A stretch of 64,000 nt of DNA from an uncultured Bryobacteraceae bacterium. Lineage in GTDB: Bacteria; Acidobacteriota; Terriglobia; Bryobacterales; Bryobacteraceae. The DNA is taken from assembly GCA_938027685.1 (NCBI GenBank), contig CALJAM010000024.1, positions 62,001 through 126,000 of the forward strand. The letters are read 5' to 3'. Shown here in pieces: positions 1 to 64,000 of this stretch (positions within the stretch are counted from its first letter, which is position 1; each line of letters begins with the position of its first letter). Under the pieces are notes generated by a model. The model saw nothing but the letters and a program-made list of their open reading frames with translations, did no database searches and was not told where the DNA came from. The position numbers were made by a program, and so were the translations under genes.

Positions 1-767
1 GGGTTGATCGCCTGATTGAAATCCAGAATGACCTTACCGTCCTGCGGGGGGTCGGCGTACAGGAAGCGCCCCGCCCGGTACGTTGACTTGCCCGCCGTGG
101 CGTCTCTAAAGACAAAGAACAGCCTTCGCCCGGAACGCGCCGCCTGAAGACGAAAAGTCCGACCATCCAGCTCGAATTCGGCCTCGCCCGCCATGGGCAT
201 CTCTTCCTGTGTCCCGATGATGGTTTCCAGCACGAGTTTGCGGTCGGCAGGCGCAGGCAGAAAGCGAGCCGTGATGCGCCATTTCTCGTGGACGGGAAAC
301 CACTTCAGACCGCGGAAGTTCTTGCGGAGCGGGCTTTCGGGGTCGCGCAGGCGGACGGCATAGCGCTCGCCGCGCTTGATGACGAGCAGCTTGAGCCGTC
401 CGATCTGCACGATGTCCGGGTTGCCGCCGGCATCCGATCGCAACTCCGCGGTCTCGACCGGCTGTCCGTTGAGGAGCGCGCGGACGCCGGAAGCGGCTGT
501 GAAGACCGCCCGGTCGCCAGTCAGTCGGATGAGACCCGCGTTTGGTGGCGCAGCGTCCGCCGGCAGCAGCACGCGGCTGCCGGGCGCCGATCCTACAGGG
601 TTTTCACCCTCCTCGAGCCAGAAAAGGCCGGAGACTGAAAGCCACCCGTCTTCGGCAAGCAGGGAGGCCTCACGTTGCTTGCGCCATTGTTCGATAGAGG
701 CAGTGTAGTCGGACGCCAGCGCCAGCACCGAGCCCAGCGAAAGCACCGCAATTGGAAAATGCAGCAT
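1..767 (-). CDS. DUF1684 family protein, C-terminus beyond the window edge
   Basis: This frame reads leftward from an ATG at 767 for 255 codons without a stop and runs off the window, so the protein is incomplete. It starts with a likely signal peptide (MLHFPIAVLSLGSVLALAS). Residues 27-55 carry the signature start of the DUF1684 family (WRKQREASLLAEDGWLSVSG, then LFWLEEGENPVGS). The last visible stretch, DGKVILDFNQAIN, leads into the family's conserved C-terminal core. DUF1684 proteins are exported or lipid-linked proteins of unknown function. The gene is divergent from the PIN-TRAM gene that starts at 935. The family call is by motif recognition; the biochemical role is unknown. Confidence 0.85.
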   Translation of the reverse strand, partial: MLHFPIAVLSLGSVLALASDYTASIEQWRKQREASLLAEDGWLSVSGLFWLEEGENPVGSAPGSRVLLPADAAPPNAGLIRLTGDRAVFTAASGVRALLNGQPVETAELRSDAGGNPDIVQIGRLKLLVIKRGERYAVRLRDPESPLRKNFRGLKWFPVHEKWRITARFLPAPADRKLVLETIIGTQEEMPMAGEAEFELDGRTFRLQAARSGRRLFFVFRDATAGKSTYRAGRFLYADPPQDGKVILDFNQAIN

Positions 768-934
768 CTCGATCTAGTGTAGGAGATGCGGCGCCCTCAC
801 GGCAGGCCGCGGTGCGCTTAGCTGGCTGTGGAGTATTTCGGGCCTGCGTGGTAAGTTGGGATGGAATATGGACCGCCCCATCCGGCCGGCTCAGGAACCG
901 GGATCCGCGCGGGGGCGGCGGTCGGGTGATTCCT

Positions 935-2026
935 ATGGATAACCTTCTGATCATACGAATCTTGTTGGTGGTGCTGCTGGTGACGGCGGCATACTTCCTT
1001 CGGCCGTTCGGCTTGAGCGGACTGCCGGCAGCCGTGGTCGGATTGGCCCTGGGCTTGGTGATCGTCGTCTTTGAAATTCGCGTCAAGGAGATCAGCCTTA
1101 AGCGGCTGATCGGGGCGGCGGTCGGCTCGGTGCTGGGGATCCTGGGGGCCTATCTGATGTCGCTAGTTTTGGGCAGCGCCATGCAAGGGCATCCGAGCCT
1201 GTCCTTCCTGCAGGTGGCGCTGCTGCTCTGGATGACCTACGTGGGACTGGTGGTCGGCGCCAGCAAGGGAGACATGCTGAACCTGGCCGCCTTAGGCGGC
1301 ATCTTCGGCGGCGAGAAAGCGACCAAGCAGTCCTTCAAGATTCTCGACACCAGCGTGATCATCGATGGCCGCATCGCCGACGTGGCCGAGACGGGCTTCC
1401 TGGACGGCACGCTGGTGATCCCCCAGTTCGTCTTGCGCGAGTTGCAACTGGTGGCCGACTCACCCGACGCCCTCAAGCGCAACCGCGGCCGGCGCGGTCT
1501 CGATATCCTTCAGCGCTTACAGAAAATGTCGCACCTCAATGTCCAGATTCTCGAGGATGACTTTCCGCATGTGCGCGATGTGGACATGAAACTGATCGAG
1601 TTGGCCAAGGAGTACGATTGCAAAATCGTGACCAACGATTTCAACCTCAACAAAATGGCTCAAGTACACGGCGTCGAGGTGCTCAACATCAACGAGCTGG
1701 CCAACGCACTCAAACCGGTCGTGCTCCCGGGAGAGTCCATGCGCGTGTTCATCCTGAAGGAGGGCAAGGAACACAACCAGGGTGTGGCTTATCTGGACGA
1801 CGGCACGATGGTGGTGGTGGACAACGCCAGGCGGATGATCTCCAAGACCATCGACATCACCGTCACCAGCGTCTTGCAGACCACCGCGGGCAAGATGATT
1901 TTCGGCAAGTTTGACGAACGGGTCCACGCAGTTTACGACAAGACCGGCCAGCCCGAACGGACTCCCCCACGCGAGAACAGCGCGTCTGCCGCAACGCTGG
2001 CGCGGCCGGCGCCCGGCGACCGTTGA
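935..2026 (+). CDS. PIN-TRAM domain membrane protein (YacL-like putative RNase)
   Basis: The protein has 363 residues. The N-terminal ~115 residues form several membrane helices (from MDNLLIIRILLVVLLVTAAY). A PIN domain follows, opening with KILDTSVIIDGRIADV and carrying the acidic residues expected of a metal-dependent nuclease (for example TNDFNLNK). The C-terminal region, around VLPGESMRVFILKEGKEHNQ, is a TRAM domain. This is the Bacillus YacL architecture. ATG 935 is preferred over an upstream in-frame start at 752, because the extra 61 residues are low-complexity and the membrane segment begins right at 935. It precedes ispD and ispF, a conserved gene order also seen in Firmicutes. The substrate is unknown. 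Confidence 0.88.
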   Translation: MDNLLIIRILLVVLLVTAAYFLRPFGLSGLPAAVVGLALGLVIVVFEIRVKEISLKRLIGAAVGSVLGILGAYLMSLVLGSAMQGHPSLSFLQVALLLWMTYVGLVVGASKGDMLNLAALGGIFGGEKATKQSFKILDTSVIIDGRIADVAETGFLDGTLVIPQFVLRELQLVADSPDALKRNRGRRGLDILQRLQKMSHLNVQILEDDFPHVRDVDMKLIELAKEYDCKIVTNDFNLNKMAQVHGVEVLNINELANALKPVVLPGESMRVFILKEGKEHNQGVAYLDDGTMVVVDNARRMISKTIDITVTSVLQTTAGKMIFGKFDERVHAVYDKTGQPERTPPRENSASAATLARPAPGDR

Positions 2027-2145
2027 GCGGCGGCGTCGCCGGCCGGACCGGATGTTGCGGTCCCGCGCTGCGTTGGCGCATCGTCCAAGGGTTACAATCG
2101 TAACTTGAGATCGGGCTTCCGCCACAGGGGGCCGCCTTACGGATC

Positions 2146-2871
2146 ATGAAAGTCGCCGCCATCATTCCCGCCGCCGGGCTCGGGACCCGCATGGGCCGGA
2201 GCACCGCCGAGACCTCGGGCGTCAGCCGCAAGCAGTTCATGCTGCTGGATGGCGCGCCCATTCTGCTTCACACCTTGCGGAAGTTTCTCGCCTGCCCTCT
2301 CGTCACCGAGATTGTCGTGGCTCTGCGTCAGGAGGACATCAGCTGGTTTTCTGACTTACTCGAGCGGGAAGGTCCGACCAAGCCGGTGCGGCTGGTGGTG
2401 GGAGGCAACAGCCGACAGGAGTCAGTTCAGAACGCGTTGGAGGCGGTGGCGGCGGATACCGACCTGGTTGCGGTGCACGACGCGGTGCGCCCGTTCATCG
2501 ATCCAGCCACGCTGGAAAAGGTGATCCAGGAAGCGGCGCAGAGCGGTGCGGCGATCGTTGGCATCGTTCCGGTGGACACAGTCAAGCAGGTGCGCGGCAA
2601 CAAGGTGCATGGCACGCTGCCGCGCGAGCGCTTGATCCTCGCGCAGACCCCGCAGGTGTTCCGCTATGCACTGCTCAAGGAGGCTTTCGAGCGCGCGCGG
2701 CAGGACGGCTTCGTCGGCACCGACGAATCGAGCCTGGTCGAGCGCCTTGAAAGGGTCGAGGTCAGCGTTGTCGCCGGCAGCGATCGCAATATCAAGATCA
2801 CCAAGCCTTCCGACATGGAGCTCGCCCGCCTGTTTCTGAGCGAAGAAATGGCGCGGCGAAAGGCGTCCTGA
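2146..2871 (+). CDS. ispD: 2-C-methyl-D-erythritol 4-phosphate cytidylyltransferase
   Basis: IspD transfers CMP from CTP to methylerythritol 4-phosphate in the MEP isoprenoid pathway. The 241 residues match the usual family length. The nucleotide-binding loop IIPAAGLGTRMG is at residues 6-17. VHDAVRPFI and the C-terminal NIKITKPSDMELA are also family hallmarks. It contains a short insert (RSTAETSGVSRKQF) before the usual PKQ-type motif. A TACAAT -10-like box at 2093-2098 could drive it with a leader of about 40 bases. It is followed one base later by ispF, the usual operon partner. Confidence 0.96.
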   Translation: MKVAAIIPAAGLGTRMGRSTAETSGVSRKQFMLLDGAPILLHTLRKFLACPLVTEIVVALRQEDISWFSDLLEREGPTKPVRLVVGGNSRQESVQNALEAVAADTDLVAVHDAVRPFIDPATLEKVIQEAAQSGAAIVGIVPVDTVKQVRGNKVHGTLPRERLILAQTPQVFRYALLKEAFERARQDGFVGTDESSLVERLERVEVSVVAGSDRNIKITKPSDMELARLFLSEEMARRKAS

Positions 2872-2872
2872 G

Positions 2873-3364
2873 TTGCAGGCCACCGAGTACAGAAGCGGGA
2901 TCGGTTGGGACATTCATCCTCTGGTGCCCGGGCGAGCTTTGGTCTTGGGCGGCGTTCGGATTCCGTTCGAGTTGGGGTTGGGCGGCCATTCCGACGCCGA
3001 CGTGCTCGCGCACGCGATCACGGATGCGCTGCTCGGGGCGGCCGCGTTGGGAGACATTGGAGAGCATTTCCCCGATACCGACCCGCGGTGGAAGGACGCC
3101 GATAGTCTCGTTTTGCTGCGTCAGGCTGTTGAGCTGGTGGCTGGGCGCGGCTTTGCCGTCGCACACGTCGACGCGAGCCTGATCATGGAACGGCCCCGAC
3201 TCGGGCCTTACCGGGAAGCCATGCGCGAAAAGCTGGCCGCCGCCTTGCGGGTGCCTGCCGAGCGGGTTTCGCTGAAGTTCAAGACAGCCGAGGGACTGGG
3301 GCCGGTCGGCGAGGGCAAGGCGGTCGAGGCCATGGCTGTGGTTACCCTGGTCCGCGGGCTCTGA
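2873..3364 (+). CDS. ispF: 2-C-methyl-D-erythritol 2,4-cyclodiphosphate synthase
   Basis: IspF cyclises CDP-methylerythritol 2-phosphate in the MEP pathway. The protein has 163 residues, the normal size. Metal-ligand residues are visible: D13 and H15 in GWDIHPL and H47 in ADVLAHAITDAL. The C-terminal part FKTAEGLGPVGEGKAVEAMA is typical. The start is a TTG at 2873, one base after the ispD stop, so translation is probably coupled. No ATG lies in frame before the conserved GIGWDIH motif. It forms an operon with ispD. Confidence 0.95.
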   Translation: MQATEYRSGIGWDIHPLVPGRALVLGGVRIPFELGLGGHSDADVLAHAITDALLGAAALGDIGEHFPDTDPRWKDADSLVLLRQAVELVAGRGFAVAHVDASLIMERPRLGPYREAMREKLAAALRVPAERVSLKFKTAEGLGPVGEGKAVEAMAVVTLVRGL

Positions 3365-3395
3365 GCGACGCGGGCTGTGCCGCCATAAACGGACG

Positions 3396-4379
3396 ATGCG
3401 GGTGGAGTTCACCGGGCAAGGCATTTACCTCGCGGACCTTGACCTGTGGCTGGATCCGCGCGAGCCGCGTCCACGAGCTTGGATTTCGCACGCCCACCGC
3501 GATCATGCCGGATGCGTGCACGGAGAGGTTTACGCAACGGCGGAAACGCTGGCGTTCTACCGGCTCCGACATGGCGATGCGCTCGCGGGCTCCGCTCTGC
3601 GCGAAGTGCCCTACGGCCAGACGTGGGAGCTGGCCGGGGCAAGGCTCGCAGCCTATCCCGCCGCCCACGTGTTGGGCGCCGCTCAGTTGCTGGTCGAATG
3701 GCGCGGCCGCCGCTTGCTTTATACTGGCGACATCAAGCTGCGTCCGCCCCTGTGCGGCCGCGCCACCGAGATCGTTCAAGCAGAGCGCCTGATCGTCGAG
3801 TCCACCTTCGGACTGCCGATCTTCCACTTCCTGACGCGCGAGCAGGCGCGCGAGCGCATCGTGGCCTTCGCGCGCCAGGCCTTGGAAGATGGCCGCCGTC
3901 CCGTCTTGCTGGCTCATGAGCTCGGGCGGGCGCAGGAGGTGGCGCACGTCCTCTGCCAAGCCGGCGTGCCCGTGGCGGTCCACTCGGCGGCCGCTCGCTA
4001 CCTGCCCTCGTATGCGGCGGCGGGCTTTCCCGCCCCGGGCTGGCTGGAATGGACTGGGGACGCGCCGCCTGAGGCTGCGATCATCGTGCCGCCGCGGTTG
4101 CGCGCCTGCCTTGCGCTGCGGGGCCTGCGCCTGCGCATCGCCTACGTTTCGGGTTGGGCGGCGCTGGACAACGCCCGAGCGCGAACGGGCGCCGAGGAGC
4201 TGATCCCTTACTCCGACCACGCCGACTTCGAGGAGCTGCTCGAGCTGGTCGAAGCGATCGGCCCGCAGGAAGTGGACGTGGTCCACGGTTACACGGACGC
4301 TTTTGCGCGCATCCTGACGTTGCGCGGCAAGCTGGCGCGGGCCCCCGAAAGACCGCGCCCGGTGGGGGACAACGGCTGA
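3396..4379 (+). CDS. ligase-associated DNA exonuclease (MBL fold)
   Basis: This is a 327-residue metallo-beta-lactamase-fold nuclease of the ligase-associated exonuclease family (TIGR04122 type). Metal-binding motifs are in order: SHAHRDHAG (residues ~34-42), AAHVLGAAQ, YTGDIKLR, ESTFGLP and YSDHADF. The family is known as a partner of an ATP-dependent DNA ligase in bacterial repair operons, usually with an Lhr-type helicase and the endonuclease PdeM. The ligase starts inside its stop codon (ATGA at 4379). The helicase and PdeM are not in this window. Confidence 0.9.
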   Translation: MRVEFTGQGIYLADLDLWLDPREPRPRAWISHAHRDHAGCVHGEVYATAETLAFYRLRHGDALAGSALREVPYGQTWELAGARLAAYPAAHVLGAAQLLVEWRGRRLLYTGDIKLRPPLCGRATEIVQAERLIVESTFGLPIFHFLTREQARERIVAFARQALEDGRRPVLLAHELGRAQEVAHVLCQAGVPVAVHSAAARYLPSYAAAGFPAPGWLEWTGDAPPEAAIIVPPRLRACLALRGLRLRIAYVSGWAALDNARARTGAEELIPYSDHADFEELLELVEAIGPQEVDVVHGYTDAFARILTLRGKLARAPERPRPVGDNG

Positions 4380-5998
4380 TGGACCGGCTGGCCGCCGTCG
4401 CGGAACGCATCGCCGGCCGCAGTGGCCGGCTCGAGAAGATCGAACTGGCTTCCGCCTACCTGCGGGCGTTGGACGATGAAGACCTCCGACGCGCGCTTCA
4501 TTTTCTGAGCGGCAAGCCGTTCGGACCGCGCGATCCGCGTCGCCTGGCAGTGGGACAGGTAAGTCTTCGCGAGGCCGTGATCGCGGCCTCGGGCTGGGAT
4601 GCGGAAACCGTCCGCCTCTCGATCCGAGAGGTGGGGGACGTCGGGGAAGCCATCGGCCTGCTGATGTGGGGCAGGACGGAGGAGCGGGCTCTGAGCCTGG
4701 CCGAGGCGGAGTCGCTGTACGCGGAACTGGCGCGTCGGCGTCGGGCGGCTGATAAGGAGGAGTTGCTGCGCGAGTGTTTTCTGCGCTACCGGCCGCTCAC
4801 CCTGAAGTACTTCGTGAAAGTGATCACCGGCGATCTGCGCATCGGCCTGCAGGAAAAGATGCTGGAAGAGGCCGCGGCTGCGGCGTGCGGCGTGACGGCG
4901 GAAGCGATGCGGCAGGCTGCGGACCGCGCCGGGGATCTGGCCGAGGCGGCGCTGGCCGCCCGGCGCGGCCAGCTGGAGCAAATTTCGGTTTGTTTGTTTC
5001 ATCCGGCCGATTTCATGCTCGCCCGACCGATCGCTTCCGCGCGGGAGGTTCCCGATCCTGAGAACTGGCTCGTGGAGGACAAGTACGACGGCATTCGAGC
5101 GCAGGCCCACGTGGCGGGCGGGAAGGTCGTTCTGTTTTCGCGCGGCCTCGCGGACGTGACGGCCGCCTTTCCCGATCTGGAGGCGGCGCTCGAGCGGCTG
5201 CCCGGAAGCCTAGTCCTCGACGGCGAGATCGTGGCTTGGCGCGAAGGGCGCGTCCTGCCGTTCGGCGCCCTGCAGCAAAGGCTGGCGCGAAGGGCGGTCC
5301 CGCTGTTCCTCCCGCTCGAGGCCCCGGCGGCTTATGTGGCTTACGACCTGCTCCTGCGCGACGACCGCGAGCTCATGGAGCGGCCGATCGAGGAACGGCG
5401 AGCGGAGCTCGAGCGCCTTTTGGCCGGCTGCCGACCGCCCTTGCTTTTGGCGCCGCAGCGCGAGGCGTTTTCCGTGGAGGACCTCGAGCGGCTTTTCCAG
5501 GAAGCACGCGCCCGCGGCAATGAAGGACTCGTGCTGAAGCGGCGCGGCAGCCGCTATGAGGCGGGGCGCCGAGGAGGCGCCTGGCTGAAATGGAAGCGGC
5601 CTTTAGCGACGCTCGACGTCGTGATTACCGCCGCCGAGCAGGGCCACGGCAAGCGGGCGCCGCTGCTGAGCGACTACACGTTCGCCGTGCGCAGCGGTGA
5701 TCGCTTCGTCAACGTGGGCAAGGCGTATTCCGGGCTCACCGACGAGGAGATCCGCGAGCTTACCCAGAGGCTGCGTGCACTGGCCGTAGGGCGCGCCGGG
5801 CCCGTGCTCATCGTGCGGCCCGAGATCGTGCTGGAAGTCGCCTTCGACGGCGTGCAGAAAAGCAGTCGCCATGAGAGCGGCTACGCGCTGCGCTTCCCGC
5901 GCATCGTGCGATGGCGGCGCGACAAACGGCCCGAGGATGCGGACGATCTGGATCGCGTGCGGCAGATCTACGAGACGCAAATTCCGTCGCGCGCCTGA
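4379..5998 (+). CDS. ATP-dependent DNA ligase
   Basis: The protein has 539 residues. The N-terminal half is the helical DNA-binding domain (about 1-210). The nucleotidyltransferase motif EDKYDGIRAQ follows, with adenylation lysine K235. Further ligase motifs are LVLDGEIVAW, AYDLLL, EGLVLKRRGSRYE and WLKWKR, and then an OB-fold domain. The ATG at 4379 overlaps the TGA of the exonuclease gene, which fixes the start and implies translational coupling. It is probably a repair ligase working with the upstream exonuclease rather than the replicative NAD-dependent ligase. An in-frame start at 4154 would run through the exonuclease gene and is rejected. Confidence 0.93.
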   Translation: MDRLAAVAERIAGRSGRLEKIELASAYLRALDDEDLRRALHFLSGKPFGPRDPRRLAVGQVSLREAVIAASGWDAETVRLSIREVGDVGEAIGLLMWGRTEERALSLAEAESLYAELARRRRAADKEELLRECFLRYRPLTLKYFVKVITGDLRIGLQEKMLEEAAAAACGVTAEAMRQAADRAGDLAEAALAARRGQLEQISVCLFHPADFMLARPIASAREVPDPENWLVEDKYDGIRAQAHVAGGKVVLFSRGLADVTAAFPDLEAALERLPGSLVLDGEIVAWREGRVLPFGALQQRLARRAVPLFLPLEAPAAYVAYDLLLRDDRELMERPIEERRAELERLLAGCRPPLLLAPQREAFSVEDLERLFQEARARGNEGLVLKRRGSRYEAGRRGGAWLKWKRPLATLDVVITAAEQGHGKRAPLLSDYTFAVRSGDRFVNVGKAYSGLTDEEIRELTQRLRALAVGRAGPVLIVRPEIVLEVAFDGVQKSSRHESGYALRFPRIVRWRRDKRPEDADDLDRVRQIYETQIPSRA

Positions 5999-6019
5999 GC
6001 TGCCGTGAGCGCGGCCGGC

Positions 6020-7975
6020 TCACTCGCTCTGCGGGAGGGCGGGAAGGGGCGAGGGCGGCCGCGAGACGCGCCCCTCCAGGGCCTCTTCGATCGAAATGTT
6101 GTACGCCTCGAGAATCCGGCCGGTTGCGGCCTCCAGTTGCACTTTGGCTTTGGCGTACTGACTCGCGGCGGCGACTTCGGCTGAGCGCGCCTGCGCGAGG
6201 TCGCGCTGGGCCTGGATCACGAAGAAGATCGTCGAGGCGCCCAAAGCATATTTCTTCTGTTCGGCCTCGAGCGTCTGCTCCTGGAGTTCCCGTGCCTTGA
6301 CGGCCGCTTCGTACGCCGCCCGCGCCTGTTGCAACGCGGTGAGGGCGTTGCGCACGTCCACGCGCACCTGATTCAGGAGCGCCTGCCGGCGCAGCTCCTG
6401 CTGGCGCAACGTCAACTGATCCAGAATCATGTCGGCCTGCGCGGAACGATTTCGCAGGGGGACAGTGAACTGGAAGCCGATGCCGTAATCCGGGAAGTTG
6501 CGTGCGAACAACTGCGAAAGCGCTTTGCCGTAGCCGCCGATGAAGAACGGGTCCACAGCGGCGGGATTGCGCGGTTGTGGGCCGATGCCGGTGCCCGGGA
6601 TGGCCGGAATCGGGAGCTTGTTGATCTGTCCCACCAGCGCGTTATTCCGGAAGTCGGCCACCACGTCGAGCTGCGGCAGCAGACTGTTTCGGCTCCCCTT
6701 CAGACCGATCTTGGTGTTCTCGATCTGGAGCTCGATCTGGGCGACGTCGGGCCGGTTCTTGAGGGCCGTCTCGATGAGATCCTGAACGGGGGAGACGGGA
6801 TCCGAGGGCGGCACGTAGATGCGGTCGGTGGGGACGATTCGTGCGTCGGCGATCAGCGGGCTGGCCACGCCGGTGCGGCTCAGCGCGTTTTTGAGCAGGG
6901 TTTCCTGCTGCAACAGTTGCGTTTCGGCCTGCACCAGGGCCTGGCGACTGGAGGCTACCTCGGCTTCCGCCCGCACGACCTCGATGGGCGCCAGCGTACC
7001 GATTTCGACCTGCTTCTTGTTGTCCTCGTAAAGCTTCTCCGCCAGCGCCAGCGTTTGCTGCCGCACGCGCACGTTCTCGTTGAAGCTCACCAGGTCCCAG
7101 TAGGCGCTGACGATGGCGGCCACGGTCGTAATGACCTGCTGCCGGAAAGCCAGGTCGCTCACCTTGCGGTTGTTTTTGGCGATGCGGATGTTACGGTTAT
7201 TGACCGCCAGGCCGAAGCCGCGCAGCAACGGCTGCTGAATCGAAAGCGAGAAACTGGCGCTGGTCGCGGGGTTGAAATCGCTGCGCCCGGCGTTGGTCTC
7301 CACGCGGGAGTTGTTCCATCCGAAACTGATCGTGCCGCCGGTGAGGAACCCCTTCTGGATGCCGAAATTGGCGACGTCATTGCGGATGATGAGGGAGTTG
7401 GTTCCCGTGGTGAAGGAGTTCGTCTGGGGATTGGTGCGATGGCTGAAGTTGGCCTGGGTGAAGAGCACGGGATCCAGGTTGGGAACCGCGGTGCCGGTCT
7501 GCACGATGATGGTCCCACCGGTTTCGCCGCCGCCGGTCAGCGCCGCTGCGGTTCCGCCCCCGGCGCCGCCCGCGCCGCCAATGCCCGCCGCCCCGCCCGT
7601 CACTTGCGCAAGGGCGCTGGTAGTGGCCCGCTGCACTGCGGTCGGAACGCCGCGCAGCAAGCCGCCGGCCTGTGCGCGCAGCAAGGCGGCGTCGGCAATC
7701 ATCGGGCTGTAGCGCTGAACGGCGATGTCGAGGTTGTTCTCGAGAGCGAGCGCGACCGCGTCCTGCAGGGACAGGTAGATTCGTCCGGCCCGGAGCAACG
7801 ACTCCAGGCGGGAGGAGTTCGTCAGGTCCACGGGCGGGATCTCCTGCGCGCGGTACGGACGCGTGAAGCCGGAGAAAAAGCCCCCTGAGTTGCGCCGCGC
7901 CGCGTTTTCCGCGGCTGGAGCGCCGGCCACCAGCATGGTGCAGATAAGAACCGTTGCCGGACGGATGTACGTCAT
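6020..7975 (-). CDS. TolC-family outer membrane efflux protein
   Basis: The protein has 651 residues, longer than E. coli TolC. A signal peptide (MTYIRPATVLICTMLVAG) begins at ATG 7975, preceded by an AGGCAGGGG ribosome site; the upstream in-frame extension to 8062 lacks support. It has the two OEP repeats: LSLQDAVALALENNLDIAVQ at ~69-88, and a second repeat containing VQDLIETALKNRPDVAQIEL. The second half has the long heptad-like helices typical of the family. Residues ~126-154 are an unusual Gly/Ala-rich insert. Such proteins form the exit duct of efflux or type I secretion systems. No inner-membrane pump or adaptor is adjacent. It converges on the ligase gene with a 21-base gap. Confidence 0.92.
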   Translation of the reverse strand: MTYIRPATVLICTMLVAGAPAAENAARRNSGGFFSGFTRPYRAQEIPPVDLTNSSRLESLLRAGRIYLSLQDAVALALENNLDIAVQRYSPMIADAALLRAQAGGLLRGVPTAVQRATTSALAQVTGGAAGIGGAGGAGGGTAAALTGGGETGGTIIVQTGTAVPNLDPVLFTQANFSHRTNPQTNSFTTGTNSLIIRNDVANFGIQKGFLTGGTISFGWNNSRVETNAGRSDFNPATSASFSLSIQQPLLRGFGLAVNNRNIRIAKNNRKVSDLAFRQQVITTVAAIVSAYWDLVSFNENVRVRQQTLALAEKLYEDNKKQVEIGTLAPIEVVRAEAEVASSRQALVQAETQLLQQETLLKNALSRTGVASPLIADARIVPTDRIYVPPSDPVSPVQDLIETALKNRPDVAQIELQIENTKIGLKGSRNSLLPQLDVVADFRNNALVGQINKLPIPAIPGTGIGPQPRNPAAVDPFFIGGYGKALSQLFARNFPDYGIGFQFTVPLRNRSAQADMILDQLTLRQQELRRQALLNQVRVDVRNALTALQQARAAYEAAVKARELQEQTLEAEQKKYALGASTIFFVIQAQRDLAQARSAEVAAASQYAKAKVQLEAATGRILEAYNISIEEALEGRVSRPPSPLPALPQSE

Positions 7976-8091
7976 AAGCGTCCCCTGCCTTTCGATTGGG
8001 TGTTGTGAAGCATCAACAAAACTAGGACGAGGCCCGCGGGCCCCGTGTTCCCGAACTTCCATGCTAGCGCGGCAGGCAAAGGCGGATGCGC

Positions 8092-8097
8092 TATAGT
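8092..8097 (+). promoter_or_regulatory. -10-like box of pyrE (leaderless type)
   Basis: TATAGT lies 8 bases before the GTG start of pyrE. Transcription would begin at or just before the start codon. No clear -35 element is seen. Confidence 0.5.
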
Positions 8098-8105
8098 ATC
8101 CCCTG

Positions 8106-8693
8106 GTGTCGGAGGCAAAAGAAGCGGTTCTCGAGCTCTTCGAGCGAACGGGCGGCTACCTGCGCGGTCACTTTCTGCTCACCAGCGGCTTGCACAGTCC
8201 GGAGTATCTGCAATGTGCGGTAGTGTTGCAGTATCCGGAGCACGCGGCTCGCCTGGGCGCCCGGTTGGCTGCCGCTTTGGCGAGGCTGGTGCGAGAACCG
8301 GTGAGCGTGGTGGCGTCGCCCGCCCTGGGAGGAATCGTGATCGGACACGAGGTCGCACGTGCACTGGGAGCCCGGGCGATCTTCGCGGAGCGCGATTCTT
8401 CCGGCGCCATGACGTTGCGCCGCGGCTTCCGTGTGGAGGCCGGCGAGCGGGCGGTGGTGGTCGAAGACGTGGTGACGACGGGCGGCAGCACGCGCGAGGT
8501 CATTGAAGTGCTGCGGGCGGCGGGTGCGGAGGTCGCGGCGGCCGGCTCGATCATTGACCGCAGCGGCGGCCGCGCACAGGTCGGTGTCCCACAAGCGGCG
8601 TTGGCCACGCTGGAGGTGGTGACGTATCCCCCCGAGGATTGTCCACTCTGCCGTGAGGGTGTCCCGCTGGTCAAGCCGGGATCCCGACGCTAG
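8106..8693 (+). CDS. pyrE: orotate phosphoribosyltransferase
   Basis: PyrE makes orotidine 5'-phosphate from orotate and PRPP in pyrimidine synthesis. The protein has 195 residues. The N-terminal part FELFERTGGYLRGHFLLTSG-like stretch (LFERTGGYLRGHFLLTSGLH) and the PRPP loop VVVVEDVVTTGGSTREV (~116-132) are diagnostic. The GTG at 8106 is nine bases after a TATAGT box at 8092-8097, so the mRNA is probably leaderless or nearly so. No ribosome site precedes it. truA starts 7 bases after its stop, suggesting a two-gene operon. Confidence 0.93.
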   Translation: MSEAKEAVLELFERTGGYLRGHFLLTSGLHSPEYLQCAVVLQYPEHAARLGARLAAALARLVREPVSVVASPALGGIVIGHEVARALGARAIFAERDSSGAMTLRRGFRVEAGERAVVVEDVVTTGGSTREVIEVLRAAGAEVAAAGSIIDRSGGRAQVGVPQAALATLEVVTYPPEDCPLCREGVPLVKPGSRR

Positions 8694-8700
8694 CCACGGC

Positions 8701-9447
8701 ATGCGGCGCATCCGAATCAAGCTGGCCTACGACGGAACGGACTATCACGGCTGGCAGATCCAGCCTTCGCTGCCTACCATTCAGGGAACACTTCAACAGG
8801 TGCTCAGCTGCATCGAGGGCAAACCTGTCCACGTGACAGGCGCGGGACGTACGGATGCCGGCGTGCACGCCCTGGCGCAGGTGGCTGCGTTCGATCTGGA
8901 AAACCGCATACCGACTGAGAACCTGCGGCGCGCGATGAACCGACTGCTGCCGCCGGCCATCCGGGTTCTTGAGGTCGAGGAGGCGCCGCGCGACTTTCAC
9001 CCCCGCCGCGACGCCCTCAGCAAGACGTACGAATACCGAATATGGCGGACCGAGATTTGCCCGCCTTTCGAGCGACTTTACGTGTACCACTTTCCTTACC
9101 CGCTCGACGAGGAACGCTTGATTGCCACCGCCCGGCTCTTCGAGGGCGAGCACGATTTCACCGCGTTCGCGGCGACGGACGAGAAAGACCGCCTCGGCGG
9201 CTCGAAAGTGCGGCGAATCTTCTCCTCCTATGCCTTTCGCGAGGGTGACCGGCTGATCTACCGCGTCACGGGCAACGGCTTTCTCAAGCACATGGTGCGC
9301 AACATCGTAGGCACGCTGCTGGAGGTTGGCAGGGGTCGGTTGGGCGAGGAAGACGTGCGCCAATTGCTCCGCTGCGGTCGCCCGGCTTCCGGCGGTCCCA
9401 CGGCTCCGCCTTCCGGCCTTTTTCTTGTAGAGGTCCGCTATCGTTGA
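8701..9447 (+). CDS. truA: tRNA pseudouridine(38-40) synthase
   Basis: TruA converts uridines 38-40 in tRNA anticodon stems to pseudouridine. The 248 residues from ATG 8701 start with the classic MRRIRIKLAYDGTDYHGWQI. The catalytic aspartate is in GAGRTDAGVHAL (~residues 47-58). RVTGNGFLKHMVRNIVGTLL is the conserved C-terminal motif. The start at 8701 is chosen over 8653 because the earlier one lies inside pyrE and adds no family residues. The gene overlaps the convergent MFS gene by 10 bases. Confidence 0.95.
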   Translation: MRRIRIKLAYDGTDYHGWQIQPSLPTIQGTLQQVLSCIEGKPVHVTGAGRTDAGVHALAQVAAFDLENRIPTENLRRAMNRLLPPAIRVLEVEEAPRDFHPRRDALSKTYEYRIWRTEICPPFERLYVYHFPYPLDEERLIATARLFEGEHDFTAFAATDEKDRLGGSKVRRIFSSYAFREGDRLIYRVTGNGFLKHMVRNIVGTLLEVGRGRLGEEDVRQLLRCGRPASGGPTAPPSGLFLVEVRYR

Positions 9448-10727
9448 GCAGCCCGCGGAATCTGCCCGGCGGCTTCCCTGAAATAGCGGTCCGGCAACAG
9501 CAAGTAGATCAGCAGGGCTGAGAACGGATGCATCAAGCCTGCCAGTAGGAAGACGGGTGCGTAGGAGAACCGACGGACGATCCATCCCGTCCCGAGCGCG
9601 GCCAGCGCGCCGCCTATTGCGCCTCCAGTCCCAGAAAACCCCGTCGCGGTTCCGATTTCGGGGCCCCGGAACAGGTCGATGGGCAAAGCCTGCAGGTTGG
9701 CCACCCAGAAAGCGTGGCCGAAAGTCACGAAGCAGGTCGCGGCGATCGCCATCCAGGCGCGCGGAACATAGGGGGCCAGGATGGCTACGGGCAGGAAGGC
9801 GGCGCCGAGGGCCATCACGAACTTGCGCGCCCTGCTCAACGGCCAGCCCCGCCGCATCAGGAAGCCCGACAGCCAACCACCCAGCGGGTAACCGATGTCG
9901 CCAACGATGTACGGCACCCAAGCGTAGCGTCCCACCATCGCCAAATCGAAACCGCGCTCGCGGCGCAGGTACTCGGGCAGCCAGAAGATCACGAAGTAAA
10001 TCACGGGATCGGTAAAGAAGCGGGTCAGAACCAGCGCATAACAACCGGGCTTGCGAATTACGTCGCGCCAGTTGACGCCCTCGCGCGCCGCCGCGGCCTC
10101 CTCCGGCGGCCGCAGCTCGTGTTTCATGCGCTCGTATTCCCCCGGATCCAGCCAGCGGTTGCGGTGCGGCGGCTGGTAAATGAGCAGCCATAACGCGAGC
10201 CAGATCAGTCCGAGCGCGCCGGTGAACAGGAAGGCGAAGCGCCATCCGAAGTGCAGGGTGAGGAAGGCCACCATGGGGCTTGCGACGGCCGAACCCAAAG
10301 AAGAGCCCGCGTTGAAAATGCCGACTCCCAATGCCCGCTGCGTGGGTGGGAACCACTCGCCGATCGCCTTAGCAGCCGCAGGCCAGTTGCCCGGTTCCGT
10401 CAAGCCGAGCGCAAAGCGGCTGGCGGCCAGCGACCACTTTCCGCGCGCCAGCGCGTGCGACATCTGAGCGAGCGACCAGCCCGTAATGAAGGTGGCGAAG
10501 CCCCGCCGTGTACCCAACCGGTCCACGATGTAGCCCGAGCCGGCGTACATGATGGCGTAGGCAACCATGAAAAGGCTGACCACGTGGGAGTAATCCCGTT
10601 CATCCATGGAAAACTCCCGACGGACTTCGACCGAGACCACGGCCAGAGCCAGCCGGTCGGCGTAGTTGATCATCGTCGCGGCGCAGAGCATGCCCGCGAT
10701 CACCCAGCGCAGTTTGGGAATCTTCAT
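9438..10727 (-). CDS. MFS transporter, ACS (anion:cation symporter)-like
   Basis: The protein has 429 residues and about 12 membrane helices. The opening MINYADRLALAVVSVEVRRE (residues ~19-38) resembles the NYxDR motif of the ACS family, which includes hexuronate and organic-anion transporters. VDRLGTRRGF matches the MFS loop 2-3 motif, and FWLPEYLRRERGF and GTGGAIGGALAALGTG follow in the C-terminal half. The substrate cannot be told from the sequence. It starts inside the stop of the upstream gene (4-base overlap at 10724-10727), so the two are translationally coupled. Confidence 0.85.
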   Translation of the reverse strand: MKIPKLRWVIAGMLCAATMINYADRLALAVVSVEVRREFSMDERDYSHVVSLFMVAYAIMYAGSGYIVDRLGTRRGFATFITGWSLAQMSHALARGKWSLAASRFALGLTEPGNWPAAAKAIGEWFPPTQRALGVGIFNAGSSLGSAVASPMVAFLTLHFGWRFAFLFTGALGLIWLALWLLIYQPPHRNRWLDPGEYERMKHELRPPEEAAAAREGVNWRDVIRKPGCYALVLTRFFTDPVIYFVIFWLPEYLRRERGFDLAMVGRYAWVPYIVGDIGYPLGGWLSGFLMRRGWPLSRARKFVMALGAAFLPVAILAPYVPRAWMAIAATCFVTFGHAFWVANLQALPIDLFRGPEIGTATGFSGTGGAIGGALAALGTGWIVRRFSYAPVFLLAGLMHPFSALLIYLLLPDRYFREAAGQIPRAAQR

Positions 10728-12463
10728 GGTTGCTCTCTGGGAAGAAAGCCGAAGGCGCCTATAGCGAGGCCGAGCGGCCTTTCACGATCCGCGACAAAAG
10801 GCGGGTCCGTGCGGAACTCGACCCGCACGGTCCCCGGCGCATCGTCCGGCAGCGTCCACCGGACGGTATGCCACCCCGAACCGCGCGGCAGTTCGGCGGA
10901 GCCGACCAGACGGCCGTTCAAGAACACGCGGGCGCGAATCGGCTCACCGAGCGGCGGAGGCCCCATGTTGACCACCAGCTCGAACGCGTTCGCCGCGGGT
11001 GGACGCCGAAGCCGCGCAGTTGCGTAGGGGCGGCACCAGCGGAAATGGCCGGTCAGCGAATACCATCCCTCACCGAATTGCCAGACGGGCGCGTGACGGC
11101 TCACTTGGATGTAAGAAACGTCCGGCTCCCCCGAGGGGCGGCTGAAGGCCGTGAGTTCGCGTAACACCGGGTCCCAGCTCAGCAGCACGGCGCCGCTGCC
11201 TTCGCGCAGGTTCTTCTCGAGATTGCTCGATTCGGCCGAGTAGAGCGCTACGTCGCCCCGGCGGGCAAAATATTTCAGCGCAGCTCCGAGGCCCCACATC
11301 TGCAAGGCGGCGGGTACGCCGTCGTAGATGTAAGCATCTGCACCCGGATTTTCCGCCACGATCTTTTCCAGCTTGGTCACGTACCGCCGGTTTTCGTCGG
11401 CCAGCGAGAGCGCCTCGCGCCGCTGCGCGCGCAAGGAGGCATGATTGAACGGCAACCAGAGAAGGTAGAAGGCTACGACCCACGCCGGGTGGAGCCGCGC
11501 CGCCGCGGTCGCTGCGACCATCGCCAGACCGACGGTTGGAACGTACAAGTAGGCGCTGAAGAGGCGGCCCGGCAGCACCAGCATGGGCGCCAGTAGCACA
11601 AGAAAGAAGCTGAGTCCGAAGTATGCTCTCTTGTCGCGCAGCAGAAAGGGAACTGCCGACAGGAACAGGCCTGCGTAGGGGAGCAGAAAGATCCGGGAGG
11701 CATAATATCGGACGCATTTCAGTATCTCGGGCGCGGAGAAACGCAGGGTATATTCCGACTCGCGCGTAGCGTTGACCAGAAGGGCCTGAGTGCCTAGGGC
11801 GAGGGAGAGAGCGAGGAACGGCAAGAGGCGTCTCCACCTTCTTGCTCCGAACCAGTACTCCCATGCGGCCAGGGCGGCGGGTAACATCACGGTCATTTCC
11901 TTGCTTTTTGTGGCGAGCCAAAAAAACAGGAACGCCAGGGGAAGCGCGGCGCGTCCGCTCCCGCTGTAGCTGAGCAGACAGAGCAGCGAGAACGTGGCCG
12001 CGAGGACGTCGAAAACGTACATGGGCTTCCACAGTGCGTCGAAGAGCGCCATGTGGAAAGCGAAGAACAGCGTTCCTGCGCCTGCAGCCCACGCCGTCAC
12101 CCGCAATCGGCGGCGCAACAAGCGCCAGAGCAGCCAGACGTTGAACAGGTGAAGGAGGTGGATGGCAAGCACGTACCAAGGGTGATTCAGGCCGACTCCC
12201 CGCCCCAGTAAGTTGAAGAAGAGATGTCCCGCCGGACGGAAATTCTGCGGGTAATATTTGGGCAGTAGGAAGCCCCGCAGCCAATCGGCTGTCGTGAGAT
12301 AACGCGTCCACTGAACGTTATCGAGCTCGTCGCCGTGGAAAAAGCCCTGGTATGCCCCCCGGTTGACGATCAGGAAAAGCAGGGCGAAGGCGAGGAAGGC
12401 TGCGCCGGCAGCAAGGCGACGCGCAGCCGGCTTCCTGATCCGTTGCGGCGCAGCTTCTCGCAT
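10724..12463 (-). CDS. polytopic membrane protein, putative GT-C type glycosyltransferase
   Basis: The protein has 579 residues. Many hydrophobic segments lie between ~20 and 350, followed by a soluble C-terminal part of about 200 residues. The first outside loop carries FFHGDELDNVQW, an acidic pair placed like the DE/DD motif of lipid-linked sugar-dependent GT-C enzymes. HPWYVLAIHLLHLFNVWLLW resembles helices of such enzymes. The C-terminal part has beta-rich segments (ARVFLNGRLVGSAELPRGSG) that may bind sugar. The enzyme assignment is inference from architecture only; donor and acceptor are unknown. It is coupled to the MFS gene by a 4-base overlap. Confidence 0.55.
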   Translation of the reverse strand: MREAAPQRIRKPAARRLAAGAAFLAFALLFLIVNRGAYQGFFHGDELDNVQWTRYLTTADWLRGFLLPKYYPQNFRPAGHLFFNLLGRGVGLNHPWYVLAIHLLHLFNVWLLWRLLRRRLRVTAWAAGAGTLFFAFHMALFDALWKPMYVFDVLAATFSLLCLLSYSGSGRAALPLAFLFFWLATKSKEMTVMLPAALAAWEYWFGARRWRRLLPFLALSLALGTQALLVNATRESEYTLRFSAPEILKCVRYYASRIFLLPYAGLFLSAVPFLLRDKRAYFGLSFFLVLLAPMLVLPGRLFSAYLYVPTVGLAMVAATAAARLHPAWVVAFYLLWLPFNHASLRAQRREALSLADENRRYVTKLEKIVAENPGADAYIYDGVPAALQMWGLGAALKYFARRGDVALYSAESSNLEKNLREGSGAVLLSWDPVLRELTAFSRPSGEPDVSYIQVSRHAPVWQFGEGWYSLTGHFRWCRPYATARLRRPPAANAFELVVNMGPPPLGEPIRARVFLNGRLVGSAELPRGSGWHTVRWTLPDDAPGTVRVEFRTDPPFVADRERPLGLAIGAFGFLPREQP

Positions 12464-12486
12464 TGCAGCGAGCGGCGAGCCCGGGC

Positions 12487-12774
12487 TCAGGCTTCCGGCC
12501 GGCCCTTGCCCCGCCGGTACTGTTCGCGGCAGGCCTCGGAACAGAAATGCAGGATCTTGCCTCCCTCGCTAAGCTTGTAGGAGGTAGCCGTCGAAATGTA
12601 GACGCCGCAAACCGGGTCTTGCCGAAGCTCTCCGCCCATTTGCGTCGAGCGTGGGCCCGGCGCTCCGCCCGCCAGCAGCCAGCGCGCCGCGATCCGGACG
12701 ATGGGCCCCAGGACGGACCTGAGCAGGGTAATCAACAGGACGGCCAGAAGGAGGTAAAGTATGACGCGCACCAT
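12487..12774 (-). CDS. small membrane-anchored YHS/TRASH-like protein
   Basis: The protein has 95 residues. One N-terminal membrane helix (VILYLLLAVLLITLL) is followed by a short linker and a cysteine-containing module. DPVCGVYI and FCSEACREQY are typical of the YHS/TRASH metal-binding fold. Similar small PP0621-like proteins occur widely in Gram-negative bacteria without a defined role. Metal binding is inferred from the cysteines. It lies between the GT-C-like gene and the TPR gene on the same strand, with 33-base gaps. Confidence 0.72.
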   Translation of the reverse strand: MVRVILYLLLAVLLITLLRSVLGPIVRIAARWLLAGGAPGPRSTQMGGELRQDPVCGVYISTATSYKLSEGGKILHFCSEACREQYRRGKGRPEA

Positions 12775-12807
12775 TTCTTTCGCCCGCCTTCCGGCCGCCT
12801 GCGTCAG

Positions 12808-13962
12808 CTACTTCTTCTTCGTGGGTCGCTTCTTTTTCTGCTCGGCTTCGGGATTGGTGTACTCGGTCTGCACACCGGCGTCGATGGTGGCGATCATGCC
12901 CTTGGCGGCTTCGGCGAAGGGACCGTCGGGTTTAAGTTGCAGGTACTTCTCGAAGGCCTCGCGCGCGCCGGGAGGAGCGATCACCTTGCCCTCGGGGGTG
13001 AACTGTGCTTTCGCCATCAGCGATACGCCGTACTGATAGTGCGCGTCGGCGTAGTTGGGGTCGGCTTCGATCGCCTTCTTGAAGGCTTCGCCGGCGGGTT
13101 CGTTCTGGCCTGAGTTCACTAGCAGTGCACCGAGGTTATAGTAGTAACGCCCGGCGTTGGCCGGATCGAGCTGTGCGGCCTTGGTCAGCTCCGCCTGCGC
13201 CTCATCGAATTTCTTGGCTCGGGCCAAGGCGAGCGCGTAGTTATTGTGGTAAGCAGCCTCGTCCGGCTTGATCTCGAGAGCCTTCTGGTAGCATTCCAAG
13301 CCCTTGGCCAAGGCCGCTTCCTGCTCGGCACCGGTCTTGGTGCCCGCTAGTCCGATGTAAGCGTCGGCCAGGTGCGCCCAGACCACATGCTGCTTAGGAT
13401 CTATTTCGCTGGCCTTGGTGAAGGACTCGACGGCCTGGTCGAACTGCTTGGCCTGCAGCGCCTGCATGCCCGCGTTGAAGGCGTCGTTAAGCGCCTTATT
13501 GCGGGCCAACTGCGCTGCACGTTCCTTCGCGGCTCTTTCCAAAGCAGCCCGTTGCTCGGGCGTCATCTCCCGCAACTGTTCCTGCGTGAGCTGCCCGGAC
13601 TCGGCCGCGCGCTCCAAGGCTTCGCGGCGCTGCTTGATGCGTTGCAGGTCGAAATTGATCTCCGTGGGATCGCCCAGCCGCGTGCGCACGTTTTCCACGC
13701 GGTCCACTTCCTTGCCGTCTACCTCCACGATCACGCGGTAAGTGCCGAGGGGTAGACCGGCGTGGAAGTACTCACCCTTCTTGTTGGTCTTGACGCGGTA
13801 GTTGCCCTTGATGTCGAGCCGTTCAATGCGGATGAGAGCGCCTTGCAGGGGCTTGCCGTCTTCGCCCTTGACCTGGCCCGCAATGGATGATGTCTGCGCC
13901 AGGCTGACGCCGGCCAGCAGCAGGGAGGCGGCGCCGAGCCAGGCCAACTTTCGCCCTGTCAT
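12808..13962 (-). CDS. exported TPR protein with carboxypeptidase-regulatory-like domain
   Basis: The protein has 384 residues. A signal peptide (MTGRKLAWLGAASLLLAGVS) starts at ATG 13962, which has a CGGAGG ribosome site; an upstream in-frame start at 14034 is not needed. Residues ~25-105 form a CarboxypepD_reg-like beta domain (SIAGQVKGEDGKPLQGALIR). A charged helical stretch with LTQEQLREMTPEQRAAL follows. Residues ~170-360 hold several TPR repeats (for example AYHNNYALALARAKKFDEAQ). The C-terminus is lysine-rich. Proteins of this layout are common in Acidobacteriota; the partner is unknown. Confidence 0.85.
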   Translation of the reverse strand: MTGRKLAWLGAASLLLAGVSLAQTSSIAGQVKGEDGKPLQGALIRIERLDIKGNYRVKTNKKGEYFHAGLPLGTYRVIVEVDGKEVDRVENVRTRLGDPTEINFDLQRIKQRREALERAAESGQLTQEQLREMTPEQRAALERAAKERAAQLARNKALNDAFNAGMQALQAKQFDQAVESFTKASEIDPKQHVVWAHLADAYIGLAGTKTGAEQEAALAKGLECYQKALEIKPDEAAYHNNYALALARAKKFDEAQAELTKAAQLDPANAGRYYYNLGALLVNSGQNEPAGEAFKKAIEADPNYADAHYQYGVSLMAKAQFTPEGKVIAPPGAREAFEKYLQLKPDGPFAEAAKGMIATIDAGVQTEYTNPEAEQKKKRPTKKK

Positions 13963-14131
13963 AGCAAACCTCCGATTTAGCAACCGATCAGTCCTAATCC
14001 AGCATACTACACGATCTACCGGACCGATGACCATCCGGCGGCTGGACGTGGAAGCCGTGTTCCCGCTGCAGCCAGATTCCTGTGCATCAGCGCTCCGTTC
14101 TCGCCGGGCGACTCGGCGATATGGCGTGAGA

Positions 14132-16519
14132 TCACGGGTTGGAAAGGCCGACTATCGCGACCGTGCGGCTGAGACTGCCCGCCGTGATACGGAACTCGTT
14201 ACGCCCGGCTTGCGGACTGAGGCGAACGCTTACGGCCCAGGCGCCGGGAATCTCCGCGTCAATCGAGCTGACTTCGGTCACCTCGCCCTCGCCCCGCACC
14301 ACGGTGACCTCGGGACGAATCTCCCGCACTGGCACGCCGGTGGAATCAGTGACGCGGAAGTAAATGGCGCGACGCAGGGAAGCGCCCGCGCGACCATCGG
14401 TGCGCGCGTTGAGGATGCTGAGGTGGGCGGGATCTCGCGTCGGTGCGGCGTACCAGTACGGTACGCGGATTTCGACCGGCGAGCGCGTGCCGGCAATTCG
14501 GAGGAAGCCTTGGTACTCGCCCGGCTGGAGCGCGACAGCGTTCCAGGTTACGCCAATCTCCGCGGTGGATCCGGGGCCCAACGCGATGGAGTTCACCTCG
14601 AGCACCGGTACCGGTTGCTCGCCCGCCGGCACGGGCACGATGGTCAGTACGTCGGGCTCTGCGGCGAGATTGGTGATCCTCAGCCGGCGCATGTGCTCGG
14701 TGGTTCCGGTATCGCTGCCGAAGCTCAACGACGTCGGGTAAGCGGTAACCGTGCTTTCCAAGGCGCGCCCCACGTGCAATCGTCCCGCGCCCACACGCTG
14801 GACGCCGGCGGGCTGATCGTCGCCGGCCGGAAATGGCTCGGCGGTGTTGATCAGCAACGACCGGTATTGCTCGACGCTGAGACCCGGCCGCGCGGCCTTC
14901 AGCACGGCCGCAGCTCCGGCCACCAAAGGCGATGCAAAGCTGGTGCCCGATTCGATGGTGTAGCCGGATTCGTCGTACATTTCGCCCGACGCATACCAGG
15001 CCTGCGTGGCCGTATACACGTTCGTTCCCACCGCTACGAGGTCCGGCTTTATGGCTTCGTCCGGATTGGGACCGCGGCTCGAGAAGCTCGCCAGCCGATT
15101 TCCGTCCGACGGCAGCGCAGCCGGACGGAAGTGCACGGTAGCGCTGAGGCCGGGATTTTCCTTCAGCCGCGCTTTGATGGCCAGACCGTCGGCATTGCTC
15201 ACCATCACTCCCGGCAGCGTTGCCGAACCGACGCTCATTATGGCCACGGGACGATCATCCGTATAGACGACGGCGGCCAACGCCCCGGCCTGCTGGGCGT
15301 TCTTCAGCTTGTCTTCGAAGTAACAGACGCCGCGAAAGATGAGCGCGATGCGTCCCTTGAGGCTGGCCTGCGGCAAGGGATCGCACGCAAGCCCCGTTCC
15401 GTCGTACTCGGCGACGTCGGCCAGAGGCGCCGTCACGGGCTCCTCCGGCTTGGGACCGTTGCCCGGCGTCGCGAAGTACAGACCTCCGCCTTCCAGCACG
15501 ACCGCGGTGCCGAAAACACGGTCGTTGGTGGAAGCTCCCACGCCGATGGCCGAAGGCGCGGTCGCGTAAGAACTGATCGTGAAGGGATCCGGGCCGTTGT
15601 TGCCCGCCGCCGCGACGACCAGCACGCCGGCGGCCGCGGCACGTTCGACTGCGCGCACCGAGATCGAATCGGCGGGCCGCGGAGCCAACGGGGTCCCCAC
15701 GCTCAGGTTGAGGACGTCCATGCCGTCGGCGACGGCGTCGTCAATGGCTTTTAGGATCACGTCGGTACGTGTAGTTTCGCTGGTAGCCGTAAAAACCTTG
15801 TAGTTGCCCAGCCATGCTTTCGGTGCTACGCCCACGATTTCCGCCAGGGGCCCCCGGTTGCGCACGCCCGCGGCCGCCATGGCCACAGCCGTTCCGTGCC
15901 CCATCTCGTCGCGCGGGCTGCCGTTCGAGTTGCCCAGCAGCGCTTCGTAGGTCCGGGCCACGATGATCTTGTTGTTGGTGTACTTGCGGTCTTCATCCCG
16001 CGCAACCAGGGGATAACCCTCCGGAATTGAGAGTGATGGCTCCTGGAAGGCGGGATGCTCCGCGTCGACGCCGGTGTCGATGATGCCGATCTTCACTCCC
16101 GCGCCGGCTCCGGCCTCGCCCCCGATTCTCTCCCAAGCCTGGGGCACGGCGGAAAGAGCCAGAGCGCGGTCGAGCAGGAGCCGGACTTCATAGACGGGGT
16201 GGATGCGGAGGATGCCGGGAATGGCCGCCAGCTCAGCCGCGTCCCGGCCGGGGGCTCGGGCCACCAGCGCGTTCGCCACCGTGTCCAGGGAAGCCAGGAC
16301 CTCGATGTTGCGCTCGGCCAGCGCAGCCCTGACCAGCTGCTGCTCCGCCTGCACCCGCGCCCGCCGCTCGGCCAGCGCAGCCCGCCGCTCCTTCACTGCC
16401 GGAACCCCCACCGCTGCGGGCTCGCCTGCCAGCTCGAGGATCCACAGGTCGGGTACCACCTGCCCCCTGCCGAGCGCCATCCCCAGTAAGAGCGCAAAAA
16501 GCGCGGTCGCCCTTCTCAT
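14132..16519 (-). CDS. secreted subtilisin-like serine protease with PA domain
   Basis: The protein has 795 residues with signal peptide MRRATALFALLLGMALGRGQ. A propeptide-like region (~25-115) precedes the S8 catalytic domain. Catalytic residues are D148 in IIDTGVDAEHP, H208 in MGHGTAVAM and the serine in SGTSFASPLVAGAAA. A PA domain is inserted between His and Ser (region around LIFRGVCYFEDKLKNAQQAG). The C-terminal ~200 residues are beta-rich, possibly Fn3- or Ig-like. Unlike its neighbour at 16599-19838 it lacks the TIGR03437 domain. The two genes lie in tandem with a 79-base gap and look like an old duplication. Confidence 0.9.
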   Translation of the reverse strand: MRRATALFALLLGMALGRGQVVPDLWILELAGEPAAVGVPAVKERRAALAERRARVQAEQQLVRAALAERNIEVLASLDTVANALVARAPGRDAAELAAIPGILRIHPVYEVRLLLDRALALSAVPQAWERIGGEAGAGAGVKIGIIDTGVDAEHPAFQEPSLSIPEGYPLVARDEDRKYTNNKIIVARTYEALLGNSNGSPRDEMGHGTAVAMAAAGVRNRGPLAEIVGVAPKAWLGNYKVFTATSETTRTDVILKAIDDAVADGMDVLNLSVGTPLAPRPADSISVRAVERAAAAGVLVVAAAGNNGPDPFTISSYATAPSAIGVGASTNDRVFGTAVVLEGGGLYFATPGNGPKPEEPVTAPLADVAEYDGTGLACDPLPQASLKGRIALIFRGVCYFEDKLKNAQQAGALAAVVYTDDRPVAIMSVGSATLPGVMVSNADGLAIKARLKENPGLSATVHFRPAALPSDGNRLASFSSRGPNPDEAIKPDLVAVGTNVYTATQAWYASGEMYDESGYTIESGTSFASPLVAGAAAVLKAARPGLSVEQYRSLLINTAEPFPAGDDQPAGVQRVGAGRLHVGRALESTVTAYPTSLSFGSDTGTTEHMRRLRITNLAAEPDVLTIVPVPAGEQPVPVLEVNSIALGPGSTAEIGVTWNAVALQPGEYQGFLRIAGTRSPVEIRVPYWYAAPTRDPAHLSILNARTDGRAGASLRRAIYFRVTDSTGVPVREIRPEVTVVRGEGEVTEVSSIDAEIPGAWAVSVRLSPQAGRNEFRITAGSLSRTVAIVGLSNP

Positions 16520-16598
16520 CAGCTTTCGCTCCGCATTTCGTTCTCGACGGATTTTGCCGGGCTTGTCATTGCTGCTCGCCTCGCCCGTGTTTGCCTTC

Positions 16599-19500
16599 TT
16601 ATTGTATGGGCAGTAACGCCGCTTTCGAAGTTACGCCGCCGATCGTTATGGTCACCTCTCGCAGGCCCGTGGGCGCGTCCTCGGGAACCACGACATCGAG
16701 CTGATACAGAGCAACCACGCCGGGCGTCAACCCGTGGAAAAGTACCCTGGCCTCCTTCCCCCCGATGGTCACTTTCGGTTTAACCCGCGTCCACGACAGG
16801 GGTTGCGCTGACGCAGGTTCACCCGTAACCGGCGTTGGGTCCACCGGGCCCAAGCCGTTCGCGTAAAGATGCACTACCTCGCCCCTGCGCGCGGGATTGC
16901 GGCTGGTGATGAGTCGGTAATCGGGGTGATCCTGCGCGGCAATCAGTCTGCGCCCGGGAGCCTCCTGGTACTCGAAGAAAGCGGGCGAATAATCGGCCAG
17001 CGGAAGCGTGTAGACCGCGCTCGAAATGTTGCCGATGCTGACCTTGATAAGAACGGAGTTCAACCCTTGAAGTTCCCACGGCACCTGCACGTTCACCTGC
17101 TCCGGGCTGACGAAGTGCAGCCTTCCGGGCAAGCTAAGTTTTTGTTGCGGGGCATCAAAACTTACGCTGACGCCGGCAAGGGAAAGGGGCAGATAAGGCG
17201 TCGAAAATACGCGAGTGGTGTCCGCCAACCCGCGCCCGAAAATGGCAATATAAGAGCCGGGCGCGACCGGCTCCCCACGGGCAAAACTGGCCGCATTCAC
17301 AACCCCGTCGGTTAGGATTGTCGGCCGCAGACGGGCCCAGCCGTCGAACGGAACCGAAAGTCCGCCCGCTTCCGCCACGAACTGCTGTTCGCCGAGCAAA
17401 GGACCCAGCACAACGCGTGCCGCGGCGATGCCGTAAATGTCTGTCGCGGTGTCCGCGGCCTCCACGTAACCGCCGCCAACCGTGGCGCGGAAGCGCACGG
17501 AAACGTTCGCCACGGGCGCCCCGTAGCGATCCGTCACCTTGAGGGCGATCAGCCGTCCGGGCAAGTACGAGTTGACCACACCCTCGAAATCATGGCCGAG
17601 CAGAGGGTAGGCGTTGTACGGCAAGTTATCGCTGACGATGTAGAGATAGGGCACGCGCAGCATGCGCGCCGCGCCTTCGATCCGGATCTCGCCCTCATAA
17701 GCGCCCGGCGGCGGGAGGTTTCCTTCCAGTCGGACGGACACCTGGGCCTCTGCGCCGGGATCCAGCGTCACGGCGGTCGCTGTGAGGACGGGCTGCGGTT
17801 GCGCACCTCGCTGCCGCGGGATGACTGAAAGTCGCAACGAGCGGCGGGCGGCGCCAATGTTCTTCAAAGTCAACGTGCGCGAGCTGCCTCGCCAGGCCGC
17901 CCCAAGTACGCCGAAGGATAGCGTCGCAGGCTCCGCCGTGACCTCGGTTTCGAGTGCGGCGGAGACGTCCAGCTTCCCGGCCCCCATCGCGTTCACGGAC
18001 GCCGCTTGCTCGTCATCCCTGACGTCCGGGTCGGCGGTGTTCACCAGCGCAGACTTGATCTGCGCGGCAGAAAGATCGGGCTTGTGCTGCTTGACCAGCG
18101 CCGCTGCGCCTGCGGCCAAACCAACCGCAAAGCTGGTCCCGTCCACCGCGGTATAACCCGTGGGATCCCACATCTCGCTGTTGGGGTCGTAGGATTGCGT
18201 GGCCGTCAGCAGGTCCGTGCCTACGGCCACCAGTTCGGGCTTGATTGCGTTTTCGCCCAGCGAGGGCCCCCGCGAGCTGAAGAGGGCGATCTCCTTGGCA
18301 GGCGCCTCCCAAGCCGCCAGCGTGGGATCGAGCGTTACCTGCACGTCCGGTCTGCCCGCAAGGAAACTCTTCAGGAGTTTGCCCACGCTGTTCGAGATCA
18401 TGGCTGCCGGGATGGCGGTGCCGGCCAGACCCGCCGGGCTGAAAATGTTCTGCTGTCCCTCGAGCTGGTAGATGACGACGCCCACGGCCCCCGCCCTCTC
18501 GGCGTTGAGAACCTTCGTAGCGAAGGAACAGACGCCGCGCTGGATCAAGGCGATTGCGCCCACCAGCGATCCGGCGGGGAGACCGCGGCAGGCGAGCCCG
18601 TCGTCACCCAAAGCCGCGACGTCGCGCAGGGGAGCTGTCAGCGGCTGCTGCGGCCGCGGGCCGTCGCCGAAGCGGGCGGGGATCTTGCGCAGCTCCGTCG
18701 GGGCCTCGGCACCTTCGACCCGCACGGTGGAGAACCACACGTGGGCATTGGTGACGGCGCCTACGGTGAGCGCGGAGGGAGCCGTTCCCGGCGAGTTGAC
18801 GCTGCCGAGAGCGGGATACTTGAGCGCCAGATCCCCGTCGTTGCCCGCGCTGGTGAGTACCAGCATTCCCGCCTTGACCGCATTTTCGACCGCCCAGGCA
18901 CGCACGTCGCAGGGCTCGCCCGGCGAAGCCGCGCAGGTCGCGCCGGTGTCGAGCGGGCCGTACAGCGCCGGCGTGCCCAGCGAGAGAGTGACGATGTCCA
19001 TCCCGTCGCGCAGGGCATCTTCGAGGGCTGCGACCAGGACGTCGCCAAAAGTGTTGTCGTTCACGCCGGGCGAACCAAAGACCTTATAGTTGCCGAGAAA
19101 TGCCTTGGGCGCCACACCCGAGATCGTGGCCGAGGGAGTCTGGACCTCGCGGCCCGCCGCGATCACGGCCACCGCGGTACCGTGGCCGACCCGATCGCGC
19201 GGCGTCAGATCGTCCGGACGGGAATCTTCGGCAGGGTTCGGAGGCGTACCCGCGGCCAGCATCTCCACGTAGCTGCGAGCTACGATGACTTTGTTGCTGG
19301 TCCAGGGGCAGTCGCGCGGCACGCATTTCGGATAACCGGGCGGCGGGGCCAACGTGTCGTCGCGCAGCGCGGGGTGCTCGTGGTCAATGCCGGAATCGAT
19401 CACGCCGATTTTCACGCCCGTGCCCGCGTTGGCGATTCCGCCCACACGATTCCAGGCTGAGCGAACGTTGCTTAGATCGAGGGCGCGATCCAGATTTAGG

Positions 19501-19838
19501 CGGAGGGGCGGGAGGTAGGCGATGCTGCGGACGCCCGGCAGCCCGCGCAGCTCCTGAATCTGATCTGGGCGGGCCTGCACGAAAACCGCGTTGACCAATA
19601 TGTGCGCTGCGCCCGTCACGCGAATATTGCGCCGCGCGAGCTCCTGCCGCAGAACCTCTTGCTTTGCCAGTAGCCGCCCGGCGGCCTCACGAGTGCTGCG
19701 GCTTTCCAGTTCCTCGCGCGAGCCGATCTGTTCGGCCAGCGGGGCATCCTCCAGAATGAGTGCGTAGCGGTCGGCCTCGCGCGTCCAGCCGATCGGAACC
19801 AATGCAGCGGCGAGCAGCAGCGCGACAAAGCGGCCCAT
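16599..19838 (-). CDS. large secreted subtilisin-like protease with PA and TIGR03437 domains
   Basis: The protein has 1079 residues with an N-terminal signal (MGRFVALLLAAALVPIG) and an inhibitor-type propeptide. The S8 catalytic domain shows VIDSGIDHEHP (Asp), VGHGTAVAVIAAG (His) and DGTSFAVGLAAGAAAL (Ser). The usual proline after GTSxA is replaced here by V-G. A PA domain (VGAIALIQRGVCSFATKVLN) sits before the Ser motif. Beta-rich domains follow. The last ~230 residues are a TIGR03437 domain (VVNAASFARGEPVAPGSYIA, and later VNVQVPWELQG). It is probably a scavenging or cell-surface protease. The start has an AGGAGAG ribosome site. Confidence 0.92.
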   Translation of the reverse strand: MGRFVALLLAAALVPIGWTREADRYALILEDAPLAEQIGSREELESRSTREAAGRLLAKQEVLRQELARRNIRVTGAAHILVNAVFVQARPDQIQELRGLPGVRSIAYLPPLRLNLDRALDLSNVRSAWNRVGGIANAGTGVKIGVIDSGIDHEHPALRDDTLAPPPGYPKCVPRDCPWTSNKVIVARSYVEMLAAGTPPNPAEDSRPDDLTPRDRVGHGTAVAVIAAGREVQTPSATISGVAPKAFLGNYKVFGSPGVNDNTFGDVLVAALEDALRDGMDIVTLSLGTPALYGPLDTGATCAASPGEPCDVRAWAVENAVKAGMLVLTSAGNDGDLALKYPALGSVNSPGTAPSALTVGAVTNAHVWFSTVRVEGAEAPTELRKIPARFGDGPRPQQPLTAPLRDVAALGDDGLACRGLPAGSLVGAIALIQRGVCSFATKVLNAERAGAVGVVIYQLEGQQNIFSPAGLAGTAIPAAMISNSVGKLLKSFLAGRPDVQVTLDPTLAAWEAPAKEIALFSSRGPSLGENAIKPELVAVGTDLLTATQSYDPNSEMWDPTGYTAVDGTSFAVGLAAGAAALVKQHKPDLSAAQIKSALVNTADPDVRDDEQAASVNAMGAGKLDVSAALETEVTAEPATLSFGVLGAAWRGSSRTLTLKNIGAARRSLRLSVIPRQRGAQPQPVLTATAVTLDPGAEAQVSVRLEGNLPPPGAYEGEIRIEGAARMLRVPYLYIVSDNLPYNAYPLLGHDFEGVVNSYLPGRLIALKVTDRYGAPVANVSVRFRATVGGGYVEAADTATDIYGIAAARVVLGPLLGEQQFVAEAGGLSVPFDGWARLRPTILTDGVVNAASFARGEPVAPGSYIAIFGRGLADTTRVFSTPYLPLSLAGVSVSFDAPQQKLSLPGRLHFVSPEQVNVQVPWELQGLNSVLIKVSIGNISSAVYTLPLADYSPAFFEYQEAPGRRLIAAQDHPDYRLITSRNPARRGEVVHLYANGLGPVDPTPVTGEPASAQPLSWTRVKPKVTIGGKEARVLFHGLTPGVVALYQLDVVVPEDAPTGLREVTITIGGVTSKAALLPIQ

Positions 19839-19942
19839 GCGGCTCTCCTGTCAGCGACCTCGCGTCACGACGATTCCCTATGTCGGACGCAATCCGCGAG
19901 AACGGGGTTTCGGAGCAATCCCACAAATCCTCTAGATTTTGT

Positions 19943-19948
19943 TATACT
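19943..19948 (+). promoter_or_regulatory. -10 box upstream of the small Tudor-like gene
   Basis: TATACT lies 19 bases before the ATG at 19968. On the other strand the overlapping TATAAC could serve the divergent subtilase gene at 19838. No convincing -35 element is seen. Confidence 0.4.
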
Positions 19949-19967
19949 TAAAGCAGAGCGACTCATC

Positions 19968-20207
19968 ATGGGCGTCAAAGCGCTTTTCCCTCAGGGTGCT
20001 CAGGTCGAGCACGGCAAATTTGGCTTCGGCACGGTGATTTCCTGCAACGAAGAGCATATCGTCATTCGTTTTGACGATTACGGCGAAAAGAAATTCGTCA
20101 CGCCGATTGTGCTGCCCGCCCTAAAGAAGAGCGACCGACAACCGCCCCCTGAGAAACGGGCTTCCCGCCGCAAGACCAAGCCGGCCACGGCCGGCGCAGC
20201 CGGTTAG
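19968..20207 (+). CDS. small basic protein with a UvrD-C-terminal/Tudor-like fold
   Basis: The protein has 79 residues. Positions ~9-52 (GAQVEHGKFGFGTVIS, then IVIRFDDYGEKKFVTPIV) closely resemble the SH3/Tudor-like tail of PcrA/UvrD helicases, which binds RNA polymerase or nucleic acid. The last 25 residues are a lysine/arginine/proline-rich tail. In a helicase this module is C-terminal; here it stands alone. It sits just before purQ, where purS is often found, but it has no PurS motifs. Function is unknown; nucleic-acid or polymerase binding is inference. Confidence 0.7.
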   Translation: MGVKALFPQGAQVEHGKFGFGTVISCNEEHIVIRFDDYGEKKFVTPIVLPALKKSDRQPPPEKRASRRKTKPATAGAAG

Positions 20208-20253
20208 CCATCGTACGCGTTGCGGCTCCCGAGCGCCGCGGGTGTCGCTTTGC

Positions 20254-20259
20254 TAGACT
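20254..20259 (+). promoter_or_regulatory. -10-like box of purQ (leaderless type)
   Basis: TAGACT is 9 bases before the purQ ATG at 20269. No ribosome site lies between, so a leaderless or very short-leader mRNA is likely. No clear -35 element. Confidence 0.45.
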
Positions 20260-20268
20260 GAAAACTCC

Positions 20269-20936
20269 ATGAAGTTCGGGGTGGTGGTCTTCCCCGGCAG
20301 CAACTGTGATCACGACGCCTGGTGGGCTGTCACGCACAACCTGGGCCACGAAGCGGAGTTCCTCTGGCACGATGACGAGTCGCTGGGCAACGCGGACGCG
20401 GTGATCCTGCCGGGCGGTTTTTCCTACGGGGATTACCTGCGCTGCGGCGCCATCGCCAAGTTTTCGCGCATCATGCGCGCGGTAGAGCGCTTCGCGCGCG
20501 AGGGCGGCCTTGTGCTCGGCATCTGCAACGGCTTCCAGATCCTGGTCGAATGCGGGCTGCTGCCCGGCGCCCTCATCCGCAATCGCGGCTTGAAGTTCAT
20601 CTGCCGGCAGGTCGAGCTGCGCGTGGAAACCACGCAATCACCGTTTTCCTCCGAGTTCCGGAAAGGCCAGATCGTGCGCATCCCGATCGCCCACGGCGAG
20701 GGCTGTTACGTAGCCGACCCGCGCACGTTGGAGGAGCTGGAAGCCGAAGACCGCGTCGTTTTCCGTTACGTGGACAATCCCAACGGATCGCTCAACGATA
20801 TTGCCGGCATTCTCAACGCCGGTCGTAACGTGTTGGGCATGATGCCGCATCCTGAGCGCGCTTCCGATCCGCTCATGGGTTCAACCGACGGCCTGCTGGT
20901 CTTCCGTTCCATGGCCGCCGCCCTCTCGCTCGCGCG

Positions 20937-20940
<4 letters not shown>
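20269..20940 (+). CDS. purQ: phosphoribosylformylglycinamidine synthase, glutaminase subunit
   Basis: PurQ releases ammonia from glutamine for FGAM synthesis in the purine pathway. The protein has 223 residues. It shows FPGSNCDHD at the N-terminus, the nucleophile cysteine in GICNGFQ (residues ~84-90), and the His-Glu pair in [10 protein letters not shown] near the C-terminus. It overlaps purL by four bases (ATGA at 20937). It is the first gene of a purQ-purL-purF run. The third subunit gene, purS, is not adjacent. Confidence 0.96.
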
Positions 20941-23147
<2,207 letters not shown>

Positions 23148-23150
23148 GCG

Positions 23151-24560
23151 ATGGCCTGGCGCGACGAATGCGGCGTCGTTGCCGTTTACGGGCATCCTGA
23201 AGCGGCGAACCTCGCCTATCTGGGTCTCTACGCTTTGCAGCACCGAGGCCAGGAATCGGCCGGCATCGCAGCCAGTGACGGCAGGCAGGTCCGCTGCGTG
23301 AAGAGCATGGGATACGTGGCGGACGTCTTCAGCCCCGAGCAACTTGCGCGCCTGCCGGGCTCGCTGGCCATCGGTCACACCCGCTATTCCACGGCGGGCG
23401 AAAGCTCGGTCCATAACGCGCAGCCCTTCTCCGTGGTGTGCAACAAGGGGCATATCGCGGTGGCCCACAACGGCAACCTGACCAACGGAACCGCACTGCG
23501 CCGCCGGCTGGAGCGGGAGGGCTCGATCTTTCAGTCCTCCAGCGACACCGAAGTCGTGCTGCACCTGGTGGCGCGGTCGCGCGAGCGGGATCTGGCGGCG
23601 GCCCTACGGGAAGCGTTGCTGGAGCTGGAAGGGGCCTTCTCGATGGTCTTTCTCGCTCAGGACCGGGTCATCGTTGCGCGGGACCCGTACGGCTTCCGAC
23701 CGATGTCTATGGCCCAGATGGAGCTTTCGGGGGGGCGCACCTGCTACGTGTTCGCTTCGGAGACCTGTGCGTTCGATCTGATCGGGGCGACCTATCTGAG
23801 CGAGATCGAACCGGGCGAGATGGTGATCGCCGGCCCGCAGGGACTGGTGCGGGAGCGGTACGCGCCGCGGCGCCGCACGGCGTTCTGTGTCTTCGAGCAC
23901 GTCTATTTCTCGCGGCCCGATTCCGTCGTCTTCGGGTGCGCGGTGAACGAGTCGCGCGAGAGAATGGGACGCCGACTGGCGCGCGAACATCCGGTCGAGG
24001 CCGACGTCGTCGTCCCGGTGCCCGATTCCGGCGTCGCAGCCGCCCTCGGTTACGCGGCCGAATCGGGCATCCCCTTCCGATACGGCCTTATCCGCAACCA
24101 TTACGTCGGGCGGACCTTCATCGAACCCTCGCAGGCCATCCGCGACTTCGGCGTCCGGCTCAAGCTCAATCCGGTGCGGAACGTGCTCGAGGGCAAGCGA
24201 GTGGTGCTGGTGGACGATTCCATCGTGCGGGGCACCACCAGCCGCAAGATCGTTCGCATGGTGCGACAGGCCGGGGCCCGCGAGGTGCACCTGCGCATCT
24301 CCTGCCCGCCCGTCATCTCGCCCTGCTTCTACGGCGTGGATACGCCTACCAAGCAGGAGCTGATCGCGGCCAACAGTACGATCGAGGAGATCCGGCGCTT
24401 CGTGGACGCTGATACGCTCGGCTACCTCTCGCTGGAAGGACTGCGCGAGGCCGTGGGCGACGTGCATGGGGACTACTGCTACGCCTGTTACACGGGGCGC
24501 TATCCCACCCAGCTCGTCAACTTCGAGGAGTTAATGGCCCAGCCCAGGAGTCGCCGCTAA
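23151..24560 (+). CDS. purF: amidophosphoribosyltransferase
   Basis: PurF makes phosphoribosylamine from PRPP and glutamine, the first committed step of purine synthesis. The protein has 469 residues. Cys7 in DECGVVAVYG is the expected N-terminal nucleophile after removal of a 6-residue propeptide. QHRGQESAGIA is in the glutaminase domain. The PRPP loop is VVLVDDSIVRGTTSRK. The cysteines in AFCVFEHVYF, ISCPPVISPCFYG and DYCYACYTGRYP match the Bacillus-type enzyme with a 4Fe-4S cluster. It starts 4 bases after purL ends. Confidence 0.96.
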   Translation: MAWRDECGVVAVYGHPEAANLAYLGLYALQHRGQESAGIAASDGRQVRCVKSMGYVADVFSPEQLARLPGSLAIGHTRYSTAGESSVHNAQPFSVVCNKGHIAVAHNGNLTNGTALRRRLEREGSIFQSSSDTEVVLHLVARSRERDLAAALREALLELEGAFSMVFLAQDRVIVARDPYGFRPMSMAQMELSGGRTCYVFASETCAFDLIGATYLSEIEPGEMVIAGPQGLVRERYAPRRRTAFCVFEHVYFSRPDSVVFGCAVNESRERMGRRLAREHPVEADVVVPVPDSGVAAALGYAAESGIPFRYGLIRNHYVGRTFIEPSQAIRDFGVRLKLNPVRNVLEGKRVVLVDDSIVRGTTSRKIVRMVRQAGAREVHLRISCPPVISPCFYGVDTPTKQELIAANSTIEEIRRFVDADTLGYLSLEGLREAVGDVHGDYCYACYTGRYPTQLVNFEELMAQPRSRR

Positions 24561-24561
24561 G

Positions 24562-25737
24562 ATGCCGGCCGGCCTAGCCTCCTCCGCTCTGCGCGTGCCG
24601 TATACGCGGGTGCGCGAGCTGGCCGAGCGGGCCATGCGCATGCAGGGCGTGCTGAAGCTTTACTTCGGGGAATCCAGCATTCCCACTCCCGACTACATCA
24701 AACAGGCGGCGTGGAAGGCTCTCCAGGAAGGCTACACCTACTATTCCGAGAACGCGGGTTTGCCTTCGCTGCGAGCCGCACTCGCTCGACACTACGCTCG
24801 TCTACACCGCGTGGAGCTGGATCCGGAGCGTGAGATCGTCATCACGGCCTCGGGCGTGCAGGCGCTTAATGTGGCCATCCGCGCCGTGCTTGATCCGGGC
24901 GACGAAGCGCTCGTGTTAACCCCTGCATGGCCGAACGGCGCGGCCAACGTTCTGTTAGCGGGCGGGGTGCCGCGCGAAATCCCGCACCCGGTGTGCGGGG
25001 CCCGTTATGGGGTGGATTTCGATGCGCTGCGAGCGGCCCTGACGCCGCGGACGCGGCTCCTGATTTACACCTCGCCCTCCAATCCTCTTGGCTGGGTGGC
25101 CACCGTCGCCGAACAGCAACGCCTGCTCGAGTTCGCACGCGAGCACGGGTTATGGCTGTTGGCGGACGAGGTCTATGAGCGTCTTTATTGGCGGACGGAT
25201 CGACTTGGCGAGCCCGCTCCTTCCATCCTTAGACTCGCTTCCCGTGAGGACGCCCTGATCGTCGTCCAATCTTTTTCGAAGAGTTATTCCATGACCGGGT
25301 GGCGCGTGGGGTGGCTGGTGGCGCGCGGCGATCTGGCGGCCAAGGCGGCGCAACTCAATGAATATATCGTCTCGCACGCCCCTACGTTCGCGCAGAAAGC
25401 CGCCGAGACCGCTCTCGCGGAGGGAGAGGCCGAGCTGTGTGCGATGCTCGAACGTCTGCGGCGGAATCGCGACCGGGCCCTCGCTGCGCTGCGGGCCATG
25501 CCGCGGGTTCGCGTAGCCGAACCGGAGGGCGCATTCTATCTTTTTCCGCGCATTGACGGCGTCGCGGATTCTTTCGCGTTCTGCGTGCGCCTGCTCGAAG
25601 AAGCCCGGGTGGGACTTGCGCCCGGTTCGGCCTTCGGGTCCGGGGGTGAAGGGGCCGTGCGGCTGTGTTTTGCAGCGGAAGAAGGCATTTTGACGGAAGC
25701 GCTCGGGCGGATGGCCGACTTCCTCGCGCGCCTGTGA
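24562..25737 (+). CDS. PLP-dependent class I/II aminotransferase
   Basis: The protein has 391 residues of fold-type I aminotransferase. The PLP-lysine motif is SFSKSYSMTGWRVGWLV (~residues 238-254). Other conserved parts are ITASGVQALNVAIRAVL, SNPLGWVAT and LLADEVYERLYW. It resembles the aspartate/aromatic aminotransferase-like group, but the substrate is not evident. It starts one base after the purF stop, so it is probably read on the purine operon mRNA. The 6S RNA gene follows. Confidence 0.85.
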   Translation: MPAGLASSALRVPYTRVRELAERAMRMQGVLKLYFGESSIPTPDYIKQAAWKALQEGYTYYSENAGLPSLRAALARHYARLHRVELDPEREIVITASGVQALNVAIRAVLDPGDEALVLTPAWPNGAANVLLAGGVPREIPHPVCGARYGVDFDALRAALTPRTRLLIYTSPSNPLGWVATVAEQQRLLEFAREHGLWLLADEVYERLYWRTDRLGEPAPSILRLASREDALIVVQSFSKSYSMTGWRVGWLVARGDLAAKAAQLNEYIVSHAPTFAQKAAETALAEGEAELCAMLERLRRNRDRALAALRAMPRVRVAEPEGAFYLFPRIDGVADSFAFCVRLLEEARVGLAPGSAFGSGGEGAVRLCFAAEEGILTEALGRMADFLARL

Positions 25738-25767
25738 AAAGCCGCGACGGATGCCCCCCTCACGTGG

Positions 25768-25773
25768 TATCAT
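25768..25773 (+). promoter_or_regulatory. -10 box of the 6S RNA gene
   Basis: TATCAT ends 6 bases before the predicted first base of the 6S RNA at 25780. The -35 position (CGACGG near 25745) matches poorly. Confidence 0.5.
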
Positions 25774-25779
25774 GACCTT

Positions 25780-25975
25780 GGAGCGTATCCCGAGTCTGGC
25801 CGGACTCCAAAACTTGATCCAACACCAATGTTTTGGGGTTCCGACTCGTAGGTTGCGCCCGTGAGCAAGCTCCGGCCCGCCGAGGGCGCGGGAGAAGCCT
25901 GACGGCGCACGGGGGATCCCCACCCTGTCGAGTACGGGGTCAATGAGGGAGCCGGCGACTCGAAAGGGACGCTCC
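25780..25975 (+). ncRNA. ssrS: 6S RNA
   Basis: 6S RNA mimics an open promoter and binds the housekeeping RNA polymerase. The ends form a long closing stem: GGAGCGT at the 5' end pairs with ACGCTCC at the 3' end, and the adjoining CCCGAGTC pairs with GACTCG and GGG across a small bulge. A hairpin CCAAAAC/GTTTTGG (25807-25813, 25830-25836) sits where the E. coli RNA has its small 5' bubble hairpin. GTGAGCAAGCTCCGGCCCG and GGAGAAGCCT match conserved parts of the E. coli RNA. A T-rich run (25976-25987) follows the closing stem, consistent with intrinsic termination. ymdB lies directly downstream, a known neighbour in several phyla. Confidence 0.92.
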
Positions 25976-26003
25976 TTTTTCTGTTTTTGGCCCGGGCTGC
26001 TAC

Positions 26004-26786
26004 ATGAACCTGCTTTTCATCGGCGATATCGTCGGCTCGGCGGGCCGCCGCGCGGTGGCGGAGATCCTCCCTCAACTGATGCGGGAGGAGCAGATCCACT
26101 TGGCTGTGGCCAACGCTGAGAACGCGGCGGGCGGTTTCGGCCTTACTCCAGAAGTCGCCGAGGAACTTTTCGCCTCCGGGCTCGACGTACTGACCTCCGG
26201 CAACCACATCTGGGACAAGAAGGAGATCCTGCCCTACCTGGACCGCCAGCCTCGGCTTTTGCGACCTGCCAACTACCCGCCAGGTGTCCCCGGTCAGGGC
26301 GTATACGTGACGCGGGCCCGCGAGGGATCCGAGGTCGCCATCATCAACCTTCAGGGGCGGATGTACATGCCCCTGACGGACTGTCCCTTCCGCAAGGCCG
26401 ATGAGATCCTGGCCGCCCTCGACCCTGCCCTTCGTATCCGCATCGTGGATTTCCACGCCGAGCTGACGAGCGAGAAGATGGCCATGGGCTGGTACCTGGA
26501 CGGCCGGGTGTCCGCCGTCATCGGGACGCACACCCATGTCGCCACCGCCGACCTCCGCATCCTGCCCGGCGGCACGGCTTACCAAACCGACGCCGGCATG
26601 ACCGGCTCCTACGACTCCGTCATCGGGATGGATAAGGAAATTGCCCTCCGTCGCCTGCTGACTTCCACCCCAGTGCGTTTGGAGGCTGCTCGGGGTAAAG
26701 TGGAACTACATGGACTGATCGTGCGAGTGGACCACGCCACCGGGAGAGCGCTCGAGGCCCGGCGCGTCTTCGTGGAGCGGTCTTGA
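26004..26786 (+). CDS. ymdB: YmdB-family metallophosphoesterase
   Basis: The protein has 260 residues of the TIGR00282 metallophosphoesterase family. Metal-site motifs are FIGDIVGSAGRRAV (~5-18), NAENAAGGFGL, TSGNHIWDKKEI, DFHAELTSEKMA and GTHTHVATAD. Bacillus YmdB is a cyclic-nucleotide phosphodiesterase that affects biofilm and RNA turnover; the same activity here is inference. It follows the 6S RNA by 28 bases and precedes a diguanylate cyclase gene by 16 bases, so a signalling link with the next gene is possible. The usual neighbour rny is not in this window. Confidence 0.9.
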   Translation: MNLLFIGDIVGSAGRRAVAEILPQLMREEQIHLAVANAENAAGGFGLTPEVAEELFASGLDVLTSGNHIWDKKEILPYLDRQPRLLRPANYPPGVPGQGVYVTRAREGSEVAIINLQGRMYMPLTDCPFRKADEILAALDPALRIRIVDFHAELTSEKMAMGWYLDGRVSAVIGTHTHVATADLRILPGGTAYQTDAGMTGSYDSVIGMDKEIALRRLLTSTPVRLEAARGKVELHGLIVRVDHATGRALEARRVFVERS

Positions 26787-26802
26787 AGAGAAGAGGGCAG
26801 CG

Positions 26803-27402
26803 ATGGTCGAAGCCGTGCTGCTAGCCACCTTGCTTGTGTCCGGTCTGGGAGTCTACGCACTTCGGCAGCGCCGCGAGGTCCTCGTCCTCCGCCGGCAGGT
26901 ACGCAGCCTCCAGGCACAGGCGGCTGTCCAACTCCAGACCGATCCCCTCACGCAACTTGCCAACCGCGCGGCACTCGAGTCCTGGATGGACGAAGTGCAG
27001 CGCCAGCCGGGCCTGCTCGCGGTCTGCGACCTCGACAATTTCAAAGCCCTCAACGACCGCTACGGCCACCTGGTGGGTGACGAAGTGCTTCGTGATATCG
27101 GCCAGCTCATTCGCAGCTCGATTCGGCAGGACGACCGTGCGTTTCGTTGGGGCGGCGACGAGTTCGTCATCTGCTTCCGTACCGAGGACCGTGACCTGGT
27201 CGAAGATCGCCTTCATGCACTGGAACGGAAGCTGGCGAATTTCTACGTGCGGAATCACGGTCCCGCATCGCTCAGTCTCAGTTGGGGCGTCGCCGCCATC
27301 CCCGCCGGTTGTGCGCCCCGCGCCAGTCTGCAGGAAGCCGACCGTCGCATGCTCGAAACCAAGCGGCAGCGGCGCGTAGCCATGCCCGAAGGCGGCGCTT
27401 GA
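26803..27402 (+). CDS. membrane-anchored diguanylate cyclase (GGDEF)
   Basis: The protein has 199 residues. One N-terminal membrane helix (residues ~2-20) and a short basic or coiled stretch lead to a single GGDEF domain. DPLTQLANR marks its start at ~47. The active-site GGDEF is intact at 117-121. An inhibitory I-site RQDD at 108-111 has the normal five-residue spacing. It should make cyclic-di-GMP with product inhibition. There is no recognisable sensor domain. It follows ymdB closely and is probably cotranscribed. Confidence 0.9.
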   Translation: MVEAVLLATLLVSGLGVYALRQRREVLVLRRQVRSLQAQAAVQLQTDPLTQLANRAALESWMDEVQRQPGLLAVCDLDNFKALNDRYGHLVGDEVLRDIGQLIRSSIRQDDRAFRWGGDEFVICFRTEDRDLVEDRLHALERKLANFYVRNHGPASLSLSWGVAAIPAGCAPRASLQEADRRMLETKRQRRVAMPEGGA

Positions 27403-27423
27403 GAGCGGTCGTCTTCGCAGGAG

Positions 27424-28212
27424 TCACTCGAGAGGAGGATAAAGCCAGACTTCGCCGTGCCGCAGCTGCCGGTAGCGCACCCGCGGCGCGCGCACGGACA
27501 GAGCCGCCCGGAACTGCCGCGGGTCCGCCGCGTTATCAGCGAATAGATCGTAGTGGCACGGAATGGCAACGGCGGGTTCGATCCGCGCGGCCAGGCCTGC
27601 GGCTTCCCAATGGTTCAGATTCGCGAAGCCGCCGTTGATGCAGGCGATCAAGACGTCCGGCTTTCGGGGCGCCGCCTCCGCCACCAGCTCGTGCCATGCG
27701 GTATCGCCAGTGAGGTAAATCAAGGGGCCCTCGCCGAACCGGATCGCGTAGCCCAGGTGATTCAGATCGCTCGCGTCCGTCGGGAGAGCGAACACGGCGC
27801 GCAATTCCAAATCCCCCTGCCGGAGCGCGGCCCCGGGCCACAGCATGCGAATGCGTTCCTCGGGTACGCCGGCGGACCGGAAGACCTCGCAGCTCGGCGG
27901 CGGACCGGCGAACAGCATCGCGCCTTTGTGCGAGAGGCGGCGGATGGTTTCCGGATCGGTGTGGTCCCCGTGGTTGTGCGTACACGCGAAGACGTCGACC
28001 TCGAGCTCCTCCGGCTCGATCAGAACGGGGACGCGGCGGTTGAGATCGAGGCCGGGAACTGCGCCCGCGCAGCTGTCGCTCAGGTACAGATCCACTCCCA
28101 ACGTCGTTCCCGCCGGCGATTTAAAGATGTAGCCCATCTGCCCGAGCCACCAGAGCGCAACGGAACCGGGTGGCGTGCGGAACTGGCGGATCTGCTCCAT
28201 CAGCGCGCTCAT
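27424..28212 (-). CDS. MBL-fold hydrolase, UlaG-like
   Basis: The protein has 262 residues. The metal motif THNHGDHTD (~79-87) is an N-variant of HxHxDH. YLTGDTAWHE and ACINGGFANLNHWEA carry further family residues, and PCHYDLFADN holds the C-terminal histidine. The layout resembles the UlaG/YtnP-type lactonase branch of the superfamily (ascorbate-6-phosphate lactonase). The true substrate is unknown. It ends 21 bases from the convergent GGDEF gene and lies 12 bases downstream of the OPT transporter gene on the same strand, so it may be the transporter's operon partner. Confidence 0.8.
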   Translation of the reverse strand: MSALMEQIRQFRTPPGSVALWWLGQMGYIFKSPAGTTLGVDLYLSDSCAGAVPGLDLNRRVPVLIEPEELEVDVFACTHNHGDHTDPETIRRLSHKGAMLFAGPPPSCEVFRSAGVPEERIRMLWPGAALRQGDLELRAVFALPTDASDLNHLGYAIRFGEGPLIYLTGDTAWHELVAEAAPRKPDVLIACINGGFANLNHWEAAGLAARIEPAVAIPCHYDLFADNAADPRQFRAALSVRAPRVRYRQLRHGEVWLYPPLE

Positions 28213-28224
28213 GTTCGGCGCTCC

Positions 28225-30276
28225 TCACATGATGGCCGTTGGCGGCGCCGGCTCGTCCGGCCGACCGGCGTGCGCCAGCGGCACTCGGATCATCAGCCAC
28301 GCGAGGCCGGCAAGCACCAGCAGACCCAGCAGGAACGAGGGCTCCGCCGTGAGCGAAGGCAGCGGGTACTCGAAGAAGCGGAACGTGGCCACCACCAGCC
28401 CCATCAGCGCCTCGCCTGCGATCAGACCCGCCGCCGTGAGCACCCCGGCGTTCTCGACGCGCGCCCTCTGTGCTTCGTTCAGGCCGCGGCGGTCGCGCAG
28501 TCGGTCGGTCGCCCAGCGGATGAGGCCTCCGACAAAAATAGCGAAAGTTGTTTCGAGCGGCAGGTACATGCCGACGGCGAACAACATCGGGCTGCGCGCG
28601 CCTACCAGGATCAGCGTGAACCCCATCAGCATGCCCACCACGATCAACGGCCACGCCATCTGCCCTCCGACGATCCCCTGCGCCAGCATCGCCATCAACC
28701 CGGCCTGAGGCGCCGGTAAGGCCTTGTCGCCGAAGCCCACGCCTCCGGCATTGATGTTGCCCACGTGCAGGACCAGCAGCGGGAAATACAGCACGAAACT
28801 GGCGATGGCCACGCCGATGAAATCGCCGATCTGCATGTAGCGTGGCGTGCCGCCGAGCAGGTGGCCGACCTTAAGATCCTGCAACATCTCGCCCGCGACC
28901 GCCGAAGAGACGCAGACCACCGTGGCCACGCCCAGGACAGCCGCCACGCCGCTTGCCCCCGATACCCCGATGGCCACCATCAGCAGGGCAGCCACGATCA
29001 GGGTGGAAAGGGTTAGGCCCGAGATCGGATTGTTCGAGGAACCGATCATGCCCACCAGGTTCCCGGAGACCGCCGCGAAGAAGAATCCCAGCACGATCAT
29101 CACGGCCGCAGCCAGCAGCCCGCCCGCCAGGCGCCCCGACAGCCAGGAGTACAGAAGGATCATGGCGAGGAACGCCACGACGAGTCCCGCGAACGTCATC
29201 TTCGCGCTGATGTCGCGATCCAGGCGGCTGGCGGCACCCGCCTGCGCGCCGGCTTTGCGGAGATCGGAGATGGCGCGACTCATGCCTGCGGCCAGGCTCT
29301 TCCGCATGCGGAAGAGCGTGAAGCCCGCGCCGACCAACATTCCGCCCACCGCGATCGGGCGCACGATGAAGCGCCAGACGGCCCCGGCCAGTCCTGCCCA
29401 GGATTCCTCCCCTGCGCCCGCGGGCAGCGTCTGACTGAGTTGGGGCCCGAGGAAGTATACGAGCAACGGCACCAGCAACCCCCAGGCCAGGACGCCGCCC
29501 GAAAAGTTGAGCGCCGCCAGACGCGGCCCGATAATGTAGCCGACGCCCAGATACGCAGGACTGATGGCAGGCGCCGAGAAGGTGGTCACTCCGCCCGTGC
29601 CCAGCGTGCGCGCCTCGGCCGTCGTGCCGAGTCGGACCAGGCTGCGACCCAGCTCGCCCACGCGCACCAGGAAATCCTTGCTCGCCGCGAAAACGTGGAT
29701 TACGCCTAAGAAGTAGACCGCCGCTCCCACCCCCATGTTGTAAAAGAGCAGCCGCGCCGCTTCCGCGCCGCGCTGCCCCGCCTTGTGGATTTCCGCGGCC
29801 GCCTGCGATTCGGGGAAGGGAAGCTCGGGATCCCGCACCATGACCCGGCGCAGCAGCACCACGAACAAAATCCCGAGGAATGCGCCGATCAGCATGAGGA
29901 TGCTCGAGTTCCAGTAGGCCTTCGCAGTGTCGAACTTTGCCCAGGTTCCTGTGATCACGAAGGCGGGAATGGTGAAGATCGCGCCGGCGGCGACCGATTC
30001 GCCGATCGAGCCGACCGTGCGGGCGATGTTCTCCTCGAGGATCGAACCGCGGCGCAACCGCAGGACGGCCATCGAGATCACCGCCGCCGGGTAGGTGGCA
30101 GCGATGGTCATGCCGGCGCGCAAGCCCAGATAGGCATTGGCCGCGCCGAGCACCACCGTCATGATCAAACCCAGCAGGACGGCCCGAAAGGTGAACTCGC
30201 TCATCTGCACGCTCTCGGGCACGAACGGCCGGAATTCGGTTTCCGCGCTGGTCGAGGGCTTGGTCGGTTCTGGCAT
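28225..30276 (-). CDS. OPT-family oligopeptide transporter
   Basis: The protein has 683 residues with roughly 15-16 membrane helices. The N-terminus reads PESVQMSEFTFRAVLLG, then NAYLGLRAGMTIAATYPAAV, a signature of bacterial OPT proteins. NNPISGLTLSTLI and FIGVAIASFVLYFPLLVLHV are other family stretches. OPT proteins move oligopeptides or metal chelates, driven by protons. ATG 30276 is chosen because it lies 7 bases after a TAAGAT -10-like box and just before the conserved part; the in-frame start at 30315 would lie upstream of that box. Confidence 0.9.
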   Translation of the reverse strand: MPEPTKPSTSAETEFRPFVPESVQMSEFTFRAVLLGLIMTVVLGAANAYLGLRAGMTIAATYPAAVISMAVLRLRRGSILEENIARTVGSIGESVAAGAIFTIPAFVITGTWAKFDTAKAYWNSSILMLIGAFLGILFVVLLRRVMVRDPELPFPESQAAAEIHKAGQRGAEAARLLFYNMGVGAAVYFLGVIHVFAASKDFLVRVGELGRSLVRLGTTAEARTLGTGGVTTFSAPAISPAYLGVGYIIGPRLAALNFSGGVLAWGLLVPLLVYFLGPQLSQTLPAGAGEESWAGLAGAVWRFIVRPIAVGGMLVGAGFTLFRMRKSLAAGMSRAISDLRKAGAQAGAASRLDRDISAKMTFAGLVVAFLAMILLYSWLSGRLAGGLLAAAVMIVLGFFFAAVSGNLVGMIGSSNNPISGLTLSTLIVAALLMVAIGVSGASGVAAVLGVATVVCVSSAVAGEMLQDLKVGHLLGGTPRYMQIGDFIGVAIASFVLYFPLLVLHVGNINAGGVGFGDKALPAPQAGLMAMLAQGIVGGQMAWPLIVVGMLMGFTLILVGARSPMLFAVGMYLPLETTFAIFVGGLIRWATDRLRDRRGLNEAQRARVENAGVLTAAGLIAGEALMGLVVATFRFFEYPLPSLTAEPSFLLGLLVLAGLAWLMIRVPLAHAGRPDEPAPPTAIM

Positions 30277-30283
30277 CGGCGCT

Positions 30284-30289
30284 ATCTTA
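30284..30289 (-). promoter_or_regulatory. -10-like box of the OPT transporter gene (leaderless type)
   Basis: On the minus strand TAAGAT is followed by 7 bases and the ATG at 30276. No ribosome site fits between. Confidence 0.45.
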
Positions 30290-30399
30290 GCAAAACGTGT
30301 TCGCTGCCCCGACACGGCCGGTTGCGCTCAGCGCCGCAGAAATCCCACGGTCGGTAGTGGAACGGGTCCGCTCACAGTGGCTCGGCCCGTAATGTGCGT

Positions 30400-31833
30400 T
30401 CAGCGCCGTAACGGATCCTCGATCCAGGGCGGAGTGGCCTGGATGAGGCGGCCCAGTTCCGGCTCTTCGCGCTCGAGCGCCAGCTTCATTTCCCAGGCGA
30501 TGCGACGGTAGCTGAAGTGCCCCTTGACGCCGGTGCGCAGGCGGCAGATGTAGTCCGCCTCGGCGAAGTCCATCTTGAAGAGGAAACGGGAACGCATTGC
30601 GAAAGGTAGCAGGTAGTGCGCAGCGGGGGCGGGTAACGCGGCGGTTGCGGCGAGAGCCGCCTCGATCGCATCCCGGTACTCGCGCTGCAGACCGGCTTCG
30701 GCAACCAGCGGCGGCACGTCGTAGCCGAGGCGATCCGTGAAGGCCTGGCGGTACTGATGGCAGCGGCGGTGGCGGTGCAGATCGCGCCACGCGCCGATGT
30801 CCATTACGATATCGAAGGCGTAGGGCGCGCTCCGGAAGGCGCGCGGCAGCTCGTCGCGTTCGCCGCGCCCGGCGACGGCCAGCTCGAGGACCTCGCGCCG
30901 GCGGGCCGGGCTCCATTCGAGCGCCAGCTCGTAAAGCTCCCGGAAAGGCCGGTCGGTAACCGGGTAAAGCAACGTGGCCACGGCGTCGGCTTCCTGATTC
31001 AGGGGACGAATCAGGTCCACGGCGGTCAGCGCCTCGCCGCGGGGCGGAGGGAGGTGGTCTCGGGCCCACTCGCGCAAACGCTCCCGCACGCTGCGCTGGT
31101 ACTCATCGGGTTCGGCAAAGCGGGCCAGCGTAGGGGCCACAGCCTCGGCCGGCGACCCTTCATACCATGCGCACGCGGGCGGCGCCGCCAACGCCGCCCT
31201 GATCTCCTCCGCCAACTCGCGCAGCTCGGCATATTCGGAAACCGCGAGCCGGCGGATCTGCTTTTCCAGCGTCCGGATGCTCGTAACCTGGCCGACGTTG
31301 GTGGGCACCCCCAGAAAGAGCAGGTAACGCGACGCGTCGTAGGCTCGGGCCGCGAGGTTGCGGCGGTACGCGTCCTCGGGCATGTCGACGGGTCGAGGCA
31401 GCTTTTCGGCCAACAGCCGGCTCACCGCCTCGTGAATGCGCGAGTAAGTGGCCAGTAACTGGGCGGCGATGCGGAGGTAAGTTTGCGTCTGCGCAGGGGT
31501 AAGTTCGGGAGGTATCACGGCGGGAGCGCGCGAGAAATCCTGGTAGCGGGACGATTTCGCCTGACCGTCCCACAACGGCTCATCTTCGATCTCCGTAGCG
31601 GCAAGCTCCGAGACGCCCTCGAAGCAGAGCGCAAGGTGCCCTAGATCGGCGATGGAGGCATGGCCGTACTGGAAGTAGTAATGTTCGAGGAAACGGCTGG
31701 AATCGTGTCGCCGTACCCAGTCGAGCGATTCGCGGATGGAATCGGGCGAGCGACTGTAGCGCGCCAGCGCGTAAGCGCACGCCTCCGGCGGCATGGGCGC
31801 CAGCGCGAGGACGCGTTTGGGCTTCTCCACCAC
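30400..31833 (-). CDS. two-domain ThyX-like (FAD-dependent thymidylate synthase-like) protein
   Basis: The protein has 477 residues, about twice a normal ThyX (~220-250). The N-terminal half has the ThyX-like [20 protein letters not shown] (58-77), but the signature RHRxxSxNxxSxRY is degenerate: residues 81-97 read [17 protein letters not shown]. The C-terminal half has [15 protein letters not shown] (351-365), which keeps RHR (354-356) but has His where the motif has Ser. It looks like a tandem ThyX duplication with one altered copy. Whether it makes dTMP cannot be told. The GTG start is 17 bases from the start of the divergent dut gene, which makes dUMP. Confidence 0.75.
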
Positions 31834-31835
31834 GT

Positions 31836-31845
31836 TATGATACTA
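31836..31845. promoter_or_regulatory. shared -10 region between the ThyX-like gene and dut
   Basis: The 17-base gap 31834-31850 contains ATGATACTA. On the plus strand TATGAT (31836-31841) is 9 bases before the dut GTG. On the minus strand TAGTAT (31845-31840) is 6 bases before the ThyX-like GTG. Both mRNAs would be leaderless. Confidence 0.5.
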
Positions 31846-31850
31846 ATCCG

Positions 31851-32282
31851 GTGCGCGTGAGGATCAAACGGTTGCGAGCGCAGGCCTGGCTGCCCGAATA
31901 TGCGCACGGGCCTGCAGAAGACGCAGGGATGGACCTGCGCGCTGCCGAGGACGTTACGCTCGAGCCCGGAGTTCCCGTTGCGGTTCCCACAGGCCTGGCC
32001 GTGGAGTTGCCGCCGGGTTTCGAGGCGCAGATTCGGCCCCGCAGCGGTCTGGCGCTCAACCACGCCGTTACGATGCCTAACAGTCCGGGAACGATCGACC
32101 CCGGCTATCGCGGCGAAATCCGTGTCATCCTGCTGAACCTCGGACGTGAGCCGTATCGGGTCCGCCGCGGCGATCGCATCGCTCAAATGATCGTCGCCCG
32201 CTACGAGCCGGTGGAGTGGGAGGAAGGAGAATTGAACTCCTCGCAGCGCGGTGAAGGCGGATTCGGGTCCTCAGGGAGGTGA
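31851..32282 (+). CDS. dut: deoxyuridine 5'-triphosphate nucleotidohydrolase
   Basis: dUTPase hydrolyses dUTP to dUMP, keeping uracil out of DNA and feeding dTMP synthesis. The protein has 143 residues, the size of trimeric dUTPases. Motifs in order are AGMDLRA (motif 1), PRSGLA (2), [11 protein letters not shown] (3), [10 protein letters not shown] (4) and [11 protein letters not shown] (5, nucleotide-closing). The GTG at 31851 is supported by position only; a second GTG in frame lies at 31857. It is divergent from the ThyX-like gene. Confidence 0.95.
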
Positions 32283-32431
32283 GACTGCGGCCTTGATTCA
32301 GCTTTCATCCGTGACCGCACGCCGGCATGACAAGCAACACACGACGCCTTTGCGGATATTCTCTTTGCGGGAGATCGCAAGTTGCCGAGGCGAAGCTTGG
32401 TACGGGCCGGCCGCGAGAGGCCTGAGGCGAA

Positions 32432-32507
32432 TGGTGGACGGCATGGGATTCGAACCCACGACCCCGGCGTTGCGAACGCCGTGCTCTCCCAGCTGAGCTA
32501 GCCGCCC
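32432..32507 (-). tRNA. tRNA-Ala (anticodon CGC)
   Basis: The 76-base minus-strand gene folds as a cloverleaf. The acceptor stem GGGCGGC/GCCGTCC contains the G3-U70 pair that identifies alanine tRNA. The anticodon arm is CGGCG-TTCGCAA-CGCCG, giving anticodon CGC. The T arm has GGTTCGAATCC. A73 and an encoded CCA tail end at 32432. Confidence 0.97.
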
Positions 32508-32524
32508 ACCGGGGGCTGAACCCA

Positions 32525-32530
32525 ATTATA
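32525..32530 (-). promoter_or_regulatory. -10 box of the tRNA-Ala gene
   Basis: A perfect TATAAT on the minus strand ends 17 bases before the mature tRNA 5' end at 32507. This allows a short 5' leader for RNase P. The -35 (TGCACA near 32550) is weak. Confidence 0.6.
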
Positions 32531-32574
32531 ACATCCGAAGCCGTGTTTGTGCACCCCGTCCCGACGCCTTTCGC

Positions 32575-32580
32575 TATCAT
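32575..32580 (+). promoter_or_regulatory. -10-like box of the DUF4440 gene (leaderless type)
   Basis: TATCAT is 7 bases before the ATG at 32588, leaving no room for a ribosome site. Confidence 0.45.
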
Positions 32581-32587
32581 CGAGGTT

Positions 32588-33037
32588 ATGCGTACGCTTG
32601 GCCTCTTCAGCGTGATCTTCGCATTCTTGGTCGCGGGCATGATCGCTGACGCTGCGGCGCCTGCCGCCCGGACGGAAGAGGAGCTTCGGCAGGCGGAAAA
32701 AGCCTGGGCGGCCGCAGTCACGCAACGCGACTTCGCCGCGCTCGAACGCATCCTTCACGACGAGCTGATCTATGCCCACTCGACCGGCGTCATCGAGACG
32801 AAAGCGCAATATACCGGCCGGTTGCGGAAGGGCGAACAACGGTACGACCGCATCGAGCATGAGCGAATGACGGTCAGGCTGCACGGCAACGCCGCCGTGG
32901 TGCACGCCATCGTGCGCATGACGGGCGAGGCCGACAGGAAGCCCTTCGACAATCGCCTCATGATGCTTCACCTGTGGGTCCGAGGCCCCGCGGGCTGGCA
33001 GTTGGCCGCCCACCAGACAACGCAGCTGAAGGAATAG
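32588..33037 (+). CDS. exported DUF4440/NTF2-like protein
   Basis: The protein has 149 residues. A signal peptide (MRTLGLFSVIFAFLVAGMIADAA) starts at ATG 32588; the in-frame GTG at 32543 would lie upstream of the -10-like box. The rest is an NTF2/SnoaL-like cone fold of the DUF4440 type. Typical parts are LRQAEKAWAAAVTQRDFAAL, ILHDELIYAHSTG and RLMMLHLWVRGPAGWQLAAH. Such secreted domains are common in Acidobacteriota and may bind small ligands. No catalytic role is evident. Confidence 0.82.
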   Translation: MRTLGLFSVIFAFLVAGMIADAAAPAARTEEELRQAEKAWAAAVTQRDFAALERILHDELIYAHSTGVIETKAQYTGRLRKGEQRYDRIEHERMTVRLHGNAAVVHAIVRMTGEADRKPFDNRLMMLHLWVRGPAGWQLAAHQTTQLKE

Positions 33038-33085
33038 GCCGTCCGCGGGCAAGCCCCGGGGCTCGAGGGCGGCCGAACGGCCCGC

Positions 33086-35380
33086 TCAGTTCCTGCGCGC
33101 CGGCTCGTGCGCCACGAGCGAGAACAGGTACTCATTCAGCATGGCGTCCACCCGGTCCAGGCGCACGCGCACTCTGTCGCCGGCCTGAAAGACGCGTCGC
33201 GTCCGCCGTCCGACGATGCGCCTGCTCGAAGGCTCGTAGCCGAAGCGGTCCCCGGGCAACGACTCGACGGGCACCAACCCTTCGACGAAGAGGTCGTCGA
33301 GCTCCACCGTCAGACCCGCCTTGGAGACCCCGATCACCAGAGCGTCGAACTCGTCGCCCAGCCGCTCGGCCATGAACTTCAGCTTCTTCCACTCGACCAA
33401 CTCGCGCTCGGCCTCGTCAGCGCGCCGCTCCGATTCCGAGCACTCCTGAGCGATGGCGGCCAGGGTGGCCTCGTCCAGCGGCGGCGGCGCGCCTTCGAGC
33501 GTTGCAGCCAAAACACGGTGCACGATGAGGTCGGGATACCGCCGGATGGGTGAGGTGAAGTGCGTGTACGCGCGGGAGGCCAGCGCAAAGTGGCCCTTGT
33601 TTTCGGCGCTGTAACGGGCCTGCTTGAGCGAGCGCAGCATGAGATAGTTGAGGATGCGCTCCTCGGGCTTGCCTTCGATCTGCGCGAGCAGCCGCTGGTA
33701 ACTGCGGGAGGAAATCTCGAGGCGGCGATCGGTCAGCACGATGTCGCGGCGGAATTTCCGCCCGTCGCGCGCCCGCACCGTCTGCCGGAATCGCTGCACA
33801 GGGATCGGGCCTGCGAGGAGCGAGTAACCGAAGTGCCCCGCAACCTCGTCGAATTCCGCCACCTTTTCCGGGTCCGGCGGTTCGTGAATGCGGTAGAGTG
33901 CGGGAACGCCCGCCGCCTCCAGATGAGCAGCCACGGCCTCGTTGGCCGCGAGCATGAACTCCTCGATGATGCGGTGGGCGATGTTGCGCGGCGCCTTGCG
34001 GATGCCCGTCATCTCGCCCCATTCGTCGAACTCGATGAGCGGCTCGGGCAGATCGAAATCGATCGCTCCTCGGCTCATGCGACGGCGATTGAGAATGAGG
34101 GCCAGCTCGCGCATAAGCTCGAAACGTTCCACCAACGGCTCGTAACGCTTCCGCAGGCCCTCGTCGCCTTCGAGCAGCAGGTGCACATTCGTGTACGTCA
34201 TGCGCTCCCGGCTCCGGATCACCCCGCGGACGAACCGTCGCGAGACGATTTCGCCGTCAGGTGCAATCTCGAGCAGAACCGAGAAAACCAACCGATCGAC
34301 GCCGGGCTTGAGCGAGCAGAGCTCGGTTGAGAGTTCCAGCGGGAGCATGGGAATGGCGCGGTCGGGAAAGTAGACGCTGTTGCCGCGCAAGCGCGCTTCG
34401 GCGTCGATGGCGGCGCCGGGTCGGACGTAGTGGCTGACGTCGGCGATATGCACGTGGAGAATGTAGTTTCCGGATTCCGCCCGGCCGACCCAAACGGCGT
34501 CGTCGAAATCGCGAGCGGTTTCGCCGTCGATCGTCACCACATCGAGATGGCGGAAGTCCATGCGTCCCGTCAGGTCGGCAGGGCGCACGGCAGCCGGCAT
34601 CGCAGCCGCCTCTTCGAGAACTTCGGGCGGGAACCGGTGGGGCAGATGATGCTTGCGGATGATGACCTCGACGTCCACCCCGAAATCGCCGGGACGGCCC
34701 AGGATTTCGACAATGCGCCCGACGGCCGCACGCTCCTCGCGCGGGTACTCGATGAGCTCCACGTTCACCATCAAGCCATCCAGGTCTCCGATCTGCCGGA
34801 CTTCGACGGGGCTGGCGCCGATGCGATCCACAGAGACGGAGCGGGCCGGCAGCGCCATCTCCGGCGGAATGCGGATGCGCTGTCGGATGCGATCATCGTA
34901 GGGGATGACGTATCCCCCGCGCGGCCCCGTGCGAAACTCGCCGACCACCGTGGGATGTGCGCGGCGGAGAATGCGGACAATTTCTCCCTCGGCGCGGCCG
35001 TCCGCTGAGCGGCGCGTAATGCGCACCAGCACGCGGTCCCCATGCATGGCGCGAGCAGCGGCCGCGGGCGGGATGAAGATATCGCCGCGCACGCCGTCGA
35101 CGGGTTCGTCCGCGATGAGGAAGCCGTAGCCGTCGCGGTGCATATGCAAGCGACCCGTCCGGTAGTCCTGGCTGCGCGAGCTCAGCACATAACGGCCGGG
35201 CCGCACTTCGAGCAGCCGTCCGCGCGCCACGAGACGCTCGAGCGTCTCTTCGAGCGCCTCGCGGGCTTCACCCCTGGCGCCGGTCTCGCGGACCAGTTGT
35301 TTAAAGCCCGCGCGGCCGCGGGGCAGGCGCGCGATATGCTCGAGGATCTCTTCCTCGCTCGGCGGTTTCCTGCGTTTCAC
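33086..35380 (-). CDS. rnr: ribonuclease R
   Basis: RNase R is a processive 3'-5' exoribonuclease that can degrade structured RNA. The protein has 764 residues. Domains in order: an N-terminal winged-helix-like part (EEILEHIARLPRGRAGFKQL), cold-shock domains (MHRDGYGFLIADEPVDG at ~80-96), the RNB catalytic domain with the aspartates of DGETARDFDDAVWVG (~residues 276-290), and a C-terminal S1 domain (LGDEFDALVIGVSKAGLTVE). The start is a GTG at 35380; no better start precedes the conserved N-terminal domain. It is divergent from the oxidoreductase gene at 35453. Confidence 0.95.
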   Translation of the reverse strand: MKRRKPPSEEEILEHIARLPRGRAGFKQLVRETGARGEAREALEETLERLVARGRLLEVRPGRYVLSSRSQDYRTGRLHMHRDGYGFLIADEPVDGVRGDIFIPPAAAARAMHGDRVLVRITRRSADGRAEGEIVRILRRAHPTVVGEFRTGPRGGYVIPYDDRIRQRIRIPPEMALPARSVSVDRIGASPVEVRQIGDLDGLMVNVELIEYPREERAAVGRIVEILGRPGDFGVDVEVIIRKHHLPHRFPPEVLEEAAAMPAAVRPADLTGRMDFRHLDVVTIDGETARDFDDAVWVGRAESGNYILHVHIADVSHYVRPGAAIDAEARLRGNSVYFPDRAIPMLPLELSTELCSLKPGVDRLVFSVLLEIAPDGEIVSRRFVRGVIRSRERMTYTNVHLLLEGDEGLRKRYEPLVERFELMRELALILNRRRMSRGAIDFDLPEPLIEFDEWGEMTGIRKAPRNIAHRIIEEFMLAANEAVAAHLEAAGVPALYRIHEPPDPEKVAEFDEVAGHFGYSLLAGPIPVQRFRQTVRARDGRKFRRDIVLTDRRLEISSRSYQRLLAQIEGKPEERILNYLMLRSLKQARYSAENKGHFALASRAYTHFTSPIRRYPDLIVHRVLAATLEGAPPPLDEATLAAIAQECSESERRADEAERELVEWKKLKFMAERLGDEFDALVIGVSKAGLTVELDDLFVEGLVPVESLPGDRFGYEPSSRRIVGRRTRRVFQAGDRVRVRLDRVDAMLNEYLFSLVAHEPARRN

Positions 35381-35452
35381 GACGGCACGAGTGCGGCAAC
35401 CGGCGCTTTGCCGGGCGCGGCAGTAAGATAGGTACGAATTACGGAGGTTCCG

Positions 35453-36982
35453 GTGGGGCCGAACATTACCAAAGGGATGACCCGGCGGAGTGCGCTCGCA
35501 ACCGCTGGCTCTTTTCTAATTGTACCAAGGCACGTGCTAGGCGGTCACGGTTTTCCGGCGCCCAGCGACAGGATCACGCTAGCTTCGATCGGCATGGGCC
35601 GCCAGGGGATGGTCGTAACCATGGACCTGTTGACGCGGCCGGACGTCCAAGTCGTCGCGGTCTGCGATTGCAACGAAGCGAGCCGGGACTACATCGAATA
35701 CGGCGCCAACTCGCTGCTGAACGCTGCGCGCAAGCTGCTCGGTCCGGGCTACGAAAACTGGGGCGCCGATCTGGCCTCGCCGGGCTACGCCCAACTCACA
35801 CATACTTTCCGCAGCAGCCTGGGCATGGGCGGACGCGAGCCGGCGCGCAGGCTGGTGGAGGCCTATTACGCCGCCCGCAGCAAGTCCGGCTCCTGGCGCG
35901 GTTGCGCGGCGTACCGCGATTTCCGCGAGTTGCTCGAGAGGGAAAAGGATCTGGACGCCGTCTACGTGGCGACGCCGGATCACTGGCACGCGCTCATCTC
36001 GATTGCCGCCATGCGCAAGGGCAAACACGTGCTTTGCCAGAAGCCCATGGCGCATACGATCGGCGAGGCGCGCCGCATGGCGCAGGTTGCGCGAGAGACC
36101 AAGGTGGCTACCGGCCTACCCGTGAACAACCCCACCAGCGACGCTACGCGCCTCATCGCGCAGTGGATCCGCGACGGGGCCATCGGCCGCGTCCGGGAGG
36201 TCCATAACTGGTCCAGCCGGCCCTTTTGGCCTCAGGGCGTCGATCGTCCGCGTGAAGCGATGCCCGCTCCGGCGGGCCTGGATTGGGACCTCTGGCTGGG
36301 GCCCGCGCCATGGCGGCCCTACCACAAAGCCTACCTGCCGTTCGTCTGGCGCGGGTGGTACGACTTCGGCTGCGGCAGTTTCGGCGACATGGGTTGCTAT
36401 AGCTTCGCAGGGCTATTCAAGATTCTGGATCTCACGCCGCCGGTCACGGTCGAGGCATCTGCGACGGAGCCGCACGAAGAGACCTACCCGTCAGCCTCGA
36501 TCGTGCATCTGGATTTTCCCGCACACGGTGACCGCGGCCCGCTGCGCATCACCTGGTACGAAGGAGGCCTGCGACCTCCCCGACCTGCCGGCCTCAGCGA
36601 ACAGGACGAACGCCGCTTTCGTCCCGGCCAGGAGGGCGTTATGTACATAGGCGAGAGGGGGATCATTATCGGCGGCTTCAATGGGGAGAATCCCCGCCTG
36701 TACCCAGAGTCCAAGCTGTACGAAGCGGGGGCTCGCCAGACGGCCGCTGCCGCCCGCGATCGCGCCATTGATCAGTGGATCGAAGCTTGCAAGGGCGGGC
36801 CGCCTTCGGCCACTAAGTTCGAGTCACAGGCGCCAGTGACCGAGGCCTTCCTGCTGGGCTGTTTGGCGCAACGCCTGCCCGGAGAACGCCTGGAATGGGA
36901 CTCGGCAAATATGCGGGTTACGAACTCCGAGCGCGCGAACCGTTACGTGGATCCGCCCTACCGCAGCGAATACGCCCTCTGA
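35453..36982 (+). CDS. Tat-exported Gfo/Idh/MocA family oxidoreductase
   Basis: The protein has 509 residues. The N-terminus carries a twin-arginine signal (MTRRSALATAGSFLIVP). The NAD(P)-binding fold begins at ITLASIGMGRQGMVVTMDLL. The usual EKP motif reads CQKPMAHTIGEA, keeping the lysine. TPDHWHALISIAAMRKGKHV is typical of the family. The GTG at 35453 has a good ribosome site (ACGGAGG, 35441-35447); the ATG at 35477 is the alternative. A TAAGAT box lies near 35424. Such Tat-exported enzymes are common in Acidobacteriota and Planctomycetota and usually act on sugars or inositols; the substrate here is unknown. Confidence 0.87.
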   Translation: MGPNITKGMTRRSALATAGSFLIVPRHVLGGHGFPAPSDRITLASIGMGRQGMVVTMDLLTRPDVQVVAVCDCNEASRDYIEYGANSLLNAARKLLGPGYENWGADLASPGYAQLTHTFRSSLGMGGREPARRLVEAYYAARSKSGSWRGCAAYRDFRELLEREKDLDAVYVATPDHWHALISIAAMRKGKHVLCQKPMAHTIGEARRMAQVARETKVATGLPVNNPTSDATRLIAQWIRDGAIGRVREVHNWSSRPFWPQGVDRPREAMPAPAGLDWDLWLGPAPWRPYHKAYLPFVWRGWYDFGCGSFGDMGCYSFAGLFKILDLTPPVTVEASATEPHEETYPSASIVHLDFPAHGDRGPLRITWYEGGLRPPRPAGLSEQDERRFRPGQEGVMYIGERGIIIGGFNGENPRLYPESKLYEAGARQTAAAARDRAIDQWIEACKGGPPSATKFESQAPVTEAFLLGCLAQRLPGERLEWDSANMRVTNSERANRYVDPPYRSEYAL

Positions 36983-37058
36983 TGGCTGTCGGCTGTCGCG
37001 ATCAGGCCGCGGGGTTCGCCCACCAAGGCGCTTATAGTCGGCGAACCCTTTCTGAGAT

Positions 37059-38066
37059 TTAGGCCGCGGGAGGTGACGGCAGGCCCAGCTTCGCCCACCA
37101 CGGTTTGGCGGCGCGGATCGCGGCGTTGACGGCCTGGATGTTGCGGACGCCCTCGTTGGCCAGCCACTCTTCCAGGGCAGGCAGGCCATGCTGCCTGTAG
37201 ACGGGCACTCCGTCCTTCCAAGTGGCGCGTCCGCACAGGACGCCTGAGAAGTCCGAGCCCGCCTCGGCCGCCATCTCCAGCGATTCGACGAACTGCCGGT
37301 TGTCCACGCCGGCACTCAGGTAGATGAAGGGCAGACGCGAGGCTGCCGCAGCACGCCGGAAGTGATCGAGCGCCTCGGCCCTGGTGTAAACGGCCGGTCC
37401 AGACTGGGAGGCTGCTCCTTCCACGTAGCGCAGGTTGACCGGGATTTCCACCTTCAGGACGTCGGCGCGATAGTGCGGCTTGGAGAACTCCTCCACACTG
37501 CGTGCGACGACTTCCGGCTTGCGGCGGGCATAGTCAGGGCCCTTTTCATCGGCAAGTTGCGGATCGTAGCCCACCAGCTCCAGGAAGAACGGGATCTGGT
37601 AGGTCTCGCACTCGGCGCCGATGCGTTCGACCAGCGCCTGCTTGACGTCGTTGATCGCCGGGTCTTCGAAGGGCGAATAATGCATCAGGAACTTCACCGC
37701 GTCGGCCTGCCAGTCCTCGGCGATGCGCTTCACCGAGACGCGCTCGAGAAGTTCGGGCAGGCGACCGGGGCGTGTATTGTCGTAGCCGCTCTTTTCGTAA
37801 GAGAGGAGCAGGCCGCAACCCGGAGCGCGTGTGCGTGCGGCCTCCAGGCCCAGCTCGGGATCCAGGAGGATGGCGCTCGCGTATGGACTGAGGATGCGCG
37901 TCACCGCGGTCTTGAATTCCGCCATCATTTCGGCGGTGACCGGCCCGTCGCCCACGGAAGCGAGCATCTTCTTGAGACTGCCACGCTGATCCATGGCGGC
38001 GGCCGCGATGATCCCCTCCGCCGTGGCAAGGCGCTTCATGCGGGTCAGCTTGCCGGCTGATAGCAT
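37059..38066 (-). CDS. lacD: class I tagatose 1,6-bisphosphate aldolase (LacD-like)
   Basis: The protein has 335 residues, close to LacD (~326). The Schiff-base lysine is K205 in DVLKVEIPVN, and E163 in FLELVGYD falls at the second catalytic position known for streptococcal LacD. MDQRGSLKKML near residue 25 and YLSAGVDNRQF are family motifs. LacD cleaves tagatose or fructose 1,6-bisphosphate to dihydroxyacetone phosphate and glyceraldehyde 3-phosphate. No other tagatose-pathway gene is nearby, so it may act as a second fructose-bisphosphate aldolase. It lies 72 bases downstream of the class II fba gene on the same strand. Confidence 0.88.
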   Translation of the reverse strand: MLSAGKLTRMKRLATAEGIIAAAAMDQRGSLKKMLASVGDGPVTAEMMAEFKTAVTRILSPYASAILLDPELGLEAARTRAPGCGLLLSYEKSGYDNTRPGRLPELLERVSVKRIAEDWQADAVKFLMHYSPFEDPAINDVKQALVERIGAECETYQIPFFLELVGYDPQLADEKGPDYARRKPEVVARSVEEFSKPHYRADVLKVEIPVNLRYVEGAASQSGPAVYTRAEALDHFRRAAAASRLPFIYLSAGVDNRQFVESLEMAAEAGSDFSGVLCGRATWKDGVPVYRQHGLPALEEWLANEGVRNIQAVNAAIRAAKPWWAKLGLPSPPAA

Positions 38067-38138
38067 CTCGCCTCCTCGATGGTGAACTGCGGCCGGAGAG
38101 CCGTCCGCGCCGCAGCTTGCCAGAGTCCGGCGAGCTCG

Positions 38139-39161
38139 TCAGAGCTCGCCGCTTTTGTACCGTCGCGCCATTTCTTCGAGCGGGATCGGCTCGTAATCGC
38201 CGGCGTGCCCGGCTTGACCGAAGGCGATCATGCGCTCCATGACGACCTTTTTCATGGCCTCGCGCGCCGCTTTCAGATACGTGCGCGGATCGAATTCCTC
38301 GGGCTTTTCGAAGAAAACCTTGCGGATGGCGCCCGTCATGGCCAGCCGGTTGTCCGTGTCCACATTGATCTTGCGCACGCCGTGGCGAATGCCGAGCTGG
38401 ATCTCTTCAATGGGCACTCCCCAGGTCGGCTTGATCCTGCCGCCGTACTGGTTGATGATGTCCTGCAGCTCCTTGGGCACACTCGAGGAGCCGTGCATGA
38501 CCAGATGCACGTGGGGGATCTTCTCGTGGATCTGCTGGATGCGCTCGATGACCAGCACCGAGCGGTCCGGCTTGCGGCTGAACTTGTAAGCGCCGTGGCT
38601 GGTGCCGATGGCCACCGCGAGAGCATCTACGCCGGTCTTTTCGACGAACTCGGCGGCCTGATCGGGATCGGTCAGGTGCGCCAGGCCACTGACCCCGGCG
38701 CCGTGTCCATCCTCGATGCCTCCGAGCACGCCCAGCTCGCCTTCCACGCTCACGCCACGTTCGTGAGCCATTTCGACCACCTCCCGCGTGACCTTCACGT
38801 TGTACTCGAAGGTAGAGGGTGTCTTGCCGTCCGGCATCAGCGAGCCGTCCATCATCACGCTGGTGAAGCCCATCTCGATCGCGGAGCGGCAGGTCTCCGG
38901 GCTGTTGCCGTGGTCCAGGTGCAGCGCGATGGGGATCTCGGGATATAACTCGACGGCAGCCAGCATGAGGTGATAGAGATAGCGATCCTGGGCGTAAGAA
39001 CGCGCCCCGCGGCTGGCCTGCACAATCACGGGCGAGCGCGTCTCACGGGCGGCCTCCATGATGGCCTGGATCTGCTCCATGTTGTTCACGTTGAAGGCGC
39101 CCACTCCGTAGCCGCCCTTGGCGGCCTCGTCCAGGATCTGGCGCAGGGATACCAGTGGCAT
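38139..39161 (-). CDS. fba: class II fructose-bisphosphate aldolase
   Basis: The protein has 340 residues. This zinc-dependent enzyme of glycolysis and gluconeogenesis shows [19 protein letters not shown] near the start, the zinc-site [11 protein letters not shown] (~residues 79-89), [24 protein letters not shown] and [13 protein letters not shown] 39161 has an AAAGGAG ribosome site. It is not homologous to the class I aldolase encoded next to it, so the strain carries both chemical classes side by side. Confidence 0.95.
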
Positions 39162-39239
39162 GTATCGACTCCTTTTCTGAACTTATGAAGCTGTCGGCAA
39201 AACAGGCTCCGGTTCTCGACCGCAGGCCTGAGTTAACCC

Positions 39240-39734
39240 TCACGATATCATGCGGCTAATGCCCGTGACAAGCCCCCGCGCGGCTTCGCCACGCGCTGTC
39301 TTAAGAAGGAGACCGATGCGTCCCAAGTGCAGGCGATGCGGATTCTCGCGGAGCCATCGGTAGAGTTCCTCCTGTCCTTTAGCGCTCGTGGGATAACCTA
39401 CCTTGCGGCCGTAAGTGTCGTAGGGTTCCAAGCGGAAATCCGAGACACTAAGCCCCTTGGGGAGCGGGAAGCTGTGCCAGCCCCACTGCGACTGCGTGCA
39501 CAAAGGAACGCGTTCCGCGTAGAGCTATGGAAAGGTTTGCAGGCCGGTCGCATCGGCCGTAAAAGCGAACTCGCCGTTGCCCACCGTAAGCGGGGCCTCG
39601 GGCGCAAATCCCCGCAGCACCGGATTGTGACGCTAGACGAGGCTCCGGCGGCGGATTTTCTCGCCTCCGGCCGACCCGCCGCGCAGCAAGACCGGGGCGC
39701 CGGCTAAGAAGCCTCTGCGAGTGGGCAGCGTCAT
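39240..39734 (-). pseudogene. decayed N-terminal part of a Tat-exported glycoside hydrolase
   Basis: Reading leftward from ATG 39734, one frame gives a Tat-like signal (MTLPTRRGFLAGAPVLLRGG), then TAG at 39635-39633, then RHNPVLRGFAPEAPLTVGNG, then FTADATGLQTFP, a second TAG at 39527-39525, then LYAERVPLCTQSQWGWHSFP, DFRLEPYDTYGRKVGY and ENPHRLHLGRIGLLL, and a TGA at 39240-39242. The peptides on both sides of each TAG read like one protein, resembling the N-terminal domain of large GH65/GH95-like glycosidases of Acidobacteriota and Planctomycetota. Such enzymes have about 700 residues; only ~165 codons remain and the catalytic domain is absent. Two stops plus truncation indicate a pseudogene. 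The family name is from motif memory. Confidence 0.72.
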
Positions 39735-39789
39735 CTGAAACAGCTTACGTCGCGGCGCACGCTCGCGGGCGCACCTGCCGGCGGGAGGT

Positions 39790-39795
39790 TACGAT
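39790..39795 (+). promoter_or_regulatory. -10-like box of the SpoIIE phosphatase gene
   Basis: TACGAT is 5 bases before the GTG at 39801. A GGGAGG at 39783-39788 is 12 bases from the GTG, rather far for a ribosome site, so leaderless and leadered readings both remain possible. Confidence 0.35.
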
Positions 39796-39800
39796 AGGAC

Positions 39801-41792
39801 GTGCGGATCCCGATGCTGCGGTTCTTGCGCCGGCCGAAGCGGCGGTTGGAATTCATGGCCGCCGCTGCCTGCTGCGGCTTTCTGGTGGGACGCTATCTGG
39901 CGCCCTCGAGCCCTTGGCTGCTGGTGCTGACTCTGGCGGCCTTCGCGCTGAGCGCCGGCGTGCTGCTGCGCTGGGTGCGTTGGGGCATCCGCAAGCTCAT
40001 CTGGCGACTGCGCAACCGCCTCCTGGTGGCCTACCTCTTTATCGCGGTCGTTCCGCTGGTGCTCGTTAGCGGGCTCGTCGCCATCGGCGCCTGGATCCTG
40101 GCCGGACAGATCGCAGTCTATGTGGTTCTCAGCGAGCTCGAGCGCCAGGCCGGGACGTTACTGGAGGTGGCGGAAGGTCTCGCCCTGACGCCCGCCCGAT
40201 CGTTGCCTGATCGGCTGCGATGGATCGGACCTTATCTGCGCGAACGATACCCAGGCCTGGAGCTGGCCGTCTTCCGCAGCGAGGGGATGTGGCGCTATCC
40301 CCCTCACTCATCGCTCGATAGGCCCCCGCCAGGCTGGGCCGATCATGCGGGTCTGCTGAACAAGGACGGCGCCCTGTATCTATGGGCGCACGTCAAACGC
40401 GCGGTGGCGGAAGTAGTGGTCCTGGTGCCCATGGATGCCGAGGCCCGCGCAAGACTGGCGTCGCGGCTCGGCGAAGTGTCCATCCTCCCTGTTTCTTCAG
40501 GCGGGGCAACCAGCTCGGGTCGCCTCCGGGGCGTCAGTCGCAGCGAGGGATACCGGTCCGAAGAGCGCGAAAGTAGGTTGCCACCCGCGTCCAATCGGTT
40601 GGACCGCGAAGTCGATTACGCAGCGCCCGTCCCCGTGGGCCACTGGGAGCGGCCTCATCAGGAACAGAACCATATTCTCTTCGTGCGTACACGCTGGTCC
40701 GCGGTGCTGCGGCTGGTCTTTGGGCAGACGGTCGAGTGGCGCGAGGGCGTCACGTCGGCCTACCTGGCGTCGGTGCTTTTCTTGGCAGTGGCGGGAGCTT
40801 TTCTGGTGGTGGAGCTGGCGTCGCTGGTGATCGGCGTCAATCTCACGCGCACGATCACGCGCGCCGTGCACGAGCTGTACACCGGTACACAGAGGGTCAT
40901 GCAAGGCGACTTCAGCCATCGCATCCAAGTGCGGGGCAGCGATCAGCTGGCGGAGCTTGGGCGCTCGTTTAATCGAATGAGCGAGAACCTGGCCCGGCTG
41001 CTCGAGATCGCCAAGGAAAAGGAAAGATTGCAATCCGAGCTCGAGATCGCACGCGAGGTGCAGAACCAGCTCTACCCACGGGCCTTGCCGGAGGTAACCG
41101 GTCTCCGCCTTCGAGCGCTGTGCAAGCCGGCGCGCATGGTTTCGGGCGATTACTACGACTACATCGCCCTGCCCGACGCGCGGCTGGCCATGGCGATCGG
41201 AGACGTAGCGGGCAAGGGCATTTCCGCGGCGTTGCTGACCGCAACGGTCCAGTCCATGATCCGGGCCCAAATCCGTATGGCCGTCGAGCAGGCCCGTGCG
41301 GGCGGCGACGGGTCTTCCTCCCGTAGCTTTTCGACCGCCGAGTTGGTGGCCCGCCTGAATCAGCACCTGTATGCCTACACGCCGCCGGAAAAATTCGCCA
41401 CGATTTGCGTCGGCATTTACGACGCGGCTACCGGCGTCCTGACGTACACCAACGCGGGCCATCCGCCGCCGCTGGTGGTGCGCGACGGCGGGGTGCTGCG
41501 CCTGGAAATTCACGGGATGGTCGTGGGGGCGTTCCCCTCCGGCCGCTATGAGGAGAGCTCAATCCGCCTCGAGGAGGGCGATCTGCTGGTCTGCTTCACT
41601 GACGGCGTCACGGAGCCGGAGAATGAGTATGGCGAGATGTTCGGCGAACACCGCCTGCTAGAGGTCGTCCTCAGGCATGCAAGAAGCGATCCCGGCGAGA
41701 TCGTCGCGGCGATCGAGGAGGCCGTGCACGAGTGGTGCGGCACCGCGGAGCTGCAGGACGATCTGACGCTGATGGTGGCGCGCAAGCTCTGA
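39801..41792 (+). CDS. membrane HAMP-PP2C (SpoIIE/RsbU-type) serine phosphatase
   Basis: The protein has 663 residues. The N-terminal region holds membrane helices (~16-60 and ~75-115), an extracytoplasmic sensor part, another helix near 325-350, and a HAMP domain (TITRAVHELYTGTQ through FNRMSENLARLLE). A short coiled coil follows. The C-terminal PP2C domain shows VSGDYYDYIAL, IGDVAGKGISAALL, YTNAGHPPPLVV and FTDGVTEPENEYGE, with metal-binding aspartates. Such proteins dephosphorylate anti-sigma antagonists in partner-switching stress pathways. No anti-sigma or antagonist gene is in the window. The start is GTG 39801. Confidence 0.92.
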   Translation: MRIPMLRFLRRPKRRLEFMAAAACCGFLVGRYLAPSSPWLLVLTLAAFALSAGVLLRWVRWGIRKLIWRLRNRLLVAYLFIAVVPLVLVSGLVAIGAWILAGQIAVYVVLSELERQAGTLLEVAEGLALTPARSLPDRLRWIGPYLRERYPGLELAVFRSEGMWRYPPHSSLDRPPPGWADHAGLLNKDGALYLWAHVKRAVAEVVVLVPMDAEARARLASRLGEVSILPVSSGGATSSGRLRGVSRSEGYRSEERESRLPPASNRLDREVDYAAPVPVGHWERPHQEQNHILFVRTRWSAVLRLVFGQTVEWREGVTSAYLASVLFLAVAGAFLVVELASLVIGVNLTRTITRAVHELYTGTQRVMQGDFSHRIQVRGSDQLAELGRSFNRMSENLARLLEIAKEKERLQSELEIAREVQNQLYPRALPEVTGLRLRALCKPARMVSGDYYDYIALPDARLAMAIGDVAGKGISAALLTATVQSMIRAQIRMAVEQARAGGDGSSSRSFSTAELVARLNQHLYAYTPPEKFATICVGIYDAATGVLTYTNAGHPPPLVVRDGGVLRLEIHGMVVGAFPSGRYEESSIRLEEGDLLVCFTDGVTEPENEYGEMFGEHRLLEVVLRHARSDPGEIVAAIEEAVHEWCGTAELQDDLTLMVARKL

Positions 41793-41853
41793 GGTGCCCC
41801 TCGCGACGCGCTGCCTCCCCGGCAGGATACGCTCGTTAGAAGATAAGGTCGTC

Positions 41854-43413
41854 ATGAAGATCCTCACCGCGGAACAGATGCGCCAAGTGGACCGGCGGAC
41901 GATCGAGATGGGAATCCCCGGTATCGTCCTCATGGAGAACGCCGGTCATCGGGTAGTGGAATTTCTGGCGGAAAGATTTCGGCCGTTGACCGAGCAGCGG
42001 GTGGTCATCGTCTGCGGCAAAGGCAACAACGGCGGCGACGGCATGGTGGTGGCGCGGCAGCTTTGGACGCGGCTGCGTCCCCGCGAACTGCACGTCGTGC
42101 TGGCGGGAGATCCTGCGGAGTTGAAGGGTGACGCGGCCCAGAACTTCCGCATGCTGCAGGTGGTCGGCTGCCCGGTGGTGCGGGAGATTAGGCCGGAAAT
42201 GCGCCGCGCCACGCTGGTGCTGGACGCCCTGCTGGGTACGGGATTGAAGGGCCCTGTGACGGGTCCGATGCTCGAGTGGATCCGCGAGATCAACAACGGC
42301 TTTCCGCTGGCGCGCGTGGTGGCGATCGACATCCCCTCCGGCGTCGAGAGCGACGCGGCGGATACTCCCGGCGAAGCGGTTCGCGCCGATTACACGGTCA
42401 CTTTCACGGCGCCCAAGGTAGGCCAGATCCTTCCTCCGAACTGCCGGCGTGTAGGCCGTCTGCGCGTCGCAGCCATCGGCAGCCCGCCGGAGCTTTTCGA
42501 GCAGGACGAATCCTTATTTCTTTCCCTGCTGGAAGCTCGGGAGATCAGCCATCTGTTCGCACCCCGCGTTCCCTGGGCGCACAAGGGCGACTTCGGCCAT
42601 GTGCTCGTGGTTGGCGGCTCGCGCGGCAAAAGCGGCGCGGCGGCGATGGCGGGCCTCGCCGCCCTGCGCGCGGGTGCGGGCCTGGTGACCGTGGCTTCGG
42701 CCGCCTCGGCCATCCCGCTGATCGCCTCGCACGCTCCCGAACTGATGACGGAGCCGTTGCCCGAGACACCCGAGGGCGCGATCGCCTCGGAAGCTCTCCC
42801 GCGCGTCCTCGAGTTGGCCGCCAACAAAGACGTAATCGCGCTGGGTCCCGGCCTGGGAACTCACCAAGAGACCATAGCCGTGGTGCGGCAGCTCTTCGAT
42901 CGGTTACCGCAGCCCGTGGTTGTGGACGCTGACGGACTGAACGCTCTCGCCGGTACCGGCTTCACCGGGGAGGGGAAGACGCGCATCCTCACGCCTCATC
43001 CCGGAGAAATGGGACGGTTGCTGGGAGCGGGAACGCGCGAGGTCCTGGCCGATCGGGTTGGCGTAGCCCGCTCGTTCGCGATGGCCCGCCGCGTTGTGCT
43101 GGTGCTGAAGGGGTACCGGACTCTGATCGCTTCGCCAGACGGCCGCGTCCGCGTCAATCCCACGGGCGGGCCGGGATTGGCCTCGGGCGGCTCCGGCGAT
43201 ATTCTCACCGGCGCGATCGCGGGCCTGCTCGCGCAGTTTCCCGATGACCCGGCGCTGACCGCGGCCGCGGGCGTGTATTTGCACGGGCTCGCCGGAGATT
43301 TGGGGTCCGCCGAGCTGGGCGAGCAGGCCCTCATCGCGACCGACCTGTTGAAACACTTCCCCGCGGCAATGCGTGAAATCGCTGCGGGACGGCCGCCCGC
43401 CTGGTTCTGCTGA
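41854..43413 (+). CDS. nnr: bifunctional NAD(P)HX epimerase / ADP-dependent NAD(P)HX dehydratase
   Basis: This enzyme repairs hydrated NADH/NADPH. The protein has 519 residues from ATG 41854 (MKILTAEQMRQVD). The N-terminal epimerase domain (YjeF_N) has KGNNGGDGMVVARQL (~residues 54-68). The C-terminal kinase-like dehydratase domain has GDFGHVLVVGGSRGKSGAA, TPHPGEMGRLLG and GGPGLASGGSGDILTGAIAG. The in-frame start at 41794 adds residues without similarity and is rejected. tsaE follows 7 bases later, as in many bacteria. Confidence 0.95.
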   Translation: MKILTAEQMRQVDRRTIEMGIPGIVLMENAGHRVVEFLAERFRPLTEQRVVIVCGKGNNGGDGMVVARQLWTRLRPRELHVVLAGDPAELKGDAAQNFRMLQVVGCPVVREIRPEMRRATLVLDALLGTGLKGPVTGPMLEWIREINNGFPLARVVAIDIPSGVESDAADTPGEAVRADYTVTFTAPKVGQILPPNCRRVGRLRVAAIGSPPELFEQDESLFLSLLEAREISHLFAPRVPWAHKGDFGHVLVVGGSRGKSGAAAMAGLAALRAGAGLVTVASAASAIPLIASHAPELMTEPLPETPEGAIASEALPRVLELAANKDVIALGPGLGTHQETIAVVRQLFDRLPQPVVVDADGLNALAGTGFTGEGKTRILTPHPGEMGRLLGAGTREVLADRVGVARSFAMARRVVLVLKGYRTLIASPDGRVRVNPTGGPGLASGGSGDILTGAIAGLLAQFPDDPALTAAAGVYLHGLAGDLGSAELGEQALIATDLLKHFPAAMREIAAGRPPAWFC

Positions 43414-43420
43414 GCAGACC

Positions 43421-43837
43421 GTGGAGACCTACTACACAGGCTCGGAAGAAGAAACCATCGCGCTCGGTGAACGCTTGGCAAGTCGGCTGCCGCGCAAGGG
43501 CGTGGTGCTGCTGATCGGAGACTTAGGTGCGGGGAAGACGACGCTGGCCAAAGGCATCGTGCACGGACTGGGAGCCGCCGAGCCCGACGAGGTCTCCAGC
43601 CCCACGTTCACGCTGGTTCACGAGTACGGTCACAGCCCCAAGGTCTACCACGTAGATCTTTACCGCATCGGGCGGGCCGGAGAGTTGGAAAGCTTGGGGC
43701 TGGACGAGCTGCTGGATCGCGAAGCCCTTGTCTTGGTGGAATGGGGCGAGCGCTTCCCGCAGGTGTGGCCGGAGGATCACATCGAGATTCGTCTGCGGCG
43801 CCTGCCGGACGAGCGCCGCGAGATTCGGATCGAATAA
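43421..43837 (+). CDS. tsaE: tRNA threonylcarbamoyladenosine biosynthesis ATPase TsaE
   Basis: TsaE is the ATPase of the t6A tRNA-modification complex with TsaB and TsaD. The protein has 138 residues from GTG 43421. The Walker A loop LIGDLGAGKTTLAKGI (~residues 28-43) is followed by SSPTFTLVHEY and HVDLYRIG. EWGERFPQVWPEDHIEIRL is the family's C-terminal part. The alternative start at 43373 lies inside nnr. The nnr-tsaE order is widely conserved. Confidence 0.94.
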   Translation: METYYTGSEEETIALGERLASRLPRKGVVLLIGDLGAGKTTLAKGIVHGLGAAEPDEVSSPTFTLVHEYGHSPKVYHVDLYRIGRAGELESLGLDELLDREALVLVEWGERFPQVWPEDHIEIRLRRLPDERREIRIE

Positions 43838-43864
43838 GGGCTTCCGTTAGTCCCCGGCCCGAGA

Positions 43865-43870
43865 TACCAT
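43865..43870 (+). promoter_or_regulatory. -10-like box of the GH17 gene
   Basis: TACCAT is 6 bases before ATG 43877. A second in-frame ATG at 43892 has a GGAGGG ribosome site 5-6 bases upstream, so the transcript may begin at or near 43877 and translation at either ATG. Confidence 0.35.
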
Positions 43871-43876
43871 TCATCC

Positions 43877-46222
43877 ATGGGGGAGGGTCGGATGGGTAAC
43901 CCTTGTCTCACGAAGATGCGCCCCACTCTGCGACATCGCGCATGGCCTGTCTGCTTCCACCTGTTGTTCGGCGCCTTCCTTCTCTGGGCCCGCAGCTTGC
44001 CCTTCGCTGAGGGCGGCCTGGCGGCTTTCCAGCCGAGCGCACCTGCCTATCGCCTGGAGGGCGTGAATTTCAGCCCCTTCATGAACGGGCAGGATCCTAA
44101 CCTCGGGGCGACGGTCAGCGGCGAACAGTTGCGCAGCCGTATGGCGGTCGTGGCGCCCTATTGCCGCTGGATCCGGACGTTCGGCGCCACGCGAGGCCTG
44201 GAGGCGGCGCCGCGCATCGCACAGGAATTCGGCTTGCGGGTGGCCATGGGAGCATGGATCGGCAGAAACCCCGCCGCGAACGAGGAAGAACTCGCGGCGT
44301 TGATCTCTGCGGTGCGTGCGGGACTGGTCGATCTGGCGATCGTCGGCAGCGAGGTGATGCTGCGTAGCGATCTCAGTGAGGATCAACTGATCGCATATAT
44401 CCGGCGGGTGCGGCAGGAGGCGCCGCCGGGCGTACCCGTAACCACGGCGGATGCGTACGGCGAGTGGCTGGCCCGGCCTGCGCTCGTGCAGGCGGTGGAT
44501 GTCATCTTCGTCAATTACTATCCCTATTGGGAAGGATTCTCCATAAGTGCTGCGGTGGGAGTCATCCATGCGCAGCACCAGCGCCTGCTCGCGGCGGCAA
44601 AAGGCAAGCCGGTAATTGTTTCCGAGACCGGCTGGCCGAGTGCAGGCAAGGGGAGGGGAAACGCCGTTCCATCGCTCGAAAACGCTGCACTCTATTTTTT
44701 GACTTTCATAAGTTGGGCGCGCGCGAACAAAGTCAATTACTTTTATTTCGAAGCTTTCGACGAGCCATGGAAGGCGGCTTATGAGGGCCCTGAAGGTGCG
44801 CACTGGGGCATTTGGGACAGACACGGGAGGCTCAAGCCGGGGATGGAGCGGGTTTTCAATGACCAAACTGTCCCGGACCGTTGGAGCGGGACGCAACCTG
44901 TGGACGGGCCGGGCGCTCCCTCGATCGAATTCACCTACGTCCCTCCTTACGGCTCGTCTGAAGATCTCCACGGCCGGGTGCGACACGTAGAGCCGTCGCT
45001 ATGCGCTGTGGCGGTCTATATTTTCGCTCCATGGCCCGCAGGCGGCGGTTGGTGGACCAAACCGACGCACGCCAATCCTGTGACTGCCGTGCTGGCCGAC
45101 GGCTCGTGGACCGCCGACATCACCACCGGGGGTGTGGACGAGCAGGCGTCCAGGATCGCCGCCTTTCTGCTTCCCAAGGGCTACCAGCCGCCGCTCGCCT
45201 CCGGCGAGAGAACGCTGCCGGCCTCTCTTTACACGGCCGCCCTTGCACACGTGATTGCGGAACGGACCCCGGAAAGCATCAGCGGCGCCGTCAAGACTCA
45301 ACGGGGGGTGCCGCTGGGCGGCGTCACGGTAAGACTGTCGGGCAGCGCCATCGGTATCACGGAAACGTTCTTAAATGGCAGATATTCCTTTTTCAACCTG
45401 CCCGCAGGGGGCGATTTCACGGTCACTCCTGCGATGCAGGGTTACGTTTTCCTGCCGGATTCCCGCCGGCTGACCGGAGTGCGCGGGGCACAGAAGGCTG
45501 ACTTTGTGGCTGTTGCTCAGCCGGTCGTGGAAGCGGTCGTCAACGCGGCCAGTTACGTGCCCGGTATGGTGCCCGGCAGCCTTGCCACGCTGTTCGGAAA
45601 GAATCTCTCCGCAGTCCCCGGCGTGGTCTCACCGGCCGGGGCACGTAACTGGGAGGGGGTCCGGGTCGAAGTGGACGGCCATCCCGTCCCCCTGTTTGCG
45701 ATCGTGGGAGAGGAGGGCTACGAACAGATCAACTTCCAGGTGCCCTTCGAACTGGGCGCGCCCGCTCGCGTGCGCGTGGCAGTTTATAACCAGAGTGCAG
45801 GCGGTCTCCTCACCCACGTGCCGCTCTACCGTGCTCAGCCCGGGTTATTCGAGTGGACCGCGGCGGGTGGTGCGCGCTACGCCGCCGCGGTCAAGCAGGA
45901 CGGTTCGCTTGTCGAACCGAGGAACCCCGCTTCGGGCGGCGAGGCCATCGCTCTCTTCATGACGGGTCTCGGGCCGATCGTGCCCGTGCTCGAGACCGGT
46001 CAACCCGGTCCCGAGGCCCCTCCTGCCGAAACCTGGCTGAAACCGCTGGTTCGCGTGGGCGGGCAGCAAGTCCCGGTGCTTTTCAGCGGCTATGCGCCGC
46101 GCTTCGTGGGATTGTACCAGGTGAATATCCTCCTGCCGCCGGGGCTGACACCGGGGCCCGCCGAAGTCGAGGTTTCCGTGGACGGCGTCACCAGCCGGCC
46201 CTCCCGGATTTTCGTGAGGTAG
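43877..46222 (+). CDS. secreted GH17-type beta-1,3-glucanase with CarboxypepD_reg-like and TIGR03437 domains
   Basis: The protein has up to 781 residues. A hydrophobic signal (VCFHLLFGAFLLWARS) precedes a GH17-like barrel (~55-330). The probable acid/base is the Glu in IVGSEVMLRSD, and the nucleophile is in VIVSETGWPSAGKG, a classic GH17 signature; FYFEAFDEPWKAA follows. Residues ~475-550 are a CarboxypepD_reg-like beta domain (LGGVTVRLSGSAIG). The last ~230 residues are a TIGR03437 domain (VVNAASYVPGMVPGSLATLF, INFQVPFELGAPARVRVAVY). It probably degrades beta-1,3-glucans outside the cell. Start: ATG 43877 or 43892 (see the promoter entry). Confidence 0.88.
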   Translation: MGEGRMGNPCLTKMRPTLRHRAWPVCFHLLFGAFLLWARSLPFAEGGLAAFQPSAPAYRLEGVNFSPFMNGQDPNLGATVSGEQLRSRMAVVAPYCRWIRTFGATRGLEAAPRIAQEFGLRVAMGAWIGRNPAANEEELAALISAVRAGLVDLAIVGSEVMLRSDLSEDQLIAYIRRVRQEAPPGVPVTTADAYGEWLARPALVQAVDVIFVNYYPYWEGFSISAAVGVIHAQHQRLLAAAKGKPVIVSETGWPSAGKGRGNAVPSLENAALYFLTFISWARANKVNYFYFEAFDEPWKAAYEGPEGAHWGIWDRHGRLKPGMERVFNDQTVPDRWSGTQPVDGPGAPSIEFTYVPPYGSSEDLHGRVRHVEPSLCAVAVYIFAPWPAGGGWWTKPTHANPVTAVLADGSWTADITTGGVDEQASRIAAFLLPKGYQPPLASGERTLPASLYTAALAHVIAERTPESISGAVKTQRGVPLGGVTVRLSGSAIGITETFLNGRYSFFNLPAGGDFTVTPAMQGYVFLPDSRRLTGVRGAQKADFVAVAQPVVEAVVNAASYVPGMVPGSLATLFGKNLSAVPGVVSPAGARNWEGVRVEVDGHPVPLFAIVGEEGYEQINFQVPFELGAPARVRVAVYNQSAGGLLTHVPLYRAQPGLFEWTAAGGARYAAAVKQDGSLVEPRNPASGGEAIALFMTGLGPIVPVLETGQPGPEAPPAETWLKPLVRVGGQQVPVLFSGYAPRFVGLYQVNILLPPGLTPGPAEVEVSVDGVTSRPSRIFVR

Positions 46223-46519
46223 CGCCGGATTTTCGAGCCGGATGGAGAGCGAGGCGCAGCGGAGAAGCCGACGCGGAATCAGCGCGTGTCGGCGCGGGCT
46301 CGCCTGTGAGAGTCCGCTGCCGAGAGTGTCATCCGGCCGCTCGGTGACAGGCACGTGAGTTTGTGCGGCGTGATGCCGCGCTCAGCCGTCTGCAGGCCGC
46401 GAAGTTGAGCCGCTGCGGTCCGCCCCCAAAAATTCTCTGCGTGAACTGGGGCGGGGGCGGCGCCGCGCGGTTGCAACGCGTGACGATTTGTGATAGAGCT
46501 TTGCTGCGGAGGCATCTTC
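46223..46519. other. noncoding gap with inverted repeats
   Basis: No gene is supported in these 297 bases. Two inverted repeats stand out: GCGGC-GTGAT-GCCGC at 46365-46379, and CCGCCCCC at 46420-46427 matching GGGGGCGG at 46453-46460 with a 25-base loop. Neither is followed by a T run, so they are not clear terminators. They could be structure in the lipoprotein leader. Confidence 0.3.
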
Positions 46520-47371
46520 ATGACCGCTCGCGAGAAACAAGCTCTCATCTCTTCGGCCTTGCTCGCCCTGTCCGGCTGGATGATCTCCTGCACCGGCGGC
46601 ACGCCACCGCCGCCGGCTAAAGGGACGCCTGCCTTCTACTGGAACGCTGCCAGGGAAACCTTCAGGGCCGGCGATTACGTGAAGGCCAGCGATCACCTCG
46701 AGCAGCTTGCCAAGACCGAGAACGAGTACATCGGCCGGGCCCAGCCTTGGAAGCTGGTGTTGGATACGGGGATGGCCAAGGGATACATGGAACTGGCCGA
46801 CCGGTTCGAACGCGGCGGTTTCGCCAACCGCACCAACCCGACCCCCTTCCGGCGCCACATGTCCCAGTACCGCATCCAGGCGGGCCAGTACGCCATGCAG
46901 GCCGCCGAGACCATGTTCCGCTTCCGCGAGAAAAATAAGGATCCCGAAATTATCCTGGAATTCACCTACCCGACGGGCAGCGCAGCCGAGATCCCGCAGC
47001 TCAACAAGATCGGGCAGGGGATCCTGATCCAAGAGGCCGAGCTGGAAGCGGTGGAACGCCGCACGACTCAACGTGAAGTGCTCATGATGACCTGCCGGGC
47101 TGTAGGCGCGCCTGAGGACACCGCCAAGACCCAGGAGTTGTTCAAATCCCCGCCGGTGCGCGTGCCCCGGGCAGTTTTCCTGACGGCCTTCGCCGAGGCC
47201 TTTTACGATCTATCCAGCCTCTTCGGCCCCAAAAAGCTGGATCAGCCGCAGCGGCTGGGGGTGCTGTGCAAGGAAGCGCTCGCCATCCTGAAGGAGGTGC
47301 CCGAAAGCAAAAAGACCAAGGATCTGAAGGCCAAGATCGAGAAGGCGCTCAAGGAGGCCAAGATCACCTGA
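46520..47371 (+). CDS. putative lipoprotein, TPR-like helical, function unknown
   Basis: The protein has 283 residues from ATG 46520, which has a GCGGAGG ribosome site. A short signal ends in a lipobox-like MISC at residues ~25-28. A Pro/Gly linker follows, then an all-helical protein with TPR-like features (YWNAARETFRAGDYVKASDH). The C-terminus is a lysine-rich helix (KKTKDLKAKIEKALKEAK). I do not recognise the family. It converges on the glycosyltransferase gene with a 14-base gap. Confidence 0.75.
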   Translation: MTAREKQALISSALLALSGWMISCTGGTPPPPAKGTPAFYWNAARETFRAGDYVKASDHLEQLAKTENEYIGRAQPWKLVLDTGMAKGYMELADRFERGGFANRTNPTPFRRHMSQYRIQAGQYAMQAAETMFRFREKNKDPEIILEFTYPTGSAAEIPQLNKIGQGILIQEAELEAVERRTTQREVLMMTCRAVGAPEDTAKTQELFKSPPVRVPRAVFLTAFAEAFYDLSSLFGPKKLDQPQRLGVLCKEALAILKEVPESKKTKDLKAKIEKALKEAKIT

Positions 47372-47385
47372 TCCCCACGGCGCTT

Positions 47386-48837
47386 TCAGCGCCCGGTTAG
47401 CTCGAGGAGGCCGCCCGGGCCGACGTGAATCCGGCAAGCAGGCGAAGCGGGATCGCACGCGGGAAGCGCTCGACCCGCATAATAATTGAGGCCGTAACGA
47501 CGCTCGCGATCCACGTTTTCATCGACGCAGCAGCGGAGTGCTGCACCGGTCGTCGAGCGCCAGAAAGCGCGCACCGAAACCCTTCGATCGAGCACTGGGA
47601 GAACCCGCCAAACTGTCCACGTGACAGCCAGCGCCATCGCCGCGGCTATGCCAACCGCCGCCCATTCACGCCGCCGCGACGCCTGCCGCCAGCACCACAG
47701 AACGAGCGGGATCACAGCTACGGCTGCGGCCCACGGCACGCCCGGCCACGCAGCCTTGCGGATGCCCACGACGAGCGCCGAGGGTAAGACTGCTACCGCG
47801 GGCGGAATCAGACTCAGCAGCGCTGCGCTGCTCGCCAGCGCCATGCGGGGTCGACGGGCCTGCTCGAGTCCCAACGCCACGAGAGCAAAAATGCCTGGAA
47901 GCAGCGGGAGCAGGTAGCCAGGCAGCTTGTTGCGCGCCAGCGAGAAAAAGAAGATGCCCCAGAGGGTCGACGCCAGCAGCAAGCGCGCCCGCGTGTCCTC
48001 GTAGAGGCTTCGGCGGGCCGTGAGCAGGGCTGCAGGAGTCCACGGGAACAGGCCCGCTGCGAGCACGGGCAAGTAAAACCACCATGGCTGCACGTGCTGG
48101 AGGCGGTCCGTATAAACGCGGTGCAAGTGATGTTCGAGGAAGAACTCGTCGAGGAAAAGTCTTCCGTATTTAAGCGAGACGAAAAGATACCAGGGCAAGG
48201 CAGTGAGCAGGAAGGCAAGTAGCGGGCCGGGCCGGATCCAGTCCCGCAAACGACGCCGGCCAACCCACAACAGCGGCAGATACAAAACGGGAGCGACCAG
48301 TCCTTTGGCGAGCACGGCGAGGCCGAGCAACGCGGCGGCCGGTGTGAGCCCGCGGGTCTCACCCCGGGCCACCCAAGGCAGCGCCAGCAGCATTGCGGCC
48401 GAGTAGGTTGCCGCCAGCGGCAGATCGGTTACGCCCACACGGCTGAAGGCCAGCCAGCCCGTGCTGGTCGACAGCATCAACGCGGCCAGGAAGCCGACGC
48501 GCCGGCCGAATTCTCGTGTCAGTGTGCGCCAATACCACGCCAGGAAGATCAGGCTGGCGAGCGCAATGGGCAGTCGGGGCGCCAAGTCCTCGCTCAGCCC
48601 GAGACGAAAGGCTGCTGCCATCAACCAGTAGGTCAAGGGAGGCTTTTCGAACCACGGCTCGCCCCACAGGCGAGGAGTCAGCCAGTCGCCGGATCGCGCC
48701 ATTTCCCGCGCGATGGATGCGTAGCGCGGCTCGTCGGGGCCCAGCAGGCCGGAGGCCTCGAGCCCGCTCAGATACAGCAATCCGATGACGCACAGCAACC
48801 CGCTCGCGGCAACGGCACGCCGAGTGGGACGAGACAC
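47386..48837 (-). CDS. ArnT/PMT-like membrane glycosyltransferase (GT39 type)
   Basis: The protein has 483 residues and about 10-12 membrane helices. The first outside loop has LLGPDEPRYASIAREMARSG with the catalytic-type Asp-Glu pair at 35-36, then GEPWFEKPPLTYWLMAAAF, which is diagnostic of the ArnT/dolichyl-phosphate-mannosyltransferase family. FSLARNKLPGYLLPLLPGIF is another family stretch. It should transfer a sugar from a polyprenyl-phosphate donor outside the membrane. The acceptor (lipid A, protein or other) is not indicated. The start is a GTG 22 bases from the divergent HIT gene. Confidence 0.88.
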   Translation of the reverse strand: MSRPTRRAVAASGLLCVIGLLYLSGLEASGLLGPDEPRYASIAREMARSGDWLTPRLWGEPWFEKPPLTYWLMAAAFRLGLSEDLAPRLPIALASLIFLAWYWRTLTREFGRRVGFLAALMLSTSTGWLAFSRVGVTDLPLAATYSAAMLLALPWVARGETRGLTPAAALLGLAVLAKGLVAPVLYLPLLWVGRRRLRDWIRPGPLLAFLLTALPWYLFVSLKYGRLFLDEFFLEHHLHRVYTDRLQHVQPWWFYLPVLAAGLFPWTPAALLTARRSLYEDTRARLLLASTLWGIFFFSLARNKLPGYLLPLLPGIFALVALGLEQARRPRMALASSAALLSLIPPAVAVLPSALVVGIRKAAWPGVPWAAAVAVIPLVLWCWRQASRRREWAAVGIAAAMALAVTWTVWRVLPVLDRRVSVRAFWRSTTGAALRCCVDENVDRERRYGLNYYAGRALPACDPASPACRIHVGPGGLLELTGR

Positions 48838-48843
48838 CCCTCA

Positions 48844-48851
48844 AGTATAAT
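48844..48851. promoter_or_regulatory. symmetric -10 element shared by the ArnT-like and HIT-like genes
   Basis: AGTATAAT contains TATAAT on the plus strand (48846-48851), 8 bases before ATG 48860, and TATACT on the minus strand (48849-48844), 6 bases before GTG 48837. One 8-bp element could start two divergent leaderless mRNAs. Confidence 0.6.
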
Positions 48852-48859
48852 GGGCGCGA

Positions 48860-49411
48860 ATGATCAGGCTGTTTCTGCTTGGGCCTTTACTGTTCTTCCA
48901 GGTTCAGCGGATCGCGGAGGTGGGCTGCCCTTGCGACCCGGCCAAACCCGAGACGCTGGAATTACGCCAGTGCAGCCTCTGCGTCGAGGCGGAAAAGCAG
49001 CCGGCGGAGGTCGAAATCTTCTTTGTGCCGGACGCCAGTCCCCGCAAGCCCAATCGCTGGCTGGCGCTCGTGCGCACGCACGAGTATGACGGTCTTTCGG
49101 GGCTTGCGCGGATGCCGCACCGCTTGCGCACGCGCCTATGGGAAGCGGCCATCCGTAAAGCGCGCGAGTTGTGGGGCGATGAATGGGGCCTGGCCTACAA
49201 TGGAGATCAGGTGCGCACTCAGTGTCATCTGCACATCCATATCGGCAGACTGCTGAAGGGTGTGGAAACGGATCGGGCGCTTCGCGTAGTGAACAGTCCC
49301 GCCGAAATTCCGGTCCTCAAAGACGGCAGCGGTCTCTGGATTCATCCCCACGGTCGCAAGCTGCACGTCCACTTGAAGGAGCAGATTTGCGAGACGGTGC
49401 TGATGCGCTGA
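48860..49411 (+). CDS. HIT-like hydrolase, CDP-diacylglycerol pyrophosphatase-like
   Basis: The protein has 183 residues. The histidine-triad motif is HLHIHIG with H123, H125 and H127. The hydrophobic N-terminus (MIRLFLLGPLLFFQVQ) may be a membrane anchor or signal. The cysteines in GCPCDP and QCSLC suggest a metal or disulfide site. YNGDQVRTQCHLHIH resembles the active-site region of Cdh, the CDP-diacylglycerol pyrophosphatase. The substrate is inference only. Its gene shares a promoter region with the divergent ArnT-like gene. Confidence 0.72.
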   Translation: MIRLFLLGPLLFFQVQRIAEVGCPCDPAKPETLELRQCSLCVEAEKQPAEVEIFFVPDASPRKPNRWLALVRTHEYDGLSGLARMPHRLRTRLWEAAIRKARELWGDEWGLAYNGDQVRTQCHLHIHIGRLLKGVETDRALRVVNSPAEIPVLKDGSGLWIHPHGRKLHVHLKEQICETVLMR

Positions 49412-49430
49412 GGGCCTCGCAGGGCCGGCT

Positions 49431-50969
49431 ATGAATTTGGTCGCCATCCAGCGGGCGGCGCGTCCTGAAGACGCGGCGATCCTGCTCAATCCGGCCGACA
49501 ACGTGGCCGTGGCGCGTGTCAGGCTCCCCCCGGGATTCAGGCTGCGCGTAGCCGGGCGCGAGATCGAGGTGCGGGAAGAGATCCCTCCGGGTCACAAGAT
49601 CGCCATCTGCGGGATTGTGGAAGGCGCGCCGGTCATCCGTTACGGAGAAACGATCGGCCGGGCCGGCCGTGCGATCGAAGCAGGCGAACACGTGCACCTG
49701 CACAACGTTTGCCTCGCCGCAACCGGTGGCGAGCATCATTTCCCCGAAATCGAGCTGCCGCTGCCGCAGCGGGCACACGATGCGCCGTCGTTCCTTGGGT
49801 ACGCGCGGGCGGACGGGCGCGCCGGCACGCGCAATTACGTGGCGGTGGCGGCGGCGAGCAACTGTGCCGCCCACGTCGTGGAACTCGTCGCGCGCAGCTT
49901 CGAAGGCGAGTCGCTGCCGCCTGGCGTCGATGGCGTGGTCGCTCTCCCGCACAGCGAAGGCTGCGGTCAGGCTGCCGGCCCTCACGTCGAAGTGTTGCGG
50001 CGCACGCTGGCCGGGGTGCTCGATCATCCCAACGTTTCCGGGGCGCTTTTGATTGGCCTCGGCTGCGAGGTCAACCAGATCGGTGAGTACTTCCCTGATG
50101 AGGCCTGGCGTACCGAACGGCTGGTGGGGCTCACGATCCAGAAGAGCGGCGGCACGCGCGCTACAGTGGAGGCCGCGCGCCGCGAAGTGCGGCGCCTGCT
50201 CGAACGCGCTGGGCAGGAGCGCCGCACGCCGCTGCCGGCCTGGAAGCTGGTCGTAGGGCTGAATTGCGGCGGCTCGGATTCCTTTTCAGGCATCACCGCC
50301 AACCCCGCGTTGGGCCTTTGCGTGGACCGCCTGACGCGGTTGGGTGCCACCGCCGTGCTCGCGGAGACCACCGAGATCTTCGGCGCCGAGCATCTGCTGG
50401 TGAGGCGCGCACGCAACCGCCGCGTGGCCGAGAAGCTGTTGGGTTTCGTCGAGGCCTATCGGCGGTATCTGAGCGGCTTCGGTACCACCTTCGACGACAA
50501 CCCGTCGCCGGGTAACAAGTACGGCGGCCTCAGCAACATCGTGGAGAAGTCGCTTGGAGCGGTGGCCAAGGGCGGCAATACCCCCTTGATGGACGCGGTC
50601 GATTACGCCGAACGCATCGCCACGCCGGGTCTGGTCTTCATGAACACGCCGGGATACGACCCGGTTTCCCTTGCCGGCCTGGCGGCAGGTGGGTGCAACG
50701 TCATCGCCTTCACCACCGGGCGCGGCAGCGCGATCGGCTTCCCTACCGTCCCAGTTGTCAAGATCGCCAGCAACAGCGCCACCTTCGCCGCCATGCGGGA
50801 GAATATGGACATCAATGCCGGGCGCGTTGCCGACGGCGAGGCCACGCTGGAAGAGGTGGCAGAGGAGATCTTCCGGTTTCTGCTGCGTGTGGCCTCAGGC
50901 GAGCTTACGGCTGCCGAGCGTTTCGGGCACCGCGAATTCGTTCCCTGGCGGACGGGCCCCGTCATGTAG
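49431..50969 (+). CDS. UxaA/GarD-family dehydratase (altronate or galactarate type)
   Basis: The protein has 512 residues. The N-terminal ~90 residues form a SAF domain (ILLNPADNVAVARVRLPPGF). The main part has the family hallmarks GYARADGRAGTRNYVAVAAA, LPHSEGCGQAAG, LNCGGSDSFSGITANPALG and FDDNPSPGNKYGGLSNIVEK. Members dehydrate sugar acids such as altronate or galactarate; which one cannot be told. It is followed by a URO-D family gene and an FAD oxidoreductase, possibly a catabolic cluster. Confidence 0.9.
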   Translation: MNLVAIQRAARPEDAAILLNPADNVAVARVRLPPGFRLRVAGREIEVREEIPPGHKIAICGIVEGAPVIRYGETIGRAGRAIEAGEHVHLHNVCLAATGGEHHFPEIELPLPQRAHDAPSFLGYARADGRAGTRNYVAVAAASNCAAHVVELVARSFEGESLPPGVDGVVALPHSEGCGQAAGPHVEVLRRTLAGVLDHPNVSGALLIGLGCEVNQIGEYFPDEAWRTERLVGLTIQKSGGTRATVEAARREVRRLLERAGQERRTPLPAWKLVVGLNCGGSDSFSGITANPALGLCVDRLTRLGATAVLAETTEIFGAEHLLVRRARNRRVAEKLLGFVEAYRRYLSGFGTTFDDNPSPGNKYGGLSNIVEKSLGAVAKGGNTPLMDAVDYAERIATPGLVFMNTPGYDPVSLAGLAAGGCNVIAFTTGRGSAIGFPTVPVVKIASNSATFAAMRENMDINAGRVADGEATLEEVAEEIFRFLLRVASGELTAAERFGHREFVPWRTGPVM

Positions 50970-50983
50970 AGCCGCCCGCAACA

Positions 50984-50989
50984 TACAAT
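50984..50989 (+). promoter_or_regulatory. -10-like box of the URO-D family gene (leaderless type)
   Basis: TACAAT is 7 bases before ATG 50997. It overlaps the earlier in-frame ATG at 50988, which therefore is probably not in the mRNA. Confidence 0.45.
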
Positions 50990-50996
50990 GAAGCCC

Positions 50997-52139
50997 ATGA
51001 GCCCTCGCGAGCGCGTCCTTGCGGCCCTCGAACACCGTGAACCCGACCGGCTGCCGATGGATCTGGGCAGCGCCCGCTTCACCGGAATGACGGCGCCGGC
51101 CTACGAGAAACTTCGCAACTTCCTTGGCTTCGGGCAGCCCGGCGTCATCATCGACCGCATGCAGCAACTGGTCGAAATGGACGAGGCCGTACTCCAGCAC
51201 CTGGGCGTGGACCTCCGCGCCTTCAGCTTCGGCGCACCCGATGCGGGCGGAGACATCGAGTTGGGCAACGGCCGCTACCGCGATGAGTGGGGCGTCGTCC
51301 GGCGACGGCCTCCGGGATGCCACTACTACGAGCTGGAAATTTCTCCGATGGCCGGTCAGCTCGATGCTTCCGCCATCGCACGCTATCCATGGCCCGACCC
51401 CACCGATCCGGGCCGCTTCCGTGGGCTGCGCGAACGGGCTTTCCAGTTGCGCCAGACCGGCTACGGCGTGATGTTCAACGCCCGCTTCAACCTCGTGCAC
51501 ATGACCCAGTACCTGCGCGGCTTCGAGGATTGGTTTCTGGACCTGGCCTGCAACCATGACCTCTTCCAGACGCTCATGCACGCCGTGCTGGAGGTCATGA
51601 TCGAGATGAACCGCCGGGCGTTGGCCGAGATCGGCGACCTCATCGACGTCGTGGCCTTCGGTGACGACGTGGGCATGCAGGACCGCACGATCTGTTCGCC
51701 GCCGCTGTACCGCAAGTTGATCCGGCCTTTCCAAGAGCGCATCATCGCGACCATCCGTTCGTACACCCAAGCCAAGATTCTGTACCACACCTGCGGATCG
51801 ATTTATCACTACATCCCCGACTTCATCGAGATGGGCATCGACGCGCTCAATCCGATCCAGGTCAGGGCGCGTTACATGGAGCCCGAACGGCTCAAGCGCG
51901 AGTTCGGCGACCGTATCGCGTTCTGGGGAGGTATCGACAGCCAGCGTCTTCTGCCGCAAGGCACGCCGGAGGAGGTGCGCGCCGAGGTCCGCCGGATGTT
52001 CGAAATCATGGGCCCGGGCGGCGGTTGGGTGTTGGCCGCCGTGCACAACATCCAGCCGGACGTTCCGCCGGAAAACGTTCTGGCCATGTTCGAAGAAGGC
52101 CGGCAGTGCGTGTACGTGAGGCAGGTCGCTGCCGGCTGA
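50997..52139 (+). CDS. uroporphyrinogen decarboxylase-family protein (non-heme type)
   Basis: The protein has 380 residues from ATG 50997. It starts MSPRERVLAALEHREPDRLP, the typical opening of the URO-D-like methyltransferase branch. VAFGDDVGMQDRTICSPPLY, YHTCGSIYHYIPDFIEMGID, ALNPIQV and FWGGIDSQRLLPQGTPEEV are family motifs. These proteins often transfer methyl groups to corrinoid or other carriers, or act in aromatic or ether catabolism, and are not the heme enzyme. The ATG at 50988 is rejected because it lies inside the -10-like box. It probably belongs with the flanking catabolic genes. Confidence 0.85.
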   Translation: MSPRERVLAALEHREPDRLPMDLGSARFTGMTAPAYEKLRNFLGFGQPGVIIDRMQQLVEMDEAVLQHLGVDLRAFSFGAPDAGGDIELGNGRYRDEWGVVRRRPPGCHYYELEISPMAGQLDASAIARYPWPDPTDPGRFRGLRERAFQLRQTGYGVMFNARFNLVHMTQYLRGFEDWFLDLACNHDLFQTLMHAVLEVMIEMNRRALAEIGDLIDVVAFGDDVGMQDRTICSPPLYRKLIRPFQERIIATIRSYTQAKILYHTCGSIYHYIPDFIEMGIDALNPIQVRARYMEPERLKREFGDRIAFWGGIDSQRLLPQGTPEEVRAEVRRMFEIMGPGGGWVLAAVHNIQPDVPPENVLAMFEEGRQCVYVRQVAAG

Positions 52140-52157
52140 GTTCGCGTGCATGAAGCC

Positions 52158-53432
52158 ATGAACACGATGACGACGCCGGGGGGAGCGCCCAGAGTGGTTG
52201 TCGTGGGGGCCGGCGTGATCGGCGTCTGCTGCGCATATTTCCTGGCCCGGCGCGGCGTGCGCGTGTTGGTGGTGGAACGCGAGCGCATCGCCGCAGGAGC
52301 AAGTTCGGGCAACGCAGGCGTCATCGCTCCGGGGCATCTGCCGCTCGTCAAACCCGGGCGCTTCTGGTCGCTGGTGAAAACCGTCTTCCGCCCGTTGAGT
52401 CCCGTGTACGTGCCGCTGCGGTTCGATCCGGCATTGTGGAGGTGGCTCTTCACATTTTCCCGCCAGTTCAGCGAAGCGAGGGCAGACGAAGCCATGGAGG
52501 CCGTTGCACCGCTGGGAAAGGAGAGCCTATCGCTATACGAGCAGCTTGTGCGGGAAGAAGGCATCGAATGTGACTTCCGTCGGCGGGGGTACTACGAGGT
52601 GTGGCGCAGCGCAAGCGGGCCGCAGGAGGCCGCGCGGGAGATTGCCTTTGCACGGCGCCACGGCTTCCGCGCCGAGTTGCTGGACCCCAGAGAGATGCTG
52701 CGTCGTGAACCTTCCCTCCGCGAAGGGCTGACTTGCGCCGTCCATCATTGCGACGCCGCGACGCTCGACCCGTACGCCTTTGTAGCGGCGTTGGCCGAGA
52801 GGGCGCGCGCGGCCGGCGCCGAGTTCCGCGTGGCCACGGGGGTCGTGCAGCTCCAGGTGCGGGACGGCCGTGTGCACGGCGTGCTTACGGCGCAGGGCGA
52901 AGAGATCCCGGCCGACGCGGTGGTGGTGGCGGCGGGGGCGTGGAGCGCCTCGTTATTGCGGCCGCTGGGCATATCCCTCCCACTGGAAGCCGCCAAGGGC
53001 TATCACTGCGACCTGGTTCCCAGCGAAACTGCTGCCGTGATCCGCGAGGCGTGCGTGCTGGCGGAACGCTTGGTTTTCGTCACGCCCATGGGCCACCGCA
53101 CCCGTTTGGCAGGAACGCTGGAGTTCTCGGGCCTCGATTCCCGGATTCGGGAGGCCCGCTGGCGCCAACTCTCACACGCGGCCGGCGAATATTTCCAGGG
53201 TGTGGAGCAAAGCCGTTCCGTTTCCAAGTGGTGCGGCCTACGGCCGTGTCTCCCAGACGGGTTGCCGGCGATCGGCCCGGCGCCGGGTATCCACGGCCTC
53301 TACCTCGCGACCGGCCATGCCATGGCGGGCATGACGCTGGGACCCGCTACCGGCCGGCGGGTTGCAGACTGGATTCTCGGCCGGCCGTCCGCCGCTTTTC
53401 CCACACCCCTCAGTCCGGCGCGCTTTGCTTGA
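52158..53432 (+). CDS. FAD-dependent amino-acid dehydrogenase (DadA-like)
   Basis: The protein has about 424 residues. The FAD dinucleotide-binding motif RVVVVGAGVIGVCCAYFLAR is near the start. GASSGNAGVIAPGHLPLVKP and the C-terminal GLRPCLPDGLPAIGPAPGI and TGHAMAGMTLGPATGR match the D-amino-acid dehydrogenase/DAO family. The substrate may be a D-amino acid, proline or hydroxyproline derivative. Start codons at 52146 (GTG), 52158 (ATG) and 52167 (ATG) are all possible; 52158 is chosen. It follows the URO-D family gene by 18 bases. Confidence 0.87.
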   Translation: MNTMTTPGGAPRVVVVGAGVIGVCCAYFLARRGVRVLVVERERIAAGASSGNAGVIAPGHLPLVKPGRFWSLVKTVFRPLSPVYVPLRFDPALWRWLFTFSRQFSEARADEAMEAVAPLGKESLSLYEQLVREEGIECDFRRRGYYEVWRSASGPQEAAREIAFARRHGFRAELLDPREMLRREPSLREGLTCAVHHCDAATLDPYAFVAALAERARAAGAEFRVATGVVQLQVRDGRVHGVLTAQGEEIPADAVVVAAGAWSASLLRPLGISLPLEAAKGYHCDLVPSETAAVIREACVLAERLVFVTPMGHRTRLAGTLEFSGLDSRIREARWRQLSHAAGEYFQGVEQSRSVSKWCGLRPCLPDGLPAIGPAPGIHGLYLATGHAMAGMTLGPATGRRVADWILGRPSAAFPTPLSPARFA

Positions 53433-53443
53433 AACGCGAAGGC

Positions 53444-54874
53444 TCAGTACTTGGGCACGCTGGGGTCCACCTGATCGCTCCAGGCGAGGATGCCGCCGCG
53501 CAAGTTCCAGACTTTGCGAAAGCCCGCCTGGCGAAGCAGGTTCACCGCCTTCGCGCTGCGCTGGCCGCTGCGGCAATGGACCACGATCTGCTCGCTGGAA
53601 TCCAGCTCGTGCAGTCGACGAGGCAATTCGCTCAGCGGGATGAGTCGGGCGCCGGGAATGCGACAGATGCGGTGCTCGTGCGGCTCGCGCACGTCCACCA
53701 GCACCACTCGCTCGCCTTGATCCATCAGATCCTTCAATCGCCGGGGTTCGATTTCCCACTCCGAGGGGCTCTCGAGCTCCTGGCGGCGGGGAACGCCGCA
53801 GAATTCCCGATAATCGACGAGCTCGCGAATCGTTGGCCGATCACCGCACACCGGACAATCGGGATCGCGGCGCAGCTTGAGCTCGCGGAAGCTCATATTC
53901 AGGGCGTCGTACAGGAGCAGACGGCCGACCAGCGGGCGACCGATGCCAAGGATCAGCTTGATCGCTTCAGTGGCCTGGATCACGCCGATAACGCCCGGTA
54001 GGATGCCCAGGACGCCACCCTCCGCGCAACTCGGCACCAGCCCCGGGGGCGGCGGCTCGGGATACAGGCACCGATAGCAGGGCCCGCCGGGTGTCGCAAA
54101 GACGCTGACCTGCCCCTCGAAGCGAAAGATGGATCCGTAAACGTTGGGCTTGCCGAGCAGCACGCACGCGTCGTTGACCAGGTAACGGGTAGGGAAGTTG
54201 TCGGTTCCGTCGACTACGATGTCGTAGTCGCGCAGGATTTCGAGCGCATTCTCGCTGGTCAGCGCCACGTCATGACAGTCGACGCGTACGCCGGGATTGA
54301 GAGCCCGGATTCGCTCCGCCGCCACTTCGAGCTTCTTGCGCCCTACGTCTGCGGTAGTGTAGAGGACCTGCCGTTGCAGATTGGTGGCGTCCACCGCGTC
54401 GTAATCGACCAACCCCAGGCGTCCCACTCCGGCCGCCGCCAAGTAGAGAGCCAGGGGCGACCCCAAGCCTCCCGCGCCTACCACCAGCACCCGCGCCTGC
54501 CGGAGCTTGAGCTGCCCCTCCAGGGCGACCTCAGGCATGATGAGGTGACGGCTGTAACGCAGAATCTCCTCTTGACTCAGGCCGGGGGAACTCACCGTGG
54601 CGGCGCCGCCGGCGACGCTCGGTACGATGGAAACGGTGTCCGCATCGCCAACCGGAGTCGCATCGCGCTGCAAATAGCGGATGTCCTCATCGTTCACGTA
54701 CACGTTGACGAAGCTGCGCAACTTGCCTTCCGGCGTAAAGAGGTGCCTGCGGAGCTCTGGGTATTGCTCCGTCAGCTGCTCCAGCAGCTCGCCTACGGTG
54801 GCCCCGGGCACTTCGACTGAATCGCGTTGCTCGACGTATTGCCTCAGAGGACTTGGAATCAGGATCCTTGGCAT
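53444..54874 (-). CDS. CysO-like sulfur carrier fused to MoeZ-type adenylyltransferase and rhodanese
   Basis: The protein has 476 residues in three parts. Residues 1-90 are a ubiquitin-fold carrier close to mycobacterial CysO, with FVNVYVNDEDIRYL and SIVPSVAGG ending in Gly89-Gly90. A linker (AATVSSPGLS) follows. Residues ~101-365 are a ThiF/MoeB E1 domain, with VLVVGAGGLGSP (129-140), GTDNFPTRYLVND and zinc cysteines in CYRC and CPVCG. Residues ~375-476 are a rhodanese domain with the active loop CRSGQRS (Cys434). MoeZ adenylates the carrier's C-terminal glycine and loads sulfur, but here that glycine is followed by more protein. ATG 54874 has a GAGGAG ribosome site and overlaps the JAMM gene by 16 bases. 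Confidence 0.93.
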   Translation of the reverse strand: MPRILIPSPLRQYVEQRDSVEVPGATVGELLEQLTEQYPELRRHLFTPEGKLRSFVNVYVNDEDIRYLQRDATPVGDADTVSIVPSVAGGAATVSSPGLSQEEILRYSRHLIMPEVALEGQLKLRQARVLVVGAGGLGSPLALYLAAAGVGRLGLVDYDAVDATNLQRQVLYTTADVGRKKLEVAAERIRALNPGVRVDCHDVALTSENALEILRDYDIVVDGTDNFPTRYLVNDACVLLGKPNVYGSIFRFEGQVSVFATPGGPCYRCLYPEPPPPGLVPSCAEGGVLGILPGVIGVIQATEAIKLILGIGRPLVGRLLLYDALNMSFRELKLRRDPDCPVCGDRPTIRELVDYREFCGVPRRQELESPSEWEIEPRRLKDLMDQGERVVLVDVREPHEHRICRIPGARLIPLSELPRRLHELDSSEQIVVHCRSGQRSAKAVNLLRQAGFRKVWNLRGGILAWSDQVDPSVPKY

Positions 54875-55314
54875 TTCTCCTCCTCGCTCGCCGCGCCGGG
54901 CACACAAAAAGGCACCTGCGCGGCGGATGTCAACTCGTCATTGGGCTGCCAGCATCTGGCTGCGGTAAACCGACCCGAACGAATGGAAAGAACCAGATAG
55001 CAGTACCAAGGGCACGCTTCCTGAAGATCGGTGCGCGAGAAATAGGGGTCTTCGTCGGGGTGGGAATGGTAGATCCCCAACAGCTCCCAACCGCGCTCAC
55101 GCGCCGTCCGTTCGACCTCGAGGAGCTCGCGCGGATCCACACGGTAGCGCGTGCGCCGGGAGCCCGGCCAGACGTTGGTGAGCTCGACTGCGGCGCGCAC
55201 GCGCCGGAGTTCGTCTTCCCGCGTGCCCAGCATCGCGCCGCAGGCCTCCTCGGGATAGCAGCGGCCGGTGTGCTCGAGCATGCGCCGCCAGGGCTCGTAC
55301 TCAATGACCAGCAT
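54859..55314 (-). CDS. mec: JAMM/MPN metallopeptidase (Mec+-like)
   Basis: The protein has 151 residues. The JAMM zinc site is complete: a Glu at 22 or 23 (CYPEEACGAML), H83 and H85 in YHSHPDEDPYFSRTD, S93 and D96. In Mycobacterium, Mec+ cuts cysteine from the CysO-cysteine adduct. Here it is placed between cysM and the CysO-MoeZ fusion and overlaps both (14 and 16 bases), so the three proteins are co-made. It could also cut the fusion after Gly90 to free the carrier; that is inference. Confidence 0.92.
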   Translation of the reverse strand: MLVIEYEPWRRMLEHTGRCYPEEACGAMLGTREDELRRVRAAVELTNVWPGSRRTRYRVDPRELLEVERTARERGWELLGIYHSHPDEDPYFSRTDLQEACPWYCYLVLSIRSGRFTAARCWQPNDELTSAAQVPFCVPGAASEEEKCQGS

Positions 55315-56251
55315 CCCAGAACTCTTCGCTCAGATATCTCTGCCCGTCGTCGCAAAGCACGGTAACGATCACGGCGGTGCGCCCTTCGGCGGCCAGCCGG
55401 TGCGCAAGTTCGAGCGCCGCAGCCACGTTGGCGCCGGAGGAGATCCCAACCAGCAGACCCTCCTCGCGCGCCAGTCGCCGTGTCATCTCGTGGGCGCGCT
55501 CAGTCTCCACCCAAATCGTCCCGTCGGCAACGCTCGGGTCCCAGATGCCCGGTACGATGGCCGAATCCATGTGCTTGGCGCCCTCGATGCCGTGAAAAGG
55601 GGACGCGGGCTGCACGGCCCAGCACTGCACGTCCGGCTTGTGACGGCGCAGCCGGCGGCTCGTTCCCACGAAGGTTCCGCTGGTCCCCAGCACGGCTACG
55701 AAATGAGTGATGTGCCCTTGTGTCTGGCGGAGGATCTCGACGCCCGTAGTGCGGTAATGAGCTCGCCAGTTGGCCGGGTTGTTGTACTGGTCGGGGTAGT
55801 AATAGCGCTGAGGATCGGCCTGGTAGATCCGCCGGCACTCGCGGATCGCGCCATCGGAGCCCTCGGCCGGATCGGTCAGGATCAGCTCCGCGCCGAAAGC
55901 GCGCAAGATGCGCTGTCGTTCCCGGGAGACGTTGGCGGGCATGCATAGCCGGACGCGGTAGCCGCGTGAGGCCGCGATCATGGCGTAAGCAATGCCGGTA
56001 TTGCCGCTGGTCGCGTCCAGAAGGATGCGATCGGGTGTTAGAAGTCCACGCCGCTCGCCGTCTTCGATCATGGCGAGAGCGGCCCGGTCTTTGACCGAGC
56101 CGCTGGGGTTGAGGAATTCGGCCTTGGCGTAAAGTTCTACGCCTTTCAGGCCCGCACTAAGCCTGCGCAAGGGCAGGAGCGGCGTCCCGCCGACGCGGAA
56201 ATGTGTCGCTCCCTCGCCCTTTACCCGTTTCCGCTGTCTCTCGGCTGTCAT
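55301..56251 (-). CDS. cysM: CysM-type cysteine synthase
   Basis: The protein has 316 residues of the PLP fold-type II family. The PLP lysine is K54 in LNPSGSVKDRAALA. The phosphate-binding loop is in DATSGNTGIAYAMIAASRGY. YPDQYNNPANWRAHYRTTG and GTSGTFVGTSRRL resemble CysM of actinobacteria, which uses O-phosphoserine and the CysO thiocarboxylate as sulfur donor. That substrate choice is inferred from the neighbours. ATG 56251 is chosen; an in-frame ATG at 56329 overlaps the SCP2-like stop and would give translational coupling but adds 26 atypical residues. Confidence 0.9.
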   Translation of the reverse strand: MTAERQRKRVKGEGATHFRVGGTPLLPLRRLSAGLKGVELYAKAEFLNPSGSVKDRAALAMIEDGERRGLLTPDRILLDATSGNTGIAYAMIAASRGYRVRLCMPANVSRERQRILRAFGAELILTDPAEGSDGAIRECRRIYQADPQRYYYPDQYNNPANWRAHYRTTGVEILRQTQGHITHFVAVLGTSGTFVGTSRRLRRHKPDVQCWAVQPASPFHGIEGAKHMDSAIVPGIWDPSVADGTIWVETERAHEMTRRLAREEGLLVGISSGANVAAALELAHRLAAEGRTAVIVTVLCDDGQRYLSEEFWDAGH

Positions 56252-56322
56252 GATCCCCGGCGCAAGCCACAGTGACTTGACGCGCGCTCTCGTCCGCCCC
56301 CCTGCCGTCTCTGGGCGCCGCC

Positions 56323-56883
56323 TCAACATTCGGCCTGAGCAAGTCGCTGAACGGCGGCCTCATCCAACTCTTTGTCCTCCACGAAAGCCGTCGGAACCTG
56401 CCTGGCGTGCCTCAGCATTACGTTGGCCATAATGATGGTCCGTGCGGTGAAGCGCGGCCGGTGGTACACGCTCTCCAATGGTTCGATGCGCACCAAGCGT
56501 CGCGCGAACGCGCTGGTGGGCGTCAGCGTCCCCTCGAAAAGCTGACGGGCGGTCCGATAGTTGCTCGTGACCATGAAGTCGGGCGCCTCCTCCAGCGGGA
56601 AATCGCCGACGGCGAGCTTCCTGACCTTGCCGCGCTCGAGCTCAAGCCGGATCCTGGCTTCCCAGCTGCCCGCCCATAGGCTCCGCAGAGGGCCGGGGAG
56701 TTCACGAATGTGGTAGTCCAGACGCAGGGAGTAATCCACGCTCAGCTTCCGAAAATACTCGTCCGTGCGTCTGGCCGCCTGAATGGTACGGGTCACCACA
56801 CGCACCCACTCAGGCGAAAGAAAGAGCAGCGGCCGGCGGGAGCCGCTCGCCCTCTGCCCGTCAAACCCACAAGAGCGTTGCAT
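56323..56883 (-). CDS. SCP2-like (sterol carrier fold) protein, tentative
   Basis: The protein has about 186 residues. After an arginine-rich start, LSPEWVRVVTRTIQAARRTD begins the folded part. WEARIRLELERGKVRKLAVG and VTSNYRTARQLFEGTLTPTSAF resemble SCP2-type lipid-binding domains, which usually hold a hydrophobic ligand. ATG 56883 lies inside the end of the DsrE-like gene (23-base overlap); a later start is possible. It belongs to the sulfur/redox operon, but its role there is unknown. Confidence 0.6.
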   Translation of the reverse strand: MQRSCGFDGQRASGSRRPLLFLSPEWVRVVTRTIQAARRTDEYFRKLSVDYSLRLDYHIRELPGPLRSLWAGSWEARIRLELERGKVRKLAVGDFPLEEAPDFMVTSNYRTARQLFEGTLTPTSAFARRLVRIEPLESVYHRPRFTARTIIMANVMLRHARQVPTAFVEDKELDEAAVQRLAQAEC

Positions 56884-57283
56884 GCTCGCTGGAACCCTTC
56901 CTGAGGAATTCACCGAGGCTGCAGACTTCCTCCACCCCGGCGACCAATTCGGATCTCGCGATGTTGTGTAGCGCCATGGCCGCCGGGCAAACGAGTACCT
57001 GTCCGCCGAGTTTCAATACCCCGTCCAGCAGTTCGGAGATGGTTGGGACGGTCCCCGCCTGCAGCGCCTCCTGGATACGCGGACGTAACCACTCTGCCGT
57101 CTCCTCTCCCAGCTCGTCCGTCCGCCCGGAGCGGAGGCGAACCACCGCGCCGTGGCTGAAAAGCAGTGTCACCGGCCGGCCCGAAGCAAGGGCGGCGGTC
57201 GCCAACTGCAACGCCCCCAGCACGCGTTCGTAAGACGCGCTGACCAGCACCAGACCGAGAGGCGCCCCCGAAGGCGTCACCAT
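56861..57283 (-). CDS. DsrE-like sulfur-relay protein
   Basis: The protein has 140 residues from ATG 57283 (MVTPSGAPLGLVLVSASYER). It has the DsrE/F alternating fold: a first strand GLVLVSASYERVLGALQLAT, then RPVTLLFSHGAVV, and GGQVLVCPAAMALHNI with one cysteine where sulfur-relay members carry theirs. Such proteins often shuttle persulfide sulfur. It starts 5 bases after the hemerythrin gene ends and overlaps the SCP2-like gene. The in-frame upstream extension to 57439 lies inside the hemerythrin gene and is rejected. Confidence 0.8.
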   Translation of the reverse strand: MVTPSGAPLGLVLVSASYERVLGALQLATAALASGRPVTLLFSHGAVVRLRSGRTDELGEETAEWLRPRIQEALQAGTVPTISELLDGVLKLGGQVLVCPAAMALHNIARSELVAGVEEVCSLGEFLRKGSSEHATLLWV

Positions 57284-57288
57284 CTTGT

Positions 57289-57795
57289 TCAGGCGGTCGG
57301 CGTTGCTGATCTGCCGCGAATCGTGGCAGCCCACTCGAGAAGCGGCACGCCGGCGTTGCGGCTGGCCTCCAGATTCGCCGCTATCCGCTGCAAGTCTTCG
57401 GCAGGCAACCTTTCGGCAAACAACCCGAGACCGTCGCATTCAACGGGATGAGGAAGCACGTCCCTCCGAATCAGCTCGGCGAGCTCTTCGACCTCGTGTT
57501 CGAGAAGTTGGCCCTTGCCAAGGACCTCCGCCAGACGCTTGGCGGCCGCAATTACTCGGTCGTGCGCTCCGATCAGACCGTCGATATAGCGATCCCCAAA
57601 GAATTGCCTGAGCGCGGGGTAAAGGCTCTCCTCTTCAAAACGAAAGTGGGGTCCCGTCAATTTGTCCAACTGGACGAGGATCTCCAGGGCGTCCTCGACC
57701 CTGCGCTCCTTGACGGCAGCCAGGAGGGCCAGCAAAGCGTCGCGGACCTTGACATGGTCGGAGCGTAGTTCTTCGATGGGGCTGACGATCGACAT
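57289..57795 (-). CDS. hemerythrin HHE domain protein
   Basis: The protein has 168 residues from ATG 57795 (MSIVSPIEELRSDHVKVRDA). Di-iron ligands of the HHE fold are all visible: the His in SDHVKVR, HFRFEEE, the His in AHDRVIAA and HPVECDGLG. HHE proteins bind O2 or NO or help repair iron centres. It is the first gene of the operon running to 53444. A strong promoter and a GGAGAGG ribosome site precede it. Confidence 0.9.
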   Translation of the reverse strand: MSIVSPIEELRSDHVKVRDALLALLAAVKERRVEDALEILVQLDKLTGPHFRFEEESLYPALRQFFGDRYIDGLIGAHDRVIAAAKRLAEVLGKGQLLEHEVEELAELIRRDVLPHPVECDGLGLFAERLPAEDLQRIAANLEASRNAGVPLLEWAATIRGRSATPTA

Positions 57796-57813
57796 ATTCG
57801 ACCTCTCCGATAG

Positions 57814-57843
57814 AGTATACCGCCTTAGCCAGTGGCCTGTCAA
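57814..57843 (-). promoter_or_regulatory. consensus sigma70-type promoter of the hemerythrin-CysM-Mec-CysO/MoeZ operon
   Basis: On the minus strand TTGACA (57843-57838), an 18-base spacer and TATACT (57819-57814) form a near-perfect housekeeping promoter. The expected start is near 57807, giving a leader of about 12 bases that includes GGAGAGG. Confidence 0.8.
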
Positions 57844-57850
57844 CAGGTAT

Positions 57851-57861
57851 TTGATATTCAA
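57851..57861. promoter_or_regulatory. short palindrome upstream of the hemerythrin promoter
   Basis: TTGATATTCAA is a perfect TTGA/TCAA inverted repeat with a 3-base centre, 7 bases upstream of the -35. It could be a regulator site. The spacing is too short for a standard FNR/CRP site. Confidence 0.35.
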
Positions 57862-57995
57862 GATCTGCTTTACCGAAAAGCCCCATGCAGCGCACACCCT
57901 AACGGCCACGGCCCCGGCACGAGCCCCATCTCACCCCGGTCGGCGTTTGCGGAATGCTTCCACTGATGTTAGTCTCGACCTCCAGGAGGATGCCA

Positions 57996-59438
57996 ATGAT
58001 CGCGGAATTATCCCGGCGCCCTTCCCGCCGCCGAGTGCTCGCCTCGATTGCGGCGCCTTGGTTATCGGCTCTGCCAATCGCGGAACCGCCCGTCAACGTC
58101 GTGCTGTTGGTCACGGACGACCAGCGCTGGGACACGTTGGGGGTAATGGGCAACCGCCTCATCCAAACCCCGCACCTTGATCGGCTGGCGGGCGAAGGCG
58201 TGCTTTTCGTGAACAACTTCGTGACTACTTCGATCTGCATGGCCAGCCGAGCGAGCATGTTCACCGGCCAATACGTATCCACGCACGGTCTGAACGAGTT
58301 CAACACGCAGCTTTCCACGACTGCGTTCCAGCGATCCTACCCCGGCATATTTCGCGCGGCGGGCTACCAGACGGGCTTTATTGGGAAGTGGGGGCTTGAC
58401 CGCAAGCCGCTGCCCGAGGACCGGTTCGATTACTGGCGCGGCTTTGCGGGCCAGGGCAATTACTTTCCCGAAGGGCCCAAGGGGCCTCATCTGACGGCAC
58501 TGATGGGCCGCCAAGCGCTGGAGTTCCTGCGGACGGTCTCACAGCAGCGGCCGTTTTTCCTACAGGTCAGTTTCAAAGCTCCCCACGTGCAGGATGAGGA
58601 TCCCAGGCAGTTCCTCTACGATCCCGCCGACGCCGACTTGTATCGCGACGTCGTCTTCCCGCTGCCCCGCACCGCGGATACTCGCTATCTCGAACAGCTG
58701 CCCGTTGAGGTGCAGCGTAGCGAGGGTCGGCGGCGCTGGGCGGTTCGTTTCTCGACGCCCTCCCTGTACCAGGAATCGGTCCGCAGCTATTACCGGTTGA
58801 TCACCGGAGTCGACCGGGTTGTCGGCCAAATTCGCGCTGCTCTCCGTGAGCTGGGGCTGGAAAGCCGGACGATTATCGTTTTCACTTCCGACAACGGCTT
58901 TTACCTGGGCGAGCACGGCTTGGCCGGCAAATGGCTGATGCACGAGGAATCCATCCGGACGCCTCTGATCGTCTTCGATCCCAGGCTGCCCGCCGCGGCA
59001 CGCGGTCGCAGATGCACGGAGATGACCCTCAACATCGATCTGGCGCCGACGCTGCTCGAGCTGGCCGGCCTGAAACCCTCTCCCGCCATGCAAGGCCGCA
59101 GCCTGGCGCCGTTGCTCGACCCTGCCGCCCGGCCTCGTTGGCGAACCGATTTCTTTTACGAACACACCTTCACGGCCAGGGGCTGGATTCCGCGCGTGGA
59201 GGGCGTTCGCGGTGAACGATGGAAGTACACTCGCTACCTCGACACCGACCCGCTCTTCGAGGAGCTTTACGACTTGCAGAACGATCCGTTCGAAGAGCGG
59301 AATCTGGCCCCGGATCCTGCCTACCGGAGCGTGCTCGAGCGGATGCGGGACCGGTATCGCCTGTGGAAGGAGGCACTGGCGGCGGCTACGCCGGAGTCCG
59401 GCTGGAGCCGAGGCGAACCTGCGCCGGCCTCCCTGTGA
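57996..59438 (+). CDS. sulfatase family protein with Tat-like signal
   Basis: The protein has 480 residues. The N-terminus RRPSRRRVLASIAAPWLSA is a Tat-like signal. Metal-binding DD at 41-42 (LVTDDQRWDTLG) begins the sulfatase fold. The formylglycine site is C81 in ICMASRASMFTG, a CxAxR variant of the usual CxPxR. HGLAGKWLMHEESIRTPLIV and FTSDNGFYLGEHG are family motifs. ATG 57996 is chosen because AGGAGG (57984-57989) is 6 bases upstream; the ATG at 57990 is too close to it. It is divergent from the hemerythrin operon. The substrate is unknown. Confidence 0.88.
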   Translation: MIAELSRRPSRRRVLASIAAPWLSALPIAEPPVNVVLLVTDDQRWDTLGVMGNRLIQTPHLDRLAGEGVLFVNNFVTTSICMASRASMFTGQYVSTHGLNEFNTQLSTTAFQRSYPGIFRAAGYQTGFIGKWGLDRKPLPEDRFDYWRGFAGQGNYFPEGPKGPHLTALMGRQALEFLRTVSQQRPFFLQVSFKAPHVQDEDPRQFLYDPADADLYRDVVFPLPRTADTRYLEQLPVEVQRSEGRRRWAVRFSTPSLYQESVRSYYRLITGVDRVVGQIRAALRELGLESRTIIVFTSDNGFYLGEHGLAGKWLMHEESIRTPLIVFDPRLPAAARGRRCTEMTLNIDLAPTLLELAGLKPSPAMQGRSLAPLLDPAARPRWRTDFFYEHTFTARGWIPRVEGVRGERWKYTRYLDTDPLFEELYDLQNDPFEERNLAPDPAYRSVLERMRDRYRLWKEALAAATPESGWSRGEPAPASL

Positions 59439-59451
59439 CCGACGGCAGCCG

Positions 59452-59790
59452 TCAATTCGCCGGCGGCAGGTGCGGCGTGATCATGCGCACCAGTTCGGAC
59501 TTGGGCACGGCGCCGACGCGCATGTCGACCACTCGCCCGTCCTTGAACAGCAGCAGAGTCGGAATGCCGCGAATTTGGTAACGCATCGCCGAGGCCCCGT
59601 TGGCGTCGACGTCCAGCTTGGCCACCTTCAGCCGCCCGGCGTACTCGGCGGCGAGGGCCTCCACGGTCGGCGCGATCATGCGGCAGGGACCGCACCACTC
59701 GGCCCAGAAATCCACCAGTACCGGCAAATCCGACTGCAACACTTCGCGATCAAATGTGGCGTCCGTGACGTGAATTACGTTGGCTCCCAC
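59452..59790 (-). CDS. trxA: thioredoxin
   Basis: The protein has 112 residues from GTG 59790 (MGANVIHVTDATFDREVL). The active site is WCGPC with C33 and C36. The cis-proline motif is in RGIPTLLLFKDG. A GGAGAG ribosome site lies about 8 bases upstream of the GTG; the longer reading from ATG 59820 adds ten residues not typical of thioredoxins. It reduces protein disulfides. It converges on the sulfatase gene and lies downstream of glgA on the same strand. Confidence 0.94.
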   Translation of the reverse strand: MGANVIHVTDATFDREVLQSDLPVLVDFWAEWCGPCRMIAPTVEALAAEYAGRLKVAKLDVDANGASAMRYQIRGIPTLLLFKDGRVVDMRVGAVPKSELVRMITPHLPPAN

Positions 59791-59837
59791 AGTTCTCACT
59801 CTCCATTGCCCATGATGCAAAATTCGCCTCAGGGGAT

Positions 59838-61253
59838 TCAGTAGCCGGCCAGCTCACGGAACAACTCGGAATAGCGCGCGGCGGAGGCTCTCCAGGAGAA
59901 ATCCTTTTTCATGCCCGCGCGCATGAGAGCTTCCCAGCGAGGGCGATCCCGCCAGGCGGCCAGTGCCGCCCGAAGAGCCTCCATCATCGCGCGGGCATTG
60001 TAGTCGCGGAACTTGAAGCCCGTGCTCTCGTCCACCGTGTCCTCGAGGCCCCCGGTGGCGCGCACGACCGGCACCGTACCGTACCGCAGACTGTAAATCT
60101 GATTCAGGCCGCAGGGTTCGTAACGGCTGGGCATCAGAAAGATGTCCGCGCCCGCCTCGATCTTGTGGGCCAGGCGATTGTCGAAACCGATGCGCACTCC
60201 GACCCGGTCCGGGTGAGCCGCCGCGAGCTCTCTCAGGAACCGTTCGTACTCCGGGCTGCCGGTGCCCAGCACCACGAGCGCCAGATCTTCGGCCATCAGT
60301 TCACCGGCGGCCTCGCGCACTAGATCGAAGCCTTTCTGCCAGTCCAGGCGGGAGACCATGCCGATCACAGGTCGTTCCGACTGCTGCGGCAGACTGAATT
60401 CGGCCAGAAGGTCCTGCTTACAGACGGCCTTGCCGCTGAGATCCTCAGCCGAGTAGTGCGCGGCAATGTAGGGATCGGTCTCCGGGTTCCATTCCGAGTA
60501 ATCGGCGCCGTTGAGAATGCCCCTGAGCACGTCGCTGCGTTCGCGCAGCAGTTGATCCAGACCGAAGCCCAGTTCCGGCGTCTGGATTTCGCGCGCATAG
60601 GTGGGGCTGACCACGGTGATGCGATCGCTCAGGCAAATTGCGCCTCTGAGGAAATTGATGCGGCCGTCGAAGCTCATGCCGGCCGTGACGGCGGCTTCCG
60701 GGTCCAGGCCGATTTCCGCAAGCGCCGAGGTCGGGAAAATCCCCTGGTAGCCGAGATTGTGGATGGTCAAGACCGTGCGCGTGGCGATGAACGTGGGATC
60801 GTACCGCAGGATCGTCCGCAGGTAGACGGGCACCAGCGAGGCCTGCCAGTCATGGCAGTGGATGATGCGGGGGCGGAAGACGTGGCGTGCAAGTGCGATG
60901 GCCGCACGAGCCAGCAGCGCAAAGCGCACGTGGTTGTCGGGATGATCACCGCCTGGCGGACCATAGATGCCCGGACGATCGTAAAGGGCCGGGCAGTCGA
61001 CCAGTAAGTACCGCGACCGGTCCTCGCGTAGATATACGTTTGCGCGATAACAGGCGGGGCCGAACCAGACCTCCAGGTTGCCGTAGACGCGCTGCGCTCC
61101 GTCCAGAGGGATGCCTCGATAGCGGGGTAGGACCACCGCAACTTCGTGTCCGAGTTCCTGCAGGGCAGCTGAGAGAGCTCCCACGACGTCCGCCAGGCCG
61201 CCCACTTTGGCCAAGGGTGCGGCTTCGGAAGCCACCATCAGGATGGGGATCAC
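59838..61253 (-). CDS. glgA: glycogen synthase (ADP-glucose type, GT5)
   Basis: GlgA elongates alpha-1,4-glucan from ADP-glucose. The protein has 471 residues. MVASEAAPLAKVGGLADVVG (residues 6-25) includes the KxGG substrate loop. IIHCHDWQASLVP, TIHNLGYQGIFP and GMVSRLDWQKGFDLV are family motifs, and FLMPSRYEPCGLNQIYSLRY is the conserved C-terminal donor-site motif. The GTG at 61253 has a GGGAGGA ribosome site. The nearby thioredoxin gene (48 bases downstream) may be on the same mRNA. No other glycogen gene is in the window. Confidence 0.96.
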   Translation of the reverse strand: MIPILMVASEAAPLAKVGGLADVVGALSAALQELGHEVAVVLPRYRGIPLDGAQRVYGNLEVWFGPACYRANVYLREDRSRYLLVDCPALYDRPGIYGPPGGDHPDNHVRFALLARAAIALARHVFRPRIIHCHDWQASLVPVYLRTILRYDPTFIATRTVLTIHNLGYQGIFPTSALAEIGLDPEAAVTAGMSFDGRINFLRGAICLSDRITVVSPTYAREIQTPELGFGLDQLLRERSDVLRGILNGADYSEWNPETDPYIAAHYSAEDLSGKAVCKQDLLAEFSLPQQSERPVIGMVSRLDWQKGFDLVREAAGELMAEDLALVVLGTGSPEYERFLRELAAAHPDRVGVRIGFDNRLAHKIEAGADIFLMPSRYEPCGLNQIYSLRYGTVPVVRATGGLEDTVDESTGFKFRDYNARAMMEALRAALAAWRDRPRWEALMRAGMKKDFSWRASAARYSELFRELAGY

Positions 61254-61299
61254 GCGTCCTCCCGGGAAGAGGCATCAGGCACGATCGGGCCGCCCTGGC

Positions 61300-61377
61300 T
61301 GGTGTCCCCAGCGGGATTCGAACCCGCGTTGCCGCCTTGAAAGAGCGGTGTCCTAGGCCGTGCTAGACGATGGGGAC
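61300..61377 (-). tRNA. tRNA-Glu (anticodon TTC)
   Basis: The minus-strand gene has acceptor stem GTCCCCA/TGGGGAC, anticodon arm CCGCT-CTTTCAA-GGCGG with anticodon TTC, T arm CGGGTTCGAATCCCG and an encoded ACCA end. The 5' part resembles other bacterial glutamate tRNAs closely. Confidence 0.97.
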
Positions 61378-61396
61378 CGAGATGCAGTTTCACTTC

Positions 61397-61426
61397 TACT
61401 GTAGCGGGTATCGCGCTGCTCCGTCA
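61397..61426 (-). promoter_or_regulatory. promoter of tRNA-Glu overlapping the photolyase stop
   Basis: On the minus strand TTGACG (61426-61421), an 18-base spacer and TACAGT (61402-61397) precede the tRNA by about 20 bases. The TGA in TTGACG is the stop codon of the photolyase gene. Confidence 0.65.
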
Positions 61427-62848
61427 ACTGCCGCCCTCGCCACCGCGTTCGAGAGCGCGGATGCGCGCCAGATACCCGGCGACGTCGGTCTTGCGCTCGA
61501 AGCCCTGACGCGAAAAGTAGCGAATCGTACCCAGCACCGGCCGTTCGCGCCACGGACGGTCATGCAGGCCGAAGCACCAGAGGATATTCGTATAGGTATT
61601 AGGGTCCCGACCGTCCAGCGCCAGACGGTCGTGCAGCTCGATCATGGTACGCAGCGCCTCCTGGTGGCTCCCCGACCACTCGATGATCTTTTTGCCCCAA
61701 TACATGCGGGCATAGCCGTGAATCTTGCCGGCCAGCAGCAGCTCCTTCTGCGCCGCGTTCCAGATCTCGTCGTGAGTTTCGGCGCGCAAGAACTGCTCGA
61801 AATCATAGATATGCTCGCGCGGGTCGCCGTCGTGCTTTCTCAAGGTCTGCCGGGCCCATTCCGGCAGTTCCTCCAGCGAGTCCACGCGCCGGGCGTGACG
61901 GCAGAAATTGAACGCCAGCTCCCGCCGCACGATGAGCTGCTCGAGGAATTGGTCAGCGAGCAGCCCATGCCGCCGTGCATAATCGGTCACAGCCAGCGCA
62001 ACCTCGAGCGCAGAAATCTGGCCGAAGTGAAGATAGGGACTGAGATCCGATGTGGCTTCGACGCCGGGGTTGTTGCGCTCGCGGGCGTACAGCCGCAGCC
62101 TCCGCTCCAGAAACTCTTCCAGGCGTCTACGGGCCTCGGCGGCTCCGCCGCGAAAGATACGGGACGGCGGCACGCTGTGATCGATCCGGCAGGAGGCGAC
62201 CAGGCGCGGGATCTCTTCGGGCATGACCTCCGTGTGATAGGGGCATGCGGGTCCGCGGTAGCGACGGCGCAACCGGATCGCGGGGACGGGTTGCAGATAC
62301 TTGGGCAGCAGCTTGCGGATTTTGGGGCGGATCGAAAAGGCTGCGTACTGGCGCTCGGGGATGAGCGATCCCGGCACGATGCAGCTGGCATCCACGGCGA
62401 AATAGGGAATGCGCAGTTTTCCGGGCATTCGCTCGTTGAGCCGGCGCGGCCAGTAAACGGGGAAATCGTCGGTGACCAACGCCGCGGCCTCCGCCGCCAG
62501 TCGTTCGAGGACGTCGGCAGGATCCGATGAACTGCGGCGCAGGTAAAAAACGTAGCCGATGCCCAACGCTCTCAGCCGCCGCGCCGTCTCCGGAACGTTC
62601 TCCAGCAAGAAAGTGTGCAACCGGTCGTTGGCGTGCGGGTACTCGTAAGTGACGCCCTCGAAGTAAAGCAGCGGCAGGTCCAATCCGTTGGCCAGCTCCG
62701 CGGCAAAAAGCAGCCCATGGTTGAAGTCGACGCGGCGGTTGATCTGGGCCCAATAGAGCACGTATCGCGCTCCGTCGCGAAAAGGCGCTTCATTCAATCG
62801 ACGCACGCGCGGGTCGCCTTCCCAAAGCAGGCCCATGAGATTTAGCAT
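61424..62848 (-). CDS. phr: class II CPD photolyase
   Basis: Class II photolyases repair cyclobutane pyrimidine dimers with FADH and light. The protein has 474 residues from ATG 62848 (MLNLMGLLWEG); ATG 62836 is the alternative. RYVLYWAQINRRVDFNHGLL is near the start. The C-terminal FAD region holds EIWNAAQKELLLAGKIHGYA, then RMYWGKKIIEWSG, and DGRDPNTYTNILWCFGLHDR, all class II signatures rather than class I. It is divergent from the radical SAM gene. Confidence 0.93.
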   Translation of the reverse strand: MLNLMGLLWEGDPRVRRLNEAPFRDGARYVLYWAQINRRVDFNHGLLFAAELANGLDLPLLYFEGVTYEYPHANDRLHTFLLENVPETARRLRALGIGYVFYLRRSSSDPADVLERLAAEAAALVTDDFPVYWPRRLNERMPGKLRIPYFAVDASCIVPGSLIPERQYAAFSIRPKIRKLLPKYLQPVPAIRLRRRYRGPACPYHTEVMPEEIPRLVASCRIDHSVPPSRIFRGGAAEARRRLEEFLERRLRLYARERNNPGVEATSDLSPYLHFGQISALEVALAVTDYARRHGLLADQFLEQLIVRRELAFNFCRHARRVDSLEELPEWARQTLRKHDGDPREHIYDFEQFLRAETHDEIWNAAQKELLLAGKIHGYARMYWGKKIIEWSGSHQEALRTMIELHDRLALDGRDPNTYTNILWCFGLHDRPWRERPVLGTIRYFSRQGFERKTDVAGYLARIRALERGGEGGS

Positions 62849-62901
62849 GCCAGCACCGGGCGGCGATCGCAAAGCGGGGCATAGAATGGAGGAAAAAAGC
62901 G

Positions 62902-63957
62902 ATGCGGGCGCCGAACCGGTGGCGGCTGTTATGGTCTTATCTGCGCAGAAAGACGTGCATTCCCGGGCTGCCCGTCGAGTACATCGTCGAGACGACGGCC
63001 AAGTGCAATCTTTACTGCCCCATGTGCCCGCGCGAGATCTACCGGCAGCCGAAAGAAGACATGACGGATGCGATCTTCGAGCGCCTGGTGAGGGAGTCCG
63101 CGCCCGCTGCCGAGCACATGATGCTTATCGGACTGGGCGAGCCGCTGCTGGATCCGAAGATCTTCGACCGAATCGAATATTGCGCCCGGCACGGCATCTC
63201 GACGCTGCTGTCGACGAACGGTACTTTGCTGGACGAGCGCGCAGCCGAGCGACTGCTCGCCTCGCCGTTGGAGCACGTCACCCTCAGCTTCGACGGCGCC
63301 ACGCGCGAGACTTTTGAATACTACCGCAAGGGCGCGCGCTTTGAGCAGGTACGCGACAATTTCGTGCGCTTCTGTCGGATGAAGCATGAGCGCCGGGCGC
63401 GCGTGCAGATCGTCGTTCAGATGGTCCGCCTCGAGCGCAATGCCGCCGAGGCTGACGATTTCCTTCGTTTCTGGAGCTCGGTGCCCGGGGTGGATCTGGT
63501 GCGGGTCAAGGAGGACGAGACGCGACTGCTGCGGCCGGGAGCGGGACATCCCCCAGGGCACTGGAAGCATCCTTGCCATTACTTGTGGCGCGGTCCCATT
63601 TACATCAAACACAACGGCGACGTATACCCCTGCTGCCAGAGCTATGCGCTCGGGGGCAGACCCGTGGGGCGCATCGGCGAGCGTCCGCTCGCGGAGCTAT
63701 GGAACGCTCCTGAGATCGTCCGCATGCGCGAGCTGCATGCAGCCGGGCGCGGCGGTGAAGTCGAGATCTGCTCCCGCTGCGTCACCACGATTCCGCACCC
63801 CGTGCTGGTGGTCGGTTCACTGCTGCTCCACGGGCGCACCGTGCGGCGCTTGCTGCCCACGGTCGAAAGACTGGCCCGCCGGCTGCTGCGGCCACCGGTC
63901 GACACGCACAGGGCAGAGGACGAGGCGGGGGTCCGCCGCGTGGAGACGGCCGAATGA
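62902..63957 (+). CDS. radical SAM protein with SPASM-type C-terminal domain
   Basis: The protein has 351 residues. The radical SAM cluster motif is CNLYCPMC with C35, C39 and C42. GLGEPLLDP is the GxGEP SAM-binding element, and STNGTLLDE and LSFDGATRETFEYYRKGA follow. The C-terminal cysteines in NGDVYPCCQSYALGG and EICSRC form a SPASM-like auxiliary cluster site. Members modify peptides or cofactors or act in cell-envelope synthesis; the target is unknown. A TAGAAT box (62882-62887) and GGAGG (62888-62892) precede ATG 62902. The next gene starts inside its stop (ATGA). Confidence 0.88.
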   Translation: MRAPNRWRLLWSYLRRKTCIPGLPVEYIVETTAKCNLYCPMCPREIYRQPKEDMTDAIFERLVRESAPAAEHMMLIGLGEPLLDPKIFDRIEYCARHGISTLLSTNGTLLDERAAERLLASPLEHVTLSFDGATRETFEYYRKGARFEQVRDNFVRFCRMKHERRARVQIVVQMVRLERNAAEADDFLRFWSSVPGVDLVRVKEDETRLLRPGAGHPPGHWKHPCHYLWRGPIYIKHNGDVYPCCQSYALGGRPVGRIGERPLAELWNAPEIVRMRELHAAGRGGEVEICSRCVTTIPHPVLVVGSLLLHGRTVRRLLPTVERLARRLLRPPVDTHRAEDEAGVRRVETAE

Positions 63958-64000
63958 ACACGTCCTCGCCCAGCAACTTGACGATGACGGAGCATTGCCG
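63954..64000 (+). CDS. start of an unidentified protein, cut by the window end
   Basis: ATG 63954 overlaps the stop of the radical SAM gene (ATGA). Fifteen codons are visible (MNTSSPSNLTMTEHC) with no stop. The overlap supports a real, coupled gene. Too little is present to identify it; it may be the partner or substrate-handling gene of the radical SAM enzyme. Confidence 0.5.
   Translation, partial: MNTSSPSNLTMTEHC

Follow-up and report, generated by a model that had tools for sequence, protein, structure and literature searches.

The window analysed here, a 64,000-nucleotide stretch of DNA from an uncultured Bryobacteraceae bacterium, encodes on its minus strand (56329-53444, as read from the window sequence) a cysM-like gene, a JAMM gene and a gene in which a CysO carrier is fused through a Gly-Gly to an E1 and a rhodanese domain, in that order. 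The CysM-like cysteine synthase gene (55301..56329, minus strand; PF00291 E=1.7e-72; start codon not settled) overlaps the JAMM/Mec-type metallopeptidase gene (54859..55314, minus strand; 151 aa; PF14464 E=5.4e-23) by 14 bases (55301..55314), and this in turn overlaps the fusion gene (53444..54874, minus strand; 476 aa plus stop, from Pfam and the sequence) by 16 bases (54859..54874). A ribosome-binding-like GAGGAGGAG, read from the sequence at 54877..54885 on the minus strand, sits directly 5' of the fusion ATG, within the 3' end of the JAMM gene. An earlier, sequence-only reading had described the fusion at 53444-54874, its JAMM neighbour and the 16-base overlap, all of which held on re-reading; that both genes lie on the minus strand was absent from it. 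Further upstream on the same strand, positions 56323-57909 encode three proteins, one with no Pfam match, one weakly DsrE-like and one with a hemerythrin domain, whose genes possibly form one transcription unit with the operon.

Pfam divides the 476-aa fusion into ThiS (residues 4-90), ThiF (107-342) and rhodanese (377-467) domains. The CysO/ThiS-type carrier domain (residues 1-90; 54605..54874, minus strand; PF02597 4-90; 3dwg_C E=7.5e-16) is of the ThiS/MoaD type and ends in Gly-Gly, residues 87-90 reading VAGG. The last residue (93) of 3dwg_C, which we take to be M. tuberculosis CysO (cfp10A in the structure listing), aligns to Gly90, bearing out the earlier statement that the domain ends where free CysO ends; the 476-aa frame and the Pfam domains likewise confirm that 386 residues, comprising the E1 and the rhodanese, follow Gly90. 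A free C-terminal glycine is absent from the primary fusion product and would be present only with a cut. Gly89-Gly90 (54605..54610, minus strand), after which the cut is proposed, is invariant in 36/36 aligned fusions, and the linker AATVSSPG that follows (residues 91-98; 54581..54604, minus strand) is variable in length and sequence and has low pLDDT. The ThiF/MoeB-type E1 adenylation domain (residues 107-342; 53849..54556, minus strand; PF00899 E=3.8e-87), whose relatives among solved structures include Uba4 (6yub) and MoeB (1jw9), has the glycine-rich loop and the two Cys-x2-Cys pairs by which we recognise a MoeZ/MOCS3-type enzyme. C266, C269, C340 and C343 are invariant in 36/36 aligned fusions, as is Cys434 of the rhodanese domain (residues 377-467; 53474..53746, minus strand; PF00581 E=1.9e-21); we take the cysteine pairs and the rhodanese cysteine to have the roles usual for such enzymes. 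An AF2 model of the fusion (mean pLDDT 82.7, pTM 0.60) has ten-residue pLDDT means of 79-95 across carrier residues 1-80 and values <50 at junction residues 87-97. The 50 Foldseek matches listed for this model are E1-type enzymes and so tell no more than the sequence does.

The JAMM protein carries the motif HSHPDEDPYFSRTD, read in its translation (55027..55068, minus strand), together with Glu23. The pattern of this motif is matched by every JAMM compared, and the Glu plus HxH-x7-S-x2-D residues (E23, H83, H85, S93 and D96) are invariant in 25 aligned JAMMs; the nearest solved structure to the family profile (A1) is 2kcq. The CysM-like protein has a PLP cysteine-synthase fold and shares its operon with cysO and the JAMM gene; it scores 356 bits against TIGR01138 cysM, under the cut-off of 394, and its cysteine-making role and substrate are putative. 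At two other loci (L026:2279-3262 and L029:2279-3262) the CysM and rhodanese queries hit the same open frame next to the JAMM gene, the pattern expected of a cysteine-synthase-like protein joined to a rhodanese, and L197, L199 and L211 have a similar order.

The host genome (3.93 Mb, 96.7% complete) has a single Prok-JAB match, the JAMM neighbour of the fusion. Two further ThiS-family matches were found, L001 (a ThiS ending GGG) and L003 (ending SGG), the latter 37% identical to the fused carrier domain and with no JAMM or E1 match in its 3.2-kb locus. The one other full E1 match, L005, has no rhodanese by Pfam. MoaE, whose presence in the genome we would expect for a carrier of the MoaD type, had no match in the host genome, in a search that finds it in 11/14 control genomes. 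A molybdopterin role for the fusion was set aside because MoaE was not found.

We collected relatives of the carrier domain from 297 Acidobacteriota genomes, of which 163 had matches; loci were taken for 30 of those matches and for 100 further stretches, which cover a subset of the 163 genomes. A scan of named genomes retained the best 80 of 590 relatives. Carrier, E1, JAMM, CysM and rhodanese were scored with profiles built from the loci. The junction was compared in 214 carriers (L003, L008-L137 and L168-L247), or 200 after removal of duplicates. [A/S]GG occurs in 200/200, as is partly expected because the detecting profile ends there. E1-fused carriers make up 94 of the 200, and the GG is kept in every one; the sequence-only reading had thought such fusions possible in other bacteria, and this collection supplies them. 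The residue after the GG of a fusion varies (S 37, A 34, T 11, V 6, G 2, N 2, R 1, K 1; n=94). For 89 fusions the linker length is 3-39 residues, with a median of 13; in the remaining 5 some 120-134 residues, comprising a rhodanese domain, lie between GG and E1. Alignment of the junction, a check proposed at the outset, gives a constant GG and a free linker: A88, G89 and G90 never change across 36 aligned fusions, and the columns after them do.

Carrier-E1 fusions are present in at least 69 of the 297 Acidobacteriota genomes, 5 of these having the other domain order, CysO-GG-rhodanese-E1 (L106, L108-L111), which perhaps had an independent origin. A sequencing or assembly artefact is rejected on this recurrence and on the fusions in other phyla. 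Among the best 80 of 590 named relatives, record titles place fusions outside the Acidobacteriota in KSB1, Caldithrix, Chloroflexia, Kiritimatiellae, Omnitrophica, Gemmatimonadota and two archaea (L236 and L226, which we take to be an archaeal record), and the named records closest in carrier and E1 bear the titles Bryobacteraceae, Solibacter and Solibacteraceae. Titles can mislead: L241 is titled Rhodanobacteraceae, yet, to judge by matching contig coordinates, the genome collection groups it with the Acidobacteriota (G316). The operon cysM-JAMM-cysO-E1-rhodanese recurs, with cysO either fused to the E1 or separate.

Separate carriers of this kind rarely stop at the GG when a JAMM gene is close by. 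There are 83 distinct separate carriers that extend 1 to 32 residues past the GG, most commonly by 2, and among carriers with a JAMM gene within 3 kb, 85 are fused, 67 tailed and 2 GG-ending (152/154 past GG). One of the two GG-ending cases is a second carrier beside a fusion, 2.1 kb from the JAMM gene (L071); the other (L242) is a true exception. Carriers with no JAMM gene within 3 kb comprise 9 fused, 16 tailed and 21 GG-ending. For 24 of these 25 fused or tailed carriers a JAMM is encoded elsewhere in the genome, the other being from G140; two of these JAMM matches are weak or partial (G131 1.9e-19, G301 7e-21). Several separate carriers (L052, L063, L116, L209, L240 and others) have cysteine-rich tails past the GG, such as AGGCCCCCCL and AGGSACCSCCPLL. 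Some loci or genomes (L071, L089, L085 in G291, L086 in G235) pair a fusion with a second close GG-ending carrier, nearby or elsewhere.

For the fusions themselves, whether a JAMM gene always accompanies them had been raised as a check: it lies within 3 kb of 85 of the 94 distinct fusions (the other 9 have no JAMM in the fetched locus) and somewhere in 68 of the 69 fusion-bearing Acidobacteriota genomes. A cysM-like gene is in the locus of 79/94 fusions, and both it and a JAMM gene within 3 kb accompany 77/94. In the exception, G140 (91% complete), no JAMM was detected; the contig stops at base 3752, a little upstream of the fusion. Thus the regular loss of the GG or of the JAMM, which the sequence-only reading had named as evidence against itself, is not what we find. 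It had likewise named a separate carrier together with an uncleavable fusion; of this pair, the separate carrier is present (L003, ending SGG).

We then used whole genomes to test the prediction that the carriers of JAMM-less genomes should stop exactly at the GG. Scoring at most 14 candidates per genome, as in the Chloroflexota scan below, we found a JAMM match in 137 of the 297 Acidobacteriota genomes: 124 with carrier and JAMM, 39 with carrier only, 13 with JAMM only and 121 with neither. Some of the matches counted as JAMMs are weak or partial (G131 1.9e-19, G301 7e-21, G026 9e-7, G220 6.9e-5), and with all candidates scored there was still no JAMM in G019, G128, G140, G153, G169 and G274. 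In the 39 carrier-only genomes plus G220, grouped with them given its weak match of 6.9e-5, 45 of 46 carriers stop at the GG, the exception being the G140 fusion. Over 166 carriers from 144 genomes, 105 combine a JAMM with a tail or fusion, 16 a JAMM with a GG end, 44 no JAMM with a GG end, and 1 no JAMM with further residues. A tail is not obligatory where a JAMM is present, as 16/121 carriers in JAMM genomes are GG-ending and so is 3dwg_C. In the named-genome scan (best 80 of 590), 20 of 21 genomes behind loci of the scan have a JAMM, and the JAMM-less one, that of L247, has two carriers, both GG-ending.

The association of fusion with JAMM across the 297 Acidobacteriota genomes has a Fisher p of 4e-27, a value that ignores kinship. 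A kinship-aware test of JAMM against tail leaves 3 independent contrasts on supported branches, of which at most 2 are informative, and therefore no significance is attainable; the tie in Acidobacteriota is confounded by clade. Many of the carriers in genomes lacking a JAMM resemble CysO only remotely (scores as low as 24 bits), and the closest, at ~100 bits, all belong to one family (f18).

In 301 Chloroflexota genomes we found the carrier in 245 (E up to 1e-8) and a JAMM in 240, with 228 genomes having both and 17 the carrier only. Of the best 30 Chloroflexota loci, 28 have carriers that extend past the GG, one of them by just two extra glycines, and 3 are fused to E1 (L263, L267 and L269). 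Seven carriers from 5 of the 17 genomes with no detected JAMM, whose completeness was not given, comprise 4 GG-ending and 3 tailed (two in G373, one in G606). Either the relation between GG and JAMM is looser in Chloroflexota, or JAMMs were missed.

Another way to view the fusion is through the history of the E1. We built a quick tree from 154 E1 domains (88 with a fused, 64 with a tailed and 2 with a GG-ending carrier). With all branches retained it needs no fewer than 24 changes between fused and split, and collapsing branches with support <80, <90 and <95 brings this to 22, 11 and 5, respectively; with labels shuffled, the uncollapsed tree requires 43 to 59 changes and the one collapsed at 80 requires 36 to 50. 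The state thus tracks kinship yet flips often, with fused and split forms interchanging at least 5 times and probably about 22. Frequent flips are expected if both forms yield identical mature proteins. In 72 split pairs, the carrier and E1 share one frame in 24 and do not in 48.

From these comparisons we think it quite likely that the fusion is a JAMM-processed pro-carrier, most likely for cysteine synthesis. The product of the fusion gene would be the pro-carrier, and the JAMM encoded upstream would cleave Gly90-Ala91 to give CysO with a free Gly-Gly and an E1-rhodanese protein equivalent to MoeZ. The E1 would then adenylate Gly90, with the rhodanese providing the sulfur, and the CysO thiocarboxylate would pass this sulfur to the CysM-like enzyme to form a CysO-cysteine adduct. 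The same JAMM would hydrolyse the Gly-Cys bond, freeing the cysteine and returning CysO for another round. The distribution data support the sequence-only reading's proposal of a JAMM cut after Gly90, which would yield carrier and E1 in a predicted 1:1 ratio, although the cut itself and the JAMM as cutter are the parts that we infer. Residues past the GG would be trimmed for free because the pathway already needs a post-glycine cutter, which would explain the repeated gain and loss of short tails and whole-enzyme fusions.

The existence of L003 would allow a different arrangement, in which the fused domain has lost its carrier function, staying attached for docking or regulation, and the E1 charges the separate carrier with its free GG end. 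There is a parallel in another ubiquitin-like domain fused to ThiF, for which a role unlike that of standalone ThiS has been argued (Iyer 2006, PMC1779556, in the portion available). However, a docking domain would have no need of the GG that all 94 fusions keep. Fused and split forms also interchange some 22 times, split relatives at the same operon position have no attached domain, and L003 itself is only 37% identical, with neither JAMM nor E1 match in its 3.2-kb locus. We regard this arrangement as very unlikely. Very unlikely too, in our estimation, is that the fusion cuts itself or is cut by some general protease, with the JAMM only freeing cysteine from the CysO-cysteine adduct. The known role of Mec+ would by itself account for a JAMM gene adjoining cysM, the tailed Chloroflexota carriers with no detected JAMM (G373, G606) would fit, and M. 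tuberculosis MoaX is cut at Gly82/Ser83 by a protease not identified in that study (PMC4326299, available text). A general protease would, however, permit tails in JAMM-less Acidobacteriota, where 44 of 45 carriers are GG-ending, and MoaX is inactive in E. coli, from which its authors infer that the cutting system is absent there (PMC3227635, available text).

A separate E1 could also come from an internal translation start, with full-length fusion as a minor or inactive by-product, and a GTG codon (Val94) does lie within the linker. Met is present in just 4 of 89 linkers (ATG was counted, GTG and TTG left out), and an ATG start is therefore not conserved; on this count we rejected an internal start as a general route to free E1. 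Such a start would moreover leave CysO still lacking a free end, and we give this explanation hardly any weight.

In the thioquinolobactin pathway of Pseudomonas (QbsE/QbsD), a JAMM trims two residues after the carrier GG, whereas a JAMM-processed pro-carrier of the present kind would lose a whole enzyme. The nearest pathway is that of Mycobacterium, in which CysO, MoeZ, CysM and Mec+ make cysteine by the cycle set out above (PMC3227635, available text). The same four protein families occur here and the carriers align up to the GG. However, Mycobacterium CysO is free-standing and GG-ending (3dwg_C), with moeZ lying far away (Rv3206c versus Rv1335; PMC3227635, available text), whereas here the MoeZ protein begins with CysO, and its gene overlaps that of the JAMM. 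The cutting chemistry has precedents in the accessible text of two papers: HvJAMM1 cleaves SAMP1-MoaE, an engineered fusion, exactly after the last Gly (PMC4443979), and DR0402 cleaves MoaD-MoaE (PMC8832034). In these proteins and MoaX, as here, a carrier is joined via GG to a larger protein and a cut at the last Gly frees it, but there, going by the same partial texts, the partner is MoaE, the carrier's target, while the carrier of the present fusion is joined to the enzyme that activates it, beside a gene for a cysteine-synthase-like protein.

The architecture has also been described. A 2024 survey places MoaD-MoeB and MoaD-MoeB-rhodanese fusions (clusters 356.1-356.3) under molybdopterin and names Acidobacteria as a possible donor to Archaea (PMC11237513). 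Those clusters share the architecture found here; the accessible text gives them a few sentences, in which we found no discussion of JAMM, CysM or processing. A Thaumarchaeota Ubl-E1 fusion has a ubiquitin-like domain ahead of the E1, as here, but rhodanese is absent and a JAMM link is not stated in the available portion (PMC2948915). Operon type 4c of Iyer 2006 (PMC1779556) contains ThiS/MoaD, E1-rhodanese, JAB and cysteine synthase, includes one Acidobacterium and is the same operon type as here; the accessible part of that paper proposes in general that JAB frees fused ThiS/MoaD and mentions no carrier-E1-rhodanese fusion for 4c. Architecture and cutting chemistry are thus each known separately. 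In the literature searched, which left most subscription journals outside its scope, the text available held no account of this fusion's processing, and we did not find the two combined, the tails of split carriers or the tie to JAMM. New in the present case are that the cut would remove the carrier's own E1, and that residues past the GG go with a JAMM.

More broadly, we lean towards the view that JAMM-partnered CysO-type carriers in Acidobacteriota, Chloroflexota and several other groups, including archaeal records, are generally precursors, with extensions ranging from a single residue up to a complete E1. The JAMM that releases the product would also be an obligatory maturation protease, leaving the carrier end free of selection and fusion and fission recurrent. 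This offers a simple, testable rule, that post-GG residues on a CysO-type carrier imply maturation by a JAMM, and would account for fusion between a carrier and its activating enzyme being possible in the first place. It also carries a warning, in that ~480-residue proteins named molybdopterin MoeB may be cysteine-synthesis polyproteins. If true, the general view would make this a bacterial counterpart of ubiquitin-precursor processing within ordinary cysteine metabolism, and ubiquitin-like precursor processing would be a routine biosynthetic step, carried out by the pathway's own product-release enzyme.
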